64,000 bases of DNA from an uncultured Lactobacillus sp. GTDB taxonomy: Bacteria > Bacillota > Bacilli > Lactobacillales > Lactobacillaceae. The notes under the pieces are model-generated. The model saw only the letters and a program-made list of their open reading frames with translations, was not told the DNA's origin and searched no databases. The DNA lies in the NCBI RefSeq assembly GCF_947367125.1, contig NZ_CANBCQ010000001.1, positions 1-64,000 of the forward strand. Reading direction: 5' to 3'. Shown one piece after another: positions 1 through 64,000 of this stretch (its first letter is position 1; the number at the start of each line of letters is the position of its first letter). The position numbers and the translations under genes are program-made.

Positions 1-326
1 AAGGCAGCAACCACTCCAGCAGAAGTAACAACAGCTCAAACCAATGGTGTGAACACCATTAAGGGTATTAAGGTTCCAACTGCTTTAGACAAAGCACAAA
101 GCGATGCCAACGCTGCCATCGAAGAAGCTGCAACCAAGAAGAAGCAAGAAATTACTGATGCATTGAACGCCGGCAACATTGATCAAACTAAGGCAGATGC
201 ATTGAACGGTACTGTTGATTCAGATGTCACAGCAGCTAAGAACGCAGTAAAGGCAGCAACCACTCCAGCAGAAGTAACAACAGCTCAAACCAATGGTGTG
301 AACACCATTAAGGGTATTAAGGTTCC
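1..326 (+). repeat. Tandem coding repeat, period 249 bp (83 aa); 1..77 identical to 250..326
   Basis: Direct comparison: aaggcagcaaccactcc...aagggtattaaggttcc occurs at 1 and at 250. Confidence 0.95.
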
Positions 327-840
327 GTCATCATCTACCTCAATTCCAGATAATTCTTCAGTTGATTCAGATATCACTGGTTCAGATTCAACAGCTACAA
401 CAACCACTCCTTCAACTGAAGTAGGTACGATTAAGCTCATCCTTACTCACAATGCTTACATCTACAACAAGGATTACCAAATTGCCTACAAGGATAATAA
501 GCGGGTAGTTCTTAAGAAGGATACGCAAATCATTGCTCTTGATAATGGTAAGAAGTACTTGATTAAGGGCAAGGAATTCTACCGGATTGGTGATAATCAA
601 TACGTTAAGGTTTCTAACACGATTAGTTACTATTACCTTGTACATAATTCATTCTTGTACAACAAGCATGGTAAGGCTATCAAGCGTAACGGCAAACGTG
701 TCCTTGTTAGAAAAGGTGTAAGACTTGAAGTTAACAAGGTAAAGGTAGTCAGGATTAATGGTAAGAAATTCTACAAGGTGGGCAAGAGTACTTACATTAA
801 ATTTAGAAATGTTAAATTGATTGTAAGTCCTAACAACTAG
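1..840 (+). CDS. C-terminal part of surface protein with ~83-aa DUF1542-like repeats and a C-terminal SLAP (S-layer attachment) domain; 5' end outside window
   Basis: Open frame continues to the window edge; repeat text NTIKGIKVPTALDKAQSDANAAIEEAATKKKQEITDALNAGN; C-terminal basic tandem modules (HNAYIYNKDYQ.../HNSFLYNKHGKAIK...) typical of SLAP domains. Confidence 0.85.
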   Translation, partial: KAATTPAEVTTAQTNGVNTIKGIKVPTALDKAQSDANAAIEEAATKKKQEITDALNAGNIDQTKADALNGTVDSDVTAAKNAVKAATTPAEVTTAQTNGVNTIKGIKVPSSSTSIPDNSSVDSDITGSDSTATTTTPSTEVGTIKLILTHNAYIYNKDYQIAYKDNKRVVLKKDTQIIALDNGKKYLIKGKEFYRIGDNQYVKVSNTISYYYLVHNSFLYNKHGKAIKRNGKRVLVRKGVRLEVNKVKVVRINGKKFYKVGKSTYIKFRNVKLIVSPNN

Positions 841-867
841 TTAGATTTTCTGAGCTATTAGAATAGA

Positions 868-907
868 TAAGAAAAAGATGTACGTAGTTTCGCGTACATC
901 TTTTTTG
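868..907 (+). terminator. Rho-independent terminator
   Basis: gatgtacg-tagttt-cgcgtacatc followed by ttttttg. Confidence 0.8.
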
Positions 908-921
908 CGTTGCTGATAATG

Positions 922-1225
922 TTATTCTTTAAGACTTTGCCGATATGGCTTAGGACTAAAGGCACTGTAACGTTTGAAAGCTTTCGAAAAAGTAAATTCA
1001 TCACTATAACCAACTAATTGCGAAATGGATTGAATAGCTTCATCGGTGTTCGCTAAAATTTCTTTAGCTTGTTCCATGCGCAAATTAATCAGAAATTATT
1101 GCGGTGACACTCCTAGATTATTTTTAAACAAGGTATATAAATAACTGCGAGAGAGGTCTAGTTTATTGCAAAGATCAATAATTGAAAGATTAGAGTCATT
1201 ATAATTTTGCCGCAAATAAGTAATT
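922..1225 (-). pseudogene. AraC-family regulator C-terminal HTH remnant, N-terminus missing, internal TAA
   Basis: Minus-strand translation ...NLSIIDLCNKLDLSRSYLYTLFKNNLGVSPQ*FLINLRMEQAKEILANTDEAIQSISQLVGYSDEFTFSKAFKRYSAFSPKPYRQSLKE*. Confidence 0.85.
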
Positions 1226-2070
1226 GCAGTTCATCTTTGCCGCTATTATCTGTACTATCGCATTTGTTTCTGCTTGGGGCGTAGGTCTCTTTACTCGCGA
1301 AGTTAACAGCGATATTCGTAAGAATAAAAAAGATACTAAAGGTATCGTTGGAATTTTTAAAGCTTTAGCAGGTAATGACCAATTAATGTGGGTTGCATGT
1401 GCTTACTTGTTCTCAGTGGCTGGCAGCAACTTGGCATTAGTTTTGTTAGCTGCATCAATCTTTGGTTTCCCACAACAAATGGTCTTCTTGATCGTTTTGA
1501 TGGTAATTACTGACTCAGTTGAATATGGTCAACTTAAGTTGGGTCACCGTGACGAATCGTTAGCATTGTCAGTTCGTCCGTTAATTGATAAATTCGGGGG
1601 TGCCGTTTCTAACGGTGTTGTTAGTCAAATTGCTATTATGGCCGGAATGACTACCGGTGCAACTGCCGCTTCAATTACTGCTGCTGGTAAGATGAACTTC
1701 AAATGGACGAGTATTAGCACCATTTGATGCAACTGTTCGTCAGGTATTTACTGCGAAGCATGCAGTAGGATTAGTTGGTGATAACGGTTTAGTATTATTA
1801 ATTCATATTGGTCTTGGCACTGTTAAATTAAAGGGCACAGGTTTTGTCTCATACGTTGAAGAAGGTCAAAAAGTTAAGAAGGGTCAAGAATTAATTGAAT
1901 TCTGGGATCCAACTATTAAGAAGGCTGGCTTAGATGATACAGTAATTGTAGTTGTAACTAATTCCAAAGACTTTAAAGATATTAAATTAACTGCTACAGA
2001 GGGCAGTGAAGTTAAGGCTGAAGATGATGTCATGACTTTAGAAGCTAAAGAAAAGACGGAAGCAAAATAG
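1224..2070 (+). pseudogene. LacS/RafP-type galactoside permease remnant (GPH transporter fragment + PTS EIIA-like domain), N-terminus and middle deleted
   Basis: TM segment VSAWGVGLFTREVNSDIRK... then, in another frame, LAPFDATVRQVFTAKHAVGLVGDNGLVLLIHIGLGTVKLKG...DDVMTLEAKEKTEAK*. Confidence 0.85.
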
Positions 2071-2080
2071 GAGAATTACT

Positions 2081-4282
2081 ATGACAAAAGAATTAATTAC
2101 TTTTGATAAAAAGAACAAAATCTTTCACCTGCATAATGATCAAATTTCATATCTTCTTGCAGTAGAAGATGGTGGTACACTTTGCCATTTATACTTTGGT
2201 AAAAAAGTAAATAATTATCATGGCGAGCTTCGCTATCCTAGAGTCGATCGTGGCTTTTCAGGTAATTTACCAGGATCGTTAGATAGAACTTTTTCACGTG
2301 ATTCCTTACCTAAAGAATACAGTACGGCAGGTGAGATGGATTATCATACTCCAGCTGCAGTTGTTCGCCAAAAAGATGGCTCTAATACATTATTTTTAAC
2401 CTATAAAGATTATAAGATTGAAGATGGCAAGCCTGATTTAGAGGGATTGCCTCATTCATGGGTTGAAAATAAAGATGGGGCGGAAACTTTAATTGTTACG
2501 CTAGAGGATCAAAAGACTAAACTCAATTTTGAATTGATATACACCATCTATCGTGATCGTCCTGTAATTGTAAGATCTGTTAAGGTTAAAAATGCAGGCA
2601 ACGAGACTGTAAATATTGAAAAAGTTGCATCTATGCAAATTGACTTTGTTGATCGTGATTTTGATTCGATTACTTTGCCAGGTGCTCATGCTCATGAAAG
2701 AAGAGTAGACCGTAATCACATAAATCAAGGCATTCATGTTTTTGCTAGTCATCGTGGTACTTCCAGTCATCAAATGAATCCATTTTTAGCTTTGGTTGAT
2801 CCAGATACTAATGAATTTAATGGAGATGCATATGGTTTAGCCTTTGTTTATTCAGGTAATCATAAATTTGAGGTTGAAAAAGACCAGTTTGCACAGACTC
2901 ATGTCAATGTGGGAATTAATGATTTTAACTTTAATTGGAAATTGCCTGCTGGTAATGAATTTCAAACTCCTGAAGTATTAATGGTTTATTCGGATCAAGG
3001 TTTGAATAAGATGAGTCAAGCTTTCCATAGCATTATTCATGATCGCATCATGCGCAGCAAGTATAAGGATCAAGTTCGGCCAATTGTTGTCAACAACTGG
3101 GAAGCTACTTACTTTGATTTTGATGAAGAAAAATTAAAGCCAATTGTTGATAAGGCTAAGGAATTAGGCATTGAAATGTTTGTACTTGATGATGGCTGGT
3201 TCGGTCATCGCGATGATGATAATTCTTCCTTAGGTGATTGGCAAGTTTATGAAAAGAAGTTTCCTCAAGGACTAGATCATTTTGCTGACTATGTTCATGG
3301 ACAAGGGCTGAAATTTGGTCTTTGGTTTGAACCGGAAATGATTTCAATTGATTCTAATTTATATCAAAAGCATCCCGATTACTTAATGCATGTTCCAGGT
3401 AGAAAACCAAGTCCATCAAGAAATCAATACTTACTCGATTTAGGACGTAAAGAAGTGCGTGATAACATATTTAACCAGATGGAAAAGATTTTAGACTCAG
3501 GCAAGATTGACTACATTAAGTGGGACATGAATCGTCACTTGTCTGATATTTACCAAGTTGATTTACCAGCAGATCAACAAGGCGAAGTCTATCACCGCTA
3601 TGTATTAGGTTTATATGACTTGCTTGAAAAAATTGTTGATCGTTATCCTGATCTTCTAATTGAAGGCTGCTCCGGCGGCGGTGGTAGATTTGACGCTGGT
3701 ATGGCGTATTATAATTCGCAAATTTGGGCTAGTGATGATAGTGATGCAATCGATCGTTTAACCATTCAATATGGTACTAGCTTGGTTTACCCTCAATCAA
3801 TGATGACATCTCATGTATCAGTTAGTCCTAATGAACAAAACGGCCGAATTACACCATTTAAGACGCGTGGTATTGTCGCAATGTGGGGTGATCTAGGGTA
3901 CGAGCTTGATTTAACTAAATTAAGCGAATCAGATCAAAAGGCTGTTGCTGAGCAAGTGGCTGAATATAAGAAAATCAGAGCAGTTACCCAATATGGTACT
4001 TTTTATCGCTTGAAAAATGCGCAAGAAGGCAACCAATGTGCCTGGGAAACTGTTTCCCCTGATAAAAACGAAGTAGTTTTATCAACAGTTAAGGTCATGG
4101 CCAGTGCACAGCCATACTTTACTAAAACAAAATTAGTTGGTCTTGACACGAATAAGCAGTATGAAGATCAGGCAAGCCACCAAGTATATGGCGGTGATGA
4201 ATTGATGAACCTAGGAATTTATGATCCGGTTGAACATGGCGATTTCATGGCTTATCGGTATTACTTTAAAGCAATTAACTGA
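2081..4282 (+). CDS. melA: Alpha-galactosidase, GH36
   Basis: 733 aa; [43 protein letters not shown] motifs. Confidence 0.95.
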
Positions 4283-4290
4283 GGAAATTT

Positions 4291-4936
4291 GTGATGGCAA
4301 TTAAAAACAAAGTAATGTTGATTACTTATCCTGATAGTTTAGGTAAGAATCTAAAAGAATTAAACGAAGTTTTACATAAAGACTTAAAAGGCGCAGTTGG
4401 TGGCATCCACTTATTGCCATTTTTTCCATCAACTGGTGATCGTGGCTTTGCGCCAACTGACTACACTACTGTAGATCCTAAGTTTGGCGATTGGGCTGAT
4501 GTCGAAAAATTAGGTGAAGAATATTACCTGATGTTTGACTTTATGATTAATCATATTTCTCGTCATTCTAAGTATTATCAAGATTTTCAAAAAAATAAGG
4601 ATCAAAGCCCTTATGCTAATTTTATTCCTAAGCTGGGATAAATTTTGGCCTGCTGGTCGGCCAACTCAAGCTGATGTTGACTTAATTTATAAGCGTAAAG
4701 ACAGGGTGCCATATCAAGAAATTACTTTTGCCGATGGCAGCAAAGAAAAGCTCTGGAATACCTTTGGACCAGAACAGATTGATCTTGATGGTTCAATTGA
4801 AGTCTCCACTCCTAATGAAAATGAAATCCAAATTATTCGTAAAAATAAAGAGCAAACCAGCCAAGCTGAATTAAAAGTTAATTTAAAAGATTTAACTTAT
4901 CAAGTTGTAGTTAACGGTCAAGAAGTCAAATTTTGA
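4291..4936 (+). pseudogene. gtfA: Sucrose phosphorylase (GH13) remnant: frameshift near 4630 and large internal deletion
   Basis: N-term [20 protein letters not shown]...[27 protein letters not shown]; second [47 protein letters not shown] joins directly to a C-terminal tail. Confidence 0.9.
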
Positions 4937-5113
4937 TCTTTTCCCCCTCTAGATGAAAAATTAAACAATATTAATATAAATAAGCAACCTTGCTCAATTT
5001 TAGTAATGGTTGCTTATTTTGGTTTCTTGTGACTTATCACAAAATAAATTAGCTTTATTCAAATAAAAATCAAATAATCTTGTTATGATTAAAAAGGGAA
5101 GAAGGGATAAACG

Positions 5114-5725
5114 TTGAATATTTATGGGAAATACGCCCCAACTTTAGATAAATTACTTGATCAAATGATGACGCGATTTGAGCAGTTAAATAAAAATTAT
5201 GAAAAAGGACATGGAGAACGTCTCTATGAACATTTACGTGGTCGGGTAAAAAGTGAAGCCAGTATGGAAGGTAAGTGCAAGAGAAAAGATTTACCATTAA
5301 CGCCACAATCAGCTTTGCGTGCTAATCGAGATAGTGTTGGATTGCGTGTTGTATGCAATTTTATTGACGATATTTATACCTGCATTGACTTTATTAAGCA
5401 GTGGGATAATGTTAGTGTTTATCAGGAAAAAGATTATATTACTAATGCTAAGCCTAATGGGTATCGCTCATATCATATGATTCTTGACGTGACTGTACCT
5501 GATGAAGATGTTGACGGAAATATACCGGGTCATTATTTTGTTGAAGTGCAATTAAGAACAATTGCGATGGATACTTGGGCTAGCCTGGAACATGAAATGA
5601 AATATAAACACCAGATTAAGAATCCTGAGATGATTGGTAATGAATTAAAGCGAGTAGCAGATGAATTAGCTTCTTGTGATGTGTCGATGCAAACGATTCG
5701 GCAGTTAATTAGGGAAGAGGATTAA
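5114..5725 (+). CDS. GTP pyrophosphokinase family protein (small alarmone synthetase-like)
   Basis: RelA/SpoT synthetase motifs RDSVGLRVVCNFIDDIY, NGYRSYHMIL, VEVQLRTIAMDTWASLEHEMKYK; TTG start with upstream SD. Confidence 0.85.
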   Translation: MNIYGKYAPTLDKLLDQMMTRFEQLNKNYEKGHGERLYEHLRGRVKSEASMEGKCKRKDLPLTPQSALRANRDSVGLRVVCNFIDDIYTCIDFIKQWDNVSVYQEKDYITNAKPNGYRSYHMILDVTVPDEDVDGNIPGHYFVEVQLRTIAMDTWASLEHEMKYKHQIKNPEMIGNELKRVADELASCDVSMQTIRQLIREED

Positions 5726-5732
5726 TGAGTTA

Positions 5733-6398
5733 ATGAAGATTTTAGTAGCAGAAGATGAACCGCAACTATTGCGGGTTTTAACAGTGGCCATGGAACACGC
5801 GGGTTATGATGTGGATCCGGTAGATAATGGCTTAAAGGCAGTCGAGCATGCCAAAGAAAATTCTTATGACGTAATTATGCTGGATATCATGATGCCAGTC
5901 ATGGATGGAATTACGGCTTTGAAAAAAATTCGTGAAAGTGGCGACAAGACTTATATTTTAATGTTAACAGCTAAGGCCGAGGTTGATGACCGAGTAACTG
6001 GTCTTGATAGTGGTGCTGATGATTATCTGACTAAGCCATTTTCACTTAAGGAATTGTTAGCGCGGCTGCGTTCAAAAGAGCGCCGTGAAGATGACTTTAC
6101 TCCTAATAAGTTGGAATTAGGGGATGTAACTTTGAATGTGACTAAGCAGGAGTTGGCTAGTCATAATTCAATTCGTTTGAGCGGGACTGAAACTCAATTG
6201 ATGAATTACTTTTTGTTAAATCAAAATAAGGAATTATCAACAGAAGAGTTGCTTAATCATGTTTGGAAAAATGATCTTGATGCCAATAGCGATGTAGTCT
6301 GGATCTATGTTTCATACTTGCGGCAAAAATTGCAATCAATTCAAAGCTCAGTTCGAATTGAAGGCGATAAAGGTGGTTCATATAAGCTAGTTAAGTAG
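5733..6398 (+). CDS. OmpR-family response regulator
   Basis: Receiver domain (MLDIMMPVMDG, KPFSLKELLARL) + winged helix. Confidence 0.95.
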   Translation: MKILVAEDEPQLLRVLTVAMEHAGYDVDPVDNGLKAVEHAKENSYDVIMLDIMMPVMDGITALKKIRESGDKTYILMLTAKAEVDDRVTGLDSGADDYLTKPFSLKELLARLRSKERREDDFTPNKLELGDVTLNVTKQELASHNSIRLSGTETQLMNYFLLNQNKELSTEELLNHVWKNDLDANSDVVWIYVSYLRQKLQSIQSSVRIEGDKGGSYKLVK

Positions 6399-6406
6399 GT
6401 GAGCAG

Positions 6407-7684
6407 ATGATTCAAAAATTTCGGTGGAAGTTTATTGGTACCTCTGTTGCTGCCTTGTTTGTAGTTTTGTTGTTGACGTTAGGCGGCTTAGTTTGGGTGA
6501 CTCATGTTCAAAGCCAAAATGAAGTCGATCGCGTGCTAACGGCTTTGGTCAAAAATGAAGGGCGCTTGTCGCCAAAAAATGCCAAACCAGCCTTTGGCGA
6601 TCAACATGATCCAATTAATCGCAATTTTTTAGGTGGGCAGTATAATCCCGAAGCGGTTTATCAGTATCGCTATTTTGCGGTAACAATTGATGAAAGCCAT
6701 CGGGTACATGTAGTTAATGATAATAACGTTTATAAAATTAATAATTCCAAGATTCAGACTATTACCAGATCAGCTTTAGAAAATGGCGATAAAAGTGGTG
6801 TAGTTGCCTTAGGACAAAATCAATATGCCTTTAGGGTTGTAAAAAATTCTACTGGTGAAATGATGATTGTTTTTTTGAATGAAACTCTGATTTTTAACCG
6901 TTTTTGGTTATTATTTAGAGTAGCGTTAGTTTTAGGCTCAGGCGCTTTGATTGTCTTTGCTTTAGTTTTGATTTTAGTTTCGGGCAAAGCAATTAAGCCA
7001 ACGATTGATGCTTACCACAAGCAGCAGGAATTTATTACCAATGCCGGCCATGAATTAAAAACGCCTCTAGCAGTTATTTCCGCGAATACGGAAATGGAAG
7101 AAATGCTGGGCAATAATTCTGAATGGAATAAAAGCAATAAAGAGCAGGTGGCTAAACTAACTAAGTTAATCAATCGGCTGATTTCGCTGGCTCGAGCTGG
7201 CGAGACGGGTGAGCTTACCTTAAGCAAAGTTAGCTTTTCAGAAATCGTTGAAGAAACAACTAAAGATTTTAAATCAGTCATGAAGAAGAATGACTTAGTC
7301 TACCAAGTATCGGTGCGGGAAGGCTTAAATGTTTTAGCTGAAAAGCATACTTTAGCCGAAGTAGTTAATATTTTGCTAGATAATGCGCAAAAATATTGTG
7401 ATCCTCATGGCAAGATTCAGGTGAAACTGACTAAGGGCGGAACTTTAAGCAAATATGCGGTCTTGCGGGTAGAAAATACCTATCGTGAAGGTAAAGGCAA
7501 AGATTACAGCCATTTCTTTGATCGTTTTTATCGCGATGATGAGTCGCATAATTCTAAGAAAGGTGGCTTTGGGATTGGCCTGGCTATGGCGCAAGAGTTA
7601 GTCGAAGCCTTTCATGGCAAAATTTTAGCCCACCACAAAGGTGAAGACATTGTTTTTACTGTTAGTTTAAAAATTGCTAAATGA
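6407..7684 (+). CDS. Sensor histidine kinase
   Basis: H-box NAGHELKTPLAVI, N-box LLDNAQKYCDP, GFGIGLAMAQELV. Confidence 0.95.
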   Translation: MIQKFRWKFIGTSVAALFVVLLLTLGGLVWVTHVQSQNEVDRVLTALVKNEGRLSPKNAKPAFGDQHDPINRNFLGGQYNPEAVYQYRYFAVTIDESHRVHVVNDNNVYKINNSKIQTITRSALENGDKSGVVALGQNQYAFRVVKNSTGEMMIVFLNETLIFNRFWLLFRVALVLGSGALIVFALVLILVSGKAIKPTIDAYHKQQEFITNAGHELKTPLAVISANTEMEEMLGNNSEWNKSNKEQVAKLTKLINRLISLARAGETGELTLSKVSFSEIVEETTKDFKSVMKKNDLVYQVSVREGLNVLAEKHTLAEVVNILLDNAQKYCDPHGKIQVKLTKGGTLSKYAVLRVENTYREGKGKDYSHFFDRFYRDDESHNSKKGGFGIGLAMAQELVEAFHGKILAHHKGEDIVFTVSLKIAK

Positions 7685-7730
7685 TCATTCTGTGATAGTT
7701 GTATAATTAGAGCAGAATTGGGGGATCATT

Positions 7731-8903
7731 TTGGCGAAGAGAGAATCAATTTATACCAAAGATGTTGTCCTAGTTATGGCAGCATCTTTCTTTTTTATGT
7801 TTAGTACAATGTTTGTTAATCCTTTGATCAATGGCTATGCCAAAGAATTAGGCGCTAGCAGTGCTTTTGCGGGGATCATTGTTGGGATTATGAGCTTAGC
7901 CGCCATGTCTTTGCGGCCGGTAGCCGGTAATTTGACTGATAAATTTTCTAAATACCGCTTATCATTTATTGGCGGCATTTTGATTTTTATCGGAGTTATG
8001 GGGTATGTTTTGACTCCATCAAGTGGCTGGCTTTTGCTTTTTCGGCTGATTAACGGTACTGGTTATGTCCTTTGCACAGTTTGCATGACTACTTGGCTAG
8101 CCTTTTTAGTGCCGCGCCAACACGTTGGTGAAGCAATGGGCTTTTATGGCTTAATGAATGCTTTGGCAATGGCGTTAGCGCCAGCAGTTTCGATTAATAT
8201 TTATCAAAAAATAGGTTATCGCACAAGCTTGCTAGCATCAGCTGTTTCAGCTTTACTAATGATTGTGGCCATTCAGTTTGTAGGCGATCATGCTTTGCCT
8301 AAAAAACGAGTTCGAACGCAGAAGAAGAGTTTCAAAATTATTCAGTTTAATGTTTTACCGGTAGCAATTTTGACAACTTTATTTGCTATCCCGTATTTTG
8401 TGACGCAGGCAGATATTGTAACTTATGTAGAACAAAAACATTTAACCGTTGCTGTCGGGTCGTATTTTTTGATCTATGCGGTTGTTTTGTTGATTATTAG
8501 AGTAGGACTAAAAAGGTATTTTGATACAGTACGTTTTGGCGTCTGGTTTTGGCTAAGTCTAGTTTCAACGGCTGCTTACATTATCTTGCTTGCAGTAATG
8601 AACAATGATTGGCAGATGGCCTTAGCCGCAGCCTTAATGGCGTCAGGTTACGGCATTATTTATTCTGTTTTGCAATCAACGGCGCTTTTGTTAGCACCAA
8701 TTGAAGAACAAGGCTTAGCTAGTGCTACCTTTTATTTGGGACTAGACATTGCGATGGCCTTTGGCCCGATGATCAGTGGTGTGATCGATTCAGTTTTACC
8801 GATTGAATGGTTTTATCCAGTAGAATTGGTTTTAGTTCCAGTGATCTTAGTAGTTTACTTTGTTTGGCGCAAACGCTTGAATGGTGCGATTGATCATCAT
8901 TAA
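7731..8903 (+). CDS. MFS transporter
   Basis: 390 aa, ~12 TM, MFS loop GNLTDKFSKYR; TTG start. Confidence 0.9.
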   Translation: MAKRESIYTKDVVLVMAASFFFMFSTMFVNPLINGYAKELGASSAFAGIIVGIMSLAAMSLRPVAGNLTDKFSKYRLSFIGGILIFIGVMGYVLTPSSGWLLLFRLINGTGYVLCTVCMTTWLAFLVPRQHVGEAMGFYGLMNALAMALAPAVSINIYQKIGYRTSLLASAVSALLMIVAIQFVGDHALPKKRVRTQKKSFKIIQFNVLPVAILTTLFAIPYFVTQADIVTYVEQKHLTVAVGSYFLIYAVVLLIIRVGLKRYFDTVRFGVWFWLSLVSTAAYIILLAVMNNDWQMALAAALMASGYGIIYSVLQSTALLLAPIEEQGLASATFYLGLDIAMAFGPMISGVIDSVLPIEWFYPVELVLVPVILVVYFVWRKRLNGAIDHH

Positions 8904-8931
8904 AAAATATGAAGAATTAGGAGAAATATAA

Positions 8932-9429
8932 ATGAGTGAACCATACTATAGGCAACAATACCAAGGCCCGAGAAATGACGAGGCAATTCCTACTTCAGCT
9001 TTTGGGCAAATTGTGAAGGAAACCTTTTTGCGACCATTTACTTGGGATGCTCGAACTACGAGAAGAAACTTTTGGATTGGACTTGTAATTACGGAAATTA
9101 TAATTTGGCTTGGTGGTATTATTACATTTTGTGCAACTATTATGCCAGTTGCTCATTATGAAAATAATACGGAAATTACTGGTTGGGCTTTTAGCAGTGT
9201 ACCGACAATTTTAATTATTGGCCTGCTTATCTGGGGAATTATTTATATCTATTTAAAATTGTGTCAACTGGGTTTAGCAGTTAGAAGATTACATGATGTT
9301 GATTACACCGGTTATTGGCTATGGTTATTAGTTATTCCATTTGGTTGGATTTTCATCTTATATTTTGTGATTCAACCAAGTAAACAGCAGCCTGTACAAT
9401 GGGGTACTTATCTTTATCTTGATGAGTAA
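8932..9429 (+). CDS. DUF805-family membrane protein
   Basis: RPFTWDARTTRRNFWIGLV...LAVRRLHDVDYTGYWLWL pattern. Confidence 0.8.
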   Translation: MSEPYYRQQYQGPRNDEAIPTSAFGQIVKETFLRPFTWDARTTRRNFWIGLVITEIIIWLGGIITFCATIMPVAHYENNTEITGWAFSSVPTILIIGLLIWGIIYIYLKLCQLGLAVRRLHDVDYTGYWLWLLVIPFGWIFILYFVIQPSKQQPVQWGTYLYLDE

Positions 9430-9479
9430 AAAATAACTAGTTAAATATTCGCAATCGTTAGATACCAATTAAAATTTCT

Positions 9480-9681
9480 GATCGTTGTATAATTGAAGGG
9501 AAAACAAGGTAGTATCTTTCTTCTTGATGTTTAGCATAAATTAATAGCTAAATAAAAGAAGTTAGATGCTGGCGAAAGCTATCAATATTTCTATCCAGTA
9601 AAATTAGTCTTGATTCCGTTAATCCTGCTAGTTTATTTCATTTAGCGTAAGCGGGTGAATGAGACAATCGATTATCATTGA
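9480..9681 (+). pseudogene. Collapsed duplicate of the upstream MFS gene (promoter + 5' fragment fused to 3' fragment)
   Basis: ctgatcgttgtataattgaagg resembles 7688 ctgtgatagttgtataattagag; 9603-9681 resembles 8816-8903 (atccagtaraattrg...tgattatcattga). Confidence 0.8.
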
Positions 9682-9706
9682 TTTTTAAATAAGGAGTGGA
9701 AAAAGG

Positions 9707-10114
9707 ATGAGTGAATATTTAGTTAAATCCAAGCTTGAAGATAAAGAATGGCAAATTAAGAACCAGGCACGTGACCACGTTTTTATTTGTGATGATGCAG
9801 GGGATGATCACAATGCTGGTCCTAACCCAGTAGAATATCTTTGCGGTAGTGTGAATTCATGTATTGTAATGTCAGCCGGCATGATTGCCAAATCTCACCA
9901 GCTTGATGTGAAGAACTTCCAGGTTGAAAATCATGCGCAAACAGAAAAGCTTGGTCATGGTAAATCTGTAGTTACCGAAATGGAAATTACGGTTTCATTT
10001 GATTCAAAGATGAATAAGGATGAAAGAGCCGACTTTTTAAGTCACGTTTTGCATGTTTCAACCGTTTATCAAACACTTAAGGAAGCAGTCAAGATTTATG
10101 TTGAATTAGCTTAA
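9707..10114 (+). CDS. OsmC-family protein
   Basis: NPVEYLCGSVNSCIVMSAGMIAKSHQLDVKNFQV. Confidence 0.85.
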   Translation: MSEYLVKSKLEDKEWQIKNQARDHVFICDDAGDDHNAGPNPVEYLCGSVNSCIVMSAGMIAKSHQLDVKNFQVENHAQTEKLGHGKSVVTEMEITVSFDSKMNKDERADFLSHVLHVSTVYQTLKEAVKIYVELA

Positions 10115-10127
10115 AGAGGTGGGAGCG

Positions 10128-10828
10128 ATGACACTATTAGATGAAGCCGTCGTGCTAAATGATGGCAACTTGATGCCTAAAGTAGGAACGATTACTGCAG
10201 ATGAATCTAGTATTAATCAAGCCATTAAGTCGGGGGTATTGTTTAATGGCTTGTCCAGCTGGTCAAAAAATTACTTGGCAAAGGACTAGTCCACAGGTTT
10301 ATATGCAAATTGAAATTTTAGAAGGAATTAAGTTGCCTGCTCAGGTGCGGGCTAGCATTAAACGCATTAGAGAAGACCAGCCATGCTGATCTTTGTATGT
10401 TGAAGTTGACGACAGATATTGAACGCAACGGATAGATCTGATAAGAACTAGAGCAGCTCAAGATGCATGGCTGGATCAAGACTTTAGGCGTTGAGAGTCC
10501 TAGTAAAGAAGCTTTGACTAGTTTGTTAAAAGTGGCTAAGATTGTGCCTGGCGTAATTCAATTAGCTGATGAAAATCCCGCTTTGCTGGAAGTCGCCCGC
10601 AAATATAAGATTCAGGTTGAGATACCAGTGACAGAGGATATTGAAGCCTTAGGCGAGATTGCTGGTCACTACGGCAGTAGTCCTTTAGAATTAGTGATGC
10701 GCTATTTTAGTCAAAGAAAGATTGTACCGCTAATTATTGCGGAAGACATGCTTGAAAATCCGCAGACTGATTTTTTGATTAATCAAACTGATTTAGCTAC
10801 GATTGATCAGTTGTTTGCCCAGAAGTAA
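10128..10828 (+). pseudogene. Aldo/keto reductase remnant (interrupted)
   Basis: MTLLDEAVVLNDGNLMPKVG... start then frame breaks; C-terminal ORF 10463-10828 with KYKIQVEIPVTEDIEALGEIAGHYGSSPLELVMRYFSQRKIVPLI. Confidence 0.7.
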
Positions 10829-10873
10829 ATGTTATAATGAGGTTATAAAAGATTACGTTAGGAGATCATATTC

Positions 10874-11632
10874 ATGAAAACTAAAAAATTATTTACTTCA
10901 TTAGCTGCCGCAGTGATGCTTTCAGCTGGTTTAGCTGGCGTTGCCCAAACTGCTCAACCAGTTCAAGCTCAAATTACTAATCAAGCTAAGAAGGGGTCAG
11001 TTAGTGTTAAACGCAGAACTGTTTCAGTAACTGTAAACAGTGATAAACCAGTACTTTTTGGCTTAAAAGACGATAATAAATTTGAAAAGGTTGATTCTAC
11101 TTACACTAAGGGTCAAGCAATTAATGTTTATTATTCAATAGATGTAACTGCAACTTCTCAAAGTGGACAAAGTCAAACCATTACTTTATATTATATTGAA
11201 AATCAAACAGTAAACGGAAAAGATACTCCCGTCTTTATTCCTTCAACTGATGTAACTACTTCTGCTTCTGTCCCAACTCAAGAAAATTGGGTAAAGCAAG
11301 CACAATCAGATCAAAAAGCTATTCAAGATGCATACAATAACAGAACTCTTGAATACATCGTGGTAACCCCTAAATCAAAGAAGGGTGCCAAGATTTACTA
11401 TGCTTACAAGAAAACTAGAAAATCTAAGAAAGTTTACTTCAAGGCTACCAAGAAAAAGATCAAGCATGGCAAAAAATTTAAGACCAGCATGATTGTTAAG
11501 AACGGTAAGACAAGATATGTCTACATTGGCAAAAAGAGATACGTTAAGCAATCAGCTATGAAGATTACTAGTGCTAAGTACGCTCCAGTTCAATTGTCAG
11601 ACGACTTAAAGAACTTAATAGTTGAAAACTAA
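10874..11632 (+). CDS. Secreted SLAP-domain (S-layer-like) protein
   Basis: Signal peptide MKTKKLFTSLAAAVMLSAGLAGVAQTAQPVQA; C-terminal SLAP-like YVYIGKKRYVKQSAMK. Confidence 0.8.
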   Translation: MKTKKLFTSLAAAVMLSAGLAGVAQTAQPVQAQITNQAKKGSVSVKRRTVSVTVNSDKPVLFGLKDDNKFEKVDSTYTKGQAINVYYSIDVTATSQSGQSQTITLYYIENQTVNGKDTPVFIPSTDVTTSASVPTQENWVKQAQSDQKAIQDAYNNRTLEYIVVTPKSKKGAKIYYAYKKTRKSKKVYFKATKKKIKHGKKFKTSMIVKNGKTRYVYIGKKRYVKQSAMKITSAKYAPVQLSDDLKNLIVEN

Positions 11633-11648
11633 AAATAGTTAATAATTA

Positions 11649-11695
11649 AGAAGTTCCTTGAAAACGAGATGTTTTTCAAGGAGCTTTTTTAATTT
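11649..11695 (+). terminator. Rho-independent terminator
   Basis: aagttccttgaaaa...ttttcaaggagcttttttaattttt. Confidence 0.75.
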
Positions 11696-11765
11696 TTCCA
11701 TTGATAAAAATTATGACTGACCTACAATAGACTTTGTGTTATTTTTAGGGAGTTAGAAGATTAGA

Positions 11766-13265
11766 ATGAAAAAAGTAAAAGTTTATTTGGGATTAATATG
11801 TTTGACAATTTTATTGGGCTTGAAGTCACAGCCAGTTTTTTCAAGGGAGATAAATCCTTTTCAAACTAAAATGATCAAGCCGCAGACTTCTGCCAGAATT
11901 TATCAACGATTAACACGTAGAGGGCCGTCAAGAAGTTTATGCATGGCACAGACATTTAAGCACAGCAATGTGCAAACTAGCGCAGTAAGAAAAGTTCACG
12001 GCAGAAAATATTGCTATGTATGGATTGATGGGCATAAAGCTGGTTGGATTAATCAAGGAGCTTTTTTGAAGAGAAAAATTGCCGTTGTACCGCAAATTAG
12101 TCTGGTAAAAAATGCTCATTATAGTTTTCCAACTAGGGATGCAATTAATTATGCAGTGGATGCTGCTGGAAATGTGGTTGATCCAAGTAAAGTTAAGGTA
12201 TCAAGAGCGGAAATTTCATCAGGAAAAAGTGGTAGTTATCGTGTAACTTATTCGTATGGTAAAGCACGAGCTCATACTATTGTTCACGTAAGAAGCAATG
12301 CTAAAGAAGGAATTGCATCAGCAAACAAGACACCACAGACAGGTAAGAGTGCGCGCAGCTGGTTTAAGCACTATAAAACTTCAGGCAACTGGGGTAGAAG
12401 TTTTGCTCCGGAAACTAAACCGCATCGTTTAAAAAGTGGTCCATTTAAGTTAAAGACCTATTTTTATCAACCAGCTACTTTGTGTCAAAGTAATTCGGTG
12501 ACTGGGACTGTAGGCCCCGTTCCTGAAGGGATGACGGTTTCAAATGGCTCGATGTATGCCACCATGTATCACTCTCCTCATGATACGCGGGCGCACATTG
12601 TTTCTTATCAGTTAGGTCAGATACCTAACCGTTATATCATGCAAAAATTGCCATGGCTGCCTTGGTCACAATTTGTTAGTTTGGCATCCCACGTGAAGGT
12701 TAGTCCTTATCTTAAATTAGGACACGGTCAGGCAATTGGTTCAACTTCACATTATCTTTATGTGATTGCGAATAATCATTTATTACGCAAGACGCCGCAA
12801 TCAGAAGAACTAATGCAGATTAGTAAAAAGAATTTGCAAATTAAGCGGATTTGGACTTTTAAGGTCTGGAATCATTCAGCTAGAACTGGTCGTTACTTCC
12901 ATAATGCTACTTTTGTAAATGACCATCAATTTATTGCTGTTTACCATGATGCGACCGACCATCGCTTTGAATACTGGGAAGTTACTCGCAGCGGCAACAG
13001 CTGGTATCCTAAAGAAGTCGGCGCTACTAGAGGAGATTTTATGCGGAATGATTCTCCCGTTCAAGGGATTGCCTATGACAAGCATAAAAAGCAGATTTAC
13101 TTGGCCTTTAATGACTATTTGTTTAAATTGAAACGTTCAGGACGCGTGCTGGCTAGTGGACATTTTCACACCGGTCGTGAATTTGAAGGGATTAGCGTAA
13201 ATGGTCGCCATCTTTATGCGGAATTAGCTCAGCGACCAGAGTTATTGTGGCAGAGGATAAGATAG
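11766..13265 (+). CDS. Secreted protein of unknown function
   Basis: Signal peptide, SH3/GW-like N-terminal segment (VRKVHGRKYCYVWIDGHKAGWINQGAF), no confident family. Confidence 0.7.
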   Translation: MKKVKVYLGLICLTILLGLKSQPVFSREINPFQTKMIKPQTSARIYQRLTRRGPSRSLCMAQTFKHSNVQTSAVRKVHGRKYCYVWIDGHKAGWINQGAFLKRKIAVVPQISLVKNAHYSFPTRDAINYAVDAAGNVVDPSKVKVSRAEISSGKSGSYRVTYSYGKARAHTIVHVRSNAKEGIASANKTPQTGKSARSWFKHYKTSGNWGRSFAPETKPHRLKSGPFKLKTYFYQPATLCQSNSVTGTVGPVPEGMTVSNGSMYATMYHSPHDTRAHIVSYQLGQIPNRYIMQKLPWLPWSQFVSLASHVKVSPYLKLGHGQAIGSTSHYLYVIANNHLLRKTPQSEELMQISKKNLQIKRIWTFKVWNHSARTGRYFHNATFVNDHQFIAVYHDATDHRFEYWEVTRSGNSWYPKEVGATRGDFMRNDSPVQGIAYDKHKKQIYLAFNDYLFKLKRSGRVLASGHFHTGREFEGISVNGRHLYAELAQRPELLWQRIR

Positions 13266-13273
13266 ATCTTACT

Positions 13274-13303
13274 TAAGCAGACCGAACAGGCCTGCTTTTT
13301 TTA
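13274..13303 (+). terminator. Rho-independent terminator
   Basis: aagcag accgaacaggc ctgctt tttttatt. Confidence 0.6.
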
Positions 13304-13386
13304 TTCAAGACAACTTTTGAAAATGTTGCTCTAAAAGTTCATAATAGAAATTGTTTGTTTATGTTAAAGGAGTTGTTTTATTTTTT

Positions 13387-14883
13387 ATGAAGAATGACGA
13401 TCACGTTAAGATAAGTCCTAGTAGTCTTGTCTTGATGATTTTTTCTTCTATTTTTGGATTTAGTAATTCACTGACAGCTTTTTATCAAATGGGTTATTCA
13501 AGTATCATTTGGTATATTGTCACAGCTATTTTATTCTTCCTGCCATCAGCTTTAATTTTTGCTGAATATGGTGCTTCTTTTAAGGGAATTAAGGGCGGAA
13601 TCTTTTCTTGGCTGGAAGGATCTACTAATGAAAAAGTAGCATTTATCGGAACTTTTATTTGGCTGGCAGCTTGGGTAATTTGGTTAGTTTCATCAACCCA
13701 ATTTTTCTTAGTTTCAGTTTCAACGGCAATTTTTGGTCATGATACTACCCAAAGCTGGCATTTAGGGTCGCTGACTTCAACTCAGTTATTAGGTGTGTTG
13801 GAAGTTGTTTTCTTAGTAATTGTTACATTTTGTGCCGCAAAGGGAATTGATAAAATAAAGGCAATCAATAATATTGGTGGGGTCTTTACTTTAGGAATTG
13901 CCATCGGTTTTACTGCAGTTTCACTTTTTGTTTTTATTTTGAATCACGGACAATTGGCTGAACCAGTAACTGCACAAAACATGGTTCATTCACCTAATCC
14001 AGCGTTCCAGTCACCAATTGCGGTTATTTCATTTATTGTTTATGCTTTATTTGCTTATGGTGGTTTGGAAACAACCTCTGGGGTAATCGATTCAGTTGAT
14101 AAACCGGAAAAAAATTATCCGAAGGCTTTGATTACTGCCATGATTTTGATGACCACACTTTATGTGGTCAATATCTTTATGTGTGGGGTGGCTGTCAACT
14201 GGAACAAGTCATTAGGCGGCAAAGGCGTTGACTTAGCTAACGTTGAATATGTTTTGATTAACAATTTAGGTATTGTTACTGGTCACAGCTTGGGCTTATC
14301 ACATTCTGCTTCACTGGCAATTGGGACTGTCTTTTCTCGTTTATCAGGAATTGCCGACGTGTTATCAGGAATTGCCGCTGCCTTTTTGATGGTTTATTCA
14401 CCAATTAAATCATTTATTGAAGGCTGTGATCCACGGTTATTGCCTAAGAAAATGGTTAAGCTGAATAAGCACAATATGCCTGAATTCTCAATGTGGGTGC
14501 AGGCAATTGTGGTTAGCGTTATTATCTTATTTATTTCATTTGGTGGTAATGGCGCGCAACAATTCTATACGATTTTAATGGACATGATGAACGTTTCATC
14601 ATCAGCACCATACCTGTTTTTAATTGCTGCTTATCCTTTTTTTAAAGCTAAAAAGGACCTGGATCGTCCATTTGTCTTTATTGAAGGTAAGAAAAAGGTT
14701 TGGGCAACGACCATTGTTGTTTGGTTAGTGGTCGCAATTGGGATTATCTTCACTTGTATCGAACCACTCTTTACCGGCGATTGGCAAACCTCATTCTGGA
14801 CAGCTATTGGTCCAGTAGCCTTTGGGATTATTGCCTGGATTTATTACGCATATAATGAACGAAAAGAAAAAGCAATAGCTTAA
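13387..14883 (+). CDS. APC-superfamily amino acid permease
   Basis: ~12 TM; FSNSLTAFYQMGYSSIIWYIVTAILFFLPSALIFAEYG; start 13387 chosen over ORF-track 13351. Confidence 0.85.
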   Translation: MKNDDHVKISPSSLVLMIFSSIFGFSNSLTAFYQMGYSSIIWYIVTAILFFLPSALIFAEYGASFKGIKGGIFSWLEGSTNEKVAFIGTFIWLAAWVIWLVSSTQFFLVSVSTAIFGHDTTQSWHLGSLTSTQLLGVLEVVFLVIVTFCAAKGIDKIKAINNIGGVFTLGIAIGFTAVSLFVFILNHGQLAEPVTAQNMVHSPNPAFQSPIAVISFIVYALFAYGGLETTSGVIDSVDKPEKNYPKALITAMILMTTLYVVNIFMCGVAVNWNKSLGGKGVDLANVEYVLINNLGIVTGHSLGLSHSASLAIGTVFSRLSGIADVLSGIAAAFLMVYSPIKSFIEGCDPRLLPKKMVKLNKHNMPEFSMWVQAIVVSVIILFISFGGNGAQQFYTILMDMMNVSSSAPYLFLIAAYPFFKAKKDLDRPFVFIEGKKKVWATTIVVWLVVAIGIIFTCIEPLFTGDWQTSFWTAIGPVAFGIIAWIYYAYNERKEKAIA

Positions 14884-14887
14884 TAAG

Positions 14888-14925
14888 ACGAAAAAAGCGA
14901 AGGAACAAAATCCTTCGCTTCTTTG
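14888..14925. terminator. Rho-independent terminator
   Basis: agcgaagga acaaaa tccttcgct tctttg. Confidence 0.7.
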
Positions 14926-14938
14926 TTTGCATTGATTT

Positions 14939-16138
14939 TTACCTTAAACCAGCTACTCTGATAACATCACGTTCAATCATTAATTCTTCATTGGTTGGAA
15001 TAACCATGCCGACAATAGCTGAGTCTGGCTTAGTAATGATGGTGGCATTTTCTTTATTAGCAGCTAAATCAGGCTTAAGGCCTAAAAGCTTGAGTGAAGT
15101 CATAACACGTTCACGGACGCCAAAGTCATGTTCACCAACACCAGCTGTGAAGGCGATACCGTCTAAGCCGCCCATTTCGAGGGTATAAGCACCAACATAG
15201 CGAATAATACGATTGATGAAAATGTTTCTAGCTAAGTCAGCACGCTTCTTCTTTTCACCTTCAAGCTTAGTCATATCGCCACGTAAATCACGCATATCTG
15301 GTGAAATGCCAGAAATACCTAACAAACCAGATTCATTGTTTAAGACCTTAAGCATTTGGTCAGCGTCAAGATTTTCCTTCTTCATGACAAAAGCAAGTAA
15401 AGAAGGATCGACATCACCAGAGCGAGAACTCATCGTAATTCCGGCCATTGGTGAAAAGCCCATTGAAGTATCGAATGATTTACCATCTTTAACAGCGGTA
15501 ACTGAAGCACCTGATCCTAGGTGACAGATGATTAACTTCAAGTCTTTTAAGTCACGCTTCATAATTTCAGCAGCTTTTTGACTGACATATCTGACTGAAG
15601 TACCGTGGGCACCATATTTTCTAGCGCCATATTTTTCATAGTATTTATATGGAAGTGAGTACAAGTAGTGTACTGGGTCCAAAGTTTGGTGGAATGAAGT
15701 ATCGAAGACAGCAACTTCAGGAACATTAGGCAACACTTTCATGAAAGCCTTAATAACATCAGCTTCAGCGGTATTATGAAGTGGTGCATATTGCTTCAAA
15801 TCATAAATCTTTTGTAATGACTTGTCATCAATTAAAGTGGAGTCCTTAAATTCTTCACCACCAGCAACAATTCGATGGCCGATTCCGATAATTTCCTTAG
15901 GATCGTCAATTAAATCGTACTTCTTTAAATTTTCAAGTAAGATTGTAACTGCAGTTTCGGAATCAGGAATGTCAACTTTTTCTTGGTGTTTTTCACCTTT
16001 AACCTTGATAGTAAAGGTTGAACCATCTAGGCCAACTCGATCAGCCATCCCTTCGCTGATAACTTTTTCATCAGGAAAGGTGAAAAGCTTAAACTTAAAA
16101 GAAGAGCTACCCGAATTAATTGCTAAAATTTTTTTCAT
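14939..16138 (-). CDS. ackA: Acetate kinase
   Basis: MKKILAINSGSSSFKFKLF, GHRIVAGGE, FDTSFHQTL, GVGEHD. Confidence 0.97.
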   Translation of the reverse strand: MKKILAINSGSSSFKFKLFTFPDEKVISEGMADRVGLDGSTFTIKVKGEKHQEKVDIPDSETAVTILLENLKKYDLIDDPKEIIGIGHRIVAGGEEFKDSTLIDDKSLQKIYDLKQYAPLHNTAEADVIKAFMKVLPNVPEVAVFDTSFHQTLDPVHYLYSLPYKYYEKYGARKYGAHGTSVRYVSQKAAEIMKRDLKDLKLIICHLGSGASVTAVKDGKSFDTSMGFSPMAGITMSSRSGDVDPSLLAFVMKKENLDADQMLKVLNNESGLLGISGISPDMRDLRGDMTKLEGEKKKRADLARNIFINRIIRYVGAYTLEMGGLDGIAFTAGVGEHDFGVRERVMTSLKLLGLKPDLAANKENATIITKPDSAIVGMVIPTNEELMIERDVIRVAGLR

Positions 16139-16926
16139 AAATCATGCCTCTTTTTCTTGTTTTTTGTAGTGCGCGAACCTATCCAGTAAGGGAAGGCAAC
16201 AAAGAAGATACCGCCGATCATGTTGCCGATAGTTACCCATAACAAGTTGTAGCAGAGGCCGCTAATTGAAACAGCTCCGGCAGCTTTAATCAGGTTTAAT
16301 AAAGCTACGACTAGCGTGGTCATGTTGGCTACTGAGTGCTCAAACCCACTTGAAAAGAAGGCGAGCAAACACCACCAAACCATAATTAATTTTGCAGTAT
16401 CATCTTTGCTTTGGAAAGTTGACCAAACGGCTAAACAAACCAAAATATTACATAAGATAGCGCGTAGAACTAATTGAAATGCTGGGGCTGACATTTTAGC
16501 AGCAGCGGCTTTAGTAAAGACAGCTGCAACAGCAGGTAAATCTAACCCTGAAGCAGTAAAAATCCAAGCGAGTAAGCTAGCACCAAGTAAATTACCGATC
16601 CAGCAAACTACCCAAAGAATAATTGCTTAAACAATAGTTATTTTTTTTAATAAACCAGCCTCCATGACGAAATTATTTCCCGTAAATAATTCCGCACCAG
16701 GAATGATTACTAAACTAAGAGCAATACCAAAGATTAATCCTTTGATCAGCTTGGCAAAAGGATTGGTTCCTAACTGACTGCCTACAGTAAAGGCTAATAG
16801 GACTTCGAACCCAATGTACATTCTGGCGAACATTGAAAGCAATACGTAACCAAGCGGATTGTTTCTTAAAAGATTAAATTTTTTCTTTGATGCACTAGCT
16901 GCATTGTCAAAAGCTTCTGCATACAT
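16135..16926 (-). pseudogene. Formate/nitrite transporter family protein, frameshifted at a poly-T/A run (~16640)
   Basis: N-term ORF 16627-16926 and downstream frame IILWVVCWIGNLLGASLLAWIFTASGLDLPAVAAVFTKAAAAKMSAPAF belong to one FNT protein. Confidence 0.8.
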
Positions 16927-17043
16927 ATGTCATACCTCCTAAATTATACAACTTTTGCTGTAAGCTCTTACAGATATTTTTAGAATATAAAAAATTTTAT
17001 ATAAATCCAAACTGAATTTATATAGTTTTGGAATATGCATTTG

Positions 17044-17695
17044 CGATGAGACCGCTGTACGCTGCTTCTGCGCAAAAGATTGGTCCTGAAGATGTTGAAA
17101 GAATTAAGAAAGAATCAGGCTTGCGGTTTTTGTTAAAGGTGTAATGTGTACTGAAGATGCCTACAAGGCAATTGGCACAGGTGCTGACGGAATTTACGTA
17201 ACTAATCACGGCGGTCGTGAAGTTGACGGTGCTCCTGCTACAATTGACGTTTTGCCAGAAATTGCCCAAGCAGTAAACCAGCGGGTACCAATTATCTTTG
17301 ATTCTGGCGTTCGTCGCGGTTCCCATGTCTTTAAAGCTTTGGCTTTAGGTGTCGACGTTGTTGGAATTGGTCGTCCATATCTTTACGGTTTAGCCTTAGG
17401 TGGTGCTCATGGTGTTGCTTCTGTTATTGAACAATTAAATGATGAGTTAAAGATTGATATGCAATTAACTGGCTGCAAGACAATTGATGACGTTAAGCAT
17501 GCTAAATTGACGCATATTGCTTATACTGCTGATAATTTACCATCTAATGCTGATCCAAGCAGACGCAAGCCGTATCCAGTAACTGACGAAAATCAAATTA
17601 AGCAAACTGATGCCGTTTCAGGCGCTTCTAAGTTGGAAGGAAAGCCAGCTCCTGAACTAGAAGCAGATACTACAACTGGTGCATCAGTAAGATAA
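17044..17695 (+). pseudogene. FMN-dependent lactate oxidase-type protein remnant: N-terminal half missing plus frameshift near 17125
   Basis: IYVTNHGGREVDGAPATIDVLPEIAQAV...IIFDSGVRRGSHVFKALALGVDVVGIGRPYLYG; upstream frame PLYAASAQKIGPEDVERIKKESGL. Confidence 0.9.
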
Positions 17696-17825
17696 TTAAA
17701 AATAGTAATTAATATTTTCAATATGATTGTCATTGAATAAATGATAGTCGTATTTTTTTACTATCAGAACCTTAGAGGCTACAATCAAAGTGAAAACGGT
17801 TCGATTTTTGAGAGGAAAATTAATT

Positions 17826-18983
17826 ATGGAAGAGAATAATGTTTTAACTGATACTGAAGAACTTAAAATCTTGAGTGATCTGGTTGCAATAAAATCTGTT
17901 AATGATAATGAAATTTTGGTCGCAAAATATTTACAAAAATTGTTAGGGGAACACGGAATTAGTTCACGCTTACTTGAATATTCCGCAACTCGGGCAGATT
18001 TGTTTGCGGAAATTGGGGCAGGGCATCCTGTGTTAGCAATCTGTGGGCACATGGATGTCGTTTCACCAGGTGAATTAGATCAATGGCATACGGATCCCTT
18101 TAAACTAACCAATAAAGATGGTAAATTATATGGCCGCGGAGCGACTGATATGAAGTCTGGCTTAGCTGCTCTGGTTATTGCGATGATTAATATTCATGAA
18201 CATCATTTGCTTAAACACGGTAGTATTAAATTATTGGCTACTTTTGGTGAAGAAGTTGGTGAAAAAGGTTCAGCACTCTTTAAAAAAGAAGGTTATATGA
18301 ATGATGTTGATGCTCTTTTAGTTGGTGAACCTTCTGGCTACAGTATTGCTATTGCTCATAAAGGCTCGATGGATATTAAGTTAACTTCTCAAGGCAAAGA
18401 AGCTCACAGCTCAATGCCTAAAGAAGGTTATAATGCAATCGATCCTTTAATGGATCTGTTGGTTAAAGCCAATAAAGTTTTTAGAGAAACAGATCAGAGC
18501 AATGTAGATTTAGGCAAGTTGACCTTCAATACCACTGTCTTTAATGGTGGGGAACAGGTAAATATGATCCCAGGGGAAGCTACGGCGCAAATTAACGTGC
18601 GGACTATTCCTGAATTTAATAATAGTTTAGTTGAAGAAAAGTTAACTGAATTGGTTAAGGCAGAAAATAAGCAAGGCGCTAAGATTAAAATGGATATTTA
18701 TATGTCGGAGCCTTCAATTAAAACTGACGGCAAGTCAGAATTTGTTAAATTAGCCCAAAAAATTGGGGCAAAATATGCAGGTCAGCCAATTCCGACCGTT
18801 GCTATTAAACCAGTAACTGACGCTTCTAACTTAATTGCCGATAAAGGTCCTAGCTATCCCTTTGCCATGTTTGGTCCTGGTAATGATACACCGCACCAGG
18901 TTAACGAATATGTTGATGAAAAGATGTATTTGAAGTTTGTTAAAATTTATACTGAGTTGTTTGTGACCTATTTGAATAAATAG
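17826..18983 (+). CDS. M20 family ArgE/DapE peptidase/deacylase
   Basis: CGHMDVVSPGELDQWHTDPF, GRGATDMKSGLAALV, ATFGEEVGEKGS. Confidence 0.9.
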   Translation: MEENNVLTDTEELKILSDLVAIKSVNDNEILVAKYLQKLLGEHGISSRLLEYSATRADLFAEIGAGHPVLAICGHMDVVSPGELDQWHTDPFKLTNKDGKLYGRGATDMKSGLAALVIAMINIHEHHLLKHGSIKLLATFGEEVGEKGSALFKKEGYMNDVDALLVGEPSGYSIAIAHKGSMDIKLTSQGKEAHSSMPKEGYNAIDPLMDLLVKANKVFRETDQSNVDLGKLTFNTTVFNGGEQVNMIPGEATAQINVRTIPEFNNSLVEEKLTELVKAENKQGAKIKMDIYMSEPSIKTDGKSEFVKLAQKIGAKYAGQPIPTVAIKPVTDASNLIADKGPSYPFAMFGPGNDTPHQVNEYVDEKMYLKFVKIYTELFVTYLNK

Positions 18984-18996
18984 TTTGGACAAATAA

Positions 18997-19033
18997 AGAG
19001 CCTAGGCAAGATTTTAGCCTAGACTCTTTTATT
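18997..19033 (+). terminator. Rho-independent terminator
   Basis: agagcctaggcaagattttagcctagactctttt. Confidence 0.65.
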
Positions 19034-19343
19034 GTATCTTGAAATATTTCTTAGCTGCATCGCTCATCCGTTCTGGTGTCCAAACCGGGTACCAGACAAA
19101 TTCTACATCGACATTTTTTACTTCAGGGACTTTTTTAACAGTTGCTGTAATTTCTTTAATCAAATAATCGGTCAAAGGACAAGCAGGCGTTGTTAAAGTC
19201 ATATTGATGAGACAGATGCCATCTTGATCAAGGTCAATTTCATAAATCAGCCCCAAGTTGACGACATCAACGTTTAATTCCGGATCAATGACTTGGGCCA
19301 AATGTTCAATAATATCGTTTTTAATTGTTTTACTATCACGCAT
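19029..19343 (-). CDS. MIP18/DUF59 metal-sulfur cluster assembly factor
   Basis: VIDPELNVDVVNLGLIYEI, TTPACPLTDYL. Confidence 0.9.
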   Translation of the reverse strand: MRDSKTIKNDIIEHLAQVIDPELNVDVVNLGLIYEIDLDQDGICLINMTLTTPACPLTDYLIKEITATVKKVPEVKNVDVEFVWYPVWTPERMSDAAKKYFKIQ

Positions 19344-19351
19344 TTTATTAC

Positions 19352-20233
19352 CTATGCATCTTTACCAAAAATTTTTGCTTTAATTGCCTGACCTGTTGGT
19401 GTGCCAGCAAGTCCGCCAATTCCGGTTTCACGCAGGGATGCTGGCATTTGATGACCAACTTTTTTCATCGCTTCAATACATTCATCAGCAGGAATCACGC
19501 TCGTGCATCCCGCTAGCGCCATATCAGCTGCAATCAGGGCATTACCTGCACCGATGCCATTTCTTTTAACGCAGGGCACTTCAACTAAGCCGGCAATCGG
19601 ATCGCAGACTAATCCTAATAAGTTGGACATGGCAATCGATAGGGCTTGGGCACTTTGCTCAGCACTGCCACCAGCTGCCTCTACCGCCGCTGCAGCACCC
19701 ATGGCTGAGGCACTACCGACTTCTGCTTGACAGCCGCCAGTTGCTCCGGCAATTTCGGCATTATTGGCGATTACCATGCCAAATCCGCCAGCCGTGAAAA
19801 GAAAACGAATCATCTGCTTTTCGCTGAGTTTTAATCTTTTTTCTAATAAAAATAATACGCCAGGCAAAGTGCCAGAAGAGCCGGCAGTTGGAGTAGCACA
19901 GACCACGCCCATTGCCGCATTGACCTCATTAGTGGCGATGGCGTTTTCTACTGCGGCCATCATGGTGTCACCAGAAAGGGTGTGGCCCTTGGCGCGATAT
20001 TTCTTTAATTTAACTGCTTCGCCGCCAGTTAAGCCCGTTTTTGAAAAAACGCCGCGATTTGTTTCACCTTTTTTGACTGCGGCACGCATGGTTTGCAGAT
20101 TATACTTCATTCGCTGCCAAATTTTTTCACGAGATAAGCCAGATAGTTGACATTCTTGTTCAATAATTAGTTCAGAAATAGATTTGTGCGTTTTTTCTGA
20201 CGCAGCTACAATTTCTTTGATGTGGTTATACAT
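19352..20233 (-). CDS. sdaAA: L-serine dehydratase alpha subunit
   Basis: ATPTAGSSGTLPGVLF, CDPIAGLVEVPCVKRN. Confidence 0.95.
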   Translation of the reverse strand: MYNHIKEIVAASEKTHKSISELIIEQECQLSGLSREKIWQRMKYNLQTMRAAVKKGETNRGVFSKTGLTGGEAVKLKKYRAKGHTLSGDTMMAAVENAIATNEVNAAMGVVCATPTAGSSGTLPGVLFLLEKRLKLSEKQMIRFLFTAGGFGMVIANNAEIAGATGGCQAEVGSASAMGAAAAVEAAGGSAEQSAQALSIAMSNLLGLVCDPIAGLVEVPCVKRNGIGAGNALIAADMALAGCTSVIPADECIEAMKKVGHQMPASLRETGIGGLAGTPTGQAIKAKIFGKDA

Positions 20234-20247
20234 AATTTTGCCCTATG

Positions 20248-20910
20248 TTATAAACAAATAATATTCTCAAATTTAGTCTTTAATTCTTGCAATACATCAG
20301 GATGAAGATAATTTTTAACATCGTATTCGTAGATATTGCAATCCTTATTATGAAAAATCCGCTTCCGGTTAAAGGGTGCTTTTGTTTGCAAAAGCGCGGT
20401 CAATTCTTGTTCAACCCGGATATCTTTTTGCGAGTCAACTAAAATAATAATTGGTAAAGCACCAGCAGGGGTAATTTCGGTATCTTGCAAAACAATCTTG
20501 CGAATCTCAATCGCGCCGCCACCAATTGAACAACCAGCCAGCTCAATTTTTTTCTGACCATCAGACATATCTAAAATGGCAGTATTGGGATGACCAATTG
20601 GGCTAGGTCCGTCTTCTTCGACAAAACGTAGATCTACTCCTTGCTGACGGGCAATTTCTGGTGATTTTGGTACCTGCAAGTCATCGGAATCAAAGCCTAA
20701 AATTCCGGCCGCAATGGCATAATCAGTGCCATGCCCGCGGTGGGTTTGGGCAAAAGAGTCATAATAATGGACGGTTATTTTATTTGGAATTTTGCCAAAA
20801 AGTTTATAGCCTGCCTGACCAATAGCGACTGCTCCTGCTGTATGTGAACTTGATGGGCCAACCATTACGGGGCCAATAATGTCAAAGACGCTTTTATACC
20901 GATTAGTCAT
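20248..20910 (-). CDS. sdaAB: L-serine dehydratase beta subunit
   Basis: FDIIGPVMVGPSSSHTAGAVAIG. Confidence 0.95.
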   Translation of the reverse strand: MTNRYKSVFDIIGPVMVGPSSSHTAGAVAIGQAGYKLFGKIPNKITVHYYDSFAQTHRGHGTDYAIAAGILGFDSDDLQVPKSPEIARQQGVDLRFVEEDGPSPIGHPNTAILDMSDGQKKIELAGCSIGGGAIEIRKIVLQDTEITPAGALPIIILVDSQKDIRVEQELTALLQTKAPFNRKRIFHNKDCNIYEYDVKNYLHPDVLQELKTKFENIICL

Positions 20911-21046
20911 TTTAATCCCTGCTTTGTAAGTATTCTGCTTTTAATTATAACGAATAATGGATAAATAATAAGAAAAGTTAAGCAAGATTTTGCATTTTTT
21001 ACTGCAATTTTGTCATAATGTAAGAAAAAGGAAAAGGAATAGTTAA

Positions 21047-21340
21047 ATGACTAAAGAAAAATCAGAATTAAAAGAAAACTTAAAGCATCTAGCTGATGAA
21101 AAAGGCAGTCAACAAGCAGTTTCTTATCAAGATTTATTTACTCCGCAATTTATGCAAAAGTACACTAGTTTTACAACGATTGAAGTTTTTGTGCAGGCAT
21201 TAGATGTTAAAGATTTTACGCAAATTGATCAACTAGCAGCGGACAAAATTGATCAATTTGTTAAAAAAGAGACTAAATTTGCTAGCTGGGCCGAAATGCA
21301 ACAAAAAGCGGTTAGCGAATACATGATAAGTTTATTTTAG
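21047..21340 (+). CDS. Hypothetical protein
   Basis: 97-aa ORF with SD (aaaaggaa) and terminator downstream. Confidence 0.7.
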   Translation: MTKEKSELKENLKHLADEKGSQQAVSYQDLFTPQFMQKYTSFTTIEVFVQALDVKDFTQIDQLAADKIDQFVKKETKFASWAEMQQKAVSEYMISLF

Positions 21341-21347
21341 GCAAAGA

Positions 21348-21377
21348 AAAAAAGCGAGCTTTTACTCGCTTTTTTAC
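21348..21377. terminator. Rho-independent terminator
   Basis: aaagcgag cttttac tcgctttttt. Confidence 0.75.
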
Positions 21378-22045
21378 TTCTCATGATAAATTGCTTTAAC
21401 TGTCACAATATCGCAAGGCTGGATGAGGTAGGCACGGTCAGGACTGATCGCTGAATTCATGACTGACGGTTGACTATCATCGTGCATTAGACCAATGGCA
21501 TGACCTAATTCGTGTTCCGCAATTGCTAAGCCAACTTGCGGAGCAGTTTGATGCATAAAGTAGTCATTGAGGTAAATACTTGAACCATATCGGTAACCAT
21601 CTGGCACGTTAGGCATCTCAGTTAAGCCGCCCCAGCTTGTAGCTCCGTAGTTATTATTGTTGACGCGGATATTAGCCTGAGTAGGATTTTGTGTTTACTT
21701 AAATTCAAAGACATTAGTGTCATTCCAAGCTTGCATTGCCGCTAAAACTGTCGCGTAATCAGGTTTGCTCGTACTAATCTTGATGAAGACATTGGCCGCC
21801 GGTTTTTGTAATTTCCTGACCTTGCTCTTGATGTCGTCATCAACTTTTAGTTTGCAAGCGGCTTTTTTCTTCTTATTATTTTTCTTAGTATTCTGCTTAT
21901 TCTTTTTAACTTTTTTAGTGGTCTTTTTGTTTTTACTAGCTGCTTGAACTGGTGCTGGCGTAAAGGCTTCAGTGATTGTAACGGCACTGGTTAAAAGCAT
22001 TAATAGAACAACTAATTTTTTCAAAAAATTATATAAGTGAGCCAT
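21374..22045 (-). pseudogene. Secreted matrixin-like Zn metalloprotease interrupted by one in-frame TAA (~21695-21697)
   Basis: Same frame on both sides of stop; N-term signal peptide; C-term AIAEHELGHAIGLMHDDSQPSVMN (HExxHxxGxxH). Confidence 0.8.
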
Positions 22046-22063
22046 CTACTTTCGTTTTAATTG

Positions 22064-23413
22064 TTAATCTTCTTGCTTTTCTGCATCTTTAGGATAATTC
22101 ATTTGTAGACGCAAAGCTTCATAGATCGGTTTGCCACCAAGTAAGTCAAGCACGTAGTAGGCGATAAAAGTGGCAATAATCATTGGCAAGACTTGTTGGA
22201 CAGTCCCGATCATTTCTGTTAAAAGCATGATTGCGGTAAAAGGCGCTTTTTCAATTGCCCCAAAATAGGCCGCCATGGAGATAACTAAGATGTGTGGGAA
22301 GTAAGTTGGCGCAATAATTTGTCCTTTAATCAATAAATTAGCGCAAATTATTCCTAAAAGCGCACCTAGTACCAAAATCGGCATAAAGATACCACCAGGT
22401 ACAGATGAGCCGTAGGAAAGCATTGAAAAGATAAAGCGAATAACGAAAAATAAAACTGGAAGCAGTAGGAAATCCCAGCCACTATAAATTTTAACGTTCC
22501 AGTTAAGGTTGAATATATTGTCAATTAAAACGTGTGACCCGCCAAGTAAGTGAGCATTGAATAACCCAACTGGAATGATCAAAATGAATGGAATAATGCT
22601 GTGGTAAGCAGCTGGTAATTTCTTTATTTTGCTAAACCAAGGCTTTAAATTAAGCAAAGTATATTGGTAAAGGTAGGCTAGTAAACCTAAAAAGATACCG
22701 ATTATCGGTAAAGTCCAATATGCCTTAACCGGTAAGTAGCCGTTTACGGGCAAGTATAAACAAGGCCGGTTGCCAAAGAAGAGAATGGTGACGAAGTCGG
22801 CTGAAAACGTTGCTGCTAAGACAGCAACAACGTTCTTCGGCTTAAAGCTAAAAGTGATTTCTTCTACTAAAAAGAGCGCACCAGCAATCGGGGCACTAAA
22901 AGCTGCAGCTAAACCGGCAGCGACGCCACATTCTTGCAAGGTTCTGATATTTTCGCGTTTAAATGCTGTTTCTGCTAGACCTTGACCAACCATCGCACCC
23001 ATTTCAATACATGGACCTTCACGACCTAGCATTAAGCCAGGGCAGATGGCAAGTAATCCGCCAATAAATTTCCGCCATAAAATGGACCACCAAGGCATTT
23101 TGTTTTCGTCTAAAAGAACAGCCTCAATTTGCGGAACCCCAGAGCCGATTACCTGGTCGAGGTAAGGGGCGATGATTTTGCCTAGCACAATCGTGATGAC
23201 GACCATTAATATAATATAAGGCAGAATTAAAATTGGCTTGGCTGCCATTTGCGGATAAATATGGTAGAGTAGCTGCATCGTCTGATCGATGATCCAGCGA
23301 AACACACTCACAATTAAGCCGGTCACTAAGCCAACTGCAATTGCCTGAATTAATAACTTAGTAATATTGCTAGAAAAAGGTTTAGCTAAAATTTGTTTTG
23401 CATCTTTAATCAT
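22064..23413 (-). CDS. ClC-family chloride channel/antiporter
   Basis: GSGVPQIE, GREGPCIEMGAMVG, GGIFMPILVLGA. Confidence 0.95.
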   Translation of the reverse strand: MIKDAKQILAKPFSSNITKLLIQAIAVGLVTGLIVSVFRWIIDQTMQLLYHIYPQMAAKPILILPYIILMVVITIVLGKIIAPYLDQVIGSGVPQIEAVLLDENKMPWWSILWRKFIGGLLAICPGLMLGREGPCIEMGAMVGQGLAETAFKRENIRTLQECGVAAGLAAAFSAPIAGALFLVEEITFSFKPKNVVAVLAATFSADFVTILFFGNRPCLYLPVNGYLPVKAYWTLPIIGIFLGLLAYLYQYTLLNLKPWFSKIKKLPAAYHSIIPFILIIPVGLFNAHLLGGSHVLIDNIFNLNWNVKIYSGWDFLLLPVLFFVIRFIFSMLSYGSSVPGGIFMPILVLGALLGIICANLLIKGQIIAPTYFPHILVISMAAYFGAIEKAPFTAIMLLTEMIGTVQQVLPMIIATFIAYYVLDLLGGKPIYEALRLQMNYPKDAEKQED

Positions 23414-23508
23414 TCTCGCATCTCTTTCCCTTATTGCTGATGATACATCCTTTCTTATCCTAACAGAAGAAAATACAAAAAACAGTTATAATTTTGCTAA
23501 AACAGCCA

Positions 23509-24150
23509 TTATTTTTGTAAAAATTGAACTTCCCAATCATAAACGTGGCGGATGTGAGCTTTTAAGGCGTTGGAAGCAGCTAAAATGTCTCTTTTTTCAA
23601 TCGCGGTAATAATATTCATGATCTCCTTAACTGATGATTTCATGCAGCGATCGTTGTCAACAATTGCATAGCGCATGCGATTAGTTTGGGTTCGCAGAAG
23701 ATCCAACGTTTTCTGAATAGTGGGATTGCCTGTATTTTCAGTCAAAAAAACGTGAAATAACTCGTCAAGTTTAAGATAAGCCTGCCAATCTTGCTTTTGT
23801 AAAATTAATTGGAATTTTTGCCCATATTCCTGCACTAATTGTTGATCAAGGTTAGGAAAGTTTTTCTCTAAAGCATAGCTCTCCAGTAGCGAGCGCAGGT
23901 CATAATTGTCTTTTAATTCAGCTAAAGTAATTTGACACACGCTCGTTTTTTGACCTTGTCTGGTTAGTAGACCTTCAGTCTCAAGTTGCTTAATTGCTTC
24001 TCTAATTGGGGTACGGGACATCTGCAATTTGATACACATTTGATTTTCTGATAATGAGTGTCCTGGCTTGAAATGACCGTTGATAATTTGCTCTTTAAGA
24101 TATTGGTAGGCTTTTTCTTGATTGTTCATTACTTTCTCCCTTAGTTTCAT
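23509..24150 (-). CDS. GntR-family transcriptional regulator (FadR-type)
   Basis: wHTH GHFKPGHSLSENQMCIKLQMSRTPIREAIKQLETEGLL. Confidence 0.9.
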   Translation of the reverse strand: MKLREKVMNNQEKAYQYLKEQIINGHFKPGHSLSENQMCIKLQMSRTPIREAIKQLETEGLLTRQGQKTSVCQITLAELKDNYDLRSLLESYALEKNFPNLDQQLVQEYGQKFQLILQKQDWQAYLKLDELFHVFLTENTGNPTIQKTLDLLRTQTNRMRYAIVDNDRCMKSSVKEIMNIITAIEKRDILAASNALKAHIRHVYDWEVQFLQK

Positions 24151-24284
24151 ACTTGATTTTACAATACTTTTTTAGAAAAAACTTGGATACAGGTTCTTCT
24201 TACTAGTCCATTGACTTACAAAATATAAGCGTTACTATTTAATTGTAAGTTAAAATGAATGTTAAAAAATTAAGGAGGTTCATC

Positions 24285-24932
24285 ATGACTAAAATTACAG
24301 TACTTGGAGCCAGTGGGCAAATTGCTCAATTAGCAGAAAAATTATTTTTAAAAGATAACAATAATGAATTAGTTTTATTCTTGCGTCACCCACAGAAATT
24401 GAACCAGAGTGAGCTTGATAAAAGACGGGAAAAGATCATTGTCGGGGATGCCAGCAAGCTTGCTGAATTGTTGCCAGCCATTCAAGGCGCGGATATAGTT
24501 TATGCCAATTTAGCAGGATCAAATATTGAAGATCAAGCAAAAACTGTCGTTAAAGCAATGGATGAAGCGGGTGTTAAGCGATTGATCTGGATTTCATCAT
24601 TAGGCGTTTATGATGAAGTTCCCGGTAAATTCGGCGAATGGAATAAAAATATTTTGGGTTCATACCTAACTACTTATCGAGCTGCTGCGGACCAAGTTAC
24701 AACAAGTAATTTAGACTACACGATTATTCGTCCTGCTTGGTTAACCAATAAAGATGAAGTTGATTATGAGATGACTAAAGGCGCTAATACACCGTTTAAG
24801 GGCACTGAAGTATCGCGTTTGAGCGTAGCCAGTTATGTCAATGATTTGGTCGAAAATCCAAGTAAGGATATTCAAGCAAATGTTGGTTTGAACAAACCAA
24901 ATACAGATGGTGACAAGCCAGCTTGGTATTAA
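24285..24932 (+). CDS. NAD(P)H-binding SDR-like oxidoreductase
   Basis: MTKITVLGASGQIAQLAEKLF; VKRLIWISSLGVYDE; SD aaggaggt. Confidence 0.9.
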   Translation: MTKITVLGASGQIAQLAEKLFLKDNNNELVLFLRHPQKLNQSELDKRREKIIVGDASKLAELLPAIQGADIVYANLAGSNIEDQAKTVVKAMDEAGVKRLIWISSLGVYDEVPGKFGEWNKNILGSYLTTYRAAADQVTTSNLDYTIIRPAWLTNKDEVDYEMTKGANTPFKGTEVSRLSVASYVNDLVENPSKDIQANVGLNKPNTDGDKPAWY

Positions 24933-24937
24933 AGCAA

Positions 24938-24980
24938 AATAAGACTAGTTTCGTAGGTGAAACTAATCTTATTTTTTCTT
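24938..24980. terminator. Bidirectional terminator
   Basis: aataagactagtttc gtaggt gaaactaatcttatt tttt. Confidence 0.75.
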
Positions 24981-24993
24981 TTATTAGTATTTT

Positions 24994-25632
24994 TTATTTA
25001 GCAAACTTTTTGCCCCAAGCCCAAGGATCTTCGTGCCAGGTCTTCAGTACATCATACTGGACAGCAGAAAGATGGCCTGACTCTTTTTCTTTTTGGAGTA
25101 GTTCTGGATAAGAGAGAAGCGGAGCGTATTTTACATTCGCTTTAGCAAAGTTTTCTTTAGCATCTGGTAAATAATAGGTAAAAATTGATGAAACACCGAT
25201 GACCTGACCACCATCTTTTTCGGTAGCTTTGACTGCATTTAAAACAGAACCACCGGTCGTAATTAGGTCGTCAATTAAGACAATTTGATCATTTTTGCTA
25301 AAACGGCCTTCAATTTGGCGGCCTTTGCCGTGATCTTTCGGCTTAGGACGGACGTAGATCATTGGCAGGTGCAATTTATCAGCGACCCAGGCAGCGTGGG
25401 GAATTCCTGCCGTGGCAACCCCGCCAATGATTGTCGCATTAGGAAATTCTTTAGCAATTAAATTAGCTAGGTCACTAGCGATTATCTCGCGCAATTCTGG
25501 GTAAGAAACTGTTAGTCTAAGATCAGTGTAGATTGGTGAAAGCATCCCACTAGCATAGGTAAAAGGCTGATCAGGTGAGATTGTAATAATTTTTTCTTGG
25601 ATAAGTTGGTTAATAATTTGATTTTGATGCAT
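24994..25632 (-). CDS. pyrE: Orotate phosphoribosyltransferase
   Basis: PRPP motif QIVLIDDLITTGGSVL; start MHQNQII chosen. Confidence 0.95.
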   Translation of the reverse strand: MHQNQIINQLIQEKIITISPDQPFTYASGMLSPIYTDLRLTVSYPELREIIASDLANLIAKEFPNATIIGGVATAGIPHAAWVADKLHLPMIYVRPKPKDHGKGRQIEGRFSKNDQIVLIDDLITTGGSVLNAVKATEKDGGQVIGVSSIFTYYLPDAKENFAKANVKYAPLLSYPELLQKEKESGHLSAVQYDVLKTWHEDPWAWGKKFAK

Positions 25633-25633
25633 T

Positions 25634-26338
25634 TTAGTTAAACTCTTTCTTAATTGCTTCATATGCTGTTTGGGGGTCAGTAGCTAAGGTAATGGGGCGA
25701 CCAACCACGATGGCACTTGAACCCCATTTTTTAGCCTGGGCTGGTGTAGCAACCCGAGATTGATCATCTTTAGCATTGCCAGCAGGGCGGATACCCGGTG
25801 TAACGTATAAAAAATCATCGCCGATTTGCTCATGTAATTCTTTTACTTCAAGTGGAGAACAGATAACGCCATCTGCCCCAGAATTCTTCGCCATTTGCGC
25901 TAGCGCCAGCACTTGCTTTTTCATCGGCAGGGCACAATTTTGTTCATGAAGCAGGACCTCATCAGAAATTGAAGTTAATTCAGTTACCGCCAATAATTTA
26001 GGCACACTTTTGCCAATCGGCGTACCAGCAATTAGTCCATCTTTAGCGGCTTTAATCATTTGACTGCCACCTAAAGCATGTACCGTAGTAAAAGTAATTC
26101 CTAAACCAGCCAAGGCTTTAGCGCCGTTATAAACAGTATTGGGAATGTCATGCAATTTTAAATCTAAAAAGATCTTGTAGCCTTGGTCGGCTAATTGCTT
26201 AACTAATTGACTGCCAGTGTGATAGAACAACTCCATGCCGACTTTGATAAAGACATCTTTTGGCTGGCCTAATTTAGGCAAAAGCCGCTGCAATTGCGCT
26301 TGGTTATCAATGTCTAAGGCAACTATTACTGGTCTCAT
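25634..26338 (-). CDS. pyrF: Orotidine 5'-phosphate decarboxylase
   Basis: IFLDLKLHDIPNTV, VTPGIRPAG. Confidence 0.97.
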   Translation of the reverse strand: MRPVIVALDIDNQAQLQRLLPKLGQPKDVFIKVGMELFYHTGSQLVKQLADQGYKIFLDLKLHDIPNTVYNGAKALAGLGITFTTVHALGGSQMIKAAKDGLIAGTPIGKSVPKLLAVTELTSISDEVLLHEQNCALPMKKQVLALAQMAKNSGADGVICSPLEVKELHEQIGDDFLYVTPGIRPAGNAKDDQSRVATPAQAKKWGSSAIVVGRPITLATDPQTAYEAIKKEFN

Positions 26339-26343
26339 AATTT

Positions 26344-26455
26344 TCCTCCGTCAAAAAAAGTCTATACCCAGCGCAGAGAGACACCAGGTATAGACTTTCC
26401 CTAGATAATTTAAGCCAATATTTTGTACTTGCGGTCTCTCTGTACCGTTTAAAGT
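26344..26455 (-). promoter_or_regulatory. PyrR-type attenuator upstream of pyrFE
   Basis: Minus RNA: ggtacAGAGAGACcgcaag ... terminator aaagtctatacctggtGTCTCTCTgcgctgggtatagacttttttt; AGAGAGAC and GTCTCTCT are complementary. Confidence 0.85.
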
Positions 26456-26591
26456 CTGATCAAAGTGAAGTTTAACATCTCAAAAACAAAAAAACAAATA
26501 AATTTTTTGCTTGGAAAAAATAAAAATCGCGTGTAAAATCATTTTTTGAAAAAATAAAGAATGTCCGTGAGCATTCATTTTGGAGGAAAAA

Positions 26592-27512
26592 ATGGTTAAT
26601 ACACATGTTAAATTACCCGGTTTAGATTTGAAAAATCCGATTATGCCTGCAAGTGGTACTTTTGGCTTCGGCGATGTAGCAGCTAAAGAATTTGATTTAA
26701 ATGAATTAGGAGCAATGGTGATCAAAACAACTACACCACGTGCTACCATGGGTAATCCGCAACCGCAAATTGCGGTGTTAAACGATGGCGTTTTAAATTC
26801 AGTAGGCCTGACTAATCCTGGCGTTGATCAGGTGATCAGTGAAAAATTAACTCCATTAAGGCAGCAGTATCCAGCTTTACCGATTATGGCTAGCGTTGGC
26901 GGCGAAAGTAGGGCAGACTATGTTGAAGTGGCGCAGAAGTTGTCAAATTCTGGCTTGGTTAACGCCTTAGAAATTAATGTTTCTTGCCCTAATGTGGCCC
27001 AAGGCGGCATGAGTTTTGGGGTGCATCCCGAGGTAGTTGAGGAATTGACTAAGCAGATTAAAGCAGTCGTTGATGTGCCAATTTATGTCAAATTAACGCC
27101 TAATGTGACTGATATAACATCGATTGCGCAAGCTGCCGAAAAAGGCGGCGCGGATGGGCTCTCCATGATTAACACTGTTTTGGGGATGCGCATTGATGTG
27201 AAAGCCAGAAGGCCTTTGTTAGGACACAACTTGGGCGGTCTTTCTGGTGAAGCAGTTAAGCCAATTGCAATTAGAATGATTAATCAAGTTTATCAAGCAA
27301 CACACCTGCCAATTATTGGCATGGGCGGAATTGGTTCAATCCAAGATGTAGTTGAATTTATGCTGGCTGGTGCTAGTGCCGTAGCAGTAGGAACGGCGCA
27401 TTTTCAAGACCATCTTGCCGCTAAGGATCTGGCAGAGGATTTACCCCAAGAGCTTGAAAAATTAGGTATTCAAGATATCAATGAATTAGTTGGTCAAGTA
27501 AAATTTAATTAA
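26592..27512 (+). CDS. pyrD: Dihydroorotate dehydrogenase, class 1B catalytic-subunit type
   Basis: [25 protein letters not shown] (Cys active site), [27 protein letters not shown]. Confidence 0.93.
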
Positions 27513-27564
27513 CGCTTGACAATCATTGTCAATTACAGTAACTTTAAAGCAATGAATGTCCTTT

Positions 27565-27662
27565 AAAATTAGTCCCGTGAGGCTAGCAAGGTAGGCTTAA
27601 ATTTAAGTTTTGACTTTTATGGTGAGCTCCTAGTCTCAAGTGGATTAGGAGCTTTTTTTATG
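27565..27662 (+). promoter_or_regulatory. PyrR-type attenuator upstream of pyrR
   Basis: AGTCCCGTGAGGCTAGCAAGG PyrR-loop-like, then terminator gctcctagtctcaagtggattaggagcttttttt. Confidence 0.85.
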
Positions 27663-27681
27663 GGCAGATTAGGAGAGAAAA

Positions 27682-28224
27682 ATGGCAAAAGAAATTTGGG
27701 ATGCAATGGCAATGAAGCGTGCCTTAACCCGGATCACTTACGAAATTATTGAACAAAATAAAGGAACCGATGATTTAGTTTTGGTCGGGATTAAGACTCG
27801 CGGCGTTTACTTGGCACAGCGAATTCATGATCGAATCCAAAAACTAGAAGGCGTTGATGTACCGGTTGGTGAATTGGACATCACTTTGTACCGTGATGAC
27901 CGTCATGATGCTAGTTTGAAGCAAGATCCAGTGGTCAACTCTGATCAAGTTGGTGTAGACATTGACGATAAACGCGTTGTGTTAGTCGATGACGTGATCT
28001 ACACCGGCCGAACAATTAGAGCAGCCATGGATGCTTTGATGCATGTGGGACGGCCAGCGTCAATTAGAGTAGCAATTCTAGTTGATCGCGGTCACCGTGA
28101 ATTACCAATCCGCGCTGATTTTGTTGGTAAAAATATTCCAACTTCTGCTGATGAACAAGTTGCAGTTAACGTAATTGAAAAAGACGGCAAAGATTCAGTT
28201 GAATTGAAGGCTTTGCCAAAATAA
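27682..28224 (+). CDS. pyrR: PyrR bifunctional pyr operon regulator/uracil phosphoribosyltransferase
   Basis: [20 protein letters not shown]. Confidence 0.97.
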
Positions 28225-28255
28225 AAAAGAAAATAGTTAAATATCCAACCATTTA

Positions 28256-28346
28256 ATTGACTCCAGAGAGGGCCAGAAGGGTTGATTTCTTTTCGCATAC
28301 GCAAAAAGACTAGCCTGGAGCAATTAAATGCTTCAGGCTTTTTTGT
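28256..28346 (+). promoter_or_regulatory. PyrR-type attenuator upstream of pyrB
   Basis: GACTCCAGAGAGGGCCAGAAGGG PyrR-loop-like, then terminator agcctggagcaattaaatgcttcaggcttttttg. Confidence 0.9.
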
Positions 28347-28362
28347 ATAGAAAGAACAAACA

Positions 28363-29319
28363 ATGGAAAATTTAAATCTTGTCAGTTTACCACATTTTGT
28401 TAGTGTTGAAGATCTTACTAATGAAGAAGTTGCCGCTTTAATTAAGCGGGCTGAATACTTCAAACAAGGCGGCGCAACACCACGTTTAACTAAGTCAGTT
28501 TATGTTACTAATATGTTTTTTGAAGATTCATCTAGAACACATACTAGCTTTGAAATGGCAGAAAGAAAATTAGGTTTGACAGTCATTCCTTTTGATCCAG
28601 CACATTCATCAGTTAATAAAGGCGAAACCTTATATGATACTTCATTAGTCATGAATGCCTTGGGCGTTGATCTAGAAGTAATCCGTCATTCACAAAATGA
28701 ATACTACGACGATTTGATTAACTTAAAGCCTCACCAACATTTAAACATTGGCGTTATTAATGCTGGTGACGGCAGCGGACAGCACCCTAGTCAATGCATG
28801 TTAGACATGATGACTATTCATGAACATTTTGGTCATTTTAAAGGCTTGAAAGTGGCTATCGTCGGCGACATTACCAATTCGCGCGTAGCTAAAAGTGATA
28901 TGGAGCTTTTGACTAAGTTAGGGGCAAAAGTTTACTTCTCTGGTCCTGACTACTGGTATGACCGAGAATTTGACCAATATGGCAAATACGAAGAACTTGA
29001 TCAATTAGTCCCAGAAATGGATGTGATGATGCTTTTGCGGGTGCAACATGAACGCCATTTGGGTGATCCGAATGAAAAAACTTTTGATGCCAAGGCCTAC
29101 CATGAAAAATACGGAATTAATCACCAGCGCTATGACCAATTAAAAAAGGACACAATTATCATGCATCCCGGTCCAATTAACCATGACGTTGAACTTAGTG
29201 GTGACTTAGTTGAAAGCGACAAGTGCATGTTTGTCCAGCAAATGCAAAATGGCGTCTTCATGCGCATGGCAATGATTGAAGCAGTCTTGCGTGGTAGAAA
29301 GCTTGGAGGTTTAGCATAA
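28363..29319 (+). CDS. pyrB: Aspartate carbamoyltransferase catalytic subunit
   Basis: [32 protein letters not shown]. Confidence 0.97.
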
Positions 29320-30596
29320 TGACGACAGCAATCAAGAATGGGATAGTTTACCAGAATGGTCGCTTAATTAAAGCGGATGTTTTGCTTGAAGCAGGAAAAA
29401 TTAAGGCTATCGGGACTAATTTAACTGGGGAGCAAACAATTGATGCAACTGGCAAGTTGGTCAGCCCCGGTTTAGTGGATGTGCATGTTCATTACCGGGA
29501 CCCGGGTCAAACATATAAGGAAGATATCAGAACAGGAAGCGAAGCTGCAGCTCATGGCGGCTTTACCACAGTTGGGGCAATGCCAAATGTGACACCAGTG
29601 CCGAATACGCCAGCTTTAATGAAAAAGATGGTACAAGAAAATCAGGCTAAGGGAATTGTTCATATTTTTCAGTATGGCCCAATTACTAATGGTGAAACCA
29701 CCGACATCATCCCTGATTATGCCGCCTTGAAAAAAGCTGGAGCTTTTGCCCTCAGCAATGATGGTCACGGCGTGCAGACGGCGCAAACCATGTACTTGGC
29801 CATGCAAAAAGCTAAGAAAAATGATTTGATTATTGCTACCCACGCCCAAGATGATTCGCTTTTTAACCACGGCATTGTGAACGAAGGAAGCAAAGCTCAA
29901 GAATTAAATTTGCCACCAGTAACTGAACTAGCAGAAACTACGCAAATTGCGCGCGATTTATTATTAGCACAAAAAACAGGCGTCCATTATCACATTTGTC
30001 ATGTTTCAACTAAGACCAGCGTCGAATTGGTGCGCATGGCTAAAGCGCGCGGAATCAATGTTACTTGTGAAGTTGCGCCGCACCATCTTCTGTTAACCGA
30101 TGAGGACATTCCTAAGGACAACGGCTATTACAAGATGAATCCGCCATTAAGAAGCAAAGAAGATCAAGCGGCCCTCTTGGTTGGCCTGCTAGACGACACA
30201 ATTGATTTGATTGCGACTGATCATGCCCCACATGCTAAGAATGAAAAAGAGGGTGGCATGAAAGAAGCAGCCTTTGGCATTACCGGCAGTGAAACAGCTT
30301 TTTCTAACTTATATACTAAGTTTGTCAAAGAAGAAAAAGTATTTACCTTGGAGCAGTTGTTATCATGGCTAACTGATCAACCAGCTAAAGTCTTTAATTT
30401 GCAAAAAGCTGGAGTACTTGAACCTGGTCGGCCCGCTGACATTGCGGTCTTTGATCTTGATCATGAAACAGAATTAAAAGAAAAAGACTATAAGTCAAAG
30501 GGCGTTAATACCCCATTTACCGGTAGCAAAGTTTACGGGGCGACAGTGATGACAATGGTTGATGGTCAAGTTGTCTATAGAAGAGAGGAAGAATAA
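29319..30596 (+). CDS. pyrC: Dihydroorotase
   Basis: GLVDVHVHYRDPGQTYKEDI; DLIATDHAPH. Confidence 0.97.
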   Translation: MTTAIKNGIVYQNGRLIKADVLLEAGKIKAIGTNLTGEQTIDATGKLVSPGLVDVHVHYRDPGQTYKEDIRTGSEAAAHGGFTTVGAMPNVTPVPNTPALMKKMVQENQAKGIVHIFQYGPITNGETTDIIPDYAALKKAGAFALSNDGHGVQTAQTMYLAMQKAKKNDLIIATHAQDDSLFNHGIVNEGSKAQELNLPPVTELAETTQIARDLLLAQKTGVHYHICHVSTKTSVELVRMAKARGINVTCEVAPHHLLLTDEDIPKDNGYYKMNPPLRSKEDQAALLVGLLDDTIDLIATDHAPHAKNEKEGGMKEAAFGITGSETAFSNLYTKFVKEEKVFTLEQLLSWLTDQPAKVFNLQKAGVLEPGRPADIAVFDLDHETELKEKDYKSKGVNTPFTGSKVYGATVMTMVDGQVVYRREEE

Positions 30597-31681
30597 TGCG
30601 GTACTTAATCTTAGAAGATGGCAGCGTTTATGCTGGTGAAGGCTTTGGGGCTGACTGCGAGAGTAGTGGTGAAGTTGTTTTTACCACGGGGATGACCGGT
30701 TATCAAGAAGCGATTACTGATCAATCTTATGCCGACCAAATTTTGGTTTTTACTAATCCTTTAATCGGCAACTATGGTATTACTTTAGCAGATTATGAAT
30801 CGCTTGAACCTAGAATTAAGGGCGTGATCTGCCATCAAGTTACCCGCCATCCTGATAATTGGCGCATGCAGACAAGCTTGCCGAAATTTTTGCAACATTT
30901 AAATATTCCTGGCATTCAAGGAATTGATACCCGTGAATTAGTCAAAAAATTGCGGGTTCATGGCACCTTAAGAGGAAAGATTGCTAATTCAAAGCAAAAT
31001 GCTGAAAAGATTGTCGCTGAATTGAAGACTAAGAATGTAACTCAAGGCGTGATTAGTCGCGTATCAACGAAAACACCTTATCCAGTTCCTGGTTCAAAGC
31101 GCAATATTGTGGTGATCGACTTTGGCATTAAGCACAGCATTTTACGTGAATTAGCCCAGCGGGACTGTAACTGCATTGTTTTGCCTTATACTGCTACAGC
31201 AAAAGAAGTATTAAATCTTCATCCCGATGGCGTGCTTTTAAGCAACGGCCCTGGTGATCCGGCAGAAATGGTAGAAGCAACTAAGATGGTCCGTGAAGTA
31301 GAAAAGCAAGTGCCACTCATGGGAATTTGTATGGGCCACCAAGTCTTTGCCTTAGCTAACGGGGCTAAAACTTATAAGATGAAGTTTGGTCACCGCGGTT
31401 TTAATCATCCTGTGCGTGAAATTGCGACCGGTAATATTGGTTTCACCTCGCAAAATCATGGTTATGCCGTTGCCGCAGACTCAATTGATAAGGATAATTT
31501 GATGATTACCCACGTTGAAGTTAATGATGGCACTGTTGAAGGATTGCGGCACAAAAAGTATCCAGCCTTTTCAGTCCAGTTTCACCCGGATGCTACGCCA
31601 GGGCCTCATGATGAGGTTTCATTATTTGATGACTTTATGTCAATGATCGATCAAAGAAAGGAAGAAAAGCGTCATGCCTAA
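30596..31681 (+). CDS. carA: Carbamoyl phosphate synthase small subunit
   Basis: [33 protein letters not shown]. Confidence 0.97.
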
Positions 31682-34600
31682 AAGAACAGATATTCATAAA
31701 ATTATGGTGATTGGTTCTGGTCCCATTATTATTGGTCAAGCTGCAGAGTTTGATTATTCTGGGACACAAGCATGTTTAGCTTTGCGCGAAGAAGGCTATG
31801 AGGTGGTTTTGGTTAACTCGAACCCAGCTACGATCATGACAGATACGACGATTGCGGATAAGGTCTATCTTGAGCCCTTGACGGTTGAATCAATCTCGAG
31901 AATTATTCGCCAAGAATACCCCGACGCAATTCTGCCAACTTTAGGTGGTCAAGTGGGTCTGAATATGGCCTTAGCTTTAGCAAAAACAGGAATCTTGGAT
32001 GAATTGCAGATTGAGCTGTTAGGTACGAAGCTTTCTTCGATTGAACAAGCAGAAGACCGGGAAAAGTTTAAAGAACTTTGTCAAAAATTGGGTGAACCAA
32101 TTCCACCATCTAAGACAGTTAAGACAGTGGAAGATGCCTTAGCCTTTGGGGATAAAATTGGCTATCCGATCATTGTTCGGCCTGCTTTTACCATGGGCGG
32201 TACTGGCGGCGGTATTTGTCATAATCATGATGAATTAGCCGAGATTGCTAAAAATGGCTTGGAGTTATCGCCAGTAACGGAATGTCTGATTGAAAAATCA
32301 ATCGCTGGTTATAAAGAAATTGAATTTGAAGTAATGCGCGACCGTGATGACAACGCGATGATCGTTTGTTGTATGGAAAACTTTGATCCTGTTGGGATTC
32401 ATACGGGTGATTCGATTGTCTTTTCACCAAGTCAAACTCTGTCAGATAAAGAATATCAAATGTTGCGCGATTGCTCCTTGCGTTTGATTCGGGCATTAAA
32501 GATTGAAGGGGGATGCAATGTGCAGCTGGCCCTTGATCCTAATAGCTTCAACTATGATGTAATTGAAGTTAACCCCAGAGTATCACGCTCATCTGCCTTG
32601 GCTTCAAAGGCAACGGGTTATCCGATTGCCAAAATGGCCGCTAAGATTGCGGTAGGAATGACTTTAGATGAGATCAAGAATCCCGTTACAGGGACAACTT
32701 ATGCGGAATTTGAGCCAGCCTTAGATTATGTTGTCTGCAAGATTCCACGCTGGCCATTTGACAAGTTCCCTAAGGCCAACCGCGTTTTGGGTACGCAAAT
32801 GAAGGCGACGGGTGAAGTAATGGCTATTGGTCGAACTGCCGAAGAAGCCATGCAAAAAGCAGTGCGGTCACTAGAAATCGATGAAAAGGATTTGTACTCA
32901 CCAATTGCCCATCAGGCTAGCGATGACCAATTAGAGCAAAAGCTGGTTAAGGCTCAAGATGATCGTCTCTTTTATTTGGCAGAAGCCTTTAGACGGGGTT
33001 ACAGTTTAGAAGATTTACACGAATTAACTAAGATTAATTTCTATTTCTTGGATATTGTGCAACACCTAGTTGAATTAGAAAAAGAACTTAAAGAAAATAA
33101 AGACGATGTTGATACTTTGCGCCTAGCTAAAAAATACGGCATTAGCGATCCAACGATTGCTTCTTTGTGGGATGAAACTCCCGATCAAGTTCGCGCTTTA
33201 CGTAAAAAGCAGGGCATTATTCCGGTCTATAAAATGGTTGATACTTGTGCGGCTGAATTTGAATCGCAGACACCATACTTTTATTCAACTTATGATGCGG
33301 AAAATGAATCCCACCGAACTGGCAAAAAGTCAGTCATCGTCATTGGCTCAGGTCCAATTAGAATTGGTCAAGGGGTAGAATTCGACTACGCTACCGTACA
33401 TTGCGTTAAAGCTTTACAAAAAATGGGTTATGAAGCTATTGTTATCAACTCTAATCCAGAAACGGTCTCAACCGACTTCTCAATTTCCGATAAGCTATAC
33501 TTTGAACCTCTAACACTAGAAGATGTCTTGAATGTTTGCGATTTGGAAAAGCCAGAGGGTGTGATTGTCCAATTTGGTGGGCAGACTTCAATTAACTTAG
33601 CTCACGGTCTAGAAGAACATGGTGTTAAAATTCTCGGTACAAAAGTAGCTGATCTTAACCGGGCTGAAGACCGCGAACTTTTTGATCAGATTATTAAACA
33701 AATGCACTTGCATCAGCCACAAGGATTAACGGCTATCATCCATGAAGGCGTGCTAGAAGCTGCCGAGCAATTGGGGTATCCTGTCTTAGTTCGGCCAAGT
33801 TATGTCTTAGGTGGTAAAGCCATGGAAATTGTTTATAATAAGGTCGAACTAGAGGAATACTTGCACGACCACGTTGATATTGCAGCCGATCACCCGATCT
33901 TAGTTGATGATTATCTTGATGGGCGTGAATGTGATGTCGACGCAATTAGTGACGGCAAAGAAGTACTTTTGCCAGGAATTATGGAACATATTGAACATGC
34001 CGGAGTGCACTCAGGCGACTCGATGGCGGTTTATCCGCCACAAACCTTCTCTGATGAAGTTAAGGAAAAGATTACGGAAGTTACCAGAAAATTAGCCTTA
34101 GCTTTGAACTGCGTCGGGATTATGAACATTCAATTTATTGTCAGAGAGGGTGAAGTCTATGTGATTGAAGTTAATCCAAGAGCCAGCAGAACCGTGCCTT
34201 TCTTGAGCAAGATTACTGGTATTGAAATGGCACAAGTTGCTACGCGAGTGATTATGGGTGAAAGCTTAGCTGAGCAAGGCTATAGCGATGGTTTAGCGCC
34301 AGAGCCAGAACTGATTTCAGTCAAGGCGCCAGTCTTCTCCTTCAGTAAATTAGCTGATGTCGATTCTTACTTAGGCCCAGAAATGAAGTCTACTGGCGAG
34401 GTAATGGGCAGTGACCATACTTTTGCTAAGGCCCTTTATAAAGCTTTTGCCGGTGCTAAAATGCAATTGCCAGAAAATGGTAATGTTCTTTTGACTATTG
34501 AAGACCGCGACAAGGAAAAGATTTTACCAATTGCCAAAAGATTTGCACGGATTGGTTACCGAATTTTTGCGACTAAGGGAACGGCTGATTTCTTAAAAAA

Positions 34601-34862
34601 GAACGACTTGCATGTAGAACTGGTAACTAAAGTGCACGAAGCTGAGCAAGCTGATAATAACATCTTGAATGAATTGCGTGATGATCAGATTGATTTGGTA
34701 ATTAACACAATGGGGCATGATCTGGAAAAGAATTCCGATGGCTTCATTATTAGACAGATGGCGATTCAGCAAAATGTGCCGCTTTTGACAGCGCTAGACA
34801 CTGCCGATGCACTTCTGACGGCACTAGAAAATAGATCATTTGCGACCGATGCCTTGCAATAG
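31674..34862 (+). CDS. carB: Carbamoyl phosphate synthase large subunit
   Basis: 1062 aa; two ATP-grasp halves, [24 protein letters not shown]. Confidence 0.98.
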
Positions 34863-34925
34863 AAATAAAAAAGTGAATATCTAAATGAAATAAACTCCGA
34901 GATTTTGATGATCCGTACCGTGTCA

Positions 34926-36508
34926 AGTAGACAGTTAAAATATATAAATAATCAGTTTAATCAGATCGCTATATTATGCGAGCTGATTTTTCTTTTCATC
35001 GATCCTTTTCCAAAAATCTTTATATCGTTTATCTTATTTTATTGGATATGAAATTATATTCCCTGAATTATTCTTAGTTTCCAGTCTTACTTGACCTGCG
35101 GTCTTACCTTTGAAACGTTCTTGAGGATCATAATTAACATAGTATTCAATCGTTGCTTTAAAAGCTGCTTCCATATCTTCATAATTATTTACATTTGGAT
35201 AAAGAATTGCTCTCATTTCTTTGATTAAACCTTGCCAGCCTTCCTTGGTCCATTATCAATACAGCGGCTTACTCGTGACATTGATTGTGACATGCCATGT
35301 TCTTTTAGTTCTTGCAGGAAAGCAGCTCTAGTAAATTGAAATCCTCGATCACTATGAAGCATTGCATGACTATCTGGTTCTCTTTTCCAAGCAGCTGTTA
35401 AGGCAGCGTTAACTAAAGCCACATCATTACGCTTACTTAGAGCATATCCAACAAGAAATCTGTCATATAGATCAAAGATAGTACAGAGATAAATCTTTTG
35501 ATCTGTTCCTGGAACCTTTTCTTCGGTAGTATCAGTACACCATTTTTCATTAGGTTTAGTGGCATTGAAGTCTCTGTGTAGTATATTTTCGGCGGTTTCT
35601 TCCGGTCTAGCTGCTTTATAGCGATAAATCTAGCCTTACTAGTATAGATGCCATTCACACACATCAAGCGAGCCACCGTCCTGCGGTATATTTTGGCTTT
35701 ACCGTCTGTTAGCTCATTGTTTAATGCTAAAGTCATCTTAGGAGAACCGAAGAGACTATTATTACTCTTAGTTATTTCTTTAATACGTTTAAGAAGCTCT
35801 TGATCTCTTAATTCACGTTTACTTGGCTTATGTTTGAGCTATTTGTAGTAGGCCGAACGAGCAGTATGAGTTTGCTTACACATCCATTCAATCGACCACT
35901 TGTATTCCTGATGACATTCTTTGATCAAATTATAAAGAGAGTATCGCTGTTTTGGTATAAGTGCTATTTGTCTTTGTTTTGGCTGTCCAGCAAACACATC
36001 CTTTCTAATTCCTTCACTTTTTTAAGAAGGATATTTGTTGGTCTTTGAGTTTCAGACAGTTCAGATTCTTTTAATCGATGACCACGTTTATCTTCTAAAC
36101 TATTAGCTCCTTGTTCTCTGTGTTTCTTGGACTAGTTATATACTTGCGCATAGCCGCAGTCAAATTTAAGAGCTGTTTCTTTATAGTTCCATTCATGATT
36201 CTTACAGTATTCTACTATCTGCTTTCGTTCTTCTAGGGTTGTCTTTTTTCTCTTAGTCATATAAGCCTCCGGAATAGGATTGTAGTCCTTGAGTTCTTGA
36301 TGACTATTATACTTGATAACCCATTGCTTTAAATTGGTAGGAACTTTGTAGTCCAAACTTATTTGCCAGCTGATTATATGAACCTTCACCATTTAAATAT
36401 TGTTTAACTGCTTTAAGCTTAGCTTCATAGCTAAATTTACTTTTTTCTAGACATATAAAAGGTCCTACTTTCATAGATAGTACAGTTTATATATTTGTAC
36501 TGTCTACT
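34926..36508 (-). mobile_element. Degenerate IS3-family element (orfA 36132-36400 region, orfB fragments 35034-35830)
   Basis: Imperfect terminal IRs agtagacagttaaaatatataaa (34926) / tttatatatttgtactgtctact (ending 36508); orfA HTH KKTTLEERKQIVEYCKNHEWNYKETALKF; orfB DDE fragments SDRGFQFTRAAFLQELKEHGMSQSMSRVSRCIDNG split by stops/frameshifts. Confidence 0.85.
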
Positions 36509-36689
36509 AAAGTAGGACTATATCATTTCGAGGGTCACTACATTTGAATGATTTTTTAATTCCGCTGGCAAAACCTCGTTTTTTCTTTTTGCTAGCAAGT
36601 AACTGCCTTGTTTGCAAAATATTAAAGTTCATGTCCGAATTTTGGGTTCCATATACCTTCATCGTGCTTTTTCTAAACTTTGCTTACTA

Positions 36690-37715
36690 GCTATAGTTAA
36701 CCACTTGGTAACTTTAGTTTAATAATATTTTTTTCCTGAATTGTCAAATTAGAAATATATTGCTTGAAGAGTTCTTCTGCTGTTTGATATTGGAGGATTC
36801 GACGATGTTTACGGTTAATGGCATCAGTTGCCTGTTGAACATAAGCAGCTGACTTATCTTTCATGCTTTTGTCCTTAGGGAAAAATTGACGCAGAAGTCC
36901 ATTGCAGTTATCATTTGTGTCTCTTTCCCAAGGAGAATATAGATGAGCAAAGTAGATCTGACAGTGTTTGATTTTAGTCATATCTGCAAACTCAGAACCA
37001 CTGTCAAACGTAATTGAAGGATGCCGATCTATTTCCTTTTGAAGCAATCTTTGACAAGTGTTGGCTCGATAATCAGGTATTTTGATAACAACCTCAAAAT
37101 GAGTGGTTCTTTCAGTCAGTGCTATTAAGGCAGGTTGATTTTTGCGTCTAACGCCTTTGACTAAATCGCCTGATATTGCATATCCAGCAATCCTTGATCA
37201 ATATAACGATGTACAGTGGGCGTGCTAGGACATGGATAACTTGGCATAATCCTGTGAAATTCATCGATGCTGGTGGCATCAAATTTGGCTTTAAAGCGTC
37301 TGCTTAGCATTCTGAAAAAGACGGCATAATGCTTTAGTGGATTACGCTTATAGCAGTTTCTGCGGCGCTTTTCATGATAAATTTGTGCAGTATCAGCGTA
37401 ATAGTGCTCATACAAGACATAGCTGCTATTTCTTTGCAGGATACTGCCTCGTCTAATTTCACGGCTGATAGTTGATTTATGACAGCCTACTTCTTGAGCG
37501 ATAGCAGTGCAGGAGGTTATACCAGAATCAAGCAGAGCTTGAATTTGTCCACGTCGTTCGCTGTTCAATTGATGATAATGCCTGGAAATGCTAGAATTTG
37601 AGTTGGTCAGGAAGATCTTCCTTTCTTGATTTTTTGGTCACTTCAAGTTTAGGTCTTCATGGCTTTTTTGTTTAACACTTAGTGTTGCACTTCAATTTTA
37701 AATCCGGGAATTTCT
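36690..37715 (-). mobile_element. Degenerate IS30-family element
   Basis: Fragments 37161-37568 (HTH GCHKSTISREIRRG) and 36697-37047 (FDSGSEFADM...FAHLYSPWERDTNDNCNGLLRQFFPK); broken frame. Confidence 0.85.
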
Positions 37716-37815
37716 TACATTAAAAAATAAAGAATGAAAATTATGGATAACGTGTGTTATACTAAACTGTAGAAATTGATTGAAATTTGTTTAGAGTTGA
37801 AAAGAGTGACTTAAG

Positions 37816-40494
37816 ATGTTATCAAAGAATAATACGCAAGAGAAATTAAGAAAATTAGAAGAAAAGAAAAATCATTTTGCAATTAGAAAGTTAACAGTTG
37901 GAGCAGCTTCTGTTTTAATTGGTTTGACCTTTATGGGTGTGTCAAATAATCACGTTGAAGCGGCTCCTAATGATCAGTCTATAGCAACTACAAATATTAA
38001 TCAAAAAGCTCAAGTTGAATCGTCAAGTCCACAAAAAGATGATACTCAGACTAGTTCAAATACTCCAGTTAGTTCTAAAAACCCTGCAACAGAATCTAAC
38101 AAATCTACTCAAGTTCAAGATACAAATAAAGCACAAGTACCTAATACTCCATCAAATGAAGCAGTAGAGAATGCTCCTGCAGTTAAAGGAGTTAGTGCTG
38201 AAAGCAACGGTGAACAAATTGATAACATTCACAGTACCATCAGTGTGACTGCTACCAACAAGTACACTGGTCAAACTTCATCTTCAAGCGCTAATACAGT
38301 ACAAGTCAATGAACCTACTGCCGAAGATTTGAACATGGTGCTTACTTTAACTAATGATACTGACCAAGAACAGCAGATTAATACTGCTTATCCAAATAAT
38401 TCTTATGCTCTTCCTGCTTATGGTGGAACAGGTGCTCAAATTGTAGTCGATCCTTCTAGAGTTAAAGTAGTTAATGGCGAAGTTACTTTTGGTGGTAATT
38501 ACACTGATAGTAATGTTTCAATTGGTTCTTGGGACTATGCCACAGGTAACAATACTTCAAGTGGTTTTAATAATAGTTCAGAAACTAAAGCTATTATTGC
38601 TAAAAAACCTGAATTAATTGGTGGATTCTCAACTATAGGAACTCTTAAAGCAAAAGAAATTGTTACAATCATTGTGCCACTAAAAGTACTTGATACTCAA
38701 AAACAAGTTATTGGCGGTGTCCAAAGACAATGGGGGCAAGCTATCACTATTCAAGCAAGTCCTGAAAACTTCCGTGATGCAAATGATTACACTGATACTA
38801 ATTTAACAGTTGATGGCTTAACTGATGGTAATATTTCCAACTTGGCTGATAATAATGGTAATTTAATTGTTTCTGGTCAAATTACTAATAACGGTTTTAT
38901 CTCTCATGATGAAAGTTTAGTCTTCAACTTATCAAGTGTTGGCAGTGCTAATAACCATAAGGTACAAACTGTTTTAGACCATGATAAAGCTATTCAGTTA
39001 GATTGGAATAATGCCACAAACGATAATATTTCTTATTATGTTAACGGTACTTATAAGACTGCCGCTCAAATGACAGATTCTGATTGGAATCATGTAACTA
39101 TGGTTAAAGTTGATGCATCTCTTCAATCAGGTCAAACTGGAAAAGTAACTATTCCGGTAAGACTTAGCAACTTAGACCAAATTGAATCTGACTTGCAAAA
39201 TGTAAGTGATATGGGTCCATCTAACAATCGTTTAAATACCATTTCTTTATCTGCAAAATCAGACAATAGTGATCTTAAAGTTACTAACGGTTCAGTTAGT
39301 TATTATTCTGAATTACCAGCTTATGCTGCAATGAAGGCCATTGAAGATGAAATTAATGGTAAAGGTTCAATTACCCCAATGTACTTAGTAATTGATAAAG
39401 ATGGTAATCGTAGCTACAAACCAATTGCTGGTATCACTATTCCACAATTAGGTAAAGACTGCTTTACTTACTTAAATATTGGCCACAAAGATCCAAGTAG
39501 CACTTTATTTACTGATGGTGATTACACTATTAAACTAGATAAGGTTTTTGACGCTGCTAAAGATCATGGCTTCTCTGTAAATATCAGTAAGAACAACGGT
39601 CAAGAAGCTGCTTGGCCAACATATTATTATCAAGCATCTAGTGCTAATAAGGCTGATAAAATCGATCTTTATATGCAACTCCAACAAATTTTTAATACTA
39701 AAGACTTAACTTTAATGGTTGGAGATAGCTGGAATTCTAATGATAGTCTCGTATCGGCTAATGTTAATTTCTATACTTTAAACTTCTCAGATTACTTTGG
39801 CACTGCCTACGATGGTAATAAAGATCTTAAGGCTACTGGTGATTACACTTATGATCTATATGACGCAAAGGGCAAACAAATTGCTAAAGATGTTCCAGTG
39901 GGTCAAAATGTACCAACTTTAGCAATGGGAACTTATAAAGTCGTTTACCATTATCAAATTAATAAAAACGAAACTGTTTCAAAAACTGCCACAATTATTG
40001 TAAATGGTAGTACTTCAAGTGATCCTTTGACACAACCTGATAAGCCTGAATTCGAAGGTGGCGTTTCTGGTACTCCTTTGACTCAACCTGATCTTCCAAA
40101 ATATACTGGTCCTATCTCTAATAATCCTGATAATTCTGAAACTCAACCAGAAAGTTCAGTCGCTCCCCTTCCACAAGAACCGGAAGCTCTAACTGATAAC
40201 AATAATGTTCCAAGTGAACCGGCTACTAATGAAGATACAGTTGCGCCTCACTCAACTAAGAACACAGATACCCAAGAAAGTGCAGAGAAGAAGACTAGCC
40301 CTGAAGTAACTGCTTCAGTACATGCAACTAAGCTTGCTACAATAAGTCATCATGCACAAGTAACAAACAATAACCAAAAGAAAGAAAATACTTTACCACA
40401 AACCGGTGACCAAAAGAATAATTCAGCAATTGCTGGCCTCTTAGCAATTGGCTTAGGTATCTTAGGTTTGGTTGTTAGAAGACGCGAAAATTAA
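37816..40494 (+). CDS. YSIRK-signal, LPXTG-anchored surface protein
   Basis: N-term KKNHFAIRKLTVGAASVLIGLTFMG; C-term LPQTGDQKNNSAIAGLLAIGLGILGLVVRRREN. Confidence 0.93.
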   Translation: MLSKNNTQEKLRKLEEKKNHFAIRKLTVGAASVLIGLTFMGVSNNHVEAAPNDQSIATTNINQKAQVESSSPQKDDTQTSSNTPVSSKNPATESNKSTQVQDTNKAQVPNTPSNEAVENAPAVKGVSAESNGEQIDNIHSTISVTATNKYTGQTSSSSANTVQVNEPTAEDLNMVLTLTNDTDQEQQINTAYPNNSYALPAYGGTGAQIVVDPSRVKVVNGEVTFGGNYTDSNVSIGSWDYATGNNTSSGFNNSSETKAIIAKKPELIGGFSTIGTLKAKEIVTIIVPLKVLDTQKQVIGGVQRQWGQAITIQASPENFRDANDYTDTNLTVDGLTDGNISNLADNNGNLIVSGQITNNGFISHDESLVFNLSSVGSANNHKVQTVLDHDKAIQLDWNNATNDNISYYVNGTYKTAAQMTDSDWNHVTMVKVDASLQSGQTGKVTIPVRLSNLDQIESDLQNVSDMGPSNNRLNTISLSAKSDNSDLKVTNGSVSYYSELPAYAAMKAIEDEINGKGSITPMYLVIDKDGNRSYKPIAGITIPQLGKDCFTYLNIGHKDPSSTLFTDGDYTIKLDKVFDAAKDHGFSVNISKNNGQEAAWPTYYYQASSANKADKIDLYMQLQQIFNTKDLTLMVGDSWNSNDSLVSANVNFYTLNFSDYFGTAYDGNKDLKATGDYTYDLYDAKGKQIAKDVPVGQNVPTLAMGTYKVVYHYQINKNETVSKTATIIVNGSTSSDPLTQPDKPEFEGGVSGTPLTQPDLPKYTGPISNNPDNSETQPESSVAPLPQEPEALTDNNNVPSEPATNEDTVAPHSTKNTDTQESAEKKTSPEVTASVHATKLATISHHAQVTNNNQKKENTLPQTGDQKNNSAIAGLLAIGLGILGLVVRRREN

Positions 40495-40517
40495 TTAATA
40501 TTATTCTTTAAAAAAGT

Positions 40518-40557
40518 TAGAACCAAGCAATTATTAAATTGCTTGGTTCTTTTTCTT
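40518..40557 (+). terminator. Rho-independent terminator
   Basis: agaaccaagcaattattaaattgcttggttctttttc. Confidence 0.8.
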
Positions 40558-41010
40558 TTACTTTGTTTTCTTCAAGTCTGATGCGAGTTAAGAGGTTGAT
40601 GTAATTAGAGTAGCCATAGACTGTTCTTTCAATTTGTTTGATTTTGCGGTTAAAGCCCTCTAAACAACCATTGGAATAAGTTAGAGCAGCTCCATTTAAG
40701 ATAGCCAGCTATTTTTTATAGAATGTCATTAGTGTCTTATGCATTAATTCATAAGAAGCACTTAAGACTTTTAACTTAGAAGCATTGGAAATAGAACAAT
40801 ACTTCTTAACGGGATCAGTTTGAGCCATTGATCTACGATTGCAGTCCCTGTATAAAACCCGCTGCTTAAACAAACGGATAATTACAGGAAAGCTAGCGTT
40901 AGCTGTAAGATAACGATTATCAGATTTGTAACGGCCATTGTGAAGAAGATTAAAAGAACCACAAAAAGGACAAGCAGATTGAATTAAGACCGCTTTGATT
41001 TTTTATTGAA
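40557..41010 (-). mobile_element. ISL3-family transposase remnant, zinc-ribbon N-terminus joined to C-terminus by deletion
   Basis: Minus translation CPFCGSFNLLHNGRYKSDNRYLTANASFPVIIRLFKQRVLYRDCNRRSMAQTDPV... and ALTYSNGCLEGFNRKIKQIERTVYGYSNYINLLTRIRLE. Confidence 0.85.
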
Positions 41011-41154
41011 GAGGACTGTGTCCTATTTTTTTGTTGCCAAATTTTGTATTTAATAAAAGCGTTTTATATTTTCCTTACTTTTCGTTTGCACAGTAAGCGA
41101 TTTCATTGATAGAATGCTTTTTGTAACTTTTTAATATACAGGGGAGACAATTTG

Positions 41155-42018
41155 ATGAATTATTTATTTCTATTCATCCCGGCAATCGGCTGGGGACTTA
41201 TGCCGATGTTCGTTGCTGGGGTCAAGAAGAGTAACATCTATCACCAAATTTTAGGGACTGTGTTTGGTGCATTTATCTTTGGTGCGGTTGTTACTTTAAT
41301 TAAGCATCCCGCCTTTAATGCGACTACTTTCATGTTAGCGATGCTTGCTGGTGCTGCTTGGGTTATTGGTCAGGTTGGTCAATACTACAGTTATTCTAAG
41401 GTCGGCGTTTCCGAAACTATGCCAATCTCAACTGGTTTGCAGCTGATCGGTGTGCCGCTTGTTGGGGTATTAATCTTTGGCGAATGGGCAAGCACTCAAG
41501 CTAAGCTCTTTGGTTTCTTGGGAATTATTGCCTTGATCATTGGGGTGGCCTTCACTTCATTAACTGACAAGGGTACTGCTGAAGGCGATAAGAAGGACCA
41601 GACCACAACCATGATTGTCTTGGTTTTGACTACTTTGGGTTACATCACTTCAAGTTCCATTCCTAAGGCCTTGAAGGGAGACAGTGTGATGATCTTCTTT
41701 GCTGAAACTATCGGAATGCTAGTTGCAGCAGTGATTTACTTGATTGCTTCTAAGCAAACTCAAGTATTCAAGCAAAAGGAAAGCTACCAAGTAATTCCAG
41801 CCGGAATTATTTATGCAATCGCTGCTCTTGCTTACATCGTTTCAGTTAAAATGAACGGGGTAAACTTAGCCTTCGTTATGTCGCAGCTTTGCGTAGTTAT
41901 TTCTACGCTTGGTGGGATTGTCTTTTTACACGAAGAGAAGACCAAGAAGGGTTACATCTACACTGGTATTGGTTTAGTATTGATCGTAGCTGGTGCAGTG
42001 CTTACTTCAATTTTTTAA
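41155..42018 (+). CDS. GRP-family sugar transporter (glucose uptake GlcU/RbsU-like)
   Basis: MNYLFLFIPAIGWGLMPMFVAG; PISTGLQLIGVPLVGVLIFGEW; 10-TM profile. Confidence 0.85.
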   Translation: MNYLFLFIPAIGWGLMPMFVAGVKKSNIYHQILGTVFGAFIFGAVVTLIKHPAFNATTFMLAMLAGAAWVIGQVGQYYSYSKVGVSETMPISTGLQLIGVPLVGVLIFGEWASTQAKLFGFLGIIALIIGVAFTSLTDKGTAEGDKKDQTTTMIVLVLTTLGYITSSSIPKALKGDSVMIFFAETIGMLVAAVIYLIASKQTQVFKQKESYQVIPAGIIYAIAALAYIVSVKMNGVNLAFVMSQLCVVISTLGGIVFLHEEKTKKGYIYTGIGLVLIVAGAVLTSIF

Positions 42019-42145
42019 AAAGAATAATATTCAAGTCTTGAAAGCAAATTTGTTTTCAGGGCTTTTTCTTTGCCTTTATTAACATGAGGCGATATCATAC
42101 TTATTTACTAATGGAATATAGTTAACAATTGTAGGGAGCTTAGAG

Positions 42146-42580
42146 ATGACTTTTAGCAAAGAAGAAAAAGAACAAGCTTTAAAGAATTTAACTGCTGAAG
42201 AATACAAGGTAACTCAAGAAGCGGCTACTGAATATCCTTTTAGTGGCAAATACGATGATTTCTACGAGCAGGGTATTTACGTTGATGTGTTGTCTGGCGA
42301 GCCGCTTTTTTCAAGCAATGACAAGTATGATGCAGGTTGCGGCTGGCCTAGTTTTACCAAGCCGATTAAGAAGTTAACCTATCATCGTGATCAGTCACAT
42401 GGTATGGAGCGCACAGAAGTTAAGAGTCCGGAAGCTGATTCACATTTGGGTCATGTTTTTACCAATGGGCCCATTGACAAAGGCGGGTTGCGCTATTGCA
42501 TCAATTCTGCGGCTTTGAAGTTTATTCCGTTTGCTGAGTTAGATGAAGCCGGCTATGAGGAATATAAGAATTTGTTTTAG
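42146..42580 (+). CDS. msrB: Peptide-methionine (R)-S-oxide reductase
   Basis: [33 protein letters not shown]. Confidence 0.97.
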
Positions 42581-42591
42581 TGAAGCCAAAA

Positions 42592-42887
42592 ATGGATAGA
42601 AAAGATCAGCGTGCAAATACTTTTATTAGTAAAAAATGTCATATTGTTTAAGGCACAATCCAGATAAATATGGTTTGAAGCTTGATGAATATGGCTTTGT
42701 CGATTTGCAAGAATTTTTAAAAGCAGAAATAATAAAATCTGTGCTCTGTATGGTCATTCAATTCCTGGAATTATTAAACGCCGACAGGCAGTGCCGCCTC
42801 TTATCAAGATGGGATTGATTTTTATGTAGGTAATAATGAAGTATGGCTGTGTTATGAAGTACCAAGCAAGTATTTACGATTAGGATG
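42592..42887 (+). pseudogene. kptA: RNA 2'-phosphotransferase (KptA/Tpt1) remnant with frameshift and internal deletion
   Basis: SYCLRHNPDKYGLKLDEYGFVDLQEFLKA; other frame YGHSIPGIIKRRQAVPP; C-term IDFYVGNNEVWLCYEVPSKYLRLG. Confidence 0.85.
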
Positions 42888-42908
42888 AAATTAAAGCAAC
42901 AAAAAGAA

Positions 42909-42950
42909 AATGGTAAGAGCATAAATTTTAGCTCTTACCATTTTTTTATT
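42909..42950. terminator. Rho-independent terminator
   Basis: aatggtaagagc ataaatttta gctcttaccatt ttttt. Confidence 0.8.
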
Positions 42951-43755
42951 AATCATTATCTTTTTGTTTAAACCAATTTTTGGCAAAATCAGTTAAGGCA
43001 ACTGCATTAATTACCTTAATAGTACCATTATTTAGTTGAACTGTTTTCCAATCATTAGGACAAGTTTTTTCGAAAGCAGCTCCCAATTCGTTAAAGTCAT
43101 CATAAGAATCCATATCAATATTTTGATATTTGGTCCAAATCGTTTTACCGTTTTGATCAATGTCGGTTGCAGCTAAGCAAGTCTCACTTTTACGACCAAT
43201 TGTTGATTCTGCATAATGAAGCATGGTGCAAGTCTCGTAGTCTGTGCCTAAGAAAATTATTTTACCATGATTTTGATAAAGATAATCTAGTGGACTATTA
43301 ACCCCATAGGGTATATTCAAAGGTTGCTTTTGAGCAATCTTTTCTTTATTTTTACCCCAAATTGTGAGCGGTAAATAAGGATGATTGCTTCGAACAACGT
43401 TAGGTAATCTTCTAAAGTACTCAGGAGTAACTCCTAGACCTACGGTGACCGAGGTGCCCGGATTATAGGGCGGCATAGTATCGCGAATAAGTTGAATTAA
43501 ATCTTTACTAATGGGTGGATATTTCCAAGTTGCCGGATCACAATTTGTGGTAACTTGGGACGGCATCATCAATGTGCCTTCTGATAAAATTTCTTCCAAA
43601 GCTTGGACAATAGTTTCAGGTCCACCTGGAACGTAGTTGAACTTGCTCATTGCTGTATGAACGAGACAAGCATCGGCCGAATTAATTCCGACTTCGGTTA
43701 ATGCTTGTTTAAAATTAATCTTGGTTGTAACCGTGTTAATAAAATTTTCAGACAT
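42949..43755 (-). CDS. AAC(3)-family (YokD-like) N-acetyltransferase
   Basis: DACLVHTAMSKFNYVPGGPETIVQALEEIL, EGTLMMPSQ, VVRSNHPYLPLTIWG, IIFLGTDYETCTMLHYAE. Confidence 0.9.
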   Translation of the reverse strand: MSENFINTVTTKINFKQALTEVGINSADACLVHTAMSKFNYVPGGPETIVQALEEILSEGTLMMPSQVTTNCDPATWKYPPISKDLIQLIRDTMPPYNPGTSVTVGLGVTPEYFRRLPNVVRSNHPYLPLTIWGKNKEKIAQKQPLNIPYGVNSPLDYLYQNHGKIIFLGTDYETCTMLHYAESTIGRKSETCLAATDIDQNGKTIWTKYQNIDMDSYDDFNELGAAFEKTCPNDWKTVQLNNGTIKVINAVALTDFAKNWFKQKDND

Positions 43756-43965
43756 AATCATTTTCCTTTTTCAAATAGTAACGTTATTGACTGGGTCTGA
43801 AAAATGCTACTCTCGTTTTAATTTCTGCATTGTTAATCTTATTCTTTTTGTTACTCATAATAATAATCTCCATATCAAGAATATAGTTTACATTCTAGCA
43901 CATTAAATAAGCACTAATTCTAAATTCAGAAAAAACTAGTGCTTATTAATATCATTTTAAATTAT

Positions 43966-46347
43966 TTACTTTTCATAAAACTTGATCTCAGTATTAGCCA
44001 AGTCTACAGTATAAGTTTCTTCCTCAAGCGGACGCATGGTCATCCCTTCATCGGTTGAATAGATGATCAAGGCTAATTTGCTACCAGATGGGATCGTGTA
44101 GTATGTTGGCTGCAACAAGAAGTCTAAGTCATAGAATTTATCAGCGTCAATTTCTTCTGGCTTCTTCATGTCCTTGTAGTTTTGCAAGTTCATGTGAGCC
44201 TTGGTAATTAACTTAGCCTTGGTCTTCTTGTCTGGTACAAATTCTTGTAAAGTGTCAGTACCAAAGCGATAACCTAATTCTTGACCGCCACGCATTAAGA
44301 GTTTAGGTGTTGCAGTCAGGCGTTGTCTTTCACCTAATTCAACCAAGGCAACAGAGATTTGTCCCTTAGGTAAGCTGCCTTTAATTCTAACTTTTACTTC
44401 AGGACGACCGACGATGGTAGTAGGGTGGATAAATTCATCCGTTTCAAAACGCAAGCTTGGTTTAGCCCACTTTTTATCGCCGCAGATGAACTTGTATTGC
44501 CAGTCGCTTTCAGAAATGCCGGCCTTCTTAAATTCAATGCCGCCTTCATCAACAAAAGAAGGTTGCCCCTTGCCATTACCATTTTCAAACAATTCGCCCT
44601 CATCAGTAGGGTAGTAGGTCTTTTCACGGCCCAAGTCATCTGACCAATCTGCTTCTTCATGCCACTTGTCAGCTTGCAAGTTGTCTTGAATCATGACTGT
44701 TGGCCATTGCTCGTAAGCATTGTTTTCAACACCCAATAATTCATGAACAAACCAAAGATTCATTAAGTCTGTGAAGTCGATGGAAACAAAGTTGTTCATG
44801 TTGTAGTGTGGTCCTTGGTGCAAGAAGAGGTGGTGCTTCATTGGCATCTTTTTAACTAGTTGCCAAATCTTGTAGACGTTCTTTGGCTTAACGTTCCAGT
44901 CGTTTAAACCGTGAACGGAAATCCAAGAACATTTAATGCCATCGGCGTGGTGACGATAGTTTCTAGCTTCCCAGAAGTCTGAGTATTGCCCAGTCTTGCG
45001 GTCTTCTTTTTCACGGAGCTCTTTTTGCATCTTGTCATATTCTGGCTTGATCTTAAGATATGAGCCGGCATCCCACAAGTTGGATTGACATGTTTCGGCC
45101 AAGAGATCAAGGTCCTCACCTTGACAAGCTTCAGGGGCAATCACCAAGCCGTGTTCACGATAGTAGTCATACCAAGAAGAAATGGCTGCTTCTGAAACGA
45201 CAGTTTTAAGACCAGCAACGCCGGTGGTGGCAATGGCGATTTGCAAAGTACCTAAGTATGAACGGCCAGTCATCCCGATGTTGCCATTGCACCAATCAGC
45301 TTTAGTTTGGACCTTGCGTGTACGGTCGGTGTAAGCAACACGGTCACCGTGCAGCCATTCAATGACGGCAGCAGCTGATTCAGTTTCTTCGGGTGTACCG
45401 GTAATTCGGACACCATCGCTGCCACGAGTACCAATTCCCCCGGCAAAGACACTAGCAAAACCTCGGGCAAGCATGTATTCGTTTAATGGGTAAGATGACT
45501 TGTGGACTGCTTCTTCAGTAGCCGGACGGCTGGAACCATCGGAGTTAGCGGCCTTAACAATTGGTGAGTGAACGTATTGAGGATCGTTCCAGTCAGCGGC
45601 ATCAGACAAGTTTTCGTCAACGTTGTGATTACGCATTTCGTTAGCGATAATACCGCCAAAGTATGGAGATGCCGTATAAAGAGCAGGCACCTGCAAGCCT
45701 TGTTCAGTTTCAGCAGGGCGGAAGATAGTAACTTGAATCAAGTCGCTCTTGCCATCATGATCCGTATCAAGGTCAGTTTCAACATAAACCACTTCACGAA
45801 TTACCTTATTGGTATCAAAAACTGGAATGGATTTGCCGTTGAAAAACTTGAATTCATTTTGACCCCAGAATTGGGTGAAGTAGCCTTTGCCAGCCATTAC
45901 GTCAAGTAGAATTTGCCCATTCTTAGTACGAGTATTAAGCAAACGGTAGAAGGCTGAGATCAACTTTTTAGTATCAGAAATATCTTGCACGAATGGCAGA
46001 GCATTTCTTTGCATAAAAGCAGTTGGATCAACTAAATCATAGTCGTAATGAACGTGGTAGCCGAGCAGTTGTAAAGCAACGTTGTAGAATTGTTCAGTGC
46101 CGATTGAAGTTGGCTTTTCCTGCAAAAAGTCGGCGAGTGTTTGCTCATTGGAAACAGCAAATTCGACCAATTTAGCAGTCTTAGCAGCGTCAGTTTTTGC
46201 TTCGGCGATCGTCATTTTAATGAGCTTGGCTAATAAGTCACTGAAGCTCCAGTCGGCGTAGTTTTTAGGTAAGAAATTAATATCAGTTAATTCTTTAACT
46301 TGGTGATCGAAGTCAGTCTCGACATAAGCGTATTGATTATATTTCAT
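43966..46347 (-). CDS. pepX: Xaa-Pro dipeptidyl-peptidase
   Basis: 793 aa; [27 protein letters not shown] catalytic region. Confidence 0.97.
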
Positions 46348-46720
46348 AATTTTCTCCTTTATAGTTTAATTACCTTCTATTTTACTTTTAATTTGAACTA
46401 GAACCAATAGATATGACAACTTATCAACAAAATATTATTGTTTCAGTAATCGTTACCAGTAGATTACTTTGAATTTTAGCTTATATTGACTAAAAAGCGA
46501 ACAATGTGCTTATTCAGTAAAATTGACCAAATTTGCTTTTTGAAGGCAAAGTTCATCTTTTAAATATTACTCAAAATTTTATAGTTAAAATGATATGGAA
46601 GTGCTAAAATGCTGGTTTTGTCTAATTTAGAAAAATGGTGAATTTATAAGCTAAATACTTGAATTAAAAACTAAAATGTGTACAATACTAAGCTAATTAC
46701 TAAAGAAAGGGCATGGTTTT

Positions 46721-46981
46721 ATGAAGCTATTAAAGACTAAAATCTTAACAATTCTGTGTGGCTTGCTAACATTGAACGGCTTAGCCATGTTGTTTTCAGG
46801 ATTGATTATCCAAATGGACGAAGTAGCTGATTTCAATTCAGCTAAAAGTTTAGCTGTAACTAATTCAACTAATGTCATTATTTTATTGGGCATTATCATG
46901 ATTCTGGTTTTCGGAGTATTGTTCTTCGATAGCTGGGCTAAATTAAAAAATAAACATGCTAGATGGGTTAAGCTAGTTTAA
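46721..46981 (+). CDS. Small membrane protein, unknown
   Basis: 86 aa, 2 TM, SD aaaggg. Confidence 0.7.
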   Translation: MKLLKTKILTILCGLLTLNGLAMLFSGLIIQMDEVADFNSAKSLAVTNSTNVIILLGIIMILVFGVLFFDSWAKLKNKHARWVKLV

Positions 46982-47098
46982 TGAAGAAGAGGCTGTTTCA
47001 AAAGGAAGCAACCTCTTTTTTGCACAAAATTAAAAGCTTCTTTACTATTTTTTTACTTCTGCTTGGAATAATAAAGAAAAACTAGCAGGGGGATCACG

Positions 47099-47425
47099 AT
47101 GGGATTTTGGTATTTTTATGTTTTGCCTCTTTTGGCAGCCATTTTATTGGTTTTACTGGGAAACAAAGTTGCAGTTAAGCAGCAAGCTGTTAGCCTGATC
47201 CTTTACTTTTTGTCGGGAGTTGGATATTTACTAGCCGCAGTTTATGCTGTTTTTTATATTTATGCCATGATTGAAGAAATAGCGACACCAGCTGCTTTAA
47301 CCAAAATTGGCTGGCACTATTTTTGGAGTGATAATTTTATTTTCATTATTACCAGCATCATTTTGTTAACGATTAGCTACTTTATATTTAAACGTGGTCG
47401 AATGCGCAGGTTACGGATGAAATAG
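47099..47425 (+). CDS. Membrane protein, unknown
   Basis: 108 aa, 3 TM; SD gggggatc. Confidence 0.7.
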   Translation: MGFWYFYVLPLLAAILLVLLGNKVAVKQQAVSLILYFLSGVGYLLAAVYAVFYIYAMIEEIATPAALTKIGWHYFWSDNFIFIITSIILLTISYFIFKRGRMRRLRMK

Positions 47426-47485
47426 CAGGGTAAAAAATGATAAGATTATTTAGTAACTAAGTTAGATTAATGATGGGGTGATGAA

Positions 47486-48301
47486 ATGACTTTACCATTT
47501 AAAGCGGTTGCCGTAGATATGGACGGTACTTTTTTGGATGACCGTAAGCAATTTAACCACGAGGAATTTGATCAACTTTTGACGGAGTTTGAACAAAGAG
47601 GCGTGCATTTTATCGTGGCTTCCGGACGACCTTATGTCAGATTGAAGGAAGACTTTGGCAAGTTTGCCAGCAGAATGGATTTTGTAACCTTAAACGGTTC
47701 AAGATTGATCATTAAGGGCAAAGAAGCAGCAAGCTACTTGCTTAACCGGGATGATGTCTTGCAATTGATTCGTGATGTACACGCTAAGTACGGCGAGATG
47801 GCTACGATGGTATTTGGCCGCGACATTGCATATTTGCACAGCAATGTTGAAAAGAATGAGCGCGACTTTTTAGCTTATTTTGCAGGCAAGAGTACGGTAA
47901 TTGATGACTGGAATGACCTGCCAGAAAATCTTTATCAAATTACTTTTGGCATGGATAGTTCTAAGGCTGCAGAGATTGAACACGATTTTAATCAAAAACA
48001 TGACCGCAAAATCTCAGCCTTTGGGTCAGCTACTTTTGCCATTGACGTTAATACCCAAGGGGTAAACAAGGGTACCGGCTTAAAGCACCTTCTAGAAAAA
48101 ATGGGCATGACTGGTGACGACTTAATCGCCTTTGGTGATGGCGGTAATGATATTGACATGCTAGAATTTGCCAAATATTCTTATGCCATGGCAAATGGGA
48201 TGGACAAGGTTAAAAAGCATGCTAAATACATTGCACCAGCCAATACCGAAAATGGTGTTTTCAAGGTCTTGCAAAAATATTTAGCTGAAGATAAAAATTA
48301 G
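47486..48301 (+). CDS. Cof-type HAD-IIB family hydrolase
   Basis: AVDMDGTFLDD; IAFGDGGNDIDML. Confidence 0.95.
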   Translation: MTLPFKAVAVDMDGTFLDDRKQFNHEEFDQLLTEFEQRGVHFIVASGRPYVRLKEDFGKFASRMDFVTLNGSRLIIKGKEAASYLLNRDDVLQLIRDVHAKYGEMATMVFGRDIAYLHSNVEKNERDFLAYFAGKSTVIDDWNDLPENLYQITFGMDSSKAAEIEHDFNQKHDRKISAFGSATFAIDVNTQGVNKGTGLKHLLEKMGMTGDDLIAFGDGGNDIDMLEFAKYSYAMANGMDKVKKHAKYIAPANTENGVFKVLQKYLAEDKN

Positions 48302-48302
48302 C

Positions 48303-48330
48303 TTGAAATATTAAATCAATATGATATAGT
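48303..48330 (+). promoter_or_regulatory. Sigma-A-like promoter for ABC operon leader
   Basis: TTGAAA-16 nt-TATAGT. Confidence 0.6.
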
Positions 48331-48365
48331 TTTAATTAACTTATAGAAATAGAGGAAATTGCCAT

Positions 48366-48389
48366 ATGATTCGTTTATTGAATCTCTAA
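48366..48389 (+). CDS. Putative 7-codon leader peptide MIRLLNL
   Basis: atg att cgt tta ttg aat ctc taa preceded by SD agagga with good spacing. Confidence 0.6.
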   Translation: MIRLLNL

Positions 48390-48469
48390 TATTTGATTTG
48401 TTGTTTAGCAAAAATTACTGTCTTTGCACCTTATTTAGTGTACCCATTTTTTGCCCGCATACCAAGTAT

Positions 48470-48570
48470 TAGCAGTAAACGGATTAGAGGCGATTTTCTT
48501 TGTTAAAATCGACCTTTATTTGTTGCACTGTTATTTGGATGTGAGCACCCAAGAGCAGTGCTTTTTCTTT
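48470..48570 (+). promoter_or_regulatory. Attenuator: hairpin cgatttt-ctttgtt-aaaatcg (48491-48511) and intrinsic terminator gcactg...cagtgc-ttttt (48525-48566)
   Basis: Stem-loops read directly; TAGCAGT (48470-48476) can pair with ACTGTTA (48527-48533) as alternative fold. Confidence 0.75.
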
Positions 48571-48640
48571 GCGACAAATCAGACGTTAGAGATATTTTGT
48601 TGACCAACGTTACTGTCAAAAAGAATGAGGAAAATAAATA

Positions 48641-50218
48641 ATGGGTTTAAAAGATTATTTTAAAGCTAACCGTCAGCGGGCACTGCTTGTTTTGTTTTTA
48701 GTTACCTTAACGCAAGCGGCAACTACTATTTACACTTACTTGACTAGTCCTGAGTTAAATGCGATTGCACAGGGGAAGTTTAGCTTCTTTTTAGAATTAA
48801 TTTTAGTGCAGTTTTTAATTGGGCAAGTCTGCAATATTAGCTTTAATTTGGGTAGTGTACAGAATACTAAGCAAACGCAGGCCTTGTTTCATCAAGTACG
48901 CCAGAAAATGATTCGCCATTTTTATCAAAAGCCAGCCAAGGTATCTGAGATGGAAAATCATTTAGGCAATGACTTGCAGTTGATTCAAGAAAATTACTAC
49001 AATATTTATTTCTATTTTGTCTGTGATTTAATCTATATTATTTTGACCATCGGCACTTTGTTTACCTTTCACTGGATCTTAGTTGCTTATACTTTAACAA
49101 TTACTGCCTTAGCAATCATCGTGCCTAAATTAATGGAAAATTATACAAATCCGGCAACTGAAGCAGTTTCTTTACAAAATAAGCGTTTTTTACAAGTATT
49201 AGAAAAATGGTTTGCTGGGTTGGAGGAACTTAGGCGCTACCAAAATAAATTAGTTTTGAAAAAGGTGGTTGGCTCGCAAAGTCGGCAGCTAGAAGATAGT
49301 GAATACCGCCGCGATAAATTGATGTGCTATACCGGCATGGTAGCTGCAGTTTTTAATATTGCGGGACGAGTGGGTGTACCGCTCATCGCCGGAATCTTAT
49401 ATTTTAAAGGTCAAGTGAATTTAGGCGCAATTTTGACTGCTGGTTATTTTGCTAATGGGATTTTCTACAGTGTTGATAGCTGCGTGAATAAATATACGCA
49501 ATTGAAGTCGACTAAAACATTAAGAAATAATCTGGCTAATTTGCAAAAGAATTTACCTGAAGATAACTATGATAGTGCGGCCGATATTGCTTCAATTCAA
49601 GTGAAAAATCTAGTGGTAAAGTATCCGCATGGAGAAAAGATTACTTATCCTGATTTTATTTTGAAAAAGGGTGAGAAAGTTCTGCTCACCGGTGATTCAG
49701 GCACAGGTAAATCGACCTTGTTTAAAGTTTTGCTGGGACAAATTAAGCCAGTCAGTGGAGCGGTGATTTATCGCAACAGAGCCGGTGAAGCGATTCAGCC
49801 AGATCTAAGATATTTGGGTTATCTGGCTCAAGATTTAAGATTGTTCCCTGGCAGCATTCAGGAGAATGTCACGATGTTTAAGCCAAAATTAAATGAAAAA
49901 GTTGCAAGTTTAGTTGACCAAATGGCTTTTACTGCTGATCAGGCGCGTTTGAAAGATGGGATAAAAACGCAGCTAGAAATGGAGCAGAATTTGTTGTCAG
50001 GTGGACAAAAGCAAAAGGTAGTTTTGATGCGGGCATTATTGCATAATACGCCAGTGCTTTATTTAGATGAAGCAACTAGTGCAATTGATCAAGTGGGGAC
50101 AACCACAATTTTGCAAAATTTGGTTCAAACGCAGGCGATAGTTTTAGCGATTGCGCATAATTTAACACCGAAGCAAAAAGCACTTTTCGATCGTGAAATT
50201 CACTTGGAGGAAAAATAA
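48641..50218 (+). CDS. ABC transporter permease/ATP-binding protein
   Basis: Walker A GDSGTGKST, signature LLSGGQKQK, Walker B VLYLDEATSA; N-term TM domain. Confidence 0.93.
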   Translation: MGLKDYFKANRQRALLVLFLVTLTQAATTIYTYLTSPELNAIAQGKFSFFLELILVQFLIGQVCNISFNLGSVQNTKQTQALFHQVRQKMIRHFYQKPAKVSEMENHLGNDLQLIQENYYNIYFYFVCDLIYIILTIGTLFTFHWILVAYTLTITALAIIVPKLMENYTNPATEAVSLQNKRFLQVLEKWFAGLEELRRYQNKLVLKKVVGSQSRQLEDSEYRRDKLMCYTGMVAAVFNIAGRVGVPLIAGILYFKGQVNLGAILTAGYFANGIFYSVDSCVNKYTQLKSTKTLRNNLANLQKNLPEDNYDSAADIASIQVKNLVVKYPHGEKITYPDFILKKGEKVLLTGDSGTGKSTLFKVLLGQIKPVSGAVIYRNRAGEAIQPDLRYLGYLAQDLRLFPGSIQENVTMFKPKLNEKVASLVDQMAFTADQARLKDGIKTQLEMEQNLLSGGQKQKVVLMRALLHNTPVLYLDEATSAIDQVGTTTILQNLVQTQAIVLAIAHNLTPKQKALFDREIHLEEK

Positions 50219-51798
50219 TGAGCGGAAAAGAACTATTTAAATTAAGTCCGATTAAGTTTTGTTTAGCACTGGGCTTACAAATTATTGCAGCTTGGGGCGA
50301 AGTCAGCGTAGCTTATATTTTAACTATGCAGTTTGATGCAGCCAAAAATAAAAATGTAAGTTTATTTTTAATATGGAGTTTATTGCAACTAGTTGGTTAT
50401 TTGATCGCTTTTGGCTCATATAATTTTGCTGGAATTCTTTGGCAAAAAGTAGTCCAAAAGTATTTGCACTTGATTCGGCAAGAAGTGACGGATCATTGTT
50501 TTGCAGATGGTCAAAAGCACGAGGTCAGCGCAGTGCAGAATCGTTTGACGAATGATCTGGAACTGCTGCATACAGATTATTTAAACTCTTTTCGTTATGT
50601 AGCAGGGATGCTGGCTAATATTTTGGGTGTAGCTTTTAGTTTAGTAACTTTTCAATGGAGTTTGTTAATTGCTTGTTTAATTTTTGCAGCAGTCCAAATT
50701 TATTTGCCTAAGTTATTGGACAAACCACTACAAAGAGCAACTAAAAAAGTGTCTAATGCAAATCAAAAATATTTAAAAACTTTAGGTGATTGGCTAATTG
50801 GCTTAACTGAGATTCGGCGCTATTTTGCGAGCGAGAAACTATTTAAGACAATTGCTAAGAATTCAGGTCGACTAGAGGCGGCTAAGATTGAAAAAGAAAA
50901 GGTCGATCAGGAGCTAGATTATCTGAATCAACTGGCTTATTCGCTAGGGGATGCTTTAATTTTTCTATTGACGGCATTTTTAGTAGTAAATAATTGGGCC
51001 GCCTTTGGTTTAATTGCCAGCATAGGTAACTTTAGTAGTTCTTTGTTTGGTTCTTTGCAAGGAATTGCCAATTATGGTGGCCGGATGCGGGCAACCAAGG
51101 AGTTGCGAGAAAATATTTTTGCGGCTAGAAAGAAGCTCCCAGCAAAGACAAAAACTAATTCAGCACCAGCAGCTGGCTTAGCGATTCATGATTTGGCTGT
51201 TGATTTTGCCAATGGTAGCGGAGTTACTTTCCCAGATTTTCAAATTAAAGCCGGCGAAAAAGTTTTACTAACAGGTGAATCTGGAAGTGGCAAGTCGACT
51301 TTGTTTAAGCTAATCTTAGGTGAATTGTCGGCCAGTCGCGGTAAGATTCAATATTTTGATCCAAAGGGTGAGGAAATTCAACCGGATTTAACGCAAATTG
51401 GTTATCTACCGCAAAGCCCAGTGCTGTTTCCGGTGACAATTGCCGAGAATATTACGATGTTTAATCAAAAATTGTTGGATGAAATGGAATCAGCAATTGA
51501 AAAGGTCCAGTTTGCGCCAGATATTGCTAAATTTCCGGCTGGAACTGAGACTAAGATTGACCTTGATCAGTTGAATATTTCCGGTGGTCAGCGGCAGAAG
51601 ATTATTTTGGCTAGAAGCATGGTGTACCAGAGTAAATTGCTTTTGATTGACGAGGCAACCAGTGCTATTGATCAGGCGGCAACGATGAAAATTTTGCGTC
51701 AATTTGTTAAAACCGATGCTACAATTGTTTTCATCGCCCACAATTTTAATGATGAAATGCGGCAATTATTTGATCGCGAGATTAATTTGACGAGATAG
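50218..51798 (+). CDS. ABC transporter permease/ATP-binding protein (heterodimer partner)
   Basis: Walker A GESGSGKST, signature ISGGQRQK, Walker B LLLIDEATSA; start overlaps preceding stop. Confidence 0.93.
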   Translation: MSGKELFKLSPIKFCLALGLQIIAAWGEVSVAYILTMQFDAAKNKNVSLFLIWSLLQLVGYLIAFGSYNFAGILWQKVVQKYLHLIRQEVTDHCFADGQKHEVSAVQNRLTNDLELLHTDYLNSFRYVAGMLANILGVAFSLVTFQWSLLIACLIFAAVQIYLPKLLDKPLQRATKKVSNANQKYLKTLGDWLIGLTEIRRYFASEKLFKTIAKNSGRLEAAKIEKEKVDQELDYLNQLAYSLGDALIFLLTAFLVVNNWAAFGLIASIGNFSSSLFGSLQGIANYGGRMRATKELRENIFAARKKLPAKTKTNSAPAAGLAIHDLAVDFANGSGVTFPDFQIKAGEKVLLTGESGSGKSTLFKLILGELSASRGKIQYFDPKGEEIQPDLTQIGYLPQSPVLFPVTIAENITMFNQKLLDEMESAIEKVQFAPDIAKFPAGTETKIDLDQLNISGGQRQKIILARSMVYQSKLLLIDEATSAIDQAATMKILRQFVKTDATIVFIAHNFNDEMRQLFDREINLTR

Positions 51799-51842
51799 AA
51801 AAATAGCACATAACCAATTAAATAAGGTTATGTGCTATTTCT
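51799..51842. terminator. Bidirectional terminator
   Basis: aaatagcacataacc aattaaata aggttatgtgctattt. Confidence 0.8.
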
Positions 51843-52199
51843 TTACAGCCAAGTTTTAGCAAAAATATCTTCTTTAAAGCCGCAGGTTAACTTGTCATCG
51901 CCAACGATTAAGGGCCGCTTGATTAGCTTGCCATTTTTAGACATCATTTCGGCAGCTGTTTCAATGGTCATGGTTGAAATCTGTTCTTTCAGATTTTCTT
52001 TACGGTAATCCTGACCATGAGTATTGAAAAAATACTTTAAGCCGCGGTCTTGATACTGGGTTAGCCACTTAATCAAATCTTCTTTTTTCGGTGGTTCTTC
52101 AACTAAATCTTGGAATTCATATTTTACTTGATGGTCGTCCATCCATTTGCGGGCTTTGCGTGAAGTAGAACAGCGTTTATAGCCATAAAATTTAATCAT
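51843..52199 (-). CDS. Spx/MgsR (ArsC-like) family protein
   Basis: MIKFYGYKRCSTSRKARKWMDDHQVKYEFQDL; RPLIVGDDKLTCGF. Confidence 0.9.
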   Translation of the reverse strand: MIKFYGYKRCSTSRKARKWMDDHQVKYEFQDLVEEPPKKEDLIKWLTQYQDRGLKYFFNTHGQDYRKENLKEQISTMTIETAAEMMSKNGKLIKRPLIVGDDKLTCGFKEDIFAKTWL

Positions 52200-52216
52200 G
52201 ATTTTTTCTTCCTTTA

Positions 52217-53113
52217 TTATTTTTGCAAAAAGCTTCTGAAGAATTCAATTTCTTCATCGTTAGCTAGGTCAGCTAGTTCATCTTTTTGATCAACAAAGAA
52301 GACATGACCACGTGGATTATCTGCATCACCATATGATTTACAAATGGCGTGAACACCGCGTCCTAGCAAAAAGCCGAAGAGGGTAAATTGCATGTCATGT
52401 AAAAAGTCCTTATTGGCAGTGATCAAAAAAGTTGGTAGAAAATTGTGATTGATGTATTTTTCAACGTCAAGTTGTTCGTGATATTTATTAACTGCCTTTT
52501 TGGTAAAGTAGGCACTAGCCATGCCGTTTAAATTGCTTGGCGTCAGCATGAAGGAAGCGGCACAATTTAAGCCAACTGCTCTAAATTTTAAGTTTAGTGG
52601 CTTGTAGGGAAACAACTTAGCGTAATCTGAATTGGTTAAAATGGTTACGTATTGTTCCGCCATTTGCCCGCCAGCACTATCGCCAACGATGAAGACATTG
52701 TTACGATCAAGGCGATATTCCTCGGCATGATCGTCAACCCAATGCAGGTAGCGGTCAACATCATCTAGTTCATCTGGAAATTCCGCATTTTCGGGTGCTA
52801 AGCGGTAATTAGGATTGATGAAGGCAAAGCCACGTTTAGCTAAGCCCATGCCATAATATTGGTAGGTTTCCTTAGTGCCGTAGACCCAGCCACCACCGTG
52901 GATATTAATAATAACGGGGAAGGGTGCCTCATGGTTTTTCGGTAAATAAACATCCAAGGTGTGCCATTTTTTGTCAGGACCATAAGGCAGATTATCAAGT
53001 CGTTCAACTTCGGGGATGTCATGGGCCAAGCCACTATCACGTTCAGTATCATGCTTGTATGCACCGTCTCTAAAATCAGTCACAAATTTTTTGATTTTAT
53101 CTTTAAGTTCCAT
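52217..53113 (-). CDS. Alpha/beta hydrolase (esterase/lipase)
   Basis: INIHGGGWVYG; VGDSAGGQMAEQY. Confidence 0.9.
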   Translation of the reverse strand: MELKDKIKKFVTDFRDGAYKHDTERDSGLAHDIPEVERLDNLPYGPDKKWHTLDVYLPKNHEAPFPVIINIHGGGWVYGTKETYQYYGMGLAKRGFAFINPNYRLAPENAEFPDELDDVDRYLHWVDDHAEEYRLDRNNVFIVGDSAGGQMAEQYVTILTNSDYAKLFPYKPLNLKFRAVGLNCAASFMLTPSNLNGMASAYFTKKAVNKYHEQLDVEKYINHNFLPTFLITANKDFLHDMQFTLFGFLLGRGVHAICKSYGDADNPRGHVFFVDQKDELADLANDEEIEFFRSFLQK

Positions 53114-53270
53114 AATTTATGCTCTTTTCTAGTAATACTGGTATTTACTTCAATTATACTTTAATTAATTTTGGAAAAATAAAAACTTTTTTGAAAAATA
53201 CTCTTGCATTTTGAAATATCTTTACCTATAATAGTTTATGTTCTGTTGAGGACATACAAACATACAAGAT

Positions 53271-53344
53271 GGTCTGGTAGCTCAGCTGGATAGAGCAACA
53301 GTCTTCTAAACTGTGGGTCGTGGGTTCGAATCTCACCCGGATCA
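53271..53344 (+). tRNA. tRNA-Arg (anticodon TCT)
   Basis: ggtctgg/ccggatc acceptor pairing; loop acagt-cttctaa-actgt; T-arm gtgggttcgaatctcac. Confidence 0.95.
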
Positions 53345-53350
53345 TAATTA

Positions 53351-53392
53351 TAGGGTTTTACGATGATTTAAAAGTCGTAAAACCCTATTTTT
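53351..53392. terminator. Rho-independent terminator downstream of tRNA
   Basis: tagggttttacga tgatttaaaag tcgtaaaacccta ttttt. Confidence 0.85.
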
Positions 53393-53458
53393 ATGCGATT
53401 TGATGTTTTAGGAAATCATAGAAATTTTAACCGTGTTGCACAAATGATGCACAACTTT

Positions 53459-54574
53459 TTACAGCTTAGATAAGGATTGAATAATTTTATCATTTTGTTT
53501 ATTTTTATATTCTTCAAGTAAGTAAGCGTATGTTTTTAAAGTGATGCTAATATCTGAGTGTCCTAATCTTTTAGAAATTGCATAAATATCAATACCTTGT
53601 GAAATAAGATAAGCAACATGACTATGTCTTAAGCTATGGAAATGAAAAGTAGGTTTATCAATTTCGTCTTTTTTAAGTAAGCTTCTTAACGTATGATTTA
53701 CACCATTGCTAGAAGGTGGATATTTTGTCGTAGGAGAAGCAAAAACAAAATCAGTATGATTATGTTCAAGCTGTTTCAAAACCTGTAAGAGCTTTGAATT
53801 TACAGGAATAATCCTATTAGAAGATTCTGTTTTAGGCTTATTCATTTCGCGTCTATTTTGGTTCCATGATTTTGTAATCGAAATCGTATGGTTTTCAAAA
53901 TCTATATCATTCCAGTGCAGGGCAGATAATTCACCTAATCTTGCACCGGTGTAAATAGCGGCTAAAATTAAATATTTACTAGTATATTTAGTATTTAAAC
54001 TCTCAATACAGGATTGAGTTAATAATTCAATTTCATTTAGATTTAAGTAATCCACATGTCTATCTTTAGTAGGATCACCGGATAATGCCACACGGCTAGC
54101 AAAACTTCGATTAAGCAAGCCATCATCTATAGCATATTGAACGCAAGCTTTAATTGAAATATTTATTTTTCTAACTGTAATAATAGCGTGGTCTTTGCCA
54201 AAATCATTGATAAATTTTTGATATTGCTCACGAGTAATATCTTTGATTTTAGTATTACCAAAAAATTGCTTGATAAATTTATGATTAATTTTGTAACGCT
54301 TTTTGGTTGATGAACGAACGGAAGGAAACTTATAAGTTTCATACCACTTCTGATAGTAATCAGCGAATATAGAATTTTTAATCACATCTACACCTGATAT
54401 AGAAGCAGCTTCCATTTTTATTCCGTATTGTTGGGCTTCAGCCTTAGTTTTAAATCCACCTTTGGATTTTTGCTTTAAAACAGAAACCATTTCCTGTTTT
54501 TCAGGATCCCATTCTTGAACTCTTTTTGAAAATCTAACATACCAAGTTTTACCGCGTTTTTTAATTGAAGCCAT
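53459..54574 (-). CDS. int: Tyrosine-family phage integrase
   Basis: TGARLGELSALHWNDIDFE; HSLRHSHVAYLISQGIDIYAISKRLGHSDISITLKTYAYL. Confidence 0.97.
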   Translation of the reverse strand: MASIKKRGKTWYVRFSKRVQEWDPEKQEMVSVLKQKSKGGFKTKAEAQQYGIKMEAASISGVDVIKNSIFADYYQKWYETYKFPSVRSSTKKRYKINHKFIKQFFGNTKIKDITREQYQKFINDFGKDHAIITVRKINISIKACVQYAIDDGLLNRSFASRVALSGDPTKDRHVDYLNLNEIELLTQSCIESLNTKYTSKYLILAAIYTGARLGELSALHWNDIDFENHTISITKSWNQNRREMNKPKTESSNRIIPVNSKLLQVLKQLEHNHTDFVFASPTTKYPPSSNGVNHTLRSLLKKDEIDKPTFHFHSLRHSHVAYLISQGIDIYAISKRLGHSDISITLKTYAYLLEEYKNKQNDKIIQSLSKL

Positions 54575-54621
54575 AAAAATACTCCTATTCTAGCCAAAAC
54601 TCTGCTAAAATAGGGTATAGC

Positions 54622-54727
54622 AAAGCCTTGGCGGGTTTTGTTTAATTCAAATACATTTATTTTTAAAAGCTATTGGCGTAGCTTTTTACCGATCCCATCA
54701 CTGTTGGCGCAGTGGTGGGATTTTTTT
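54622..54727. repeat. Three tandem hairpins with identical TTGGCG loop (CGCCAA on - strand)
   Basis: aaagcc-TTGGCG-ggtttt (54622-54639); aaaagcta-TTGGCG-tagctttt (54665-54686); atcccatcactg-TTGGCG-cagtggtgggat-tttttt (54692-54727). Confidence 0.9.
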
Positions 54728-54730
54728 ATT

Positions 54731-55363
54731 CTATTTAAGATCTGTTTGGGTCTTATCGGTTAATTTGTTGTTGGTGAAGGTTAATACTGCATTAGCACCA
54801 GTATCACCTTTAACACCGGTTAACCATGTGGCTGAAACTGTCTTTTTACCCATGATTAAAGATTCATCTAAGCCATCAGGTTCACCATATTTCTTGATGA
54901 CTGATTCATATGTTGAACCATCTGCAATAGAATCAAAGGATTTTTTGTCTAACTTGGCAGGTCTACCAGTCCATTTGAAACCGGTAATCATCTTAGAAAT
55001 GGCACGTTTATTAACGTATGCTACTGTAATAGTTACTTTACCTTTAGTCCAAGAAGTACCTGAAGTTTTAATTCCTTCAGTTTTAGAAGATGTGGTTGAA
55101 TTAGGACTACCTAATAAAGCTTTAACTTGCTTTTCAGTATCTCCACCTTTACCGTTACTCATTAAATCTCCAACCTTGATTTGGTCGAATTTACTTCTAA
55201 GCTCTTTATTCTGAGAAATAATTTTATCTACAGAACTAGATTTCTTCTTAGAAGTTTGAGTGGATTTAGCAGAACTACTTTCATTATTAGAACTGCTACA
55301 TGCACTTAGACTTAAACCAGCTGCTATAACTACACTGATTAGCGCCGCTTTCTTTAGTTTCAT
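54731..55363 (-). CDS. Phage-encoded lipoprotein (DUF3862/SmpA-like repeats)
   Basis: Lipobox LSACSSS; two modules FDQIKVGDLMSNGKGGDTEKQVKALLGSPN / FDSIADGSTYESVIKKYGEPDG. Confidence 0.85.
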   Translation of the reverse strand: MKLKKAALISVVIAAGLSLSACSSSNNESSSAKSTQTSKKKSSSVDKIISQNKELRSKFDQIKVGDLMSNGKGGDTEKQVKALLGSPNSTTSSKTEGIKTSGTSWTKGKVTITVAYVNKRAISKMITGFKWTGRPAKLDKKSFDSIADGSTYESVIKKYGEPDGLDESLIMGKKTVSATWLTGVKGDTGANAVLTFTNNKLTDKTQTDLK

Positions 55364-55413
55364 AATTAGCCTCCATAAAAACAAAATGACGTTGACAACA
55401 GCTTTTAAAGTCT

Positions 55414-55743
55414 TCAGTTATTGGACTTTATATCACGATTCATTAGAAAACGGATAGCATCGATGTACTTTTGTGGTACTGGATAACCACAATACACAAA
55501 ATTTAAATCATCTTCTAAATGAATTGATTCTTGTACGTGAGGTACAGGATCATCAGTAATACCGCTTAAGTAGTCCGTAGAAGTATGCAAAACTTTAGCC
55601 ACCGCACTTAGTGCCATAATACCTGGCTTTCTATTTTTCCAGTTGTAAATACTTCTTTTACCTAATTCTGCTTTGTCGTTTACTTCTAGTAGCGACATTT
55701 TTCTTTTTCTAGCTAATTCTTTTGTTCGCTCAAATTCGATCAT
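55414..55743 (-). CDS. XRE-family HTH protein (second repressor-like copy)
   Basis: MIEFERTKELARKRKMSLLEVNDKAELGKRSIYNWKNRKPGIMALSAVAKVLHTSTDYLSGITDDP. Confidence 0.9.
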   Translation of the reverse strand: MIEFERTKELARKRKMSLLEVNDKAELGKRSIYNWKNRKPGIMALSAVAKVLHTSTDYLSGITDDPVPHVQESIHLEDDLNFVYCGYPVPQKYIDAIRFLMNRDIKSNN

Positions 55744-55768
55744 AATAAATTAATTCCTTAATATATTT

Positions 55769-56191
55769 TTAGGCTTGTTCTTCTAGTAAATAATAGCAAT
55801 CTTTAGGAATGCCGAAAGCATGTGCAAATGTGTATTTATCATAAAAATAAATCTCATGTAAATCACAATATTCAGTTAGTAGATAAAGACTGTATTCATT
55901 TGCGGCACGCTCCATTAGAATGCGTTTAGTTGGGCTTTCATCAAATTCTTTTCGCTTGTGTCCTAGCATTAAATGACCTAATTCATGGCCAATGATAAAT
56001 GGTATTTCATCAATATTTTTCCAATTGGCATTAATTACAGCCGAACTATATTCAGGAAAAGCTTCAGATGGGTCATCATCATTAGCTTTATATGAAAAAG
56101 TTATACCAAATTGATGATCTAAAGCGTAATTCATAAGCCATTTTATTACTTCATTTCGTGCTTCTACTTTTTGTTCTGGCGTTTGATACAT
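55769..56191 (-). CDS. ImmA/IrrE-family metallopeptidase
   Basis: IPFIIGHELGHLMLGH; ERAANEYSLYLL. Confidence 0.93.
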   Translation of the reverse strand: MYQTPEQKVEARNEVIKWLMNYALDHQFGITFSYKANDDDPSEAFPEYSSAVINANWKNIDEIPFIIGHELGHLMLGHKRKEFDESPTKRILMERAANEYSLYLLTEYCDLHEIYFYDKYTFAHAFGIPKDCYYLLEEQA

Positions 56192-56193
56192 AT

Positions 56194-56541
56194 TTATGCA
56201 TCCCTCTTAGGTAAGTTATGTTTTTCAGCGTACTGCTTAGCAATCGCACGGTACATGTCATTAACATCTTCAGGAATTACGCCTTTATAAGGTAACCCTA
56301 AATCTTCGAATGTAGTAGGCGCATTGCTTTTAGTTGGTGGGGTAGGATCATCTGTAAGACCATTTAAATAGTCGGTGGTGGTGCCTAAAATTTTAGCTAC
56401 GGCTGTTAAAGCTTCGGTACCTGGTTTATTAGTTTTCCATTTATAAATAGAATTTTTACCTAATTTGGCTTTGTCATTCACTTCACGCAATGACATTTTC
56501 TTTTGTTTTGCTAAATTTTTAGTTCTCTCAAATTCAATCAT
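56194..56541 (-). CDS. XRE-family phage repressor (cI-like)
   Basis: MIEFERTKNLAKQKKMSLREVNDKAKLGKNSIYKWKTNKPGTEALTAVAKILGTTTDYLNGLTDDP; adjacent ImmA; divergent cro. Confidence 0.9.
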   Translation of the reverse strand: MIEFERTKNLAKQKKMSLREVNDKAKLGKNSIYKWKTNKPGTEALTAVAKILGTTTDYLNGLTDDPTPPTKSNAPTTFEDLGLPYKGVIPEDVNDMYRAIAKQYAEKHNLPKRDA

Positions 56542-56559
56542 ATCAAGGGTTCTCCAATC

Positions 56560-56825
56560 CTTGACAAAATTATTTAGAAAATCTTCTAAATATCTATTGC
56601 ATTTTTAGAAGATTTGGTTAATAATAGTTTTGTCAACAAGTTAAGAAATAAGTTTTAAAACAAGTTAGAAACAAGCAAATAGCCAATTTTAAAAGTATGG
56701 GGATACTTGATAACTGTTTATTTGCTGTACCTTGATATTAGTGAATTTTCTAAATAATGTCAACAATTTTCTAAATTATTTTTACAACAAATTTTACAAC
56801 AAGTTGAACAACATAAAAAAGAGGT
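56560..56825. promoter_or_regulatory. Repressor/cro intergenic switch with repeated operator-like sites
   Basis: TTTAGAAAATCTTCTAAA (56573-56590), TTTTTAGAAGATTT (~56602), AATTTTCTAAATAA (~56744), AATTTTCTAAATTA (~56765). Confidence 0.75.
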
Positions 56826-56831
56826 GATTAT

Positions 56832-57041
56832 ATGCCGATTGAAGAAAAGCTAGAAACAGCTAAAAAAATGGTTGAACGAGAAATTAAGCTTTCGTTGATC
56901 GAACAAAATATGACTCAAGCCGATTTAGCAAAAATTACTGGTGAAAGTCGTTCTGAGATTAACAAAGCAGTCAAAGGTAACACTAGTCCGCGCTCTACTG
57001 AAATTCGTAAAAAGATTTACAAGATTTTAGGAATGGAGTGA
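56832..57041 (+). CDS. Cro-like XRE HTH protein
   Basis: MTQADLAKITGESRSEINKAVKGNTSPRSTEIRKKI; SD gaggtg. Confidence 0.85.
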   Translation: MPIEEKLETAKKMVEREIKLSLIEQNMTQADLAKITGESRSEINKAVKGNTSPRSTEIRKKIYKILGME

Positions 57042-57046
57042 TCAAC

Positions 57047-57193
57047 ATGGTTAAACAAAAAAAGCCATCAAATGATGACATAGATGAAAAAGTTAAACAG
57101 TTTGATCGAAAAGTAATTGGTGATTACCTAATTCCATTTGTTGTTAGTTTAGTTACCACATTACTCACTTTGGCAGCATTGTATGCAAGATAA
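57047..57193 (+). CDS. Small single-TM phage protein
   Basis: MVKQKKPSNDDIDEKVKQFDRKVIGDYLIPFVVSLVTTLLTLAALYAR*; overlapping SD ggagtgatc. Confidence 0.7.
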   Translation: MVKQKKPSNDDIDEKVKQFDRKVIGDYLIPFVVSLVTTLLTLAALYAR

Positions 57194-57518
57194 ATGGAAT
57201 TAGTTGAGTTGTTAAGAGGGTAGTTATAACTGAAACAATTATAGGCACTAGAACACTTCTAAGAAGAAATTTTCTAAATTGTTCATGTCGTTCTTGAAAA
57301 TAATGCTCACCTTCCGGTGATAGAGAATAATTAAAATCAACCATATTAGTTATGTGATTCTTAACTTTATTTACTGGATAAATTTGAACTAATCCTTTAT
57401 CTACAAGATCTTTGATCAAATAAGGGTCTTTAGTAATTATAGGATCATTATGATTTATCGACTTATATTTGGCTAACTTCTTTAAAAGAACGCGTTCAGC
57501 GCGTATGGTTTCAATCAT
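57165..57518 (-). CDS. Opposite-strand protein with N-terminal winged-helix-like region and C-terminal TM anchor
   Basis: MIETIRAERVLLKKLAKYKSINHNDPIITKDPYLIKDLVDKGLVQI...LLRSVLVPIIVSVITTLLTTQLIPFIL. Confidence 0.75.
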   Translation of the reverse strand: MIETIRAERVLLKKLAKYKSINHNDPIITKDPYLIKDLVDKGLVQIYPVNKVKNHITNMVDFNYSLSPEGEHYFQERHEQFRKFLLRSVLVPIIVSVITTLLTTQLIPFILHTMLPK

Positions 57519-57571
57519 ATTAATGCCTTCTTTCTCAAAATTCATTTTATCAAATGTTAGGAGTGATCAAC

Positions 57572-57871
57572 ATGCAACTAGCAATTGAAGATTCCTCATT
57601 AGAACAAGTAGTTGATCTAATTATGAAGAAACGTGGTTATGTTCCAGAAAATCAAATAGTAGGAAAAACAATCAGTATTGATGAATTTGCTAAGAAATAT
57701 GCTAAGCCACACGGTTCAGCATGGGTAAAAAGAAATATTCTTTACCCATTTAAGCCGGATTGGTGTAGCAATATTCATCCAGGCAGAGGCGGTAAGATGA
57801 CAATCTTTGAATATCCAGCTGCTATTTGGATGAATGAACATAGAAAGGAAATTGATTGGAATGCAAAATAA
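57572..57871 (+). CDS. DUF771-like phage protein
   Basis: SIDEFAKKYAKPHGSAWVKRNILYPFKPDW; SD taggagtga. Confidence 0.75.
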   Translation: MQLAIEDSSLEQVVDLIMKKRGYVPENQIVGKTISIDEFAKKYAKPHGSAWVKRNILYPFKPDWCSNIHPGRGGKMTIFEYPAAIWMNEHRKEIDWNAK

Positions 57872-58016
57872 GAATTTTTATCGTGAATTTAATAAGCCAA
57901 TTCGAAAGAATAACCTAGACGATAAAACTTTAAAAGTGTTTATCGGAGTAATGATCTTAGCAGCAAGTTTGCTAAGCTACGGCTTCTGGGGCGCGATCAT
58001 TGAATGGCTTAGTTAG
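57861..58016 (+). CDS. Small phage membrane protein
   Basis: MQNKNFYREFNKPIRKNNLDDKTLKVFIGVMILAASLLSYGFWGAIIEWLS. Confidence 0.65.
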   Translation: MQNKNFYREFNKPIRKNNLDDKTLKVFIGVMILAASLLSYGFWGAIIEWLS

Positions 58017-58026
58017 GAGAGAATAA

Positions 58027-58155
58027 ATGGAACAGTCAGTAAAAGTAAGAATTGATTCATCTGATTTAGATGTACTTTATAACGAACTTACTAAATGTAC
58101 ACAAGCTGCTAAAGAATTAGAACAGATTTTAGAAAACATGAATAAAAAAGACTAA
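58027..58155 (+). CDS. Small phage protein
   Basis: MEQSVKVRIDSSDLDVLYNELTKCTQAAKELEQILENMNKKD*; SD aggagaga. Confidence 0.6.
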   Translation: MEQSVKVRIDSSDLDVLYNELTKCTQAAKELEQILENMNKKD

Positions 58156-58179
58156 GTGCTAATGCACTCAGTCTCAAAT

Positions 58180-58347
58180 TTAAAGTTTGACGTTTATAGT
58201 TGAATGACAATTTGGACAAATATTTTTACCAATTTTAACTTTGATATCTTTACCACAGTTATCACATTTGTAATCAAAATCGGTTGTTTCTAATTGCCCT
58301 AGAATGTCAGCCATAACGTCTTTATGGAGATCAACTATATTAATCAC
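58180..58347 (-). CDS. Small zinc-ribbon protein on opposite strand
   Basis: VINIVDLHKDVMADILGQLETTDFDYKCDNCGKDIKVKIGKNICPNCHSTINVKL (two CxxC); start codon uncertain. Confidence 0.65.
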   Translation of the reverse strand: MINIVDLHKDVMADILGQLETTDFDYKCDNCGKDIKVKIGKNICPNCHSTINVKL

Positions 58348-58396
58348 CTCCCCGTTTAAGGGATAACTTAATTTTAGCAAAAAAGGACTAATAAAC

Positions 58397-58501
58397 ATGA
58401 AGCTAAGTAAAGAAACACAAGAAAAGTTGTGGGCAATCACGCCAATGGTTACCACAATTTATGACTTAATTAAAAAGAGATCTAACCGCGCTAACGATTA
58501 G
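58397..58501 (+). CDS. Very small phage protein
   Basis: MKLSKETQEKLWAITPMVTTIYDLIKKRSNRAND*. Confidence 0.5.
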   Translation: MKLSKETQEKLWAITPMVTTIYDLIKKRSNRAND

Positions 58502-58521
58502 ACCATAGTAAGGTAAATATC

Positions 58522-59013
58522 ATGAATGTATTTGAACTAAATTCCGCCGTGGCAAAAATCAAGGAAAAAGCAGAATCAGGTGAAATTGAACCTGAAACTT
58601 TAGCCGACACATTAGAGTCTCTTGAAGATGCTAGAAATGAAAAGCTTGATTCTGTAGCCAATTGGATTAATGAAGATGAATCTAAAATTGATTGGTTAGA
58701 TAAAAAGATTAAGCAATTGACTAAGCTAAAAAAACATTATCAAACACAGAGTGCCAATTTAAGCAAGTTCTTAAAAATTGCTATTGAAAGTAGTGGTCAT
58801 GAATCTATCCAAACCAATAAGTTTAATTTTAAATTGGGGCGGCTATCTTATCGAACGGTTGTACCAGATGTGAATAAAATTCCGATCGATTATGTTACAT
58901 ATCCAGATCCTAAACCACAAGCCAACAAAAAGAAAATCAAAGAAGACCTTCAAAAAGGTAAAGATGTACCAGGTGCATATCTTGAAAGATCTAGAAAGGT
59001 AGTTATTGAATAA
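58522..59013 (+). CDS. Siphovirus Gp157-family protein
   Basis: Coiled-coil body then KLGRLSYRTVVPDVNKIPIDYV..PQANKKKIKEDLQKGKDVPGAYLERSRKVVI. Confidence 0.85.
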   Translation: MNVFELNSAVAKIKEKAESGEIEPETLADTLESLEDARNEKLDSVANWINEDESKIDWLDKKIKQLTKLKKHYQTQSANLSKFLKIAIESSGHESIQTNKFNFKLGRLSYRTVVPDVNKIPIDYVTYPDPKPQANKKKIKEDLQKGKDVPGAYLERSRKVVIE

Positions 59014-59396
59014 TGTTTACAGTTTCAATTGATATTACAGAAGCTATGAAGGGCTTTAGCAAGTTTGCAGAACAAGGCGATATGACTCACGCAATGGATG
59101 AAATCATGATTATTTGTAAAAAAACAACAATGCCACCACGGGACGTGCTTAAGCAAATTAAGTTTGCTGCTAAGAAAAATGGTATTGATACTGATTACAA
59201 AATGGCTAGTCGAATTTTAGGCAAGCTTGAGCAAGAACACGATCGCTACTTACGTAAATCTGAAGTTATCGAAAATGCTGTAGAAGACATCAAAATTGGA
59301 CTTAATGAAATCAGCCATTCTGGTAATCCAGTTTGGATTAAGAATTTTATTAAAGCCATCAAGCTAGATTTAAAAGAAATTGAAGATGTTTTATGA
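59013..59396 (+). CDS. Phage hypothetical protein
   Basis: ORF overlapping neighbours by ATGA-type junctions. Confidence 0.75.
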   Translation: MFTVSIDITEAMKGFSKFAEQGDMTHAMDEIMIICKKTTMPPRDVLKQIKFAAKKNGIDTDYKMASRILGKLEQEHDRYLRKSEVIENAVEDIKIGLNEISHSGNPVWIKNFIKAIKLDLKEIEDVL

Positions 59397-59617
59397 GAAT
59401 TAACATAAAGGCATTGCCTAAAGAAAAGCTATTACACCTATTTGATGTAGCTGCTAGGAGTAAAAATGAAGTTTTAGCAGGTCGAGTAGTCAATGAATTA
59501 GCCGACAGAAATCATATCAGCATTGAAGACCAGATTAGAAAACTGGGACAAAAGGCAAGCGATGAAAAGAATTTAGCCAGTTTTCAAATGGCAAGTAAGT
59601 TATGGGAGGTGGTTTAG
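59393..59617 (+). CDS. Phage hypothetical protein
   Basis: ORF, overlapping start. Confidence 0.7.
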   Translation: MRINIKALPKEKLLHLFDVAARSKNEVLAGRVVNELADRNHISIEDQIRKLGQKASDEKNLASFQMASKLWEVV

Positions 59618-59619
59618 AG

Positions 59620-61006
59620 ATGTTCGAACTACGACCATATCAAAATGACTTAATTACCAAAATCGTTGACTCAATGCGAAATCATCATCGAGTTATCGTT
59701 GTTCAGTCTCCTCCCTCGAACTGGCAAAACCATAGTCATGGCAGAAATTGCCAGAAGAACAACAACTAATAATAATCGTGTGATGTTCCTGATTCATCGT
59801 AAGGAAGTCTTACAGCAGGCTGTAAAAACTTTTGATAAACAGGGGGTAAATCCAGATTTATTAACTGCCGGTATGGTTCAAACATTAACACGTAGAGTAG
59901 ATAAACTACCAATACCTAGCGTGATTCTAGTCGATGAAGCTCACCACGCTTTAGCTAAAAGCTATCAAAGAATTTTAAATAAATTCCCTAAAGCTATAGT
60001 TTTGCTTTTCACAGCCACTCCGCACCGAACAGGGCGAGTGCAGCTAGATCAGATTGCAGACGATATTATTTTAGGTCAATCGATTCATAAACTGACCGAG
60101 CAGGGATTTTTAGCACCGTTTAGGTACTTTCAACCGCCTGGCGATTTTGACAGCAAGCTATTAAAACGCGGCAGCACTGGAGATTTTACTAACGAATCCA
60201 TGCAGGAAGCCATGTCTACCAAAATTTTTGGGCATATCGTTAAGCAATACAAAAGAATTGTTAACGGGATGCAAGCTGTCGTTTATACCTATTCAATTGA
60301 TTCAGCTATTAAGATAGCCGCTGAATTTAATTCTGAAGGAATTTCTGCGGTTGAGGTAGATGGTACAACGCCGAAAGAAAAACGCACTGTAGCTGTCCGA
60401 AAATTTCGAGATCAAGAAATTAAGATACTGGTTAACGTAAATTTATTCACTGAAGGAGTAGATTTGCCAAATGTGGACTGTGTTATTATGGCACGCCCCA
60501 CAGCATCACTTGCATTGTACTTACAGTTTTCTATGAGATGTTTAAATCCGCGTGAAGGCAAAACAGCCATCATTATTGATCATGCTAATAACTTTAAGTC
60601 GTTTGGTTATCCTGATGATGACCGCGACTGGAAACAAGCGATTAAATCAGGAAAACAGAAAAGTAAGACTTTACTGAAAGATCCTGGTATGTCAATCGTT
60701 ACTTGTGATTACTGTTTTGCGGTAGTGAAAGCTAGTGAAGTTAAAGATGGCAAGTGTCCTATCTGTGGCAAGCCCATTAAAGTACATGAAGCGAAACCAT
60801 TCAGCGATGTTGATTTAGTTGAAGCAACTAAAGCTAGGAAGCAGTTAGTTAAAAAGATATTACACGACACTGTTTATCAAAACGTGATTAATAAAAAGGT
60901 TAATGAATTGCACACCATGGCTGAACTTCAAGCTTATGCAAAAATACATGGATATAAGCCAGGTTGGGCATGGCATATGGCTAAGAAGAGAGGGTTGATT
61001 AAATAA
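59620..61006 (+). CDS. SF2 DEAD/DEAH-box helicase, frameshifted at Walker A in this sequence
   Basis: MFELRPYQNDLITKIVDSMRNHHRVIVVQSPP + (frameshift) RTGKTIVMAEIARR; DEAHH; C-terminal zinc ribbon CDYCF..CPICG. Confidence 0.85.
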
Positions 61007-61341
61007 TGAAAGTAAAAGAATTTGAAAAGCAGATAAATCAATTAACTACTTTAAATGATCTTAGATTTAGGGTAGAAGAAAAAAACAAAACTGAAACTAC
61101 GGCAGACTTAGATGATAGTGGTTTCTTGAAATTACAAAATGTCTATCAAGGAGAAATTATTGTTTATATTTGTGTCAAAGATTCAGAGGAAGTGCTATTA
61201 AAGATAGTTCCACCAAACGATAAAGTTAAGCAATGGTACTTAGATAATGAAAGTTCTAATTGTCTATTTGATGTAACTTCATTACCTATCTACATTAACA
61301 TTCTTAAATTAGCACTCAAATTTTTGGAGGATAAAAAATGA
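61006..61341 (+). CDS. Phage hypothetical protein
   Basis: 111-aa ORF. Confidence 0.7.
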   Translation: MKVKEFEKQINQLTTLNDLRFRVEEKNKTETTADLDDSGFLKLQNVYQGEIIVYICVKDSEEVLLKIVPPNDKVKQWYLDNESSNCLFDVTSLPIYINILKLALKFLEDKK

Positions 61342-61538
61342 AAGTAAAAATTCTATCTCGTATGGGTGAAGATGACCCTGAAGTGTTTGAAAATCAAATT
61401 AATAAATTTATTAAAGATAAAGAAGTAATAGACATTAAATATCAAACCGCCCTCGCTATTGCAGCAAGTGATCAAATAGGATCAACAGGGGAATTTGATG
61501 AAAATGTATTAATTATGTACGAGGAGAATAAAAAATGA
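61338..61538 (+). CDS. Phage hypothetical protein
   Basis: 66-aa ORF with SD ggagg. Confidence 0.65.
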   Translation: MKVKILSRMGEDDPEVFENQINKFIKDKEVIDIKYQTALAIAASDQIGSTGEFDENVLIMYEENKK

Positions 61539-62257
61539 TTACATTTCCTGAAGATAAACCAAGAAAACCAAAAAAAGAACCACATTACTTTTTTATCTAT
61601 GGTTTGCCAATGAGCGGAAAAACTTTCTTTGCAAGTTATTTTCCACATGCATTAGACCTTAATACAGATAACAATGCTAAACAAAGCAGGGTACCGTTTA
61701 TGTCACTAGTGACAGATGAAAACGACAAACCGGTTAAAGATGTGATTGGCAGAATGGACGAAATTCTTAAAAGAATACCACAAACCTCTTTTAAAACAAT
61801 CATTATCGACACGATCGAAGATGTGGTAGATGCTTTTACAAAACAAGTTACTGAAGAAGCTGGTGAAAAATATATCACTGATGGAAAACTTGCATATGGC
61901 AAAGGAACAGGAATGGTTAAAAAGCTAATAAGTGACTTAGTTCTTGAATTAAAAGCAATGCAAGTAAATGTGATTTGGATTAGCAGAGAAATTGAACAAA
62001 GTGACATCGCTAATGGGACTACTAAAATTGTGCCTGCTTTGAAACCACAATATTACAACATTATAGCCGGTAACTGTGATCTAGTTATTAGAACTCAAAA
62101 GTTAGGTCCGAACACCTATTACAGAAGCGCTGAAGAAAAACGGAGTAATTATACTCCAGAAGATATAACCGATTCGACAATTAGGCAGTTACTTGAATCT
62201 TGCCACGGTATGTTCCCACCACAAACTAAGAATGAAGAAAAGAAGGAGACTAAATAA
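61535..62257 (+). CDS. Phage P-loop ATPase (AAA/RecA-like nucleotide-binding protein)
   Basis: FIYGLPMSGKTFFASYFP; FKTIIIDTIEDVVD. Confidence 0.88.
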   Translation: MITFPEDKPRKPKKEPHYFFIYGLPMSGKTFFASYFPHALDLNTDNNAKQSRVPFMSLVTDENDKPVKDVIGRMDEILKRIPQTSFKTIIIDTIEDVVDAFTKQVTEEAGEKYITDGKLAYGKGTGMVKKLISDLVLELKAMQVNVIWISREIEQSDIANGTTKIVPALKPQYYNIIAGNCDLVIRTQKLGPNTYYRSAEEKRSNYTPEDITDSTIRQLLESCHGMFPPQTKNEEKKETK

Positions 62258-62259
62258 TT

Positions 62260-62850
62260 ATGAGTATGACAGACATTTTAAAGAATTTAAACAACGGTGA
62301 TTTTGACCCAAACAAGGGAAAGGTTGAAGAAAACAACGCTATTCCTGATGGAACTTATAACGTTTCAATGAGTTCAGTAACTCATGGAGTTTGGAAAAAT
62401 TCAAATACAGACTATATCCGTTTTGATATGACTATTCTTGATGGTAAAGAAGCTGGTCGAATTGAATTTATCACTCCAACACTTGCGCAAAAAACATCTA
62501 AGGGTAAACCTATGCCTGATTTTGTTTTAAGCCGCTCAATTCAAACAATTAAGATTATTGGAGCGATGGTTGGTTATGCTGTGCCAGATGATCCATTCAT
62601 TACTGCAATGACTAATGAAACTGAAGCATATGAAGAACTAAAAAATGGTTTTCTTCCTTACGTTGGTAAGACTCTTCAATTGACGATTAAGAGCAGTCCT
62701 AACAAGAAAGATCCAGATAGACCATACCGTAATTATGATTTTGCTAAGTTAGAACAACCTAAGATTGCTGCGGTTGATGCTAAAGATGATCCATTTGCGG
62801 CTGCTAAGGATCCTGAAGAAATTACTGATAAAGATTTACCATTCGATTAA
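62260..62850 (+). CDS. DUF669-family phage protein (putative ssDNA-binding)
   Basis: IPDGTYNVSMSSVTHGVWKNSNTDYIRFDMTILDGKEAGR; acidic C-terminal DLPFD tail. Confidence 0.85.
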   Translation: MSMTDILKNLNNGDFDPNKGKVEENNAIPDGTYNVSMSSVTHGVWKNSNTDYIRFDMTILDGKEAGRIEFITPTLAQKTSKGKPMPDFVLSRSIQTIKIIGAMVGYAVPDDPFITAMTNETEAYEELKNGFLPYVGKTLQLTIKSSPNKKDPDRPYRNYDFAKLEQPKIAAVDAKDDPFAAAKDPEEITDKDLPFD

Positions 62851-62867
62851 AGAAAAGAGTGTTAACT

Positions 62868-63170
62868 ATGAACATCAAATATCTAAAAACAGAAGTTTTA
62901 GCCGTTTTAGGCTCTAAAGTTTACCCATTATATGTAACAGCAGATGTTGATGAAATTACTGATGACTTGCAATTTTCTCATAGAGAAGACTTCTTAACTT
63001 TTGAAACTGCAATTAAGAAAAGCCATGGTCAAGGTCTCTGGTATCCAGGCTGTGGTGAAGAACCGTTTTGGAGTAACTGGACTGTTAAAAAGAATGCTAT
63101 TAAGTCATATGTGAGCTTACCAGAGCCTAAGGTAAGCGTTGATTATGGCTATGATCCAGAGAGGTTTTAA
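62868..63170 (+). CDS. Phage hypothetical protein
   Basis: MNIKYLKTEVLAVLGSKVYPLYV... Confidence 0.7.
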   Translation: MNIKYLKTEVLAVLGSKVYPLYVTADVDEITDDLQFSHREDFLTFETAIKKSHGQGLWYPGCGEEPFWSNWTVKKNAIKSYVSLPEPKVSVDYGYDPERF

Positions 63171-63172
63171 AA

Positions 63173-63973
63173 ATGCATCCAAATTTAGTAAATTACGCGC
63201 TTAACTATGCTAGTCACGGTTTTTCAGTAATTCCGATTGGCACAGATAAGCGCCCGTTAATCAAGTTTGCGGATAAGCCGCCCTTGACGGGCGATGAAAT
63301 CAAAAGAATATGGCAAAAATATCCGACAGCTAACATCGCTTTGAAAACAGATAAATTCTTTGTGATTGATGTAGACCGACATGAAGGTGATGGCATGGAG
63401 TCAATCAAGGCTTTAAATCACGATGAATGGTTTAAAGATACACTTATGGAGCGCACCGCACATGATGGTTTTCACTTTTTCTTTACTAAGCCTAAAAATG
63501 TTGCAGTTCAACAAAATATTGGTTTCTTACCTAATGTGGACTTGAAAGCCCACGAAAATAATTATGTTGTTGTTGCTCCATCTGTACTAGGTGATAAATC
63601 TTATCAATGGCTTAACAGCGAGCCAATGAAAGAACCGCCTAAAAAATTACTTGAATTAATTCTTGAAAAGCAAAAAGAAACCATACCTGTTGATGATGAT
63701 TTAAAGGGTGCTTACATTGCTAAAGATAAAACAGCTACAGCACAATTATTTGAAAAAATTATTAATGGTTTAGGTGAAACCGGTGGAAGAAATAATGCTT
63801 TAGCTAGCTTTATGGGTGGCTTATTATTCCGTGGTGTTGATCCTAACAAAGCTTATCAATTAGCTGTTATTGCAAATAACAATACTAAAGACAAGTTAAG
63901 CGATGATGAAGTTTATAAGACATGCGAAAGCATGTTAGACAAAGAATTGAGGCGAAGAAATATAGATGACTAA
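63173..63973 (+). CDS. Bifunctional DNA primase/polymerase (prim-pol) domain protein
   Basis: YASHGFSVIPIGTDKRPLIKFADKPPLTGDEIKRIWQKYPTANIALKTDKFFVIDVDRHEG. Confidence 0.92.
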   Translation: MHPNLVNYALNYASHGFSVIPIGTDKRPLIKFADKPPLTGDEIKRIWQKYPTANIALKTDKFFVIDVDRHEGDGMESIKALNHDEWFKDTLMERTAHDGFHFFFTKPKNVAVQQNIGFLPNVDLKAHENNYVVVAPSVLGDKSYQWLNSEPMKEPPKKLLELILEKQKETIPVDDDLKGAYIAKDKTATAQLFEKIINGLGETGGRNNALASFMGGLLFRGVDPNKAYQLAVIANNNTKDKLSDDEVYKTCESMLDKELRRRNIDD

Positions 63974-64000
63974 AATGAAAACTTTGCCAGCTGAAAAAGT
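63966..64000 (+). CDS. Start of next phage replication gene (truncated by window)
   Basis: atgactaaaatgaaaactttgccagc overlapping prim-pol stop. Confidence 0.4.
   Translation, partial: MTKMKTLPAEK

Follow-up and report, generated by a model that had tools for sequence, protein, structure and literature searches.

The stretch of DNA analysed here (the window; 64,000 nucleotides from an uncultured Lactobacillus sp.) carries at its end a prophage that lies next to a tRNA-Arg gene (53270-53345). Directly 3' of the tRNA and before the integrase gene (int), a hairpin followed by a run of T forms a strong terminator-like structure (53350-53390). Upstream of int, on the same strand, is a gene encoding a DUF3862/BLIP-like lipoprotein (54731-55384, minus strand), and the 156-bp interval between the two genes contains three hairpins (H1, H2, and H3). 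Inspection of the sequence of this region identified no clear promoter of int. Farther upstream are two similar regulators of the Cro/CI type (55414-55743 and 56194-56541, minus strand), each starting with MIEFERTK, with a gene for an IrrE-like peptidase between them. The features of the interval and its surroundings are the following:

53459-54574, minus strand: int, tyrosine integrase and proposed target (Pfam Phage_integrase, 5e-30)
54582-54586, minus strand: Shine-Dalgarno sequence of int, AGGAG (from sequence)
54584-54614, minus strand: stem B of the int leader, 5' arm CCUAUUUUAGC (54614-54604), 3' arm GCUAGAAUAGG (54594-54584) (from pairing and wobbles)
54593-54632, minus strand: stem A of the int leader, 5' arm GCCAAGGCUUUGC (54632-54620), 3' arm GCAGAGUUUUGGC (54605-54593) (from folding and comparison)
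54603-54611, plus strand: extended -10 element of the antisense RNA, TGCTAAAAT, with a predicted start at about 54618 (TGnTAnAAT in relatives)
54618-54727, plus strand: predicted antisense small RNA of 110 nt (from the z-score of its fold and the co-occurrence of promoter and terminator in other phages)
54619-54642, plus strand: H1, 5' hairpin of the predicted antisense RNA, loop TTGGCG at 54628-54633, loop not conserved
54665-54686, plus strand: H2, loop TTGGCG at 54673-54678 (from covariation)
54692-54727, plus strand: H3, intrinsic terminator, loop TTGGCG at 54704-54709, T-tract at 54721-54727 (from covariation and wobbles)

All three hairpins with the loop TTGGCG occur exactly where the original prediction had placed them. 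Their stem lengths were also given correctly, with eight perfect pairs in H2 (54665-54672/54679-54686), 12 pairs including one G.T in H3 (54692-54703/54710-54721), and six inner pairs including one G.T in H1, whose entire stem comprises nine pairs including two G.T (54619-54627/54634-54642). The statement that each hairpin is followed by T residues applies to H3 alone, which has a true T-tract and is directed along the plus strand, against the flanking genes; the sequence after H1 is TAATTC, and that after H2 is TACC. No further hairpin with a TTGGCG loop and a stem of at least five pairs is present in the 64 kb. Shuffling, which had been suggested as a control, did not reproduce the repeated loops: identical hexaloops on hairpins of at least eight pairs and no more than 120 nt apart are represented by three pairs and one triplet in the window and are absent from 60 dinucleotide shuffles of it. 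The 110-nt RNA of the plus strand folds with -39.5 kcal/mol (z = -5.8). The hairpins are real, far above chance expectation, and conserved.

The region is present in phages P185, S193, and S16 of L. helveticus and in prophage Lj928 of L. johnsonii, in 11 of the 75 genomes of the genus (including the present one), and also in phage contigs of IMG/VR. Across 17 sequences, 95% of the cells of H2 and H3 are paired, with two-sided changes in 14 of 19 pairs, a value that none of 500 shuffles equalled; one pair of H2 in G058 suits the minus but not the plus strand. H2 and H3 of this clade almost always carry the loop TTGGCG, with exceptions in S193 and S16 (TTTGCG), L203 (TTGGCA), L349 (TTGACG), G013 (TTGGTG), L216 (TTCCAG), and the second copy in L036 (TTAGCG). 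The view that selection acts on structure and loop instead of on the sequence of the stems, and the expectation that relatives retain the hairpins, are thus borne out for H2 and H3 but not for the loop of H1. The Lj928 group retains H1 only as a 5' hairpin with a different loop, and the inner pairs of H1 are gone in P185, S193, and S16; a further hairpin with the TTGGCG loop separates H1 from H2 in L037, L048, and L054. Across these relatives, the conserved core is two predicted hairpins (H2 and H3), not three.

All strong matches with both hairpins are antisense and located just upstream of an int gene, and the adjacent integrases share as little as about 24% identity with the integrase encoded here. 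By this comparison, conservation is greater for the predicted RNA element than for the integrase protein. Among the 398 genomes of the order that were searched, the H2-H3 element yielded only weak, terminator-like matches (G185) outside the genus, and the search for plasmid relatives gave no match. A second, partly degenerate H2-H3 copy lies in L036 (7296-7382, minus strand), about 2 kb from the copy at int and without an adjoining int start.

The strand on which these hairpins act is indicated by their wobble pairs. Cells with G.U wobbles in H3 number 17 when read on the plus strand and 0 when read on the minus strand, which argues that H3 works in an RNA of the plus strand. The predicted RNA (54618-54727) lies opposite the int leader and overlaps it, and it ends in a terminator of its own (H3, followed by seven T). 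Its promoter is recognized by sequence and comparison only: the extended -10 element TGnTAnAAT is kept in 19 of 19 close relatives. For a test of this motif beyond the clade, 160 integrase loci were collected and reduced to 120 non-redundant leaders (pairwise identity below 75%), in which the motif was sought within 60 nt of the start codon. It occurs in the antisense direction in 31 of the 120 leaders (1.4 expected from shuffles, maximum 4) and only once on the sense strand of the same leaders, although these counts are not exact probabilities, because the leaders are not phylogenetically independent and the start codons were placed from tblastn. The motif is followed by an antisense terminator in 17 of the 31 leaders, compared with 5 of the 89 leaders that lack the motif; none of the 31 leaders has a terminator in the sense direction, and the shuffles gave none. 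Promoter and terminator thus occur in these phages as a unit, a predicted small antisense gene. Examples from outside the H2-H3 clade would encode RNAs of roughly 60-150 nt with other hairpins.

The hairpins are therefore best read as parts of a single, unannotated small-RNA gene on the plus strand, putatively antisense to the int leader, and similar antisense RNA genes seem to be present in many related phages. No annotation of such a gene was found in the records examined, including those of phiadh and Lj928. Among the options originally listed, a small RNA with three identical loops is the best supported, except that the conserved core comprises two hairpins and the loop of H1 is variable. 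Beyond that first reading, the locus looks like a cis-antisense unit with its own extended -10 element, combined with an int leader that has two states.

The two states are represented by stems A and B. Because their arms interleave and have bases in common, only one of the two stems can form at a time, and B covers part of the AGGAG sequence. Stem B is paired in 189 of 198 cells (18 sequences), whereas the highest value among 1000 shuffles is 187; its wobble cells (20 in the sense and 2 in the antisense direction) point to an RNA of the opposite strand, and the length of its spacer differs among relatives. Together with the wobbles of H3 on the plus strand, this suggests that both DNA strands carry selected RNA structures, and the locus clearly exemplifies how the two strands of one DNA segment can each maintain a conserved RNA fold. 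Stem A is retained with altered sequence in Lj928 (AAAUAUGAACUCUGC/GCAGAGUUCAUAUUU) and in L048 (GCCGUGG/CCACGGC), and combining A arms from different groups mostly results in poorer pairing. It is weaker in L037, L043, and L049 and absent from G013.

The fold of the leader fragment has a z-score of -4.3, and the minimum-energy folds switch between A and B from relative to relative, with the free leader already favouring B in several of them. When the part covered by the antisense RNA is blocked in folding, the mean predicted accessibility of the Shine-Dalgarno sequence declines from 0.38 to 0.14 across 19 leaders and from 0.57 to 0.27 in the present leader; the same treatment has little effect in L109, L115, and L037. 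In the wider group, pairing of the Shine-Dalgarno arm is modestly above that of shuffles (mean z of -1.1 in leaders with the promoter and -0.2 in those without), a difference that argues only weakly for a universal stem B, which was not adopted.

The predicted start at about 54618 falls between the 5' arm of B and the 5' arm of A, so that the antisense RNA would be complementary to the 5' arm of A and to nothing of B. Together with the lower accessibility of the Shine-Dalgarno sequence upon blocking, this leads to the proposal that the antisense RNA represses int by allowing stem B to form. RNA polymerase would start at the extended -10 element on the plus strand within the int leader and terminate about 110 nt further on, at H3. 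The transcript would fold into H1-H3, and the upstream portion of the int mRNA leader would be complementary to it throughout. In that leader, the 5' arm of A would be made first, and A would leave the Shine-Dalgarno sequence free, whereas the incompatible stem B would cover part of it. Pairing would probably begin with kissing between the UUGGCG loops and the CGCCAA loops of the mRNA hairpins; the pairing would then remove A, B would form, and translation of int would fall, with cleavage of the duplex possibly contributing. The antisense RNA would thus probably turn integrase production down via changed folding of the int messenger, and its likely purpose would be to keep integrase low. Taken as a whole, the reading that this temperate Lactobacillus phage limits integrase with a cis-antisense RNA that frees stem B is a probable one. 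Comparison supports the RNA gene with its promoter and terminator and the strand-specific structures; transcription, start site, kissing, and the direction and size of the effect are what we infer. If the proposal holds, Lactobacillus phages control their integrase by an antisense RNA that targets a leader with two states, a level of control missing from the usual picture of repressor, antirepressor, and excisionase. The predicted gene can be tested directly in laboratory lysogens.

An antisense RNA could also work mainly by duplex formation and cleavage by RNase III, or by transcription interference, with the switch between A and B being secondary. Such a mode of action would be in agreement with the full complementarity over about 110 nt, the incomplete distribution of A, and the modest generality of B, but it would not account for the maintenance of B with sense-strand wobbles or for the position of the antisense start, which has the arm of B on one side and that of A on the other, and we consider it unlikely.

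Antisense control through a choice between leader structures has precedents outside phages. For RNAIII of the streptococcal plasmid pIP501, antisense binding is described as selecting between structures of the target leader, with roles for a U-turn loop and for pairing of two loops at the same time (PMC4981023 and titles cited there). The leader choice proposed here resembles that of RNAIII and its relatives, but the outcome in pIP501 is premature transcription termination, whereas here the Shine-Dalgarno sequence of a phage integrase gene would be hidden. As in leaders of the pIP501/pT181 type, folding and comparison predict mutually exclusive structures and an antisense RNA that covers the 5' arm of one of them (except in G013); by contrast, no transcription terminator was found on the sense strand of the int leader. 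RNAII of plasmid pMV158 is likewise a small cis-antisense RNA that ends in an intrinsic terminator, and it blocks translation of the downstream gene (PMC4485353); unlike the RNA proposed here, it has a single hairpin and binds from a single-stranded 5' tail, without U-turn loops.

The nearest described RNA is sar of Salmonella phage P22 (RF00262), which is also a phage cis-antisense RNA with two hairpins, the second of which is the terminator. It is antisense to the antirepressor gene ant (PMC2629481), whereas the RNA described here lies opposite int in all strong matches and differs from sar in sequence and loop. The full-length match to the sar model (28.8 bits, E = 2.7e-4) is below the gathering score of 43. 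No Rfam family reached its gathering score in this region; sub-threshold matches were to sar, RsaJ, and Ref84. The predicted RNA therefore appears to work along sar-like lines without being a member of the sar family, and we know of no leader switch like A/B for ant. Control of a phage integrase at the RNA level is also exerted by sib of phage lambda, a cis-acting element downstream of int that works through RNase III; the antisense RNA proposed here would instead act on the upstream leader of int. The open-licence literature searched contained neither a description of an antisense RNA at the integrase of a Lactobacillus phage nor a paper that combines UUGGCG with antisense RNA.

Repetition of the same loop is not required for pairing in cis. 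Loops are doubled also where their sequence differs: phiadh has two antisense hairpins at int that both carry TTACCAG (L103:1230-1420), H2 and H3 of the antisense RNA in G049 both carry CTGCAA while the H2 stem GAGCTA is retained (L006:1380-1530), and TGCCAG occurs twice in each of L208 and L209. It is a puzzle why an RNA should carry several copies of one loop and why, in certain other phages, all copies have been exchanged together. The antisense RNA of the int leader in L216, in which two hairpins have TTGGCG and the terminator has TTCCAG, is a likely recombinant; identical loops within every RNA were considered as a strict rule and rejected, because L216, L207, S193, L203, and L349 break it. 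Within UUGGCG, UUGG fits the YUNR U-turn, the motif reported to serve recognition in antisense systems that pair loop to loop (PMC4485353). Not every phage loop has it: CTGCAA, TTGCAG, and TTGCCG, all from other phages, contain YUNR on neither strand.

In related phages (L039:4901, L043, L045, L060, L117, and L118), a TTGGCG loop also tops a further antisense terminator, which faces the start of a Gp157/Gam-like gene and is accompanied by a perfect extended -10 element (TGTTATAAT) that overlaps the start codon. This suggests a second, putative antisense RNA with the same loop, and the repetition of the loop suggests a partner in trans or cross-talk. One speculative and rather doubtful extension is that the loop would serve as a phage-specific address of several antisense RNAs (those at int and at the Gp157/Gam-like gene), read in trans or by cross-kissing and changing in concert between phages, as the sets TTGGCG, TGCCAG, CTGCAA, and TTACCAG might indicate; integration and early DNA metabolism would then be switched together.

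It is quite improbable that the loops are instead read by a phage or host protein, either as UUGGCG in the plus-strand RNA or as CGCCAA in the int mRNA. The N protein of phage lambda reads boxB loops in this manner, and a protein would explain why the loop recurs on unrelated stems, why it varies by phage yet stays doubled (phiadh, G049, L208, and L209), and why L037, L048, and L054 have extra TTGGCG hairpins, but it is at odds with loops that may differ within one RNA (L216 and L207).

We regard it as very unlikely that H3 merely terminates stray antisense transcription into the lysogeny operon, with TTGGCG as a favoured terminator loop of these phages and no regulatory RNA. The loop on the antisense terminator opposite the Gp157 gene would agree with such a role, but H2, which is no terminator, is nevertheless conserved and covarying, and the terminator is accompanied by a nearby antisense extended -10 element. 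Shielding of int from tRNA readthrough is unlikely because a strong terminator (53350-53390) already follows tRNA-Arg, and the proposed terminator array finds no support, since H3 is the only hairpin with a T-tract. A generic terminator loop of the host was also considered and rejected, with TTGGCG in 0 of 129 terminators sampled from three related chromosomes. A DNA element (arm sites of Int/Xis, a repressor operator, or the recombination arm sites and single-stranded hairpins of the original prediction) is scarcely tenable, because, despite a location between int and the repressor operon and the dyad that stem B forms around the -10 element, the site and the attachment end of int are more than 1 kb apart, the strand-specific wobbles (17:0 and 20:2) mean pairing in RNA, and the spacer of B varies in length among relatives.

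Elsewhere in the window, the host part contains an ordinary PyrR binding site (Rfam RF00515; 27556-27661, plus strand). The copy of the second antisense terminator (58484-58510, minus strand) lies opposite the leader of the Gp157/Gam-like gene at 58522-59013, with the loop TTAGCG and without a good -10 element. A zinc-ribbon protein of 44 amino acids is encoded on the minus strand (58180-58314) within the early region of the plus strand, and its gene has a terminator-like hairpin of its own near 58165.
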